A stretch of DNA of 38,072 nt, taken from NCBI GenBank assembly GCA_029881495.1, contig JAOUMJ010000004.1, positions 92,476-130,547 on the forward strand. The letters run 5' to 3'. Both the position numbers and the translations under genes were made by a program. The stretch comes from Nitrospinota bacterium (lineage in GTDB: Bacteria > Nitrospinota_A > UBA7883 > JACRGQ01). The notes below the pieces were generated by a model, which saw only the letters and a list, made by a program, of their open reading frames with translations, was not told the origin of the DNA and did not search any database. This document shows, piece after piece, positions 1-38,072 of this stretch (positions are counted from its first letter, which is position 1; each line of letters opens with the position of its first letter).

Positions 1-710
1 AAAAGGAGGAAGCCGAGGAAGATCACTATCAGTTCATTTTCAGTCAGCTTCTCCCTTGGAAGCTGGGTAAATATGTATCCAAGAAAAACTCCGATACCGA
101 CCGACTGGAACAGAAGTAGGAGGCTTCCGTAATAGCCCGCCACCGGACGAAGGAGTGTGAACGCGATACCAATTACGGCAACCGCGATTATTCCATCGAG
201 ATTTGTTATTACATGGAGAAGTTTCAAAATTTTCTCCCTGTAGCCGGTTTCTTTTCCGATAAGGTACATGATGGTTGGCGATGATATGGAAGCGGATGCC
301 GCCAGCGCGGCAACGGAAACATGAAGAAGGTAGGGCTGGGAGGAGAGTAGGCTCTTCAAAGGAAACCAGAGCGCAAGTGCCACCAGCATTCCGGTAAAGA
401 GTACTTGAAGGAATGTAATGGCGAGATGGTTCGATTGAAGGCGGTTGATATCGGATATTCTCAATTGGAGGCCGAGAAATAATCCTACCCATCCGAGACC
501 GAGATGTATTATCGGTGCAAAACTTGCGGTCATTGTTTTCGGGAAAAGATCGAGGCCGATCGGTCCGAGTGCGATCCCAAGGAGTATGTATTCAAACCCG
601 GAGAAGAAGAGGTATCTAAGTATTGCAGGCAGTTTCTCCTTGGAAAAGGCGTAAACCGATCCCAGGTAACTTATGGCTGCGATTATCAGCAGTCCAAGAA
701 GTATTGCCAT
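1..710 (-). CDS. Cation/proton antiporter-like membrane protein, C-terminus cut by window edge
   Basis: Reading leftwards from an ATG at 710-708, the frame stays open to base 1, giving about 236 residues without a stop. An in-frame TAA lies two codons upstream, so this start or a later one is correct; AAGGA abuts the ATG. The protein is almost entirely hydrophobic, with successive membrane helices from residue 2 onward. Stretches such as GLGWVGLFLGLQL and the Ser-rich ASASISSPT resemble the Na_H_Exchanger fold of CPA-type monovalent cation/proton antiporters. It is the last visible gene of the minus-strand run that includes EIIA-like and PII-like regulators, which fits a regulated transporter. 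The family call rests on general pattern; another polytopic transporter is possible. Confidence 0.6.
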   Translation of the reverse strand, partial: MAILLGLLIIAAISYLGSVYAFSKEKLPAILRYLFFSGFEYILLGIALGPIGLDLFPKTMTASFAPIIHLGLGWVGLFLGLQLRISDINRLQSNHLAITFLQVLFTGMLVALALWFPLKSLLSSQPYLLHVSVAALAASASISSPTIMYLIGKETGYREKILKLLHVITNLDGIIAVAVIGIAFTLLRPVAGYYGSLLLLFQSVGIGVFLGYIFTQLPREKLTENELIVIFLGFLL

Positions 711-865
711 TCCTTAATACTCTCCGTTTGGGAAAATAATTTATTCCGTATGTTATCGCTTTAACAGCCCAATTTGAAATCCGGCCATGATCCAGTCTGA
801 AGGGTCGGACATAATATTTATTGATGCTGAATATTGCGTTCCGCAAGGAGTTGCGCGCAAGATAT

Positions 866-1207
866 CTAGCTTTTTGCGGACGTAAGCCCCTCAACGCGGG
901 AGACCGGGATGGTAAAAAGTATCCCGGCATTCGGTTCGTCGAATTCGCCGTAGATCTTTTTTATCACGGTGATAGCTTCGTTCATCACCTCTTCCTCCTT
1001 TACAACGGAGAAAATCGTGAAATTCGATTCGCGCGCGCCGGAAAAAAGGGATTTGAAGCCGGAGAATATAGGTATGTCCTGGGAGATGATCTTTCCCATT
1101 CCCTGGCTGTCTATAACGGTACATCCTGAAATTCCCGCTTCGAGCATCCCCGCAAGGATCTCATCGAGAAGTTCGGATTTATTGATAACGCATACGAGGA
1201 GTTCCAT
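866..1207 (-). CDS. PII-like (GlnB/CutA-fold) small regulatory protein
   Basis: The 113-residue product begins with a beta strand (MELLVCVIN), then a helix and the phrase GISGCTVIDSQGMGK, the strand-turn signature of GlnB-related PII-like proteins. The later segment with FTIFSVVKEEEV and the helix MNEAITVIKKIYG matches the second beta-alpha-beta half of the fold. Classical PII uridylylation motifs are not obvious, so this is a divergent PII-like protein rather than GlnB or GlnK. Its ATG shares the A of the TGA stop of the upstream EIIA-like gene, indicating translational coupling. PII-like proteins usually bind nucleotides and control a neighbouring transporter; the antiporter-like gene immediately downstream is the natural candidate target (inference). 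Confidence 0.7.
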   Translation of the reverse strand: MELLVCVINKSELLDEILAGMLEAGISGCTVIDSQGMGKIISQDIPIFSGFKSLFSGARESNFTIFSVVKEEEVMNEAITVIKKIYGEFDEPNAGILFTIPVSRVEGLTSAKS

Positions 1208-1668
1208 CAGGTCTCCACCATGCGTATCGCCTCAAGGATTTCCTTTTGGGTGGCTCCGCTTCTTATCGTTTTCATAAGATCCTTGTTTTTACAGAGGCGG
1301 ACGATCTTAGCTAGTATCTGTATATGCTGGCGCGGGACATTCTGCGAGCCGATGATCATGAAGATAACGTCGACAGGGGCGCCGTCCACGGATGAAAAGT
1401 CTATGCCTTTTTGTGAAATGCCGAGTGCGATAACCGTTTCCTTTATGGAACTGAGCGACGCGTGGGGTATCGCAATCCCTTCTCCCACTCCGGTAGTGCT
1501 AAGTGCTTCCCTCTCTTCCAGCTTCTGAACAAGAGTATCCTTGTCGCTGTTCTCAAGAACACCGGTAGTTGCGAGGCTTGAGACAAGTTCATTAAAAATA
1601 TCAAGCCTTGATCCGGCGTTGCTGGAGATTACGATATTTTCCGGTTTGATATATTGGGCAATACTCAT
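1207..1668 (-). CDS. PTS EIIA-Ntr/Fru-type phosphocarrier protein
   Basis: This 153-residue protein is a single PTS EIIA type 2 domain. The phosphorylatable histidine is about residue 69 in GVGEGIAIPHAS, preceded by the typical EREALSTTG segment and followed by the conserved GAPVDVIFMI strand and the QHIQILAKI helix. No EIIB or EIIC genes are near, so a regulatory role like PtsN is more likely than sugar uptake. The ATG at 1668 has an excellent GGAGG six bases upstream. It lies 30 bases after dapB and overlaps the PII-like gene by one base. Stand-alone EIIA domains next to antiporters suggest phosphorylation-dependent control of ion transport; that link is inference here. Confidence 0.85.
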   Translation of the reverse strand: MSIAQYIKPENIVISSNAGSRLDIFNELVSSLATTGVLENSDKDTLVQKLEEREALSTTGVGEGIAIPHASLSSIKETVIALGISQKGIDFSSVDGAPVDVIFMIIGSQNVPRQHIQILAKIVRLCKNKDLMKTIRSGATQKEILEAIRMVET

Positions 1669-1698
1669 TCTCTTCCTCCCAGAACTGGCTTTGTGAAA

Positions 1699-2508
1699 TT
1701 ACCTAAGGCCTAAAACGTCCTGCATATCGTAGATGCCGGGCTTTTGCCCTGTGATCCACTGAGCGGCCCTGACGGCTCCTCGCGCGAAATTGCTACGGCT
1801 TCCCGCCTTGTGCGTTATCTCGACTCTTTCGCCGGGCCCGGCAAACATGACGGTATGTTCGCCTACCACGTCACCGGCGCGAAAGCTCATAACCCCTATC
1901 TCATCCTTGCTACGTTCGCCGACAATTCCATGCCTGCCGTAGTTGCCTACCTTGGAAATGTCGCGCCCTGTTTCTCTTGCGCATATTTCTGCAAGCCTTG
2001 CGGCCGTCCCGGACGGGGAGTCCACCTTTTTGTTGTGGTGTATGTCTATGATCTCCATATCGTAATTTTTACCGATAACCTTTGCCGCTTCGGCTACCAG
2101 CTTGAACATGAGGTTTACCCCTACGCTCATGTTCGGGGCTATCACGCAGCGGACGTCCCCCTTTCTCGACTGAATGTGAGACAACTGTTCATCAGAAAAT
2201 CCGGTCGTTCCAATGATTATCGCTTTCCCTTTATTGGCGATCGCGTCGAAGTTCTTTATTGTCGCTCCCGGGACTGTGAAATCGATAATGACGTCTATTT
2301 CATCGACTATCTTGCTGACGTCGTCCTTGATATCCGGCCCTCCGGTCTTCCCGGCGACGAATGCATGGAGGTGCATTCCTATCAGCGGACTTCCGGGAGC
2401 TTCGGTACCTCCGGCGAGTTCCATCCCTTCGGTATCCATCACTATTTGGCAGATCTCCGTCCCCATTCTGCCGCCGCATCCCATAACACCTATTTTCAAT
2501 TTATTCAT
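1699..2508 (-). CDS. dapB: 4-hydroxy-tetrahydrodipicolinate reductase (DapB)
   Basis: DapB reduces 4-hydroxy-tetrahydrodipicolinate with NAD(P)H in the lysine/diaminopimelate pathway, supplying meso-DAP for peptidoglycan. The N-terminus carries the Rossmann motif GVMGCGGRMG, then IDFTVPGA and GTTGFS, and the catalytic/substrate region EIIDIHHNKKVDSPSGTA with the His-His and Lys residues of the family. The length of about 269 residues is normal. Two starts compete: ATG at 2508, chosen because it sits just before the first beta strand, and GTG at 2514, which has AGGA seven bases upstream. The gene is about 60 bases downstream of purM in a minus-strand run and 30 bases upstream of the EIIA-like gene. 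Confidence 0.96.
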   Translation of the reverse strand: MNKLKIGVMGCGGRMGTEICQIVMDTEGMELAGGTEAPGSPLIGMHLHAFVAGKTGGPDIKDDVSKIVDEIDVIIDFTVPGATIKNFDAIANKGKAIIIGTTGFSDEQLSHIQSRKGDVRCVIAPNMSVGVNLMFKLVAEAAKVIGKNYDMEIIDIHHNKKVDSPSGTAARLAEICARETGRDISKVGNYGRHGIVGERSKDEIGVMSFRAGDVVGEHTVMFAGPGERVEITHKAGSRSNFARGAVRAAQWITGQKPGIYDMQDVLGLR

Positions 2509-2567
2509 TACCACCGTTCCATCCTGATATTTCCATTATATATATAACCATGTTCATTCCGGGTGTC

Positions 2568-3614
2568 TTAGCGGAACCGAACACCTCTTTCCCCTTCGAC
2601 TATATCCCCTATCAGGAAAGCGGGGTGCCCCTTTGAGTTGAAGAACTCTATGGCGCTTTCAGCCCTCCCCTTGTTCATTACGATTATAAACCCTATGCCG
2701 TTGTTGAATGCGCGATCCATGTCATCCTGCGGGACCTCACCCTTCTCCCGGATAAAGTCGAAAACCGGTAGCGACGGCCAAGAGCCGCGTTTAATTACAG
2801 CTTCGGTTTTTTCAGGTAGTATGCGTATCAGGTTTCCGGCGATCCCGCCCCCTGTTATATGAGCCATCCCCTCCACGGTATGGTTTTCCAGGAATTCAAG
2901 AACGGCTGGGGCGTAGTTCGTATGCGGACGAAGGAGGCTCTCTCCGACGGTAGCGTCAAACCGATCCGGCGTATCGTCGATGCCGAGTCCGGCTATATCG
3001 AAGAATACCTTTCTAGCGAGAGTATATCCGTTCGTGTGAAGCCCGTTTGATGCCAGGCCGACCAGAACGTCGCCCGGTTTGATGCTCCTTCCGTTAACTA
3101 TTCTCTCCCTTTCCACCACCCCAGTAATTATCCCGGCAATGTCGTATTCGTTTTCACGGTACATCCCGGGGAGTTCGGCCGTTTCGCCGCCGAGTATTGC
3201 TATTCCCGCCTCTTTGCAAGCGGAGGCCATGCCCCGCATGATCTCCTCTACCTGGATTGCGCTCAGTTTCGACATCGCTATGTAATCGAGAAATGTTATA
3301 CCCTTTGCGCCCTGGCACAGGATGTCGTTACAGCCATGATTGACGATATCAATGCCGACGGTCGTATGTTTTTTTGCGAGTGTGGCTACCATCAGTTTGG
3401 TGCCTACACCGTCGATACTTTGAACGAGCACCGGATTTTTGTAGCTTCTCAAAAGGTCGGATATATCGAATAGGCCGCCGAAAGCGCCTATCCCGCCGAG
3501 CACGCGCCTGTCGTGTGTGGAATTGACATGTTTGGAGATAAGTTCGACGCTTTTAGCCCCCTCGTCTATGTCGACGCCCGAATCCTTGTAGGTTACCCCT
3601 TTTTTATTTTTCAT
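2568..3614 (-). CDS. purM: Phosphoribosylformylglycinamidine cyclo-ligase (AIR synthetase, PurM)
   Basis: PurM converts FGAM to aminoimidazole ribonucleotide using ATP in de novo purine synthesis. The product has the N-terminal signature TYKDSGVDIDEG, the GGFGGLFD-like segment (GAFGGLFD), QSIDGVGTKL, and GGETAELPGMY, all standard in AIR synthetases. A longer open frame extends to 3662, but the ATG at 3614 overlaps the pcm stop in an ATGA arrangement and matches the usual family N-terminus, giving 348 residues, the typical size. Translation is therefore probably coupled to pcm. Confidence 0.97.
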   Translation of the reverse strand: MKNKKGVTYKDSGVDIDEGAKSVELISKHVNSTHDRRVLGGIGAFGGLFDISDLLRSYKNPVLVQSIDGVGTKLMVATLAKKHTTVGIDIVNHGCNDILCQGAKGITFLDYIAMSKLSAIQVEEIMRGMASACKEAGIAILGGETAELPGMYRENEYDIAGIITGVVERERIVNGRSIKPGDVLVGLASNGLHTNGYTLARKVFFDIAGLGIDDTPDRFDATVGESLLRPHTNYAPAVLEFLENHTVEGMAHITGGGIAGNLIRILPEKTEAVIKRGSWPSLPVFDFIREKGEVPQDDMDRAFNNGIGFIIVMNKGRAESAIEFFNSKGHPAFLIGDIVEGERGVRFR

Positions 3615-4288
3615 ACCTCTTCCTGCCAGCCATTCAGCCCGATAAGTTTTACGAATGTGCATTCATCATAGGAGCTTTCACGGAATCCGCTTGGAGTTTT
3701 AATTATTTTTTTTAACACCTGTTTTTTATCATTTCCTGTAGGTATAACAAGTCTCCCTCCCACCCTCAGCTGGTCGAGCAGCGCTTTTGGGGTTTCGGGG
3801 GAGCCGGCGGTAACGAGTATGGCGTCGTACGGCGCGAACTCGCTCCAGCCGAGGGTGCCGTCGAAAACCTTCAGGCCGATGTTCGCGTATCCGAGTTTCT
3901 CAAGAACACCCCTCGCCCTTATCTGGAGTTTTTGAATTCTCTCGACTGAATAAACCTTTTCAGCGAGAAGCCCGAGAATTGCTGTCTGGTAGCCGGAGCC
4001 GGTTCCAATTTCAAGGATCTTTTCGGAACCTTTCAATTCCAGAAGTTGCGTCATGATCGCCACCATGTACGGCTGGCTTATTGTCTGCTTTTCGCCTATC
4101 GGCAAAGGGCAGTCGGCATATGCCTTGTGCCTGAATTCGTCGATTACGAAGAGATGACGCGGTACTCTCCCCATTGCGTCGAGAACCTTTTTGTCGCTGA
4201 TGCCGCGCGTCAACAGCTGTTTCTCGACCATTTCCCGGCGCTCGCGGGCAACGGCGTCCTCTGCTTTCAAGTTGTGTATGGAGACCAT
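3611..4288 (-). CDS. pcm: Protein-L-isoaspartate O-methyltransferase (Pcm)
   Basis: Pcm repairs age-damaged proteins by methylating L-isoaspartyl residues with S-adenosylmethionine. The 225-residue protein shows the family N-terminal helix MVEKQLLTRGISDKKVL, the substrate loop RHLFVIDEF, the PLPIGEKQTISQPYMVA segment specific to this enzyme, and the SAM-binding EIGTGSGYQTAIL. It is the first gene of the minus-strand run and overlaps purM by four bases. No clear Shine-Dalgarno precedes the ATG at 4288; an internal Met at residue 20 is an alternative start, but the upstream RERR segment is common in relatives. An 82-base divergent gap separates it from the lipid kinase gene. Confidence 0.96.
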   Translation of the reverse strand: MVSIHNLKAEDAVARERREMVEKQLLTRGISDKKVLDAMGRVPRHLFVIDEFRHKAYADCPLPIGEKQTISQPYMVAIMTQLLELKGSEKILEIGTGSGYQTAILGLLAEKVYSVERIQKLQIRARGVLEKLGYANIGLKVFDGTLGWSEFAPYDAILVTAGSPETPKALLDQLRVGGRLVIPTGNDKKQVLKKIIKTPSGFRESSYDECTFVKLIGLNGWQEEV

Positions 4289-4370
4289 CCGGGGTATTTA
4301 ATCCCATCTATAAATATAAATCCAGAAAAAGAAGGGATTTGAGAGAGAGTGAAGCATAAAGACCCCAATA

Positions 4371-5345
4371 ATGGTAAAATCTCTCTCCGTGGATAACAAT
4401 ATCGAGAAGAAGAAAACTACCGTATTTATCAACCCGGCTTCAGGCAATATGCGCGGGGAAAAGCTCCATGAAGCATTTGTCCGCGAACTGGAACAAGACC
4501 CGGCGTTGAAGGAGAGGATACTCTCCGTAATCAAGACAACTGAAGAGCAGGATGACGAAATTTTCCGGAAGACGGCTCTCGAATCGGACCATGTGATCAT
4601 CTGCGGGGGCGACGGCACGGTTCACCGCGTAATGAACGGTTTGCTGAAACATTCGTACAGGAAATCAGTTTCCGTTTACCCTGTGGGAACCGCCAACGAC
4701 CTTGCCAAAAACCTGAAGGTGGAGAAGATGGATTTTCCGTCATTCGTGAGGAAGGTCATCTCAAGCGGGTACAGCCTGAAGCTAGACATATTCTCGGTAA
4801 ACAAAAAGGTGTTTTTCATGAATTACGCGGGCTTCGGATTCGACGCGTTTGTTGTCGATCTGAATGTAAAGGCAATCGCCTGGCTTAAAGGATTCCAGGC
4901 TGGCAAAGTATTGCTGGGGCTTCCTCTGTTCAAAAAGGCTCTTTTTGTACTGGTAGGATTGTTGGTGTTTGTCACCTACGAGAAGAGGCTTGTTCTGAAT
5001 CCGCATGGGAAGAAATATATCAATCTTATTTTCAACAATCTGTCGACGTATGCCGGCGGTTCCATTTTCAGCGAGGACAGCTCTTTCTCGGACGGCAAGC
5101 CCGAAAGGGTGTTTCTTTCCAACAAGCTTGATTTTATCAAGCTGATCCTTAACAGGTTCCATATCGGAGTGATGGTTTACGATCTGGGTGCGGCGACGAT
5201 TAAGACCCCGACGAAATTCTCCTTCAGGGAGCCGGACGCTCCCCGCGTACCGGTTCAGCTGGACGGGGAGGAGTATACGGAATTTTTTTCAGGCACGAAT
5301 GAATTCGAGATTGCCTGGGAGGGTCGATGGGACGTCTACCGCTAG
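4371..5345 (+). CDS. YegS/LCB5-type diacylglycerol/lipid kinase
   Basis: The 324-residue protein has the diacylglycerol-kinase catalytic fold: INPASG near residue 20, the nucleotide-binding GGDGT at 79-83, and the GTANDLAK motif about residue 105. The C-terminal beta-rich domain contains QLDGEE, the usual end of the family. Such soluble kinases phosphorylate diacylglycerol or related lipids to phosphatidic acid at the inner membrane face. A hydrophobic stretch near residues 190-205 (ALFVLVGLLVFV) may help membrane contact. The gene sits 15 bases upstream of an LtaS-like phosphoglycerol transferase, which releases diacylglycerol, so recycling that by-product is a plausible job. The Shine-Dalgarno before ATG 4371 is weak. 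Confidence 0.88.
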   Translation: MVKSLSVDNNIEKKKTTVFINPASGNMRGEKLHEAFVRELEQDPALKERILSVIKTTEEQDDEIFRKTALESDHVIICGGDGTVHRVMNGLLKHSYRKSVSVYPVGTANDLAKNLKVEKMDFPSFVRKVISSGYSLKLDIFSVNKKVFFMNYAGFGFDAFVVDLNVKAIAWLKGFQAGKVLLGLPLFKKALFVLVGLLVFVTYEKRLVLNPHGKKYINLIFNNLSTYAGGSIFSEDSSFSDGKPERVFLSNKLDFIKLILNRFHIGVMVYDLGAATIKTPTKFSFREPDAPRVPVQLDGEEYTEFFSGTNEFEIAWEGRWDVYR

Positions 5346-5360
5346 AAGGGGTTGTTTGAC

Positions 5361-7370
5361 ATGAACAGCAGGTTTGGCCTGTACGGGACGATCGTATTTT
5401 TTTTCGCGTTTGCGCTCTCTCTGGAGAGGGGGGTCTTCTATTCGAGATATGAGGAGGTCTTCGCGAGCGCGAGCTTTTCAGAGCTGGCGTACGCTTTTCT
5501 TCTCGGTTTGAGGTTTGACCTCTCCACAGCCGCCACGATGCTGAGCCCGTTCATTCTGGCGATTTTTTTCCCTGGAGTTTCTGGGCGCAAGAAATTGTTG
5601 AAAGCGTTGATCTATCTTCTCCTGCTTTGGCAAGTGTTCATGCTTGGTTACAATTACGGCGATATTCTCTACTTCTCTTTCACCCAACGGCACATAACAT
5701 TCGAGTTTGGGAATCTCGGCGGTGATATCGGGGCGATATTCGCCATCGCCGTAAAGGGGTATGGTTCCGAGATAGCGGTTGTGCTCCTTGCCATTCTGGC
5801 TTACGCGATCATATTCCTCTTTTTGGCGATGTATTGCATTTCTGAAAGAAAGAAAACCGTGTCGATATACGGCCAGAGCGATATTCTCTCGTCGCCGGTT
5901 GCATATGTGATCCTGATAATCTTCAGCACAATACTGATAAGGGGCGGTTTTCAGATGAAACCTCTCGGGATAAAGAACGCGTTCCAAAACGAGAAGGTGG
6001 AGCTAGGCTTGTTAAGCCTCAACGGAGTCTATACTACGTTTAACACCGTCTACAACAGCTACAAGGGGAGGGATCCGCTGGACGCGATATCCGGCCTCAG
6101 CATACCAAAGGATGAAGCCGAGAGGTTTTTCCTTGGAATGCTCGACGCTGGGGAGACAGCCGACCCTGAATACCCTCTTTACAGGCGCTACAACTTCCGC
6201 CCTGAGGAGAGGAAGAAAAGCAACGTAGTTATCTTCGTCATGGAGAGCTGGTCCTCTAAATTTTCCCGCCTCCTGGGCGCACCGGACGGCGGATTGAATG
6301 TCGCGGATGCTCTTCCGAATTTCGACAAGCTCGCGCGAAACGGTTTCCTCTCTTACAACTGCTTTGCCAATGCGCAGAGATCTGTCGAAGGTTTGGCCGC
6401 GGTGATAGGGTCGCTTCCATCATGGAAAGGGATGATGCTGGGGAAAGGGGGGCTTCTTTACCAGACCAGGATGAGGCCATCAGGGGAGGTATTTTCGGAC
6501 CTGGGGTACAATACGATGTTCATTCACGGAGCAGACCCTGGAAGCATGGGTTTCGACGGATTGGCAAAGAGGCTTGGATTCAAGTCGCACATATCCAAAA
6601 AGGATTTCGAGCTCACCTCCGAGAACTCCGATGGAGTATGGGGGGTATACGACGAATACGCATTTCTCCGGGCGAACGAGGAATTCAAAAAAATGGCCTC
6701 TCAGAACTCCCCGTTTTTCAGCGTCGTCTTTTCCCTTACATCGCATTCTCCGTACACTTTTCCTGAAGGGAGGATTGAAAAATTCGACGAGTCGACCCCC
6801 TTCGCGGAATTTCTCAATTCGCTGAAATATTCCGATTACGCATTGGGGCGTTTTTTCGAGGAAGCGGAGAAGGAGGAGTATTATAAAAATACCCTTTTTA
6901 TCATCGTCGGGGATCACGCTGAGGGAGCCTCCACTTCCGGTTCTCTTTACGAATCGTACAGGGTTCCGCTACTCTTTTTCTGGCCCGGCGTCGTAGCGCC
7001 CGGTGAAATTTGGGATCCCGTGAGCCAGCTCGACATTATCCCGTCGATAATGCAGTTGCTCAAAATATCGGAGCCATATACTTCGTGGGGCAAATCGGTC
7101 TTTTCGTCCCCTGACAGGGAGATGCTTCTGCCACGAGGAAACCTTTTTGTTTTCGAGTCTGACGGAAAAATGCTTATCTCGGATCTGGAAAATCCGAAAG
7201 GATTGTACGATAACCTGTTCGACCCGACCGTAAACATCATTCGGGACGAGGAGGGAGCCCTCAGCAGGGACGCGGAGGATCTTTTTTACAGGATGAAGCG
7301 GTATCTGAGATTGAGCTACAACCTGATAGCCGACAACAGGGTCGCGCCTCCAAAGCGTCGAACTCCCTAG
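5361..7370 (+). CDS. LtaS-like membrane sulfatase-fold phosphoglycerol transferase
   Basis: The N-terminal part, roughly residues 1-200, has about five membrane helices; the C-terminal part is an extracytoplasmic alkaline-phosphatase/sulfatase-fold domain. Visible motifs are the metal-ligand strand VVIFVMESWSSKF (Glu about residue 295), the nucleophile region QRSVEGLAAVIGSLP (Ser about 341, where LtaS-type enzymes have Thr or Ser), and IIVGDHAEG near the end. The family transfers phosphoglycerol from phosphatidylglycerol to an acceptor such as lipoteichoic acid or periplasmic glucans and releases diacylglycerol. The open frame begins at a TTG at 5352, but ATG 5361 is preferred because GAAGGGG lies about nine bases upstream. 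It is probably co-transcribed with the lipid kinase. The acceptor in this organism is unknown. Confidence 0.87.
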   Translation: MNSRFGLYGTIVFFFAFALSLERGVFYSRYEEVFASASFSELAYAFLLGLRFDLSTAATMLSPFILAIFFPGVSGRKKLLKALIYLLLLWQVFMLGYNYGDILYFSFTQRHITFEFGNLGGDIGAIFAIAVKGYGSEIAVVLLAILAYAIIFLFLAMYCISERKKTVSIYGQSDILSSPVAYVILIIFSTILIRGGFQMKPLGIKNAFQNEKVELGLLSLNGVYTTFNTVYNSYKGRDPLDAISGLSIPKDEAERFFLGMLDAGETADPEYPLYRRYNFRPEERKKSNVVIFVMESWSSKFSRLLGAPDGGLNVADALPNFDKLARNGFLSYNCFANAQRSVEGLAAVIGSLPSWKGMMLGKGGLLYQTRMRPSGEVFSDLGYNTMFIHGADPGSMGFDGLAKRLGFKSHISKKDFELTSENSDGVWGVYDEYAFLRANEEFKKMASQNSPFFSVVFSLTSHSPYTFPEGRIEKFDESTPFAEFLNSLKYSDYALGRFFEEAEKEEYYKNTLFIIVGDHAEGASTSGSLYESYRVPLLFFWPGVVAPGEIWDPVSQLDIIPSIMQLLKISEPYTSWGKSVFSSPDREMLLPRGNLFVFESDGKMLISDLENPKGLYDNLFDPTVNIIRDEEGALSRDAEDLFYRMKRYLRLSYNLIADNRVAPPKRRTP

Positions 7371-7468
7371 CGGCATAAAGGACAGAGGTTTTCTATCCTG
7401 CCGAATTATTGTAATATATTCTTCTATTTCTTATGGATGTGACAGCGGCAGAATAAAGGAGTTCAATC

Positions 7469-8239
7469 TTGATAAACGTTGTTTTTTTGATCGCAGACAG
7501 CTCGACTTTTATTCGCAAATCCATCCGCCGCGTGCTCGAATCGCAAATCGGCGCAAAGTCGGTACTGGAAGCGGTTGACGGCGAGGTTGCACTCGGCATA
7601 TTGCGAAGTCAGGAGATCGATTTCATAATTTCCGGCTGGGAGATGGCGAAATTGACAGGCGATCAGCTCCTTACAGAGGTGAGGGCAAATCCGAAATGGG
7701 CCGATATCCCGTTTATTATGGCTACTTCCCATGACGATGAGAAATCGGTCATATCCTCGCTTAAAAGAGGGGTTTCCGATTACATAGTGAAACCTTTTTC
7801 CGCCAAAGATCTTGAAGTAAAGGTCAGGAGCTCGTGGAACGGCGCGAAGAAGAGGAAGCACGAAAGGTATTACTCCATACCGAATCACAAGGGGTTCATT
7901 ACTGTTGATGGAACCGATATCCCGTGCAAGCTGGTCAACCTCAGCCAGAAGGGGGCGCTGGTAGAACTGGAGTATTCAAAAGCGCTTGGATTGGCTCAAA
8001 CCTATGGACTCGATATCTCCGTAGAGGTGGAATCCCCGCCGAAAAAGTATGTTTTAAGCAAGTTGCTCGGCACTTCAACGAGGATGGAGCTCGTTGAGTA
8101 TACCCAGACGAAATCAAGCACTTGCCATATGGGAATCTGGTTCGGAGAGCATGAGATGAATCCGGAAATGGAGAAAGAGCTGGAAAGCCTGTTGCAGTAC
8201 CTGAAGAATTCCACGCCGCAGACCATCGGGAAGAACTGA
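7469..8239 (+). CDS. Degenerate receiver-PilZ protein (phosphoacceptor Asp replaced by Gly)
   Basis: An N-terminal response-regulator receiver (residues 1-125) is joined to a C-terminal PilZ domain (about 130-250). The receiver lines up without gaps to the next gene's receiver, but the phosphoacceptor Asp56 is Gly (codon GGC at 7634-7636; paralog GAC) and the acidic pocket Asp11 is Ser. The conserved Lys in YIVKPFSAKDL is kept. The PilZ domain keeps the RxxxR motif (RKHER) and NLSQKG, matching [D/N]xSxxG, so cyclic-di-GMP binding is expected. The start is TTG at 7469 with AAGGAG seven bases upstream; no ATG is suitably placed. It is probably a phosphorylation-independent c-di-GMP effector, or a partner for its paralog. 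Confidence 0.88.
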   Translation: MINVVFLIADSSTFIRKSIRRVLESQIGAKSVLEAVDGEVALGILRSQEIDFIISGWEMAKLTGDQLLTEVRANPKWADIPFIMATSHDDEKSVISSLKRGVSDYIVKPFSAKDLEVKVRSSWNGAKKRKHERYYSIPNHKGFITVDGTDIPCKLVNLSQKGALVELEYSKALGLAQTYGLDISVEVESPPKKYVLSKLLGTSTRMELVEYTQTKSSTCHMGIWFGEHEMNPEMEKELESLLQYLKNSTPQTIGKN

Positions 8240-8406
8240 TCTGTTTGAGGCCTCTTGCTCCCGGCATGCCTCGATTCCAAGATGCTGTCTTGTCGACTCC
8301 CTTCAGGAGATGCGGGTTTCCAATGAACTCCTCCAATCCGGATTTTGTTCAGATCCGGCAGAGACAAATTGATAACAGGCATTATGCAAAATAAGGATGT
8401 CTTGGA

Positions 8407-9201
8407 TTGTTAACTGTAAAATTTTTGATCGTTGACGACTCTGCCGTGGCCAGGAAGGCTATCAGGAGAGTGCTGGAGATGCAGCTGGGGGTGCAGAAGA
8501 TTTTTGAAGCCGAGAACGGCGAGCATGCGATAGAAATCCTTCACAAGGAACAAGTCGAATTCATCATTTCCGACTGGGAGATGCCGGGGATGAACGGTGA
8601 GGAGTTTCTGTATGAGGTTCGAAACAGCCGGAAATGGAAAGACCTTCCATTCATCATGGCCACCATTCACGGTGACAGGGATCATGTAATAACCGCTATC
8701 CAGAACGGCGTATCCAATTATGTCGTAAAGCCGTTTTCCGCCAAGGAGCTTGAAGAAAAGATCAGGAGGACGTGGAGCAGTTCAAACCGCAGGGAATCCG
8801 AAAGATATTACTCGCTCCCAAAACACCAGGCGGTCATGATGGCTGACGACAGGAAATATACATGCACTATCCTTAATATCAGCAGAATGGGAATGCTGGT
8901 TCAGCTTAAATACGATCCTTCTCTTCAGCTCATGAAGACCTACGACATATCAATAATAGTCGAGTGGAGCCGCCCGACCGCCCGTTCCGTCACGGTAAGC
9001 CCTCTTGAAGGGATGTGCACTCGGCTTGAGCTGGATGATTCCTTCCACCCGAGCCCGGAAAACTGCTGTATGGGGCTCTGGTTCGGCGTGAACAGAATGG
9101 AGGGATCGGTGGAGAGAAGTCTCAACAAACTTCTCGACGCGCTAAGAGAGTCGTCGCCAGATATGATCCACGATAATACCAATATCAAGTGGGAGTATTG
9201 A
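8407..9201 (+). CDS. Receiver-PilZ response regulator
   Basis: The 264-residue protein is a tandem paralog of the preceding gene. Its receiver is intact: acidic pocket Asp10-Asp11 (LIVDDSA), phosphoacceptor Asp56 in FIISDWEMPGMNG, and Lys in YVVKPFSAKEL. The PilZ domain has RxxxR (RESER) and NISRMG, the c-di-GMP-binding signatures. It should connect a histidine kinase signal to c-di-GMP-dependent behaviour such as motility or surface attachment. The start is TTG at 8407 with AAGGA nine bases upstream, the same rare start as its paralog. A 167-base gap separates the two, holding a small inverted repeat (CCGGAT...ATCCGG, about 8337-8357). No cognate kinase is adjacent; the two kinases at 31092-35973 are candidates only by proximity. 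Confidence 0.92.
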   Translation: MLTVKFLIVDDSAVARKAIRRVLEMQLGVQKIFEAENGEHAIEILHKEQVEFIISDWEMPGMNGEEFLYEVRNSRKWKDLPFIMATIHGDRDHVITAIQNGVSNYVVKPFSAKELEEKIRRTWSSSNRRESERYYSLPKHQAVMMADDRKYTCTILNISRMGMLVQLKYDPSLQLMKTYDISIIVEWSRPTARSVTVSPLEGMCTRLELDDSFHPSPENCCMGLWFGVNRMEGSVERSLNKLLDALRESSPDMIHDNTNIKWEY

Positions 9202-9228
9202 TGGAGAGGGAGCGCATGGGGAGTTTCG

Positions 9229-9612
9229 ATGATTAAAATTGCCGCCGCTATCGGTCTTGTATTCGGCGTGATGACGGTGATATCGGGAGGCGCGGTAATT
9301 TTCGGAGGGAGCGGAGTAAAGGAGATGGCCGGAAACTATCTCCCTTTCGTGGTCTGGTTCAATTTCATTGCCGGGTTTGCCTATGTAGCCGCTGGAGCCG
9401 GTCTTTTTGTGGGGAGGGGATGGTCGGCGCCGCTTTCGCTTGCGATAGCAATAGTTACGGGAATAGTGTTTCTCGTTTTCCTCGCCTTCGTGGCGTTTGG
9501 CACCCCTTACGAGATGCGCACGGTCTTCGCCCTGATTTTCAGAGGGGGACTCTGGGGAGCAATCGCCTATCTCGCTTTCCGACATTTCAAAGGCGTGGCG
9601 GCTGCCGGGTGA
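9229..9612 (+). CDS. Small four-helix membrane protein of unknown function
   Basis: This 127-residue product has about four hydrophobic helices (near residues 4-24, 40-62, 68-90 and 98-118) joined by short Gly-rich turns, with no recognisable catalytic or binding motif. The ATG at 9229 has GGGGAG five bases upstream. It follows the receiver-PilZ gene by 27 bases on the same strand, so it may be co-transcribed. Its TGA stop abuts the stop of the convergent clpS gene with no base between. I do not recognise the family. Confidence 0.75.
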   Translation: MIKIAAAIGLVFGVMTVISGGAVIFGGSGVKEMAGNYLPFVVWFNFIAGFAYVAAGAGLFVGRGWSAPLSLAIAIVTGIVFLVFLAFVAFGTPYEMRTVFALIFRGGLWGAIAYLAFRHFKGVAAAG

Positions 9613-9921
9613 TCAGACAGGTTCAATGGTGAACGTAAGGGGGTAATCGAATCCCCTGGCGTAATTGTGCGCCTGTTCCACCTTGAATTCAGCCCTCTCC
9701 AGCGGCATTATCGCTACGAGTGCATATCCGCTCTTGTGGGCCTCGATCATTACTTCCCTGGCCTTTTCATGCTCAAGGGAGAAAAAGCGGACAATGACGG
9801 AGATGACGAAATCCATCGGCGTGATATCGTCGTTATGCAATATCACCTTATGTTGCGGGATAAGGATCACCTGGCTGTCGGTACCCTCCTGCGTTTCCCT
9901 TAAAGGGTCTTCTTTTTTCAA
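9613..9921 (-). CDS. clpS: ATP-dependent Clp protease adaptor ClpS
   Basis: ClpS delivers N-degron substrates to ClpAP. The 102-residue protein has a flexible N-terminal tail followed by the family core: KVILHNDDITPMDFVISVI, containing the Asn-Asp-Asp of the N-degron pocket, then the helix AREVMIEAHKSGYALVAIMPLERAE. The start is TTG at 9921; the AAGGAG Shine-Dalgarno lies inside the last codons of lolD, six bases upstream, so translation depends on the operon. clpA, its usual neighbour, is not in the window. Confidence 0.96.
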   Translation of the reverse strand: MKKEDPLRETQEGTDSQVILIPQHKVILHNDDITPMDFVISVIVRFFSLEHEKAREVMIEAHKSGYALVAIMPLERAEFKVEQAHNYARGFDYPLTFTIEPV

Positions 9922-9924
9922 GGA

Positions 9925-10614
9925 CTACTCCTTAGTGCGCAATATCCCTTCGTGCAGTTCATAAACACGGTCCATCTCTCTGGCAAGCCTCAGATTGTGC
10001 GTCACGATTACCGATGCGAGATTTCTCTCCTTCACCAGTTTCCTTAGCATTCCAAAAACATCCTCGGCTGTTTTTTCATCCAGATTACCCGTTGGCTCGT
10101 CGGCAAGCAATACGCTTGGATTATTTATCAGGGCGCGGACCATCGCGGTTCTCTGCTGTTCGCCACCCGATAGTTTTCCCGGCCTGTGATCCATCCTGTC
10201 GGCCAGCCCTATCGACGCGAAAAGTTCTTCGGCCCTGCCAATCGCTTCACTCTTTTCCATACCGGCTATCATCGCCGGTATCAAAACGTTTTCCAGGGCG
10301 GTGAATTCGGGCAGGAGGTGATGGAACTGAAATACGAAACCTATCTTGCGCCCCCTTACACCCGACCGGCTGGTGTCTTTTAATCTGTAAATGTCGTCAC
10401 CGTCGATGGAGACCTCCCCCCCGCTCGGCTGTTCAAGCCCGCCGAGGATATGGAGAAGCGTCGATTTGCCGACTCCCGACGCGCCGACGATGCCGAGAAG
10501 CTCGCCGCTCCTGACGGTAAGGTCGAGGCCGCGCAGGACGTCGATCTTTTTCCGGTCCATGGTGAAGCTCCGGCGGAGTCCCTTCGCCTGAATAACTTCT
10601 TTCTCCTTCTCCAT
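9925..10614 (-). CDS. lolD: LolD-type ABC transporter ATP-binding protein
   Basis: The 229-residue protein is an ABC ATPase of the LolD/MacB class. It has Walker [10 protein letters not shown] (about 44-52), a Q-loop in [12 protein letters not shown], the signature LSGGEQQR, Walker [13 protein letters not shown] and the switch His in [22 protein letters not shown] is characteristic of LolD, which powers release of outer-membrane lipoproteins from the inner membrane. The permease partner (LolC/LolE) is not in the window, so a different MacB-like export role cannot be excluded. It starts nine bases after ligA and ends three bases before clpS in a compact minus-strand operon. Confidence 0.88.
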
Positions 10615-10623
10615 CCCTATAAT

Positions 10624-12690
10624 CTACACTATCGGCAGTCCGATTTGTGTCCCTCCCGGTTTTGACTCCCCTTCCAGCATTTCCTTGAACTCCTTTTCCG
10701 AAATTATCCTTACGCCAAGCTCTTTGGCCCTATCGTATTTGGAGCCGGGCTCTTCGCCGGCGAGAAGGTAATCGGTCTTTTTGCTCACCGTCCCTGTTAC
10801 GCGCCCACCGGCTCTAGTGATCAGCTCCTTTGCCTTGTCGCGCGAATAGTTTTCAAGCGTTCCGGTGAGCACGAAGTTCTTCCCTTCGAAGAGCTGGATA
10901 TCGGGCGACTCATGCTGACTTTCCAGGGAGACGCCCCGCTCCCCAAGTTTTTGTATCAGGTCTCTGTTTTTCGCTTCGGCAAAAAAGGCGATTACCGAAC
11001 CGGCTACCTCGTCCCCTATTTCGTAGATCTTCACCATCTCTTCACGTGTAGCTCTCATCAACTTTTCCATCGCAGTGAAATTCCGCGAGAGGAGGAGCGA
11101 TGCGCGCGCGCCGACATGCTTTATGCCGAGCGCCATCAGTACCCTCTGCATTCCGCGCCCCTTCGCTTCCTCGATAGCCGCGCGGAGGTTCTCGGCGGAC
11201 TTCCCACCCATCTTTTCGAGCTCGGCCACTTTCGTGAAATCGAGCGCGAATATGTCGGCGACGTCCTTCACCATTCCGTTTGATATGAATTGCTCTATAA
11301 GGGCCGGGCCGAGGCCGTCGATATCAAGCCCCCCTTTCGAGGCGAAGTGGATGATAGATTCGCGAATCTGATCTGGGCAGTTCCTGTTTGGGCAATACCA
11401 CGCCGCTTCACCCGCTTCCCGTTTCGCCCTTAAGCCGCACGACGGGCAGGTTTGCGGCATATTGAATTCGGAGGAGCCGCTTTTCCTCTTTTCCTTTATC
11501 ACCCGTATTACCTGCGGGATTATCTCTCCCGCCTTTTCGATTATTACCGTATCTCCGATACGGACATCCTTTTTTCGCAGTTCATCCTCGTTATGCAGTG
11601 TCGCCCGCGAAATGGTAGAGCCGGAGAGGAAAACAGGTTCCAACTCTGCAACCGGCGTGAGCCTCCCGGTACGGCCAACCTGTATTACGATATTTCTAAT
11701 AACTGTCTCCGCTTCCTCCGCCTTGAATTTCCAGGCTATCGCCCAGCGGGGGAACTTGGATGTGCTCCCAAGCTCCCTTTGGGCAGAGAGGGAATTCACC
11801 TTTATCACAACGCCGTCGGTCTCGAAGTCGAGACCTTTTCTTCTCTCGTCCTGCATGGCGATATTTTCAAGGACCGATCCGATGTCCTGATGTTTCTCAA
11901 AAGGTTCATTTACTGTAAAACCTGTTTTTTTCAGGAACATCATAAGTTCGTATTGCGTTTTCACCCCTTCGGCTTCCAGAGATTTTTTATTTTTATCGAA
12001 AACAAAAAGTGAGTAAGCCAGGAAGTTGAGCTTCCTTTCAGCAGTGATATTCGCATCGAGGAGACGGACGGAACCTGCCGAAGCGTTCCTGGGATTTGCG
12101 AAAGGTTCATCGCCATCTTTTATTCTTTGTTGGTTGAGCGCGATGAAGTCGGAAGTCTTCATATATATCTCCCCCCTTATCTCCGCGTGGCCCCAGTTTT
12201 CGGGCCACTCTATTTTTTGCGGTATGGAGCCTATGGTCTTGATGTTTTCAGTTACATCTTCCCCTGTTTTTCCATCCCCCCTTGTCAGGCCTTTTATCAG
12301 CCCCCCATTTTCATAGATGAGATTGACTCCGAGGCCGTCTATTTTCAGTTCCGTTATGTATTCCGGTTTTTTTGATTCGAGGTTTTTCGATACCCTCTCG
12401 TCGAATTTTATAAGCTCATCCGGAGTGAACGCGTTGTCGAGGGAGAGCATAGGGGGATTGTGATGATAGGTTTTGAATTTTTCCGAAACGCCTCCACCCA
12501 CTTTTCTGGTAGGTGAATCTTTCGGTACCGGCGCCCCCTCTTCCTCTTCCAGGCGGCGCAGTTCGCGCATGAGGGCGTCGTATTCGGAATCGGGAACAGT
12601 CGGGCTGTCTTTTAGATAATACTCTTCGTTGTATTTTTTAAGAAGCGTTCTCAGTTCTTGAATACGGTCCTTGCGGCTTTGAGGAGCCAC
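10624..12690 (-). CDS. ligA: NAD-dependent DNA ligase (LigA)
   Basis: LigA seals nicks in replication and repair using NAD. The 688-residue protein has the N-terminal Ia helices (ELRTLLKKYNEEYYLKDSP), the adenylation motif ELKIDGLGVN with Lys about 116 as nucleotide acceptor, the OB fold, a four-cysteine zinc finger (CPSC...CPNRNC), helix-hairpin-helix repeats and a C-terminal BRCT domain beginning near FEGKNFVLTGTL. Length is typical. Translation starts at GTG 12690, directly after the TAA of the small upstream Cys/His gene, with GGGA just upstream; no ATG fits the family N-terminus. It lies nine bases upstream of lolD. Confidence 0.98.
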   Translation of the reverse strand: MAPQSRKDRIQELRTLLKKYNEEYYLKDSPTVPDSEYDALMRELRRLEEEEGAPVPKDSPTRKVGGGVSEKFKTYHHNPPMLSLDNAFTPDELIKFDERVSKNLESKKPEYITELKIDGLGVNLIYENGGLIKGLTRGDGKTGEDVTENIKTIGSIPQKIEWPENWGHAEIRGEIYMKTSDFIALNQQRIKDGDEPFANPRNASAGSVRLLDANITAERKLNFLAYSLFVFDKNKKSLEAEGVKTQYELMMFLKKTGFTVNEPFEKHQDIGSVLENIAMQDERRKGLDFETDGVVIKVNSLSAQRELGSTSKFPRWAIAWKFKAEEAETVIRNIVIQVGRTGRLTPVAELEPVFLSGSTISRATLHNEDELRKKDVRIGDTVIIEKAGEIIPQVIRVIKEKRKSGSSEFNMPQTCPSCGLRAKREAGEAAWYCPNRNCPDQIRESIIHFASKGGLDIDGLGPALIEQFISNGMVKDVADIFALDFTKVAELEKMGGKSAENLRAAIEEAKGRGMQRVLMALGIKHVGARASLLLSRNFTAMEKLMRATREEMVKIYEIGDEVAGSVIAFFAEAKNRDLIQKLGERGVSLESQHESPDIQLFEGKNFVLTGTLENYSRDKAKELITRAGGRVTGTVSKKTDYLLAGEEPGSKYDRAKELGVRIISEKEFKEMLEGESKPGGTQIGLPIV

Positions 12691-12957
12691 TTATCCCGCA
12701 AGGCGGACGAACTTGATGAAAGGGAGGATTCTCTTGATATCTTCCTGTGAAAGCTCGTCACCTCTCCTGTATAGGTTCAGGATCTGCGCGTCAATCGCTT
12801 CGTAATGTCCGTTCCAGCAGTGGTAGGTAAGAAGAGGGGTGCCGGTGTTGTCGATTACCCTCGAAAACCAGATGGGCGCCTCACAATGCCTGCAGTGGCC
12901 GAATATCTTGGTATATTTTTTTGCCAATCTCGTCTGCGGGTCTATCCGTCCTGCCAT
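12691..12957 (-). CDS. Small Cys/His-rich protein, probable zinc-binding, unknown function
   Basis: This 88-residue product carries CRHC and, about twenty-five residues later, CWNGH, a pattern consistent with a single zinc ribbon or related treble-clef site. The remainder is basic at the N-terminus and helical at the C-terminus (DELSQEDIKRIL). It is the first gene of the ligA-lolD-clpS run and its TAA stop abuts the ligA GTG, so it is probably translated as a unit with ligA. I do not recognise a named family; a DNA- or RNA-binding accessory is possible but unproven. Confidence 0.7.
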   Translation of the reverse strand: MAGRIDPQTRLAKKYTKIFGHCRHCEAPIWFSRVIDNTGTPLLTYHCWNGHYEAIDAQILNLYRRGDELSQEDIKRILPFIKFVRLAG

Positions 12958-12980
12958 TTTCCAAATGTCTCCCTAAATTT

Positions 12981-13010
12981 TTGGTTAGTATAACAGAAAG
13001 TGTTTATATA
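12981..13010 (+). promoter_or_regulatory. Candidate promoter for the ATP-grasp operon
   Basis: TTGGTT at 12981-12986 and TATATA at 13005-13010 are separated by 18 bases. Transcription from here would start about 13017, ten bases before the GGAGG at 13027. The match to consensus is moderate, so this is a suggestion. Confidence 0.4.
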
Positions 13011-13026
13011 AATGAGCCTAAAAAAT

Positions 13027-13043
13027 GGAGGCTGGAAATCCTG
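13027..13043 (+). promoter_or_regulatory. Ribosome binding site deciding a probable CTG start
   Basis: GGAGG at 13027-13031 lies nine bases before CTG at 13041-13043. In the ATP-grasp reading frame no ATG or GTG occurs near the conserved N-terminus. The only upstream in-frame TTG, at 12981, lies in the proposed -35 region. An ATG at 13025 is out of frame. Confidence 0.55.
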
Positions 13044-14159
13044 AAGATAAATTTTATCGGCGGTCGTGTACGCCCATTCGCTGAGCTGGCCTGCACCTTT
13101 GGCTACAAAGTGGGAGCGTTCGACCTCTTCAACGACTGGGATCTGGCGAAATTCATTATTGATGGGAGCGCCATCACCGGCAAAGAGACGAGAGAGCCGT
13201 CTTACAGTAAACCTTCCTGCTGGAATGATATTCGGCACGAATATAAGAAATTCGATATGGGGCCGATAATCTTCTGCGGGCCGATAGAGGCTACCCCTGA
13301 AGTGGCTGAAGAGGCAAGCCGGACGCGCGAAGTGTGGAACGCGCCGCCGGATGCGATGAGGAGATGCAGGGATATCCGGTTTTTACGGAGCATGGCGAGC
13401 GGCGGGATACTCTATCCATCGAATGATTTCGATGGGTCCGGGAGATGGATAAGAAAAGATCTTTACGGCGCCGGAGGAACGTCGGTCTCGGATTACAAAG
13501 GGGAAAAACTTCATGGAAGCGAATATACTCAGAGATATATTCAGGGGGGTTCGATCGGCGCTACCTATTTCACATCCGCGGGTGGGACATCCCTCCTCGG
13601 TGTTACGCGGCATTTGAACGGTTACGTGGCGTTTCGCCAGCCGGAGTTCTCCTTCGGCGGCATTCTTTATCCTGCCGTAATTGATGATGATGCCGATGTG
13701 ATGCTTGAGGAGTTTGGAAAGCTGGCTGGTGACGCTTCGGGATTGCGCGGTTTCTGGGGAGCGGACTTCATTCTCGGGGTGGACAAAAGGATTTGGCTGT
13801 TGGAGATAAATCCCCGCCCGACCGCGTCTTTAGAGCTTATCGCGAAGGAGCATGGTATCGATATTGTTTCGCTTCAAGGTGAGTCTGTACGTGGCGGCAA
13901 GGATAAGCATGAAAGGCTGGTGCAGAAGCCGGGGAGGTTTTCCGGCACCGCAGTCTGCTATGCGGAGGACGATCTGATATTCGCTTCACCCGGAATTTGG
14001 TTCGAAAAAGGGGGGAGAGACCTGCCGTATCACGGTGAAGCCGTCAAAAAAGGGGAGCCGGTGCTTTCCCTGTACGCTGAATCGGGTTCAGCCGAGGGTG
14101 TAATGCAGAAAATGGAAAAGCTGGCCGCAGAATTTTATCGAAAAGAGGTGCAGTTCTGA
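13041..14159 (+). CDS. ATP-grasp enzyme, substrate unknown
   Basis: The 372-residue protein begins with a Rossmann-like strand (KINFIGGRVRPFAELA), then DLFNDWDL, as in ATP-grasp proteins that act on carboxylates. The ATP-binding region includes WIRKDLYGAGGTSV; the metal site includes GADFIL and LLEINPRPTASLEL, with the Glu and Asn of the ATP-grasp fold. The C-terminal tail (GEPVLSLYAESGSAEG) looks like the end of biotin-carboxylase-type ATP-grasp proteins. I see some resemblance to ATP-grasp proteins found in tetrahydromethanopterin-linked clusters, but no other such gene is here. The probable start is CTG 13041. It leads a four-gene plus-strand block with a YwiC-like protein, a hydrolase and a MurF-like ligase. 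Confidence 0.82.
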   Translation: MKINFIGGRVRPFAELACTFGYKVGAFDLFNDWDLAKFIIDGSAITGKETREPSYSKPSCWNDIRHEYKKFDMGPIIFCGPIEATPEVAEEASRTREVWNAPPDAMRRCRDIRFLRSMASGGILYPSNDFDGSGRWIRKDLYGAGGTSVSDYKGEKLHGSEYTQRYIQGGSIGATYFTSAGGTSLLGVTRHLNGYVAFRQPEFSFGGILYPAVIDDDADVMLEEFGKLAGDASGLRGFWGADFILGVDKRIWLLEINPRPTASLELIAKEHGIDIVSLQGESVRGGKDKHERLVQKPGRFSGTAVCYAEDDLIFASPGIWFEKGGRDLPYHGEAVKKGEPVLSLYAESGSAEGVMQKMEKLAAEFYRKEVQF

Positions 14160-14184
14160 ACGATATTAGCGTAGTATATCGTCC

Positions 14185-14985
14185 ATGAGCGATACAAAAA
14201 TGATTATGCCGAAGGAACACGGGATGTGGGCCTGGATTCTTCTCCCCCTTATCGTCGGCATCGGAAGCGCCACAGGCCCAAAAGTTTTGGGGATGCCTCT
14301 GCTTATCTCGGTCATTTTATGGTTTCTCGCGTTCACACCGGCGAGAATGATATACAAAAACGCGAAAAAGGGGATACCGCAGTCTGACAATGTTATCAAG
14401 TGGTGCATCAGGTATTCGGCGCTGGGTCTTGCTTTTGTTTACGTTTCGCTGTCGTTGCAGATCCGCTCACTTCTTGTTTTTGCGCTCTTTGCTCCGCTTT
14501 TCTATTTTGGAGTGAGGGCTTCGTACGCGGGGTACCAGCGAAGTTTCATATTTGAGATTACGGGGATAGTTTTTCTTTCGCTACTCTCGTTCGGCGGAGC
14601 GCTCACGGTTTCCGGCACTCTGTCTCAAGCTGATGTCGCGGTTTGGGCGGTGTTGCTTCTGTTTCTACTCGACAGGAATCTTCAGGCGAGAAACGCCGTG
14701 AGGGGGGGGGATTGGTTCGAAGAGGAGCCGCCGAAGGCGAGCGAGCTGAGATTCGTATTCCGGATAAATATTTTCATAGCTCTTGCGTCGCTTCTGATAG
14801 CGTCGCTCCTGCTGGAATATTTCATGATGCCAAAAATCTATATGGCGGCTTTCCTGCCAGGTTTTCTTGCAACCGGTTATTTCTTCATGAGGCCGCCGAC
14901 ATCCGTGAAGAGCCTCGGGTGGATGGAAGTCGCGGTTGCTGTTTCCTACGCGATCATTTTTCTCTATCTAAAATCCACCTTATAA
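14185..14985 (+). CDS. YwiC-like polytopic membrane protein
   Basis: The 266-residue protein opens with MPKEHGMWAWILLPLIVGI, close to the N-terminal signature of the YwiC-like family (P-K-[EQ]-H-G-x-W-A). It has about eight membrane helices. The family's biochemical role is not established; its pattern of charged residues before helix one recalls membrane prenyltransferase-like folds, but I would not assign an activity. ATG 14185 has no clear Shine-Dalgarno; Met at residues 6 or 8 are alternatives. A 7-bp inverted repeat (ACGATAT at 14160-14166, ATATCGT at 14176-14182) fills the short gap after the ATP-grasp gene. Confidence 0.75.
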   Translation: MSDTKMIMPKEHGMWAWILLPLIVGIGSATGPKVLGMPLLISVILWFLAFTPARMIYKNAKKGIPQSDNVIKWCIRYSALGLAFVYVSLSLQIRSLLVFALFAPLFYFGVRASYAGYQRSFIFEITGIVFLSLLSFGGALTVSGTLSQADVAVWAVLLLFLLDRNLQARNAVRGGDWFEEEPPKASELRFVFRINIFIALASLLIASLLLEYFMMPKIYMAAFLPGFLATGYFFMRPPTSVKSLGWMEVAVAVSYAIIFLYLKSTL

Positions 14986-15073
14986 CCTGGCGGTGTGCCG
15001 GATCTTTTTCTTCTCAACCGGCATTTGCCACGCTGATGAAATGGGGCGCTCTAATGTCCTATAATCACCTCTA

Positions 15074-15841
15074 ATGTTTATAGAGGTTTCAGGCTGCAGG
15101 GTATATTTTGAAGAGGCTGGAAAGGGTGAACCCCTGCTCCTGTTGCACGGCTGGGGCGTTTCGAGCGAGACGCTAAAACCGCTCTTTTATCACCTTGCGA
15201 AGAGGAGGCATGTGCGCGTAATCGATTTTCCCGGGTTCGGACTTTCGAACGCTCCCCCATCCGGAGGTGGCGAGGTCTGGGGGACGAGTGAATACGCGGA
15301 GATGCTTCATTCCATTCTTGATTCGTGGGGATGGAAGGGGGCCGACGTATTGGCCCACTCTTTTGGATGCAGGGTGGTCATCCGCCTGATTGCGGGGAGG
15401 AAGGGATATTTCAAAAGACTTCTCCTCACCGGCGCCCCTGGGATCAGGCTGAAAGGGAGCGTCCCTCTTTACAAGAAAATCCTCTCCTTGGCCGGGAAGA
15501 TGTTTGCCTCGTTTGGCCCCCCCGGAAGATGGGTAAGGGGGAGGATATATGCAAAGATCGGTTCTGCCGATTACATCGCCGCAGGCGAGATGCGCGACAT
15601 ACTTGTAAAGGTTGTAAACGAGGATCTCTCCCCGCTTCTGGCGGAAGTGGAGAACGAGACCCTGCTGGTCTGGGGAGAAGCCGACACCGCGACCCCGCTT
15701 GAGATAGGGAAGAAGATGGAAGCTCTGATGCCAAACGTCACGCTCAATGTCATACCGGGAGCCGGGCATTACTCCTTCACGGAAAAGCCGGAGACCTTTT
15801 TCTCCATTGCCGACAGATTTTTCGAGCGGGATAACCGATGA
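15074..15841 (+). CDS. Alpha/beta hydrolase
   Basis: The 255-residue protein is a single alpha/beta-hydrolase domain. The oxyanion-hole strand is LLLLHGWG. The nucleophile Ser is about residue 96 in LAHSFGC, the acid Asp about 204 in VWGEADTATP, and the His about 232 in PGAGHYSF. There is no signal peptide, so it should act in the cytoplasm. It follows the YwiC-like gene by 88 bases and overlaps the MurF-like gene by four bases (ATGA), so the two proteins are probably made in fixed ratio. The start lacks a Shine-Dalgarno, and a TATAAT at 15060-15065 sits just upstream. Substrate cannot be read from sequence; an ester or peptide-like product of the ligase is a reasonable guess. Confidence 0.9.
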   Translation: MFIEVSGCRVYFEEAGKGEPLLLLHGWGVSSETLKPLFYHLAKRRHVRVIDFPGFGLSNAPPSGGGEVWGTSEYAEMLHSILDSWGWKGADVLAHSFGCRVVIRLIAGRKGYFKRLLLTGAPGIRLKGSVPLYKKILSLAGKMFASFGPPGRWVRGRIYAKIGSADYIAAGEMRDILVKVVNEDLSPLLAEVENETLLVWGEADTATPLEIGKKMEALMPNVTLNVIPGAGHYSFTEKPETFFSIADRFFERDNR

Positions 15842-17427
15842 CATATATTGATCTGGCGACAACCGCTGCATGGCTATTGATGTCCATAATGATAATGACC
15901 CGTTTCATCGCCATTCTGCAGAGTGAGCGTTATCACACCGATTCCTATCTGAAGTGGGTAATGGACGGCGGCGGGCTGAAGGTCTATTCGCCGGTGAAGT
16001 ACGACAAGCCGCTCCACTTTGTATGTCTTGCGATAATGGCGAGCTACTATTTTTCACCGTACAAGGTTCACATAGAGCAGTTGATCCTGACAGCCGGGGC
16101 CGTTTACTGGACGCTCACTCACTTCAGGGGGGTGAAATCGGGGAAAAAACCGTTCGCATTGACAGCGAGGGTGAAAAGGCTTTTCGTGATAACCATCGCC
16201 CTTGAAGGGCTCCTCCTTTTCGTAGCGTACCTGTTCGGCATGAGGATGTTCATCGCCTTGATAGTGCTTTTCGCGTACATGCAGCCGTTCCTCATCGCGC
16301 TTGCGAACATTATCGCCAAACCGGTCGAGCAGTTCTTTCAGCAGGGTTTCAAGAGAGCGGCGATGAAAAAGATCGCGGGGAAAAGGGTGGTCGCCATCAC
16401 CGGAAGCTACGGCAAGACCGGGACAAAGGAAGCGGTTGCGCATATGCTCGAAACGGCGTACCCGCTTTTGAAGACTCCGGGAAGCTACAACACTCCGATG
16501 GGGCTTTGTAAGGTAATAAACGACGAGATGAGCCCGCATCACGAAATCTTTGTTTCTGAAATGGGGGCAACGCGAAAAGGGGATATAAAAGAACTTTGCG
16601 AAATAGCCAGGCCGTCGATAGCGGTGATAACGAGCATCGGCGAGGCGCACATGGAAAGCTTCGGGTCGATAGAGAATGTTGCTTCGACCAAATTCGAGAT
16701 AGCCGAGGCGTTGCCGGATGACGGCGTGCTGGCATACAACAGCGATTACAAACTGGCGAGGGAGAGAGCCGGTGCGATTCCGCAAAGAACAGTCACCTTC
16801 GGTTTCGAGAACGGCGCGGAATACAGGCCGTATAACATCCGCTGTGACTCCAGGGGCTCGACTTTCGACTTGCAGACCCCCGGCGGAGTTGTCGAGGGTA
16901 TTGGCATAAAACTTCTTGGGCGGTTGAACGTGATAAACGTTGTCGCCGGGTTTGTCGTCGGAGAACTGATGGGGGTCGGCAGGGATAAGCTGAAGAACGC
17001 GGCGGCGACGCTTCCACAAATGGAGGCGAGGCTCCAGCTGCTTTCCACGGGGTCGTACCTGGTAATAAACGACGGTTTTAATTCAAATCTTCTCGGCGCG
17101 AAAGCGGCCACGGAAACGCTCTCCTATTTCGAAGGTTACAGGAGGATACTGGTGACCCCCGGGATAGTTGATCTCGGACATAAACATGAAGTGATAAATT
17201 TCGATTTTGGAAAATCGGCCGCCAGAAACTGCGACCAGGCTATCTTGATAAACGAGAGGCGCACGAAACCGCTGAAAAACGGTCTGCTGGCAGGAGGGAT
17301 GAAACCGGATGATATCAAGGTCTTCCCGTCACTGGCGGAAGCGAGGGAGTTTATCGACGAAACCGTGGGAGAGGGGAGCGTGGTTCTTTTTGAAAATGAC
17401 CTCCCGGACCATATGGAAGTATTTTAG
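15838..17427 (+). CDS. Membrane-anchored Mur ligase-family protein (MurF-like)
   Basis: The first 165 residues contain about five membrane helices, absent from ordinary MurF. A Mur ligase body follows: P-loop TGSYGKTGTKE about 188-198, then SYNTPMGL, the strand FVSEMGATRKGDI, the metal and carbamate region ITSIGEAHMESFGSIENVASTKFEI, and the C-terminal domain with VINDGFNSNLLGAKAATETL, resembling the DDxYNANP region of MurF. The family joins an amino acid or dipeptide to a carboxylate using ATP. Substitutions at conserved MurF positions and the membrane anchor suggest a different substrate, possibly membrane-linked. It is coupled to the alpha/beta hydrolase by an ATGA overlap and ends five bases from a convergent gene. 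Confidence 0.85.
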   Translation: MTYIDLATTAAWLLMSIMIMTRFIAILQSERYHTDSYLKWVMDGGGLKVYSPVKYDKPLHFVCLAIMASYYFSPYKVHIEQLILTAGAVYWTLTHFRGVKSGKKPFALTARVKRLFVITIALEGLLLFVAYLFGMRMFIALIVLFAYMQPFLIALANIIAKPVEQFFQQGFKRAAMKKIAGKRVVAITGSYGKTGTKEAVAHMLETAYPLLKTPGSYNTPMGLCKVINDEMSPHHEIFVSEMGATRKGDIKELCEIARPSIAVITSIGEAHMESFGSIENVASTKFEIAEALPDDGVLAYNSDYKLARERAGAIPQRTVTFGFENGAEYRPYNIRCDSRGSTFDLQTPGGVVEGIGIKLLGRLNVINVVAGFVVGELMGVGRDKLKNAAATLPQMEARLQLLSTGSYLVINDGFNSNLLGAKAATETLSYFEGYRRILVTPGIVDLGHKHEVINFDFGKSAARNCDQAILINERRTKPLKNGLLAGGMKPDDIKVFPSLAEAREFIDETVGEGSVVLFENDLPDHMEVF

Positions 17428-17432
17428 GCGTA

Positions 17433-18974
17433 TTAAGCGTTTGAAAGAAGGGCGAGAGCGTCCTTTGCTTCTTTCATATCCGGGCTGAATTGAAGAGCTT
17501 TTTCGAACTCTTCCTTTGCCTTTTTTTCGTTCTTCAGGGAATGATATGCTTTCCCGAGATTGTAATGCACATTTGAATCTTCAGGGTCGATGCTTAACGC
17601 CTTCAGATAGAATTCAACGGAAAGCTTCGGCTCATCCATGAGGCGGTAGCATATTCCGGTAAGGTTGTATGCCCTTATGTCCGAGGGATTTATTGTCGAG
17701 GAATTTTTAAGCATCTCTATAGCCTCCGAGAACATTCTTTGGTGCAGGTACGCTTCTCCAGCGATGAACGGTATGCGGGGGTCGTCCGGCTCCATGGCAA
17801 GAGCCTTGCCAAGCGAAAATTTGGCCTTCCCGAGATCGCCATCCTCAAGGTAATGGAGGAAGAGGTCGAGCCAGTCTTTCGCGCTTTCGGGAGTTATTTT
17901 CATGGCCTTTTTCATCACTTCCCTTGCTTCCGCTTCCATCCCGAGTTTTTTATAAACGCTGATAAGATTGAAGTAGGCGAGCACAAGGGTAGGGTCTACT
18001 TTGATCGCTTCATTGAATTCGTTTTTGGCTGTCTCCTGATTTTCCGGGCTGTCTTCTATCGCCAGGAGCGATTTACCGATACCCCAGTGCGATTTTGCCT
18101 TTATTCTGTTTGAGTCGGAAGGTTTATGCTTGCTTATCGCCTTTTTGAAAAATTCGATCGCCTTAACGTAATTCTTTTCACGCAACAAAGCTTCGCCGTA
18201 TTTGACGTTCGCCTCGGATGAATTGGGGTTTGAATTTACCAGTTTTTTAAGCTCCTCAACCTCTTCCTTGTGCATACCGGTTTTCTGGTAGCAGGTTTTA
18301 AGGAGCAGGTGCGCCCTCTGGTCGGTGAAATCTATAAAAACGGCGGAGCGGAGGATCGGGATGGCAGATTTGAAATCCCCTTCTTCGACCATATATTCGG
18401 CGATGGTTATATACGGCGACTTGCTCCACGGGGCGAGTTTTTTTATGTTTTCAAGTTCGCCTATCGCGCTTAAATTTAATTTTGTGCGGAACTCCGCGAT
18501 ATCGTCTGTTTGACCTTTCTCCCAAAACTGCTGAAGCGCAGCGTCGCGGTTCCTTTGAAGCCTTCTCACATAGTGATCGACAACCTTTGTAAGGCATGAC
18601 TGAAAATCCGCATTTGAAAAAGGCATTTTAAGAAACTCGATGCCGAGTTTTTTCAAGGTGCTTCTTTCGGTTTTTTCTATTTCTTCCGCCTCCAGAATGA
18701 TGGCGATGGCAGGAGGTAATTTCTTTTTCATCAATACGGTCGCGGTCTTGATGCCCCCCATCCCTTTCTTCGTAAACTGGGATACAAGGATCAGTTCGAA
18801 ATATTGGTTTTTTGCCGCGTCGTCATCGACTTTTCTCAGCGCAGTTTCGCCGATATCTGCTTCAACCACATTGATCGTATGATTTGATTCATGGGTTCTG
18901 TATGGCAGGGTCTCAAGGGCGCTTCGGACGTGCGAGATCTCAAAAGCCTTTTCACTGACAATGAGCACTCTCAA
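17433..18974 (-). CDS. Pseudo-receiver plus TPR-repeat protein (copy 1)
   Basis: The N-terminal 130 residues resemble a receiver domain but lack its chemistry: the acidic pocket reads LIVSEK instead of two Asp, and the phosphoacceptor position is Ser65 (LILVSQF). The rest is tetratricopeptide repeats, visible as AKSHWGIGKSLL, AYFNLISVYKKLG, and NVHYNLGKAYHSLKNEKKAKEEFEKAL. The protein should be a cytoplasmic scaffold that cannot be phosphorylated in the usual way. TTG at 18974 is chosen because it aligns with the paralog's ATG and has GAGGAG nine bases upstream; the TTG at 18983 touches that site. It lies 90 bases downstream of its paralog. Confidence 0.87.
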   Translation of the reverse strand: MRVLIVSEKAFEISHVRSALETLPYRTHESNHTINVVEADIGETALRKVDDDAAKNQYFELILVSQFTKKGMGGIKTATVLMKKKLPPAIAIILEAEEIEKTERSTLKKLGIEFLKMPFSNADFQSCLTKVVDHYVRRLQRNRDAALQQFWEKGQTDDIAEFRTKLNLSAIGELENIKKLAPWSKSPYITIAEYMVEEGDFKSAIPILRSAVFIDFTDQRAHLLLKTCYQKTGMHKEEVEELKKLVNSNPNSSEANVKYGEALLREKNYVKAIEFFKKAISKHKPSDSNRIKAKSHWGIGKSLLAIEDSPENQETAKNEFNEAIKVDPTLVLAYFNLISVYKKLGMEAEAREVMKKAMKITPESAKDWLDLFLHYLEDGDLGKAKFSLGKALAMEPDDPRIPFIAGEAYLHQRMFSEAIEMLKNSSTINPSDIRAYNLTGICYRLMDEPKLSVEFYLKALSIDPEDSNVHYNLGKAYHSLKNEKKAKEEFEKALQFSPDMKEAKDALALLSNA

Positions 18975-19064
18975 GGGAGCCAACTCCTCGCATGTGAAGA
19001 AGTGAAGGAAATTTCGTTGCAGGGAGCCTGTAAATTCTCAAATGGCGGTATATGCGAAGTCGTA

Positions 19065-20609
19065 TTAATTGACATTTTCCAGTTGAGCGATAGCTTCTTT
19101 GGCTTCGCGCAGGTCAGGGTTCAGATTCAGCGCCGTCTGGAAGGAATCCGTCGCTTTTCTCACATCCTTTAAAGCGGTGAATGCCTTTCCAAGATTGTAG
19201 TGCACGTTGAAATCCTTGGGATCTATTTGAAGCGCCTTTTGATAGTAATCCACCGAGCGTTTAGGCTCGTTGAGGTGCCTGTAGCAGATGCCGAGAGAGT
19301 TGTACGACCTGATCTCGGAAGGATATATCTCTATGGATTTTTCGAAATTTTCCGCCGCGTCCTTGAACATCCTTTGTCGCAGGAATGCTTCTCCGGCAAG
19401 GTAAAGCGTAAGAGGATTTTCCTCTTCCATGGAAAGCGATTTGTTAAGCGCGAATTTGGCTTTTGTCGTATCGCCGTCTTCGAGGTAGAAGAAAAAGAGG
19501 TCGAGCCAGTCCTTGGCGGTATTGGGAGTGATCTTTACCGCGCTCCTCATCACCTCTTCGGCTTCCTTTTGCATGCCGAGTTTCTTGTAGACGCTTATGA
19601 GGTTGAAATAGGCGAGCACAAGCGTCGGGTCTACGTTGATTGCGGCGTTTAATTCCTCTTTTGCCTGCTCCTGGAGATTTTTGTCGTCTCCCATTCCCAT
19701 AAGCGATTTTCCAACGCCGTAATGTGATTTAGCCTTTATCCTGTTTGAGTCGGTAGGTTTGTGATTGGCGATCGCCTTTTTGAAGAACTCGGCCGCTTTC
19801 GTGTAGTTGCCTTCCTGAAGGAGCGTTTCCCCGACGCGCGCATTTATTTCGGCCGATTTCGGGTTCTGCGCGAGGAGTTTTTTCAGTTCCCCCAATTCTT
19901 CCTTTGCCATGCCGATCTTCCGGTAGCAGGTCTTCAGGAGTTTGTGGGGCATCTGGTCGTTGAAATCAATCCGTATGGCTGTTCGTAGAAGAGTAATAGG
20001 GGTTTTAAAATCCCCTTCCTCTATCAGATACCGGCTGATAAGAAGATACGGCTTTTTGTTCCAGGGGGCGATTATCTTTATTTTTCCCAGTTCGTTGATG
20101 GAGCTTTTATTTATTTTGTGCCGGAATTCCGTGATGTTCACGGTCGCCCCCTGCGATTCTATACGCTTGAGCGCGTTCTCGCGGTTTCTCTCGACATTGG
20201 AAGCGACAGAGCCGACGACGTTCGACAGCGACTGTTCAAAATCCTCGAGGTTGTAGGGCATTTTCAAAAAGCCGTGAATTCCCGCCTTTGTCCCTGCGGA
20301 CATCATATCCTTGTCTATGAATTCAGTTACAAGGAGGATCGGCGGAACCGGAAGATTTTTTTTGGCGGCCAGGTTTTGCGCGGTCTGGAGACCGGAAAAT
20401 ATTTTCATTTTCTGGGAGATTATCAGAAGGTCGTAAACAGCCCCCTTTTTGGCGTCCGTTTCAAGCTTTTCCATGGCGGCCTTGCCGGAATTCGCCTCAT
20501 AGAAATCAATGCGTATATCCGACTCGTATATCTTGTATGGAGATTTTTCAAAATAGCCGCGCAACTGCTGTATTTCAAAACTTTTCTCGCTAACTATCAG
20601 AATTCTCAT
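19065..20609 (-). CDS. Pseudo-receiver plus TPR-repeat protein (copy 2)
   Basis: This 514-residue protein is colinear with copy 1. It has a degenerate receiver (LIVSEKSFE, Ser65 at the phosphoacceptor site in LLIISQKM, FLKMPY near the usual Lys-Pro), a linker, then TPR repeats such as AYFNLISVYKKLGMQKEAEEV and NVHYNLGKAFTALKD. Conservation of the same Ser in both copies suggests that loss of phosphorylation preceded the duplication. The ATG at 20609 has GGGAGA upstream. No kinase gene adjoins it. Receiver-TPR proteins occur in deltaproteobacteria-like genomes, but their roles are mostly unknown. Confidence 0.88.
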   Translation of the reverse strand: MRILIVSEKSFEIQQLRGYFEKSPYKIYESDIRIDFYEANSGKAAMEKLETDAKKGAVYDLLIISQKMKIFSGLQTAQNLAAKKNLPVPPILLVTEFIDKDMMSAGTKAGIHGFLKMPYNLEDFEQSLSNVVGSVASNVERNRENALKRIESQGATVNITEFRHKINKSSINELGKIKIIAPWNKKPYLLISRYLIEEGDFKTPITLLRTAIRIDFNDQMPHKLLKTCYRKIGMAKEELGELKKLLAQNPKSAEINARVGETLLQEGNYTKAAEFFKKAIANHKPTDSNRIKAKSHYGVGKSLMGMGDDKNLQEQAKEELNAAINVDPTLVLAYFNLISVYKKLGMQKEAEEVMRSAVKITPNTAKDWLDLFFFYLEDGDTTKAKFALNKSLSMEEENPLTLYLAGEAFLRQRMFKDAAENFEKSIEIYPSEIRSYNSLGICYRHLNEPKRSVDYYQKALQIDPKDFNVHYNLGKAFTALKDVRKATDSFQTALNLNPDLREAKEAIAQLENVN

Positions 20610-20795
20610 ATTTCTCCCAGCTCCATGCTAAAAATCCTCTCCTGACTCCTCTATTATTTATAAAAAGAATATGGAAAACAGGAAGGTACCGGAACAGAAT
20701 AACTAGACAGGCATCTGTTTGTAAAGTGTAAAGAAGAGAAACATATTTGCGGGTGCTGGGTCGACTCTTGGATGTCTTGTGAAGCGATGTCTGTT

Positions 20796-22295
20796 TTATT
20801 TGAATCGTGACAGCATTGCGGATACCACATGCCTGATGGAGCCCCTGTTTTCAGCATCGATAACCGCAAAGTAGTATGCCGTGAAAAAAAGAGTTGTATG
20901 AAGAAGCAGTTTTACGGGGAACAGAAAAGAGGGGCTGGAAATGAAATATACCGGTACAAATATCAATCCGGCGATAGCTGTTTTCAGCAAACCTGAAAAA
21001 ATCGAAAACAGCCCGGCATCCAGGTTTCTCCCGGCTAAGTAAACAAGGAGGAGAAGACCGACCGCCTGGCAAGCAAGTGTAGCGTAAACCACACCGATCA
21101 TCCCAACCGCCTCTACCATAATGAAGTCGAGCGCGATATTTGCCGTGGCGATGCCAACCGCAAGTTTAGCGGTTATTTCAGGTTTGTCGACAGCCTGCAT
21201 AACGAGGCGGGGGACGGTAGAGACTGCGCCCAAAAGCCATGCAACGCTCAGCCATTGAAGTATGGGAGCGGCAGGCGCGAAGTCTTCACCGACCCAGAGG
21301 CGGAGCATATCCTCCGCGTAGACAAAAAAGAAAACAGCAACGGGGATCAGTAGGGCCAGTGAATGCATGGTTCCCGATACGAATATGTTTTTTATTTCAT
21401 TGTTTCGTTTTTCGCCGTAAAGACCGGAGAGGGTAGGGAGGAGGACAGCTCCAAGCACCCCCGATACTTCCATAATCTTTATGGCAATGACATTCGCGAC
21501 AGAATAGAGCGCGACGGAAGCGGGAGTGAGCATGATGCCGAGAACGTATACGTCGCACTGGTTGATCGTCTGTCCGGCGGCCTGTGCGGTGAATGAGTAG
21601 GACTTGAACCGCATGGTATCTTTCATGGTTTTTCTGTCGAAAAGTTTCAGGCTCACCCTGATCTCCGGGAAATATTTCAGGAAAAGCATCATCGAGTGCG
21701 CCCTCCAGACAATCCCGCCGACCGTAATGACCGCAACAGCGGCTTCCGCGCTGTTCCACCTTTTCAGCGTGATGATAAGCGCGCCGAGGATAATCGTCTG
21801 GTAAAAGATCCGGAGCATGTTGTAGATATCAAATCGGTTTTGCGCGACGAAACCCTTGTTGTATACGTTCAGCGGGTAGAGGATTATCAATCCGGCGGCG
21901 ATGATGAAAAATATGTTTTTAAGGCTCTCCATCAATGCATGCGGGAAGGTGAAAAGGAGGTCTATCCCGTACCATGCGAAAATCAGGGTGAGGAGAGAAA
22001 AAAGAAATCCGAAGAAGATGCTGGTGGCAAAAAGCGTGGAGGCCACCCTGCTCTTCTCTTCGCTGTTTTGCGCTTCGGATATCTTTTTAACTATCGTGTC
22101 GCCGATACCTATGTCGATGTAGACGAAATACCCAGATACTCCCCCTACGAGGGCCAATAGCCCGAATGCGTCTGTTCCTATCAGGTCAATTACGGTGCGC
22201 GTGCCGACGAGCACGAGAATGAACTGCCAAAGCGCGCCGAAAGTATTCGTGGCGACATTTTTTCCGAATATCCTTGCGGTTGACGAATTGTTCAT
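20796..22295 (-). CDS. Oligosaccharide flippase (Wzx/MVF-type polysaccharide biosynthesis protein)
   Basis: The 499-residue protein has the length and about 12-14 hydrophobic helices of the polysaccharide-transporter branch of the MOP superfamily. The N-terminus (FGKNVATNTFGALWQF, LVGTRTVIDLIGTDAFGLLALVGG) matches the family pattern, as does the central PASVALYSVANVIA. Such proteins flip lipid-linked glycans across the inner membrane. No glycosyltransferases are nearby, so the glycan is unknown. Transcription is minus, downstream of tyrS and upstream of the TPR genes. Confidence 0.87.
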   Translation of the reverse strand: MNNSSTARIFGKNVATNTFGALWQFILVLVGTRTVIDLIGTDAFGLLALVGGVSGYFVYIDIGIGDTIVKKISEAQNSEEKSRVASTLFATSIFFGFLFSLLTLIFAWYGIDLLFTFPHALMESLKNIFFIIAAGLIILYPLNVYNKGFVAQNRFDIYNMLRIFYQTIILGALIITLKRWNSAEAAVAVITVGGIVWRAHSMMLFLKYFPEIRVSLKLFDRKTMKDTMRFKSYSFTAQAAGQTINQCDVYVLGIMLTPASVALYSVANVIAIKIMEVSGVLGAVLLPTLSGLYGEKRNNEIKNIFVSGTMHSLALLIPVAVFFFVYAEDMLRLWVGEDFAPAAPILQWLSVAWLLGAVSTVPRLVMQAVDKPEITAKLAVGIATANIALDFIMVEAVGMIGVVYATLACQAVGLLLLVYLAGRNLDAGLFSIFSGLLKTAIAGLIFVPVYFISSPSFLFPVKLLLHTTLFFTAYYFAVIDAENRGSIRHVVSAMLSRFK

Positions 22296-22311
22296 CGGGA
22301 TACTTTAGAAG

Positions 22312-22343
22312 CTACCGGTTTGCTCTGCAAGCGGGTAGTTTTT
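22312..22343 (+). terminator. Hairpin with T-run on the plus strand
   Basis: Arms 22312-22323 and 22327-22338 pair over 12 bases with one mismatch and one G-T pair around a TCT loop, followed by TTTTT at 22339-22343. The T-run faces plus-strand transcription although both neighbouring genes are on the minus strand. It may block antisense reading into tyrS, or be a non-terminating hairpin. Confidence 0.4.
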
Positions 22344-22376
22344 GCTCCGGCTGTTTGCCGGCGCGAAGGGGTGTGG

Positions 22377-23579
22377 CTAATTCGTCAGTTTGACGTATCT
22401 CTTCTTGCCGAGCTTTATAACGTACTCTCCAGGAGAGATGGAAAATGTTTCGTCCGAAATCTTCTCGCCGTCGACCGCCAGTCCCCCCTGCTTGATTAGG
22501 CGTCTTGCCTCGGAAGAGCTTTTCACCGCTCCGGTCTTGGCCAGGATTATGGAGAGCGGCTCTTTCTCCCCCTCCCATTGGTGAGTGAAGGTTTCCATAT
22601 CGTCGGGCACCTTCTTTTCGCGGAACTGTGAATCGAAATCGGCTCCTGCGCTCTCCGCGGTTATGCTGTCGTAAAAACGCTCAACTATTCTCTTTGCCAG
22701 CTCCATCTTCGCTTCTCGCGGGTGGAGGTCTCCCCCTGAGAGTTTTTCCTTTATGGCTTTAAACTCTTCGGGAGTGAGTCCGCCAACGAGCTCGTAGTAC
22801 CGCACCATAAGTTCGTCCGATATCGACATTATCTTGCCGACGATGTCACCCGGCTTTTCGTCTACACCGATGTAGTTGCCGAGCGATTTGCTCATTTTGT
22901 TTACTCCGTCGGTTCCTTCCAGAAGCGGCATTGTTATTACCGCCTGCGGGGACTGCCCCTCGGCCTTCTGAAGTTCGCGCCCCACGAGGAGGTTGAACTT
23001 CTGATCGGTTCCTCCAATCTCGACGTCCGCCTTAAGCGCGACCGAATCGTAACCTTGTATCAGGGGGTACAGGAATTCATGGATCGCTATCGGTCTTTGC
23101 TCCGTATACCGCTTGTGGAAGTCGTCCCTTTCGAGCATTCTCGCGACTGTATGCCTGGAAGCGAGTTTTATCATATCGGCGGCGCTGAATTTGTCGAACC
23201 ACTCGGAGTTGAAAACAACTTTCGTAAGAGCGGGGTCGAGAATCTTGAATACCTGCGATTGGTAGGTCTTGGCGTTTTCAAGAATCTGTTCACGCGACAG
23301 GGGGGGGCGGGTTTCGGACTTGCCCGATGGGTCCCCGATAGCGGCGGTGAAATCGCCGATAAGGAAAACCACGTTATGCCCCTGCTCCTGGAACTGGCGC
23401 ATCTTGTGGATCAGTACCGTGTGTCCCAGGTGGATGTCCGGCGCGGTCGGATCGAATCCTGCCTTGACGGTAAGGGGCCTGTTTAGTTTCAGCTTCCCCT
23501 TCAGTTCTTCCTCTCCGATCACCTCAACCGTTCCGAGGGAGAATATCTCCAGCTGTCTCCTGATATCAATGCTTACCAT
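22377..23579 (-). CDS. tyrS: Tyrosyl-tRNA synthetase
   Basis: TyrRS charges tRNA-Tyr. The 400-residue protein has the class I motifs HLGH (about 50-53, the HIGH equivalent) after [12 protein letters not shown], the tyrosine pocket including LIQGYDS and [15 protein letters not shown] at 228-232, and a C-terminal S4 RNA-binding domain ([21 protein letters not shown]). The shape matches the TyrZ-like bacterial subgroup. ATG 23579 lacks a strong Shine-Dalgarno, but the N-terminus matches relatives. It is divergent from the radical SAM gene across 70 bases. Confidence 0.97.
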
Positions 23580-23649
23580 ATTTTGTCCGAAAGGTTACCA
23601 TACCTGTAATGGAAAACGTAAGTAGTCTTATCGGGAGTGCCGGAAATTC

Positions 23650-25332
23650 ATGAATTCCGGATTCAGCGTCTGCCTTGTTTATCCAAACCGCCGGGAGGTT
23701 GCGGAATCAAACCTCGGCTTCCAGAAGATATTCGGCGAGCTTGCGAAAATCCCCGGAACGGTTTGCGACCGTGCATATCTCCCTTCAGCCGGAGACGATC
23801 CAGGAGGGGGAATTACATCGCTGTTGTTCTCAAAACCTTTAAAGGAGTTTGATCTGATCGCCTTTTCCGTCACGTTTGAAATGGATTCCTTGAACATTCT
23901 TAAAATATTGGATACCTCCGGAATCCCGCTGAGAAGCGACGAGAGAGGGGACGCGATCCCCGTCATATGCGCGGGGGGGGTTGCGGTTACGCTGAATCCC
24001 GAACCGTTATCAGATTTTTTCGATTTTTTTGTCATAGGAGAAGGTGAGGCAGAAAGCGGCAACAGTGGCGAGAGCGCCGTTATGCGGATAGTCTCATCCC
24101 TTTCGTCGAGCCGAGGGGGCGACAGGAGGGAGAGGCTCTCCATTCTCTCGGAGATCGACGGGATCTACGTCCCCTCGCTTTACTCGGTCGAATATGATGA
24201 CAACGGCAGGATTACCTCCAGAAAGGCTCTCTCAGGCGCTCCAGAAACGATTGTGAGGCTCATCAACCTTGATTACTCAAAAAGCGGCATGGCCCAACTA
24301 GATGGATTCACGAGCTCCATTTTTGGCGGGAGCTTTCTGGTGGAAACCGGGAAGGGGTGTTCGCAGGGGTGCAGATTTTGCGCCGCCGGGTTCATTTACC
24401 GCCCTGTCCGGCATGTGTCGCTGGAGGCACTTCTTGAAAAAGCCGGAGAAGGGATCAGGGGGGAGAGTCGCATCGGGCTGATCGGTTCCGCCATATGCGA
24501 GCATCCCGACATAGATAAAGTCTACGACCGGATACTCTCCGAGGGGGGAAAGATAACCGTATCTTCACTCCGCATAGGCCTTGCGGGGAGAGGGACTTTT
24601 GAGCGATTGAAAAAGGGTGGGGCAAAGAGCGTGACGATGGCGCCGGAAACCGGGAGCGAGTCGCTCAGGCGGAGGATCAACAAACCGGTGACCGACAAGG
24701 AGATAATCGATGCGGTTGGAATGGCGGCGGAAGCGGGGATACTGAATGTGAAGTTATATTTCCTTTTTGGACTGCCGGGTGAGACGGAGGAGGATGTTGC
24801 GGCGATAGCCTCGCTTGCAAGGAGAGTGAGGGACCGATTTGTGGAGATGTCCAAGCCCCACGGTCGCGCCGGGAAAATTTCGATCAGCGTAAATCCGTTC
24901 GTTCCAAAACCTTTCACCCCTTTTCAGTGGGAACCTTTTTTCGACGCATCGGCGCTGAAGAAGAGGTCAAAGCTTATCCGGTCCGAGTTCGGGAGAGAGA
25001 GCAATATCGATATTTCTGTGGAGAGTACGCGCACAGCCGCGGCGCAGGCCTTTCTTTCATTAGGAGACAGGCTCACGGGACGTTTGCTGATGGAGATATA
25101 TGGAGGTAAAAGCTGGAGCGAGATACTGAAGATGAAAGAGGCAAAGAACATTTATGCGCGGCGGAAGGATATCGGGGAAATTCTGCCGTGGGATTTTATC
25201 GACAGTGGAGTAGAAAGAGATTATCTTGTGAAGGAGTACCGCAAATCCGAAAAGGGGGAAACCACTTCTCCATGCCTTCCAGCCTTAAGCGGCTGCGTGA
25301 GATGCGGAGAGTTCAAGGGGGTATGTTCATGA
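23650..25332 (+). CDS. Radical SAM protein with N-terminal B12-binding-like domain
   Basis: The 560-residue protein carries the 4Fe-4S motif CSQGCRFC (Cys 237, 241, 244, spacing CxxxCxxC) in a radical SAM barrel with APETGSESLRRRINKP and FGLPGETEED, typical for the superfamily. The first 200 residues have an alternating alpha/beta arrangement like the B12-binding domains fused to such enzymes (compare the TIGR03960-type group), but the cobalamin-ligating DxHxxG is not seen. Two more cysteines lie at the C-terminus (GCVRCGEFKGVCS). Its reaction is unknown. It overlaps the start of pgeF, so the two are coupled. Confidence 0.85.
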   Translation: MNSGFSVCLVYPNRREVAESNLGFQKIFGELAKIPGTVCDRAYLPSAGDDPGGGITSLLFSKPLKEFDLIAFSVTFEMDSLNILKILDTSGIPLRSDERGDAIPVICAGGVAVTLNPEPLSDFFDFFVIGEGEAESGNSGESAVMRIVSSLSSSRGGDRRERLSILSEIDGIYVPSLYSVEYDDNGRITSRKALSGAPETIVRLINLDYSKSGMAQLDGFTSSIFGGSFLVETGKGCSQGCRFCAAGFIYRPVRHVSLEALLEKAGEGIRGESRIGLIGSAICEHPDIDKVYDRILSEGGKITVSSLRIGLAGRGTFERLKKGGAKSVTMAPETGSESLRRRINKPVTDKEIIDAVGMAAEAGILNVKLYFLFGLPGETEEDVAAIASLARRVRDRFVEMSKPHGRAGKISISVNPFVPKPFTPFQWEPFFDASALKKRSKLIRSEFGRESNIDISVESTRTAAAQAFLSLGDRLTGRLLMEIYGGKSWSEILKMKEAKNIYARRKDIGEILPWDFIDSGVERDYLVKEYRKSEKGETTSPCLPALSGCVRCGEFKGVCS

Positions 25333-26111
25333 TAAAGACCAAACTGCACCGCAACGAATACGACGGCGTCGCCTGGTATACGTTTAAGGAGATTGCCGAA
25401 CTCCATTTCCTGAAACACTGGATCACCTCCAGGCAAGGCGGGGTAAGCGACGGCGGATACAAGGGGTTGAACCTGGGTGATCATGTCGGCGACGCCGATT
25501 CAAACGTATCGAAGAACCTGAAGACAGTAAGCTCTCTCTTTTGCGAAGGGAGAAAAATATATCTTCCGAATCAGGTGCATTCGAACAGGGTCGCGGAGAT
25601 ATCGTCCCCCGGCGGGAAGAGCCGTAAAGATTGCGATGCCGTGGTGGTCGAAAGCCGAGAGACCCCGATAGGGGTGCTGACCGCAGATTGCCTCCCTGTA
25701 TTAATTGTCGATCCGCACAGGAAGGTTGCCGGAGTCGTTCACGCCGGGAGGATGGGTGTGTTCATGGATATTGCCGGTGAGACGGTGCGGAAGTTGGAGA
25801 CTTTATTTGGCGCGAAGGCGCGGGAGATGATCGTCGCCATCGGGCCCGGCATCAGGGAGTGCTGTTATGAGGTCGGGGAAGATGTTTTTTCAGGCTATGA
25901 GAACTATGCAAGGTACAGGAACAGCGCGGGCAGGCTCGACATGGTGACGGCGGTGGCCGATTCCCTCTCAGCAAGGGGAATATTGAACGACAATATCTTC
26001 GACTGCGACATATGCACGTCGTGTAAAAATGACGAGTTTTTTTCCCACAGGAAACAGGGGCTCTCCGGCGAAAAGGCCGGGAGGTTTATGACCGGCCTGG
26101 AGATATTTTAA
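25329..26111 (+). CDS. pgeF: PgeF/YfiH/LACC1-family multi-copper-like purine nucleoside phosphorylase
   Basis: The 260-residue protein has the DUF152 motifs: TSRQGGVSDG near the N-terminus, LPNQVHSNRV, GVLTADCLPVLI, the zinc-ligand VVHAG, IGPGIRECCYEV and ICTSCKNDEFFSHRKQG. Relatives phosphorolyse or deaminate purine nucleosides and were earlier called polyphenol oxidase or peptidoglycan-editing factor. The usual HAGWRG reads HAGRMG here, changing the Trp and Arg positions. ATG 25329 overlaps the radical SAM stop (ATGA) and lies seven bases after AAGGGGG; ATG 25323 is possible but too close to it. Confidence 0.88.
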   Translation: MIKTKLHRNEYDGVAWYTFKEIAELHFLKHWITSRQGGVSDGGYKGLNLGDHVGDADSNVSKNLKTVSSLFCEGRKIYLPNQVHSNRVAEISSPGGKSRKDCDAVVVESRETPIGVLTADCLPVLIVDPHRKVAGVVHAGRMGVFMDIAGETVRKLETLFGAKAREMIVAIGPGIRECCYEVGEDVFSGYENYARYRNSAGRLDMVTAVADSLSARGILNDNIFDCDICTSCKNDEFFSHRKQGLSGEKAGRFMTGLEIF

Positions 26112-26126
26112 AACGGGGTTGCCGCT

Positions 26127-27545
26127 CTACTTCCCTAGCAGATAATCGAGCACATCCGCGGCGGTATATGTATCTTTCCCCGGTTTCAGTAGCTTCTTGA
26201 TCTCGTTTACCTCGTCACCGGCAGTTACAAGCCCTTTTTCCACGTAACCGTTGCTCTGTAGTTGTGCCAATCCGATATTTGAGACAAGCGCGTTGCAGAG
26301 GCATTTCCTGTTAACCGTATCCTCTACCTTGCCCCCTTTTTTCAGATACTGATCCACCGGCTCTGCTGGACATCTATACCCCAGTGTGCCGTCCTCTTTT
26401 CTGTAGATATGCCTCAGGTACCCAAGGTCGCAAATCCTGTTTCGTGCCAGATACGTCTCCTCTTCCGAGACCGTATTTTCAAGCCTTACAACCTTGAACG
26501 GGAACCCGGTTGGGGAAGCAACTGGATCGGTAAAGACGGTAGCCCTGTCCTTGATGACTTTTTCTATAACCGCCTTTTTGTACTCCGGTGAAAAGCCGGA
26601 CTCCACGCAGAAGGCGAACAGTGTGCCAACCTGGACGCCGGTCGCGCCGAGTTTTTTTGCATCTTCTATTTTTTCCGGTTTTCCGTAGGAACCGGCGAGC
26701 CAGAACGGATAGCCGAGCTCCTTTATTTTCTCAATATCCACTTCATCCTTTTCGCCGTATACCGGTTCACCAAGGTCGTCCAGTTGCATCAACCCCCTTG
26801 GCGGCGCGTTATGCCCCCCCGCGGATGGACCTTCTATGATGAATCCGTCCACCTTGCCGGTTGCTTTCCTTGAAAGAGTGAGGGCGAGTATTGCAGATGC
26901 GATGATCGCGAGGAATTTCGGTCGTTTCAGTCCCGGGAGCGTTTTCCCCAGTATTTCGACCGGGTTGAAAACCTCTTTGAAATCGTCTTCGCTTGTAGCT
27001 CCGGTAACATTTATTTTGTATGAGACCTCTTCATGTTTAGCGAGTTTGTCGAGAACTCCGGGGATTTCCCTCGGTATTCCTGCCCCCATCAGTATGTAGT
27101 CGACCCCGGCAAGCATTGCGCCGTAAATGGCAGAGAGATTCGGCATCTGTATCTTTTCCAGATAATTGATACCAACCGGATTGTTGTGCCCCTCCTTAGC
27201 GAGGAATACCTCCACGAAATTGCTGACGATATTCAGTTCAAGAAGCGCTTTTCCCGGATTGATGGTGAACATGCTTGAAGTTTTGAAAGGCTCTTTTTCA
27301 GGTTTTCCGCCTTCAATAAAATATTTGTTTATGATCCTCTCTGCGATTTCCGGAACCGGAAAATGAGAAAGAGCGCGCCTTATATGCCCTTCCTTGTCTC
27401 CAAGCTGTAACAGCCGAAGTAAAGATACATCCAAGGCAGTGCCGGAAACTACTCCAAGCTGTCCATAGCTTGAGACGCTTTTTGCAAGCATCCAACTGGA
27501 GACTCCGGCACCCATTCCCCCCTGAATTACCAAAGGGAAACTCAT
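26127..27545 (-). CDS. Nitronate monooxygenase-family FMN protein
   Basis: The 472-residue protein opens with PLVIQGGMGAGVSSWMLAK, the FMN-barrel start of the nitronate monooxygenase/enoyl-ACP reductase (COG2070) family. The central IIEGPSAGGHNAPPRG contains the conserved GGH, and LGATGVQVGTLFAF is the phosphate-binding strand. A C-terminal extension with several Cys (RICDLGY, YRCPAEP, RKCLCNALVSNIG) is longer than in classical nitronate monooxygenases, a feature of a large uncharacterised subgroup. Physiological substrate is unknown. It is monocistronic in appearance, ending 15 bases from convergent pgeF. Confidence 0.85.
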   Translation of the reverse strand: MSFPLVIQGGMGAGVSSWMLAKSVSSYGQLGVVSGTALDVSLLRLLQLGDKEGHIRRALSHFPVPEIAERIINKYFIEGGKPEKEPFKTSSMFTINPGKALLELNIVSNFVEVFLAKEGHNNPVGINYLEKIQMPNLSAIYGAMLAGVDYILMGAGIPREIPGVLDKLAKHEEVSYKINVTGATSEDDFKEVFNPVEILGKTLPGLKRPKFLAIIASAILALTLSRKATGKVDGFIIEGPSAGGHNAPPRGLMQLDDLGEPVYGEKDEVDIEKIKELGYPFWLAGSYGKPEKIEDAKKLGATGVQVGTLFAFCVESGFSPEYKKAVIEKVIKDRATVFTDPVASPTGFPFKVVRLENTVSEEETYLARNRICDLGYLRHIYRKEDGTLGYRCPAEPVDQYLKKGGKVEDTVNRKCLCNALVSNIGLAQLQSNGYVEKGLVTAGDEVNEIKKLLKPGKDTYTAADVLDYLLGK

Positions 27546-27892
27546 TTCTTGTTTTCCTGTCTAATTTTCAAGTTTTTCATAGAACCCATTCCTGTAATTA
27601 ATTTTCAATATCATTTAGGCAACAGGTTCCCCTAAAATGCCCAAAATGGCAATTATCACCAATTCAGGTACTAAATGCCTCACTTTTTGCAGACGGTAGT
27701 ATACAGTGGCTAGGCAGTCTGGGCAAATGTTTAGAGATTGCGCGTAATGATAGGGAGTTTTCCCACCATTAGGTAGGATAATAACAATATGTTCAGATGT
27801 TTGCCGATATTCCGGGTTACAGCTGTTGCGGTGTTCTGATACTTTCATATAATTTAGTTATAAAGGGATAATTTGTTAAAGTCAGTATTACT
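27546..27892 (+). other. AT-rich intergenic region, no convincing gene
   Basis: These 347 bases separate two divergent genes. A 77-codon minus-strand frame (27615-27848) is present but has no Shine-Dalgarno and no recognisable family, so I do not call it. The right end holds a good plus-strand promoter. A short inverted repeat TTTAGG...CCTAAA flanks about 27616-27638. Confidence 0.6.
27826..27853 (+). promoter_or_regulatory. Promoter for the zinc-ribbon repeat protein gene
   Basis: TTGCGG at 27826-27831 and a perfect TATAAT at 27848-27853 are 16 bases apart. Transcription would start near 27860, about 33 bases before the ATG. Confidence 0.6.
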
Positions 27893-29185
27893 ATGAAATG
27901 TCCAAAATGCAGGTACGTAACTTTTGAGCATTTGACGAGATGCGGCAAATGCGGCGAAGACCTTTCTGCGCACAAGTCTGAGCATGGTATAGATTTTCCA
28001 TCGTACAGAACTTATTCGGTTGTCTCTTCGGCCAACAGAAGCAGGCATCCGATCAAAGCCGGTATCGCGGCAATGAATAATTTATCCGGCATTTCCATGC
28101 CTGGCGCTGAAAAGGGGGAGGGAGAAATTTCAACACTTGGCGGGGCCGGGTTTGAGGAGGTATCCGCGTCCGGCCTGGAGACAACCAGTGAAGAGCCTTT
28201 TCTCGGCTTAGAATCTGAAACTCCGGCAATCGGGGAAGAGCTTGGATTGGACAATGTAGAGATAGATAACACTTTATCCGGCGATAGCCTTGAAACGGAT
28301 ATGGAACTGGATGCTTCCGACGGGGATTCCATTGATCTTGGACAATATGACGAGGTCTCAGAGGAAGAGCAGGGGCGTGAGAGCGAAGTGGCGCAGGGGG
28401 AAACCATCCATGACGGCGGGATAGATTTCTCGCTCGACTCGGTTGATGAGATATCAGAAGAAGAGCAAGGGCGTGAGAGCGAAATGGCGCATGATGAAAC
28501 CATCCATGACGGTGGAATAGATTTCTCGCTCGACTCGGTTGATGAGATATCAGAAGAAGAGCAGGGGCGTGAGAGCGAAATGGCGCATGATGAAACCATC
28601 CATGACGGTGGAATAGATTTCACCCTTGATTTGGCTGGGGAGGAAGGGGAGCCCACTGGGACAGAAGCCGTTCCATCTGAAGAGGTCCATTCCAAAGATG
28701 ACACGGAAGATGATATTGAAACTCAAATAGATAAGAGCGGAGAAGCGCCAGGCTTTAATAAGGGGGAACCGGAGGTTCTTCAAGAGATGGATGATGAAGA
28801 GGGTGAAGCAGCACGCGAGAGAGTGGCAGAAGCCGAACCGATTTTAGCTGCCGCAGAGGCAGGTGCAACAGTGGATGATTTATTGGAGACGGACGGATTC
28901 ATACTCAGCGACAGCGCGATTTTGCCTGTGACAAATTCTGGCGACTATGCAGGTCAGGTTATTGAGCTTGAATTCGACGCAGGGGAGTTGGAGATAATTT
29001 CATCCGGAGGTGCGCCGGCCAAAGCTTCCAAGGCAAACGCCGGAAATAAAAAGGATGCAAGAGTTTCTGAAAGAACGGACACACTTGATATTGACTCCAT
29101 AGATATTGCAGGTATTGAAGACGGGGATGAGGATACGACTGAAATTCTTGATAATCTGAACATTGATATCGAAGATGAAGATTGA
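27893..29185 (+). CDS. Zinc-ribbon, highly acidic repeat protein
   Basis: The 430-residue product starts with a zinc ribbon (CPKC about residues 3-6 and CGKC about 17-20). After a basic linker it is extremely rich in Asp and Glu and looks disordered. Residues 153-248 are three consecutive 32-residue repeats of the form DE[IV]SEEEQGRESE...ETIHDGGIDF. Shorter echoes of acidic-hydrophobic motifs (IDFSLD, LDIDSIDIAG, LDNLNIDIED) continue to the end. It has no membrane segment. The stop lies inside the following RDD gene, so the two are probably co-expressed. Function is unknown; a zinc-ribbon head with an acidic tail suggests a protein-interaction role. Confidence 0.85.
   Translation: MKCPKCRYVTFEHLTRCGKCGEDLSAHKSEHGIDFPSYRTYSVVSSANRSRHPIKAGIAAMNNLSGISMPGAEKGEGEISTLGGAGFEEVSASGLETTSEEPFLGLESETPAIGEELGLDNVEIDNTLSGDSLETDMELDASDGDSIDLGQYDEVSEEEQGRESEVAQGETIHDGGIDFSLDSVDEISEEEQGRESEMAHDETIHDGGIDFSLDSVDEISEEEQGRESEMAHDETIHDGGIDFTLDLAGEEGEPTGTEAVPSEEVHSKDDTEDDIETQIDKSGEAPGFNKGEPEVLQEMDDEEGEAARERVAEAEPILAAAEAGATVDDLLETDGFILSDSAILPVTNSGDYAGQVIELEFDAGELEIISSGGAPAKASKANAGNKKDARVSERTDTLDIDSIDIAGIEDGDEDTTEILDNLNIDIEDED
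28349..28636 (+). repeat. Three tandem 96-bp coding repeats
   Basis: Units at 28349-28444, 28445-28540 and 28541-28636 each encode 32 residues. Units two and three differ at only one base over the first 81 bases and diverge in the last 15; unit one is more diverged. Near identity at synonymous sites implies recent duplication or gene conversion. Confidence 0.95.
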
Positions 29186-29678
29186 TTCAATGGCTTCTGA
29201 AGGGCCTTCAGCTTTTAACGGGAAGGTGGTAGAAGAAAAACCGTATTCTATAAACTTGGCATATGCGGGATTTCTGAGCAGGTTCATAGCCTTTGCCGTT
29301 GATTTAATGATCATCGCGATATTTTTAAATATTGTTATCCCGGTTGCAGGGCTTTTTGTCACCAATATCCATGGAGACGGTGCATTGGGTGGGGGATACA
29401 TTCTTATTTCGATGCTATTTTCCAATGCTGTTTTTGTGGCATATTTTACGTGGTTCCATACAGAAACCGGCATGACACCGGGAAAGCGCCTTCTCGGCAT
29501 ACGGGTTGTTGGCCAGTTCAGCGCTGAAGTCGGTATTTCACGGGCGCTTTTCCGTTCGCTCGGCTACTATCTCTCATTTTTCCCGTTTTTTGCCGGATTT
29601 TTATGGGTTTTTATAAGTCCGACCGCCGAAAGCTGGCATGACAAACTTGCCGGAACCGCCGTTGTGGAGAGTGATTGA
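29175..29678 (+). CDS. RDD-family membrane protein
   Basis: The product of about 167 residues has an N-terminal cytoplasmic segment and then an RDD domain: GFLSRFIAFAVDLMIIAIFLN carries the Arg and Asp of the family, TGMTPGKRLLGIRVV is the hallmark loop, and SPTAESWHDKLAGTAVV the conserved ending. About three membrane helices are present. RDD proteins are small membrane proteins, some linked to ion exchange, mostly uncharacterised. The start is uncertain: ATG 29175 overlaps the upstream gene by 11 bases, while ATG 29190 lies just beyond its stop; neither has a strong Shine-Dalgarno. Confidence 0.85.
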   Translation: MKIDSMASEGPSAFNGKVVEEKPYSINLAYAGFLSRFIAFAVDLMIIAIFLNIVIPVAGLFVTNIHGDGALGGGYILISMLFSNAVFVAYFTWFHTETGMTPGKRLLGIRVVGQFSAEVGISRALFRSLGYYLSFFPFFAGFLWVFISPTAESWHDKLAGTAVVESD

Positions 29679-29781
29679 GCTCTACTGGAAGGGGCTGGCA
29701 AGGCCCCCTATCAGGATGAACAGGCTGATTGGTTTGCGGGGGGCCGTTGTTTTGCCTGGCAAGAAGGATTTTTCTGTAAAC

Positions 29782-29810
29782 TTGTACCGCGGTACAAATT
29801 GCGTTATCAT
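29782..29810 (+). promoter_or_regulatory. metK promoter overlapped by a perfect 16-bp palindrome
   Basis: TTGTACCGCGGTACAA (29782-29797) is a perfect palindrome. Its left end supplies a -35-like TTGTAC, 17 bases before TATCAT (29805-29810). The palindrome covers the -35 and spacer, the usual place for a repressor operator. Transcription would start near 29817, with AGGAG at 29840-29844 ahead of the metK ATG. Confidence 0.6.
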
Positions 29811-29850
29811 TTCTAGCTTGAATTTGCTTATCTTTTATCAGGAGAATTAA

Positions 29851-31017
29851 ATGGGCCGAATAAATTATTTGTTTACATCTGAGTCGGTAACCGAGGGGCA
29901 TCCAGATAAGGTATCCGACCAGATTTCGGATGCAGTGTTGGATGCGATTCTTTCCCAGGATCCGATGTCCAGGGTTGCCTGCGAGACACTAGTTACCACT
30001 GGCCTTGTCATGTTGGCCGGTGAGATCGCGACCAAGGCACAGGTTAATTTCCATGAGGTTGTTAGAAACACCGTTAAGGAAATAGGGTATACCGATTCCA
30101 AGCTCGGCTTTGATTATGAGTCATGCTCTATACTTAACGCGCTCCATGAACAGAGCGCCGATATTGCCATGGGTGTTGTGAAGGAGAATCCCGAGGAACA
30201 GGGGGCGGGCGACCAGGGGCTTATGTTCGGGTATGCGACGAATGAAACCGCGGAGTTCATGCCGCTTCCGATCCTTCTGGCGCATAAACTTACCGCAAGG
30301 CTCGCAGAAGTGCGGAAGAATGGAACGCTCCCGTGGGTCAGGCCGGACGGCAAGTCGCAGGTAACTGTCGATTACCAGAACAAGGAAGCAAAATTCATCG
30401 ACTCGGTTGTTATTTCCACACAGCATGATCCGAATGTAGACAATAAGACTATTCGAAATGAGATCATCGAGAAGGTAATTAAGCCGGTGATACCTAAAAA
30501 TCTCCTCGACGAGAAGAAAATAAAATATCATATCAATCCTACGGGCAAATTCGTTATCGGCGGACCTCACGGCGATGCCGGTCTGACGGGGCGCAAAATA
30601 ATAGTCGACACATACGGCGGAAGCGGTTCTCACGGCGGCGGCGCTTTCTCCGGCAAGGATCCAAGCAAGGTAGACCGCTCGGCTTCATATATGGCCCGCT
30701 ACATAGCAAAAAACCTCGTGGCATCAGGTGTTGTGGACAGGTGCGAAGTGCAGCTTTCATACGCGATAGGGGTGGCGGAGCCTACCTCTATTCTTGTGGA
30801 CGGATTTGGCACCAGGAAGATTGACCAGGAGAAGATAGTTGCCATCATCAAGGATATCTTCGACCTTCGTCCGTCGGGGATTATCAAAACACTTGATCTT
30901 CGAAGGCCGATTTACCGGAAAACAGCTGCGTATGGACATTTCGGAAGAGAGCTTCCGGAATTTTCATGGGAAAAAACAGACAAAGCCGCGGCTATTAAAA
31001 AGGCCGCAGGGATATAG
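29851..31017 (+). CDS. metK: S-adenosylmethionine synthase (MetK)
   Basis: MetK makes S-adenosylmethionine from methionine and ATP. The 388-residue protein has [21 protein letters not shown] at the N-terminus with the catalytic His, the GAGDQG ATP motif, [10 protein letters not shown], and the P-loop-like GGGAFSGKD with nearby Lys residues; all core signatures are intact and the length is standard. AGGAG lies six bases before the ATG. It is followed by a strong terminator, and ahcY, which handles the downstream product S-adenosylhomocysteine, lies 5 kb away on the other strand. Confidence 0.98.
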
Positions 31018-31040
31018 GAACAGAAGGACAGATTTTTCTG

Positions 31041-31071
31041 CCGCCCCGTATCAAATACGGGGCGGTTTTTT
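31041..31071 (+). terminator. Intrinsic terminator of metK
   Basis: Perfect 11-bp arms at 31041-31051 and 31055-31065 (CCGCCCCGTAT paired with ATACGGGGCGG) enclose a CAA loop and are followed by six T residues. It lies 24 bases after the metK stop and protects the convergent kinase gene. Confidence 0.95.
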
Positions 31072-31091
31072 ATTTGAGTTAATGCTTCTTT

Positions 31092-33890
31092 TCAGACGAT
31101 AAATCTTTTTACCTTGGGGATAAAATCCTCCGGTATCACCGGTTTGGCAATGAAATCGTTCGCCCCGAGTTCAAGAACCATTTTCCTGATATCCGTCTTA
31201 TCCCCGTTATGGTTGTCGTCGGAGGAGAGCGCCGAGTTCACTATCACTGGAATGTCCCTGAAATCGTTGTTTTGTCGGATTGTCTTGATAACTTCGAGTC
31301 CGTCCATCCCTGGCATTTGAATATCGGTGATGATGAGCATGGGGGTCACTTCGTTCATTATTTTTAGCACTTCCTTGCCTGTAGAGGCTTCCATGATATC
31401 GGCGTCGGTAATTTTTTTCAGTTGCTCGATGACCATTCTCCTCTGCACGTCCTGATCGTCAGCGACGATGATGACCTCTTTGATTACGGGGAATTCGATA
31501 TGAAAAATGGTTCCCTTAGGAGAGTTTGGCTTGACATAAATCGTCCCATTGTGGGCTTTCATTATATCCATGCAGTATGGAAGACCGAGGCCGGTCCCCT
31601 TTTCGCCGGATGTTCCAAAGGTTGTAGTTTTAATTTCATGCTTGAAAAGGTCGTCAATGATTGTCTTGTCAAGACCGATCCCTGTGTCACTTACGGCGAT
31701 TGATGAATGATTCCCGTTCGGCCTGTAGATGGAGATCACATCGCCTGCCGAACAAAATTTGACCGCATTGGAAACCAGGTTCTGAATCACTTCGCCTGTC
31801 AGGTCCGAATCCAGCAGAAGGCGCATGTCGGAGGGTATTTCGTTCACGATGACGATTTTCTTTTCCTTGGCGGCATAGAGCAGGTGATCCACGTGCATGG
31901 AGACCAAAAGCTTCATGTCGGTATATTTTTTATTCAGCTTTATTTTGCCTGACTGCAGTCTGCCGATATCCAAAAGTTGGTCAACCATCTTTAAAAGGCT
32001 TTTGCTGGTATTCTTGACCCTCGAAACAATTTCCGTCCTTTGTTTGTCATCAATTTTGGAGGCCATATTGCTCTCGAAAATATCGAGCATCCCCATGATG
32101 CCTGCAAGAGGGGAGCGAAGGTCGTGAGAGACAAGAGAAACGAATTTATCCTTTACGATGGTGGCGTTTTCGGCAATTTCCTTTGCTTTCTCAAGTTCGA
32201 TATTTGCGATTCTTAATTCCGAAGTTCTTTCCAGAACTTTAATCTCCAACTCTTCCTTTGATTTCAGTAGGGCGTCCTTGAGCATCCGGTCCCTTTTTTC
32301 GATCTCTATCTCCGCGTTTTTTATTTCGGTGATATCGAGTATTACGCCGTTCCAGAGAGGTTCGCCTGTCGGGAGGAAATGGGGAATTGATTTACCGTGA
32401 AACCATTTAATGTTTCCATCCGGCATCACATATCTGAAAAGGTGTTCCCATACGTTCATGGTGCTTGCGGATGTTTCTATGGATTTCAGGAAAGGTTCAT
32501 GGTCCTCCTTGTAAATGTTTTTAAAGAAGAGGTTGGGATCATTTTGAATGTCTGCCGCATTGAAGCCTACAAGCTCCGCTGACAGCGATGAAACGAACGG
32601 GAAAGTGAAACTCCCGTCATTCCTTATCATAAACTGGTATACGACGCCGGGTATGTTCATGGAGGTTTTAAGGTATTTGGACTGAGCCTCTTCCTTCTCT
32701 TCGCGCATTATGTTGATCTTGTCCGCAAGCGCCAGTGAAAGCAGGACAACTTCAACCACTGACCCCACCATGTAGGCATACTGCGTGTACACATTTACCC
32801 CTATAAGGCCGATGTTCATCAGGCCGAATATAGTCAGTCCTAAAAGGAAGAATGACCAAGCGATTACATAGAAACGTGCGGGCCGGTATCCGCGCGACCA
32901 GACCACAACACCAGCTCCGAGAAGCAGGAAAACAACAATGAGCATGATGTTCAGTATTTGGGCCATTAACATCGGATTTACTATGAAAGGAGCTATCAGT
33001 AAAATCAGCGAAAGCTTGCAGAAAAAAGCCATGTATTTGTCAAGAATGGGGACATGGACAGGCGAATTAAGGAATTTCCGGCTGAAGTTGATACCGAACA
33101 GAAGGGAGAATGATGTGAATACAAATATGCTATTAATGTTCCACGCGGGACTGTCCGGCCAGAGATATTGAAACGCAAAGCCGTGGTTGGAAAGCTGGGT
33201 CAGCCACATTCCCAAAAGGTAAAGGACATAATAGAGATAGACCGTTTCCCTTATGGACAAGTAGAGGAAAAAGTTATACGACATCATTACCAGAAGAATT
33301 CCGAAATATAAACCGTAGTACCAGTATTTTGTTTCAGTCGCCTGTTCAAAAAGATCGTGAGACCATGCCTTGGCGAGTACCAGGATCGTGATGTCGGATG
33401 CTATTCTCAGATAGTAGGTACGGGTAGAGCCGGGCGGCGTATCGAGGTGAAAACTAAAACCGTTATAGCTGGTATTTCTGGACGAAAAACCGTTTGTGTT
33501 TCCGGTTATGAAAGATTGAAGGATTTTCCCGTTTTCAGTTTCATGCAAATCAAGATAGTCGACAAGCGGATAGTCCCACTCAAATACCCAATTAATATTC
33601 TCATCCTGTATATTGTTTACTGAGAATTTCAGCCAAAAAACCGAGCGTGAAAATCCGAAATTTGCGCTGTCCCGGTCAAGGCGGGAGAATTCGCCGTCGC
33701 TTTTTTTCAGTATCTCCTCTATCGTAAAGGCGCCTGTCGGATCTTCCAACACGTCAAGATAGCGCCCTATCCAAATCCCGTCCATGGAGTCGGAGAGGAT
33801 GTATGGGTTCTGATTTGTATTTGCCAGGGCTTGAGAGCCGAATAGACAGAAAAGCATGGGAATCCACAAAAGGGATTGTCTATGGTTCAA
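31092..33890 (-). CDS. 7TMR-DISM hybrid sensor histidine kinase
   Basis: The 932-residue protein has a signal peptide (residues 1-23), a periplasmic 7TMR-DISMED2-like domain (about 30-180), seven membrane helices (about 190-390), a PAS domain (about 410-530), a coiled coil, HisKA with His589 in SHDLRSPLAG, HATPase with VSNAVKF and GTGLGLPY, and a C-terminal receiver with Asp811, Asp812, phosphoacceptor Asp856 and Lys916. All catalytic residues are present. DISMED2 domains are thought to bind carbohydrates or other extracellular ligands. TTG 33890 is the start, with GGAGG eight bases upstream. Output partner is not adjacent. The kinase core is clearly related to the next kinase. Confidence 0.95.
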   Translation of the reverse strand: MNHRQSLLWIPMLFCLFGSQALANTNQNPYILSDSMDGIWIGRYLDVLEDPTGAFTIEEILKKSDGEFSRLDRDSANFGFSRSVFWLKFSVNNIQDENINWVFEWDYPLVDYLDLHETENGKILQSFITGNTNGFSSRNTSYNGFSFHLDTPPGSTRTYYLRIASDITILVLAKAWSHDLFEQATETKYWYYGLYFGILLVMMSYNFFLYLSIRETVYLYYVLYLLGMWLTQLSNHGFAFQYLWPDSPAWNINSIFVFTSFSLLFGINFSRKFLNSPVHVPILDKYMAFFCKLSLILLIAPFIVNPMLMAQILNIMLIVVFLLLGAGVVVWSRGYRPARFYVIAWSFFLLGLTIFGLMNIGLIGVNVYTQYAYMVGSVVEVVLLSLALADKINIMREEKEEAQSKYLKTSMNIPGVVYQFMIRNDGSFTFPFVSSLSAELVGFNAADIQNDPNLFFKNIYKEDHEPFLKSIETSASTMNVWEHLFRYVMPDGNIKWFHGKSIPHFLPTGEPLWNGVILDITEIKNAEIEIEKRDRMLKDALLKSKEELEIKVLERTSELRIANIELEKAKEIAENATIVKDKFVSLVSHDLRSPLAGIMGMLDIFESNMASKIDDKQRTEIVSRVKNTSKSLLKMVDQLLDIGRLQSGKIKLNKKYTDMKLLVSMHVDHLLYAAKEKKIVIVNEIPSDMRLLLDSDLTGEVIQNLVSNAVKFCSAGDVISIYRPNGNHSSIAVSDTGIGLDKTIIDDLFKHEIKTTTFGTSGEKGTGLGLPYCMDIMKAHNGTIYVKPNSPKGTIFHIEFPVIKEVIIVADDQDVQRRMVIEQLKKITDADIMEASTGKEVLKIMNEVTPMLIITDIQMPGMDGLEVIKTIRQNNDFRDIPVIVNSALSSDDNHNGDKTDIRKMVLELGANDFIAKPVIPEDFIPKVKRFIV

Positions 33891-34209
33891 GGTTATCTCC
33901 TCCTACGGCAACTCTCAGCCCGACCCTGACAGACCGTATAACTTTGCACAATTGTCTTTCGGTTATTGTTGCGAGAGGCATGCGAAGTGTTTTTGAAAGA
34001 TATTTTCCTCTCACTCAATATTCAGAGTTGCTCAACGCATGAATTTTAGCATGACAAGGGGGGATTTGGGGGAAAAGTTGTTTGAAATGTTGCGAATTCA
34101 ACGATTCGTACAAGTTTTCGTTTTTGGGAACGTGAACTGTAAATGGCAAAACGGCCCCTGCCGTTATGAGATATATTTTAATGATTCAAATTTAGAGTGA
34201 GCAAAGAAA
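33891..34209 (-). other. Intergenic region between the two kinase genes
   Basis: These 319 bases hold the GGAGGAGA ribosome site of the hybrid kinase at the left and a 6-bp inverted repeat (AACGGC 34150-34155, GCCGTT 34160-34165) near the right, which on the minus strand precedes a short T-run and may weakly terminate the upstream kinase. I see no gene. Confidence 0.5.
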
Positions 34210-35973
34210 TCAACCTGATTGGCCGTTCCGAGGGAGTTCCAGAAAAAATGTGCTTCCGGCGTCTACTTTAGATTCTACCCAAAGCCTCCCCTTGTGCGCT
34301 TTTAGAATATCAAATGAGTAGGGGAGTCCGAATCCTGTGCCTGGCTCTCCGTTTGTGCCCGGTTTGCTGGTGGTCACTTCATGTCTAAACAGGTCTTCCA
34401 AATGGTTTGGGTTTATACCGATCCCTGTATCGCTAACTGCCAGAACATAGGGGTTATTTTCCGGCTGAAAGATCGTTACGGTATCCCCCGCGTTGCAGAA
34501 TTTGATGGCGTTGGACAAAAGGTTTTGGAGAACCTGCGCCAGGAGATCCGGGTCGGCCTGGAGAAATGTTTTTTCCTTAAGATCGTTTATTAATTTGATC
34601 TTCTTGCTGTCCGCCATGTATGAAAGATGTCCGATCGCCTGTGCCGACAGGAGGTAGGCGTCTACCATTCTCAAATTCAGCTTAACTGTGCCTGACTGAA
34701 GCCGGTTGATATCGAGCAGCCTGTTTATCATTTCAAGTAGCCTGTCCGACATATCGACTATACGCTTTATAATTTCATCTTTTTTGTCCGGCGAAATGTT
34801 TTTGCCCAATAAAAGTTTTGCGAGGCCCAAAATCCCTGCCAGCGGTGTCCTTAGATCGTGAGATACCAGAGACACATACTGATCCTTCAGCTTGGTCGCG
34901 GATTCGGCGGAGTCTTTTGCTATTTGGAGTTCGTCAATGGTTTCATCAAGTTCCATTATCAGTTTTTGCTTCTCTTCGTCAGTTTTTTTGGTGGATGTGA
35001 TATCTCTAAGTATGCAGGTGAAGCCGAGGATGTTCCCCTTTTCGTCATAAATATTCGATCCATTTGCGGTGTGCCATTTCCATGTCCCGTCAAGATGTCT
35101 TAAGCGCAACTCCATATGGGTAACTTTTTGCTTGTTTATTTTGCTTTGTCGAAGCATCAAATTGTTTATATCGATGTCATCAGGATGGAGGAAGGAGTTG
35201 AGTGTTTTTCCAGTTACGTTTGAGAGGTCGTGTCCAAGTATCTCCTTCCAGTTTGGCGATGAGTAAAGGATCTCGCCGTCAGTGGAGAGGGAGAGGATGA
35301 TATCGTTGGCATTCTCGACTATCTGGCGGTATTTTTCTTCGCTCTCCCGCAAGGCGTGCTCGACGCGCTTCCTTTCATCGATCTCTTCCTTTAGATTTTC
35401 ATTTGCGAAAAAGGAAGATAATGTAACCCCGTTGATCAACCATCCCGTGTAGAGCATTAGTGAGAGGAAAATAAAGCTCATTAAACCGATGATCACATGA
35501 ATCTGATCCCCAAGTGTTATCGATTTAATGCAGAACGGAACGGCAAGAGGGATGTTGTATAAGAGTATCCCTGAAAAAATGGCGGATTGGGTGCCGACGT
35601 TTCCCGAAATTATCCCGGCAAGCACAAGAGCGAGCAACATCTGGTGCGGAAGTGATTGCTCGGGGAAGAGGTATATTCCTGCGGCTCCCCAGATTACGCC
35701 CGAGAAGGTGGCGCCGACCAGATGAATTTTGAGCCATTTGTGGTGATCTATTGTGTCGCGTTCTATTTTAAAAAAACTGTATATCAGTTTTATCCGGACA
35801 ATATAAACCAGGTAGAGAAATACGAGCCATATCGAAATCGTTGTGTGAGAAGTTACCGGCCATTGCACAAAAGCAAGTATTGCGGCAATTATCACCCCTA
35901 CGTAATAGGATGCTTTTCCGGTCGAAAAGACCGTTTTCAGCTGTTCGTAAAGTATCCTGTCGTTCTTTTCCAT
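34210..35973 (-). CDS. Membrane PAS sensor histidine kinase
   Basis: The 587-residue protein has about six membrane helices in residues 20-180, a short coiled coil, a PAS domain with a PAC end (about 208-328: IVENANDIILSLSTDGEI through GFTCILRDIT), HisKA with His372 in SHDLRTPLAG, and an HATPase domain with LLSNAIKFC, VSDTGIGI and GTGFGLPYSFDILKAH. It lacks a receiver. From the phrase VSLVSHDLR onward it parallels the hybrid kinase closely, so the two cores are paralogs with different sensory ends. ATG 35973 is the start. The membrane part resembles MASE-type sensors; the signal is unknown. Confidence 0.93.
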   Translation of the reverse strand: MEKNDRILYEQLKTVFSTGKASYYVGVIIAAILAFVQWPVTSHTTISIWLVFLYLVYIVRIKLIYSFFKIERDTIDHHKWLKIHLVGATFSGVIWGAAGIYLFPEQSLPHQMLLALVLAGIISGNVGTQSAIFSGILLYNIPLAVPFCIKSITLGDQIHVIIGLMSFIFLSLMLYTGWLINGVTLSSFFANENLKEEIDERKRVEHALRESEEKYRQIVENANDIILSLSTDGEILYSSPNWKEILGHDLSNVTGKTLNSFLHPDDIDINNLMLRQSKINKQKVTHMELRLRHLDGTWKWHTANGSNIYDEKGNILGFTCILRDITSTKKTDEEKQKLIMELDETIDELQIAKDSAESATKLKDQYVSLVSHDLRTPLAGILGLAKLLLGKNISPDKKDEIIKRIVDMSDRLLEMINRLLDINRLQSGTVKLNLRMVDAYLLSAQAIGHLSYMADSKKIKLINDLKEKTFLQADPDLLAQVLQNLLSNAIKFCNAGDTVTIFQPENNPYVLAVSDTGIGINPNHLEDLFRHEVTTSKPGTNGEPGTGFGLPYSFDILKAHKGRLWVESKVDAGSTFFLELPRNGQSG

Positions 35974-36119
35974 TCAATTCTCGTTCATATTGTTTTGAAG
36001 GTTTTTAAAGTATCACTGTCAAAATCACATTAAACAGTCTATACGATTGCGAAAAGATAGTCTCAAAGAAGTTACTGTGGCACGCAGTGTTACATGTTAC
36101 CTGGTTATAGAGCATGGCT

Positions 36120-36151
36120 GGCCCTGGGAATTATCAGTAATTCCCAGGGCC
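36120..36151 (-). terminator. Perfect 14-bp stem downstream of ahcY
   Basis: Arms 36120-36133 and 36138-36151 are exact inverse complements around a TCAG loop, 53 bases beyond the ahcY stop. The stem is very stable, but no T-run follows on either strand, so it may be an end-protecting hairpin or a terminator of unusual type. Confidence 0.5.
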
Positions 36152-36204
36152 GGGCCAGGAAAAAAAGCGTTATCGAGGAGCCTGTTCTTGACTCCAGAGG
36201 TTTC

Positions 36205-37524
36205 CTAATACCTGTAATGCTCAGGCTTATACGGTCCTTCAACCGGAACGCCGAGATATTTGGCCTGCTCCTTCGAAAGCGTGTCCAGTTCAACGCCAAG
36301 TTTTCCAAGATGAAGCATAGCTACCATCTCGTCGAGTTTCTTCGGAAGAACATAGACCTTGTTTTCGTATTTGTCATGGTGTTCCCAAAGCTCCATTTGA
36401 GCGAGAACCTGATTGGTAAACGAGTTTGACATAACGAAGGATGGATGGCCTGTTGCGCATCCGAGGTTTACAAGACGTCCCTCAGCCAGGATGATTATCT
36501 CCTTCCCGTTCGGGTAGCGATAGATATCAACCTGCGGCTTTACTTCGATCTTTTCGATATCTTTTCTGTTGTTCAGATATGAGATATCTATTTCAAGATC
36601 GAAATGGCCGATGTTGCAGACAATCGCCTTGTCCTTCATGGCATCAAGATGCTTGCCGACGATGACGTCCCTGCATCCGGTTGTAGTAACAAAGATGTCG
36701 CCATACGGAGCTACGCTGTCCATTTTCCTCACTTCATACCCTTCCATTGCAGCCTGCAGGGCGCAGATAGGGTCGATCTCTGTCACAATAACTCGCGCGC
36801 CAAGCCCTTTCATCGCGTCGGCGGAACCTTTGCCGACGTCGCCGTACCCGGCGATCACGACTACCTTGCCGGCCACCATGATATCGGTAGCGCGCTTGAT
36901 GCCGTCCGCAAGCGATTCCCTGCAGCCATACTTGTTGTCGAATTTGGATTTTGTAACCGAATCGTTAACGTTTATGGCCGGAATCGGGAGTTTCCCCTCT
37001 TCCATCCTTTTGTAAAGGATATGGACGCCGGTGGTTGTCTCTTCGGAGATACCTTTAACCCCTTTTGCGATTTCAGGGTGTTTATCGAGGACTATCGCTG
37101 TAAGGTCGCCGCCGTCGTCAAGGATCATATTTAGCGGTCTGGTTTCATCGCCGAAATAGAGCGTCTGGTCGATGCACCATTCGTACTCTTCCTCCGACAT
37201 CCCTTTCCAGGCGAAGACAGGAATGCCGGCTTTCGCGACAGCCGCCGCGGCGTGATCCTGTGTAGAAAAAATATTGCAGGACGACCACCTTACCTCTGCT
37301 CCAAGCTCTGTAAGAGTTTCGATGAGAACGGCGGTCTGAATTGTCATATGAAGACATCCGGCGATCCGAGCCCCCTTGAGAGGTTTTGATTTGCCGTACT
37401 GCTCGCGAAGAGCCATCAGGCCCGGCATTTCGGATTCGGCAAGTCTTATTTCTTTTCTCCCCCACTCGGCGAGGGTTATATCTTTAACCTTGTAGTCGGC
37501 TGATGCCGTCGTAGCATTTCCCAT
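36205..37524 (-). CDS. ahcY: Adenosylhomocysteinase (AhcY/SahH)
   Basis: AhcY hydrolyses S-adenosylhomocysteine to adenosine and homocysteine with a bound NAD, completing the activated methyl cycle. The 439-residue protein has the substrate region [21 protein letters not shown], the NAD motif [21 protein letters not shown] and the family C-terminus ending in [12 protein letters not shown] 37524 is preferred over the in-frame TTG at 37542: AAAGGAA lies six bases upstream. It has its own promoter with a hairpin in the leader. No methionine synthase or methylthioadenosine gene is nearby. Confidence 0.98.
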
Positions 37525-37574
37525 AAGTGTTTCCTTTAGCAAATCAGGTTATTGTAGGTAGTTAATTGCAATTC

Positions 37575-37592
37575 CGGCATTTTTAAATGCCG
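37575..37592 (-). promoter_or_regulatory. Inverted repeat in the ahcY leader
   Basis: CGGCATTT (37575-37582) and AAATGCCG (37585-37592) are perfect 8-bp arms. The element lies between the ahcY promoter and its ribosome site, about 50 bases upstream of the ATG, where it could form an RNA hairpin or bind a dimeric protein. An AATTGCAATT palindrome lies next to it at 37565-37574. Confidence 0.5.
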
Positions 37593-37615
37593 ATTCTGCT
37601 TTAAAAAGTGAGGTA

Positions 37616-37644
37616 ATTATAATCCTGTGCGGGGGATAACGCAA
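37616..37644 (-). promoter_or_regulatory. Promoter of ahcY
   Basis: On the minus strand TTGCGT (37644-37639) and a perfect TATAAT (37621-37616) are 17 bases apart. Transcription would begin near 37609, giving an 85-base leader. Confidence 0.65.
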
Positions 37645-37715
37645 ATTCAATCAGAAAAAAAATAGGCAAAATACGGATTTTTTACGGTTTTTAAAAATAG
37701 GCAACTCTTAATTCC

Positions 37716-37744
37716 TTGACAGGAACGCCCCCGGTAAACAGAAT
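37716..37744 (+). promoter_or_regulatory. Promoter of the lipoprotein gene
   Basis: A perfect -35 TTGACA (37716-37721) is followed after 17 bases by CAGAAT (37739-37744), four of six matches to the -10 consensus. It leads to the lipoprotein ATG 70 bases downstream. Confidence 0.55.
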
Positions 37745-37813
37745 AGATGTTTTGCACCATGTTATGCCCCGGTTGGCATTTGATGTATCGGGATGTTTTG
37801 AAAGGATACCGTA

Positions 37814-38072
37814 ATGAAAAAGTTTATTGTTGTGATGCTGTTCGTACTTTCAGCATGCCAGGATCATCACTTCGTACCGTTTGAAAAAGCTGACGGGAAG
37901 GAATTTCCGGTAACTGTCGGCGCATCTTCCATGGCTCCGGGGGGGGAGAAACCCGCTTTCGACCATTCAGGCGTGCAGGCGCAAAAGCAGGTAATGACGC
38001 AGGGATACCAGAAGGAGCAGGAGCCCGGCCAGATAATCGCTCAAGGGATTCTTGAGCTTGGGCCAACGCTGG
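37814..38072 (+). CDS. Lipoprotein, C-terminus cut by window edge
   Basis: ATG 37814 has AAGGA seven bases upstream and opens a frame that continues to the window end, about 86 codons. The product starts MKKFIVVMLFVLSAC: a short signal peptide with the lipobox LSAC, so Cys15 should be lipidated. Gln follows the Cys rather than Asp, which by the E. coli sorting rule favours the outer membrane. The rest seen is hydrophilic, Gln- and Gly-rich, without a recognised domain. A consensus-like promoter precedes it. Confidence 0.75.
   Translation, partial: MKKFIVVMLFVLSACQDHHFVPFEKADGKEFPVTVGASSMAPGGEKPAFDHSGVQAQKQVMTQGYQKEQEPGQIIAQGILELGPTL

Follow-up and report, generated by a model that had tools for sequence, protein, structure and literature searches.

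A membrane form of MurF with a hydrolase partner: a candidate variant of the last amino-acid step in peptidoglycan precursor synthesis

The 38,072-nucleotide stretch of a Nitrospinota genome analysed here (the window) carries an alpha/beta hydrolase gene and, overlapping its end, a gene for a membrane form of MurF that we call MurFm. Together with a distinctive Ddl, these proteins seem reasonably likely to form a variant module that carries out the final amino-acid step in making the peptidoglycan precursor, replacing the canonical murF and ddl. Sequence comparisons show that MurFm is the only MurF, that it retains the MurF catalytic core and forms a separate clade, and that the hydrolase, MurFm and a pocket-altered Ddl have been kept together across several lineages, where they can occupy precisely the murF slot of the dcw cluster. 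Textbooks present the murC-D-E-F order, with every step on a UDP-linked precursor, as universal. If our reading is true, a substantial share of bacteria, Helicobacter and Campylobacter probably among them, finishes the wall precursor differently, and MurFm would be a possible target for narrow-spectrum drugs, one that might escape the classical inhibitors of MurF.

Four plus-strand open reading frames occupy positions 13041-17427 of the window (Table 1), encoding an ATP-grasp_3 protein, a YwiC-like protein, the hydrolase and the Mur ligase. Domain searches recovered all four genes listed in the initial annotation (PF02655, E = 9e-12; PF14256, 5e-17; PF00561, 7e-20; PF08245, 1e-40, with PF02875, 9e-8); the ATP-grasp start is uncertain, position 13041 being a CTG within an open reading frame that opens at TTG 12921. 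The four genes are two separate units, the hydrolase with MurFm and the ATP-grasp with YwiC. The second pair is independent and only happens to be located beside the first in the source genome and one relative: YwiC occurs in 20 of 24 Nitrospinota genomes, MurFm-less ones included, and the ATP-grasp gene adjoins it in five genomes.

Table 1. Features of the four-gene region, in window coordinates.
Feature	Position	Strand	Basis or remark
ATP-grasp_3 protein, outside module	13041..14159	+	PF02655; mostly away from MurFm in relatives
YwiC-like membrane protein, outside module	14185..14985	+	PF14256
Alpha/beta hydrolase, 255 aa, Ser96-Asp204-His232 triad	15074..15841	+	PF00561
ATGA overlap of hydrolase stop and MurFm start, translational coupling	15838..15841	+	
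MurFm, membrane MurF, 529 aa	15838..17427	+	PF08245/PF02875; TIGR01143 199 bits
N-terminal membrane domain, about 5 helices, replacing the UDP-binding Mur N-domain	15838..16377	+	AF2 helices, hydropathy, later profile start
LQxxxY motif; Q28 and Y32 invariant in 53/53 MurFm	15916..15933	+	
TxRxxR motif, positively charged loop; T109, R111 and R114 invariant in 53/53 MurFm	16162..16179	+	
ATP-binding P-loop TGSYGKTGTK	16399..16428	+	
INDGFNSN motif at the canonical DDxYNANP position; D412 and N415 invariant	17065..17088	+	

MurFm is the only MurF of the source genome. Its five Mur_ligase_M genes are the window gene, MurE, MurD and MurC in a cluster on contig C16, and one more match on C4, and no canonical MurF was found elsewhere in this assembly (97% complete). 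The same holds for the family, where none of the ten genomes with MurFm matches canonical MurF, and where the four complete dcw clusters examined run directly from murE to mraY, without murF and without ddl. Most genomes of the same class outside the family retain the canonical murF and a short ddl. In other groups, 0 of 16 MurFm genomes tested hold a MurF over the TIGR01143 cut-off. One metagenome-assembled genome has both MurFm and canonical systems, one fragmented assembly from the source family has neither MurF type, and plasmid records searched for MurFm in named hosts matched only canonical murF. In a tree of the ligase domain only, MurFm forms a single clade (support 100/100) that is sister to canonical MurF (99/96) and is not grouped with MurC, MurD or MurE, in agreement with the MurF-derived ligase first proposed, and its best Foldseek matches are MurF. 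We consider it almost certain that MurFm replaces MurF.

These results bear on the proposal from which we started, a four-gene pathway outside peptidoglycan synthesis by which a membrane acceptor would receive some other amino acid or peptide. The gene order in the source genome and the same four genes together in one relative (G001) speak for it, but the ATP-grasp and YwiC genes lie away from the ligase in most relatives, and a separate envelope ligation finds no support: MurFm is the sole MurF and occupies the dcw murF slot elsewhere. The initial annotation had itself held a sole murF to be incompatible with the idea, and the genome has no second one; we consider such a pathway highly improbable. 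The adjacent ATP-grasp, mostly unlinked in relatives, is ruled out as the amino-acid ligase of the module. The ligase partner is instead the distinctive Ddl, unlinked in the source family and linked elsewhere.

MurFm keeps the middle and C-terminal Mur ligase domains, the P-loop and the catalytic residues, and the lysine at the KCX position is conserved. Its TIGR01143 score falls below the curated cut-off of 288.6 bits, the match opening at model position 68 in the window's protein and at 58-76 across all members. The UDP-binding N-domain is missing in every member and helices stand in its place. Hydropathy gives five hydrophobic windows ahead of the P-loop in 34 of 52 homologues (range 2-6), and AlphaFold2 places long helices at residues 3-29, 56-72, 78-94, 110-133 and 135-179, so that both bear out the helices initially described; the altered MurF motifs reported with them, P-loop TGSYGKTGTKE and INDGFNSN, are likewise present. 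Only the five residues of the LQxxxY and TxRxxR motifs given in Table 1 are invariant in the membrane domain.

Could MurFm nevertheless be a functionally ordinary MurF acting on soluble UDP-MurNAc-tripeptide, with a membrane domain that merely positions the enzyme near MraY? The conserved catalytic core and KCX-position lysine would fit, C. jejuni MurF is treated as the maker of UDP-MurNAc-pentapeptide, its annotation assuming a UDP-MurNAc-tripeptide substrate (PMC5530802), and the co-purification of H. pylori MurF with shape proteins is consistent with localisation (PMC7012605). However, the domain that binds UDP and pyrophosphate is gone from every member, five absolutely invariant residues are unexpected in a mere anchor, and the dedicated hydrolase and altered Ddl would be left unexplained. 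We regard this explanation as possible, with the balance against it.

The explanation we favour is completion of the stem at the membrane. Genomic replacement argues that MurFm ligates D-Ala-D-Ala to the tripeptide precursor, and it would do so at the cytoplasmic membrane face. Because MurFm has lost the UDP-binding domain, its acceptor would most likely be a lipid-linked tripeptide (lipid I or II), a proposal to which we give about an even chance; the five invariant residues (Q/Y/T/R/R), clustered at the surface of the membrane, may hold this acceptor. The membrane-linked acceptor of the initial annotation is plausible, with the UDP-binding domain gone and the invariant residues on the cytoplasmic face. 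There is a precedent in MurT/GatD, where a Mur-ligase homologue takes lipid I/II, but no UDP precursor, as its substrate (PMC6085368). Against a lipid acceptor, UDP might be recognised by the membrane domain through some different mode of binding.

The hydrolase adjoins MurFm in 10 of 10 source-family genomes holding MurFm and also in distant lineages, and because the arrangement is kept so widely the adjacency is far beyond chance. The two genes stand as the conserved unit first suggested, down to the stop/start overlap, which recurs in five other loci. The catalytic triad is invariant in 53 hydrolase sequences, and the AF2 model (pLDDT 84) has esterase and C-C hydrolase fold neighbours. A 770-aa frame in one genome, considered as a natural hydrolase-MurFm fusion, proved to be no more than an extended open frame that overlaps the hydrolase gene. 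In C. jejuni, preliminary attempts to delete Cj0796c, the hydrolase gene between ddl and murF, were unsuccessful (PMC5530802). We think it likely that the hydrolase is functionally required, as a catalytically intact constant partner with a putative editing or finishing step, and the module offers a candidate job for the apparently essential Cj0796c.

The Ddl of the source genome lies on contig C2, unlinked from hydrolase-MurFm as it is throughout the family. In Christensenellales, by contrast, the order hydrolase-MurFm-Ddl is found in 20 of 20 loci (Ddl in 19 of 20), and the operon occurs in several other lineages. The trio sits between murE and mraY, the murF slot, in four loci and between ftsI and mraY in a fifth; two genomes (G185 and G330) have the order Ddl-hydrolase-MurFm with the diagnostic Ddl motif, and another carries all three genes on three different contigs. 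This three-gene kit has taken the place of the textbook genes in several groups of bacteria, probably with Helicobacter and Campylobacter among them; judging from the genomes of their relatives, the MurF of these two is probably MurFm.

The module Ddl passes the NF002528 and TIGR01205 cut-offs (340 bits over 262 and 294 over 245.65). All trio Ddls lack the Ser of the second-D-Ala pocket (NTxPGxTxxS), and a pocket motif of the NxxPG[SA]..YLW type sets all of them against 19 of 19 long Ddls of MurFm-less genomes; they count as two changes, not one, because of an extraction error in one row (L160, with a branch length of 10). Ser286 of the B. pseudomallei Ddl contacts D-Ala-D-Ala, and an anomalous Km2 for D-Ala of 627 mM is reported for the H. 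pylori Ddl (PMC6899670), which bears the trio-type motif. The missing Ser and this Km2 would suit a module that makes a stem ending in D-Ala-D-X or D-Ala-Gly, with another acceptor admitted to the altered pocket. The trio Ddls nonetheless retain the omega-loop K-Y of D-Ala-D-Ala ligases, and for this reason a D-Ala-D-Lac type is not indicated either. Christensenella intestinihominis is vancomycin-sensitive (PMC7937921), which bears on the trio only if the species carries it. We regard another last residue as unlikely.

A fuller scenario, which we put forward as doubtful, extends stem completion at the membrane to the source family, to most Christensenellales and further groups, and probably to Campylobacterota with H. 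pylori among them. Here the pentapeptide would not be finished on UDP-MurNAc: MraY would take the tripeptide, a Ddl-MurFm-hydrolase membrane machine would add D-Ala-D-Ala on the lipid carrier, and the hydrolase step would be obligatory, for example unmasking or editing a dipeptide on whose carboxylate the altered Ddl has lost its grip.

Among known systems, canonical MurF (TIGR01143) shares with MurFm the middle and C-terminal ligase domains, the P-loop, the catalytic residues and, in some genomes, the murE-mraY position, whereas MurFm has about five helices in place of the UDP N-domain, NDGFNSN for DDxYNANP, its own clade and a constant hydrolase. We found no description of a membrane MurF in the literature searched. 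MurT partners a glutaminase and amidates D-Glu, whereas MurFm goes with an alpha/beta hydrolase and reaches 18-19 bits in the MurT models, for which the cut-off is 800. The ddl-hydrolase-murF cluster of Campylobacterota (C. jejuni Cj0798c, Cj0796c and Cj0795c, PMC5530802; H. pylori murF is HP0740) has the same three functions adjoining as in the trio, and its Ddl is linked, in contrast to the source family; the literature found on its MurF neither describes it as a membrane MurF lacking the UDP domain nor links it to the module of other phyla. Finally, the H. pylori Ddl (2PVP), to which the G330 Ddl is closest (E = 1e-110), carries the pocket motif as NPIPGSLANYLF. It was studied alone, without partners, and no partner system had been there to explain its reported weak binding of the second D-Ala, for which the module suggests a reason.

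The membrane Mur ligase encoded in the window (MurFm) takes the place of MurF in its genome (G000; Nitrospinota, judging by named relatives), where five Mur_ligase_M genes were found: MurFm, three on contig C16 and one further on contig C4. The dcw cluster on C16 is normal apart from mraY directly following murE and the absence of ddl between murB and ftsQ, and the same gene order is repeated in three relatives (L073-L075). In 10 of the 11 genomes of the window's family, the match to the MurF model is the membrane version, each time under the cut-off and with the initial ~58-70 model positions missing; neither MurF type was found with this model in the fragmented assembly G003. No MurF scored over the cut-off in the 16 MurFm genomes tested from other groups. 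In other families of the same class, most genomes have a canonical MurF far over the cut-off, and most have a short Ddl. These findings make MurFm the only MurF of the window's genome, the very outcome that the initial annotation had named as a refutation of its proposal, and a separate envelope ligation pathway is not supported.

The four genes of that proposal are present, including the ATGA overlap between the hydrolase and the Mur ligase, and an AlphaFold2 model (mean pLDDT 84) bears out the latter's roughly five N-terminal helices, as do family-wide hydropathy profiles. Rather than a single unit, they form two. The hydrolase adjoins MurFm in all 10 window-family genomes holding MurFm, frequently with the same start-stop overlap. 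ATP-grasp_3 and YwiC are a conserved adjacent pair of their own, found side by side in five genomes (G000, G001, G002, G004 and G007), in three of which (G002, G004 and G007) the pair and MurFm lie on different contigs; some genomes that have no MurFm encode YwiC too. Elsewhere in the window, two neighbouring TPR proteins make an unusual pair, likely duplicated.

Features of the window and of contig C5 of the same genome
Positions	Strand	Product	Remarks
13041-14159	+	ATP-grasp_3	
14185-14985	+	YwiC-like	
15074-15841	+	alpha/beta hydrolase	255 aa
15838-17427	+	MurFm	529 aa
17433-20609	-	two TPR proteins	516 and 514 aa; recognisable response-regulator domain in the second
20796-22295		polysaccharide flippase	weak MurJ match (41 bits)
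25188-26111		PF02578 (YfiH/laccase-like) protein	
27893-29185	+	ORF	430 aa; no Pfam match at 1e-5
C5, about 101000-107850		cluster of three more Ddl-like ATP-grasp matches	one in a 723-aa frame

In a tree built from just the ligase domain, the 48 MurFm included fall into a single clade (bootstrap 100, SH-aLRT 100) beside 23 canonical MurF (99/96), with MurC, MurD and MurE outside; the best PDB structural neighbours of the MurFm model are likewise MurF enzymes, ahead of MurE and MurC. A quick tree nests the window's family within other MurFm lineages which, together with the missing dcw murF and ddl, suggests that this family took up the module secondarily.

Elsewhere, the module is a trio of hydrolase, MurFm and a Ddl with an altered pocket. 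One Christensenellaceae genome (Bacillota) encodes all three in a single run and has no canonical MurF. Among 121 genomes of its order, by our count, 97 have MurFm, 16 only canonical MurF, 3 are ambiguous and 5 unresolved. The trio arrangement recurs in 20 sampled loci of the order, one of which lacks Ddl. One fragmented Christensenellales MAG among the 97, G086, has both MurF types (L152, L158, L159); it appears to carry a trio that is split up as well as canonical Ddl and MurF as a pair, through contamination or as a genuine transition state. Among 385 genomes sampled around the window's genome, MurFm was found at 343 bits or more in nine that lie outside the window's family and span seven or eight GTDB families; two more, G185 and G330, have a more divergent form. 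The trio is present in the flanks of MurFm genomes outside the family, lying precisely in the place of murF, between murE and mraY, at four loci (L139, L140, L145, L146) and between ftsI and mraY at L141. The exception is G438, with MurFm on C27, the motif-bearing Ddl on C70 and the hydrolase (212 bits) on C45; in its class-mate G011, without MurFm, hydrolase scores were at background only (46 bits).

All trio Ddls compared (42, plus G438, G185 and G330) have a motif of the type NxxPG(S/A)xxxxL(W/F) in place of NTxPG(F/M)TxxS. The lost serine is the counterpart of Ser286 in B. pseudomallei Ddl, among the residues contacting D-Ala-D-Ala (PMC6899670). In genomes without MurFm, the 19 long Ddls that were examined all have the ordinary motif, and a motif-masked Ddl tree agrees with a single origin of the trio type. 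Large relatives of the Ddl-like matches on C5 occur in G012, G015 and G016. Wu et al. in 2008 reportedly pointed to the Ddl segment that carries the motif, and reportedly complemented a ddl mutant of E. coli. The trio motif is found in H. pylori Ddl (2PVP), whose Km2 is tabulated as 627 mM, footnoted as the highest concentration of D-Ala used; the values for other Ddls range from 0.07 to 5 mM (PMC6899670).

Across 53 divergent MurFm, the only exceptionless membrane-domain residues are Q28, Y32, T109, R111 and R114. Both loops bearing them would be cytoplasmic if the ligase domain is, the second is strongly positive, and these polar residues look like a substrate site. In the ligase domain, the P-loop, H271, K285 (which we take to be the position of the carbamylated lysine), R398, D412 and N415 are invariant. 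The hydrolase retains S96, D204 and H232 in 53 of 53 sequences, and its predicted structure is similar to those of esterases and C-C hydrolases, indicating no single reaction. Some PF02578 members (PgeF) edit peptidoglycan precursors, and such editing would give precedent for proofreading of Mur ligase products by a hydrolase.

The sequences themselves establish that MurF is replaced, that the genes co-occur and which sites are conserved; the acceptor, what the membrane-domain site does and the part played by the hydrolase are inferred. We propose that Ddl would make the dipeptide, and that MurFm would activate the tripeptide carboxylate with ATP at the membrane, then couple D-Ala-D-Ala to it. 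The tripeptide acceptor is most likely already lipid-linked, because MurFm combines an invariant polar site in the membrane domain with the loss of the UDP-binding domain. The hydrolase is probably needed for the module, and might edit wrong products, unmask a carboxylate that the altered Ddl leaves unbound, or act structurally with catalysis retained; deletion of the hydrolase gene Cj0796c of C. jejuni did not succeed in preliminary attempts (PMC5530802).

The N-terminal domain of canonical Mur ligases binds uridine and contacts the pyrophosphate, and MurT/GatD acts on lipid I and II, not on UDP precursors (PMC6085368), a precedent for a Mur ligase that, like MurFm, dispenses with the N-terminal UDP-binding role. 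Our literature search of open-licence papers found no description of a membrane MurF or of the trio as a distinct route. The component genes are already known and annotated in Campylobacterota, and we accordingly regard the module as a variation on a known theme, not as a new type of system.
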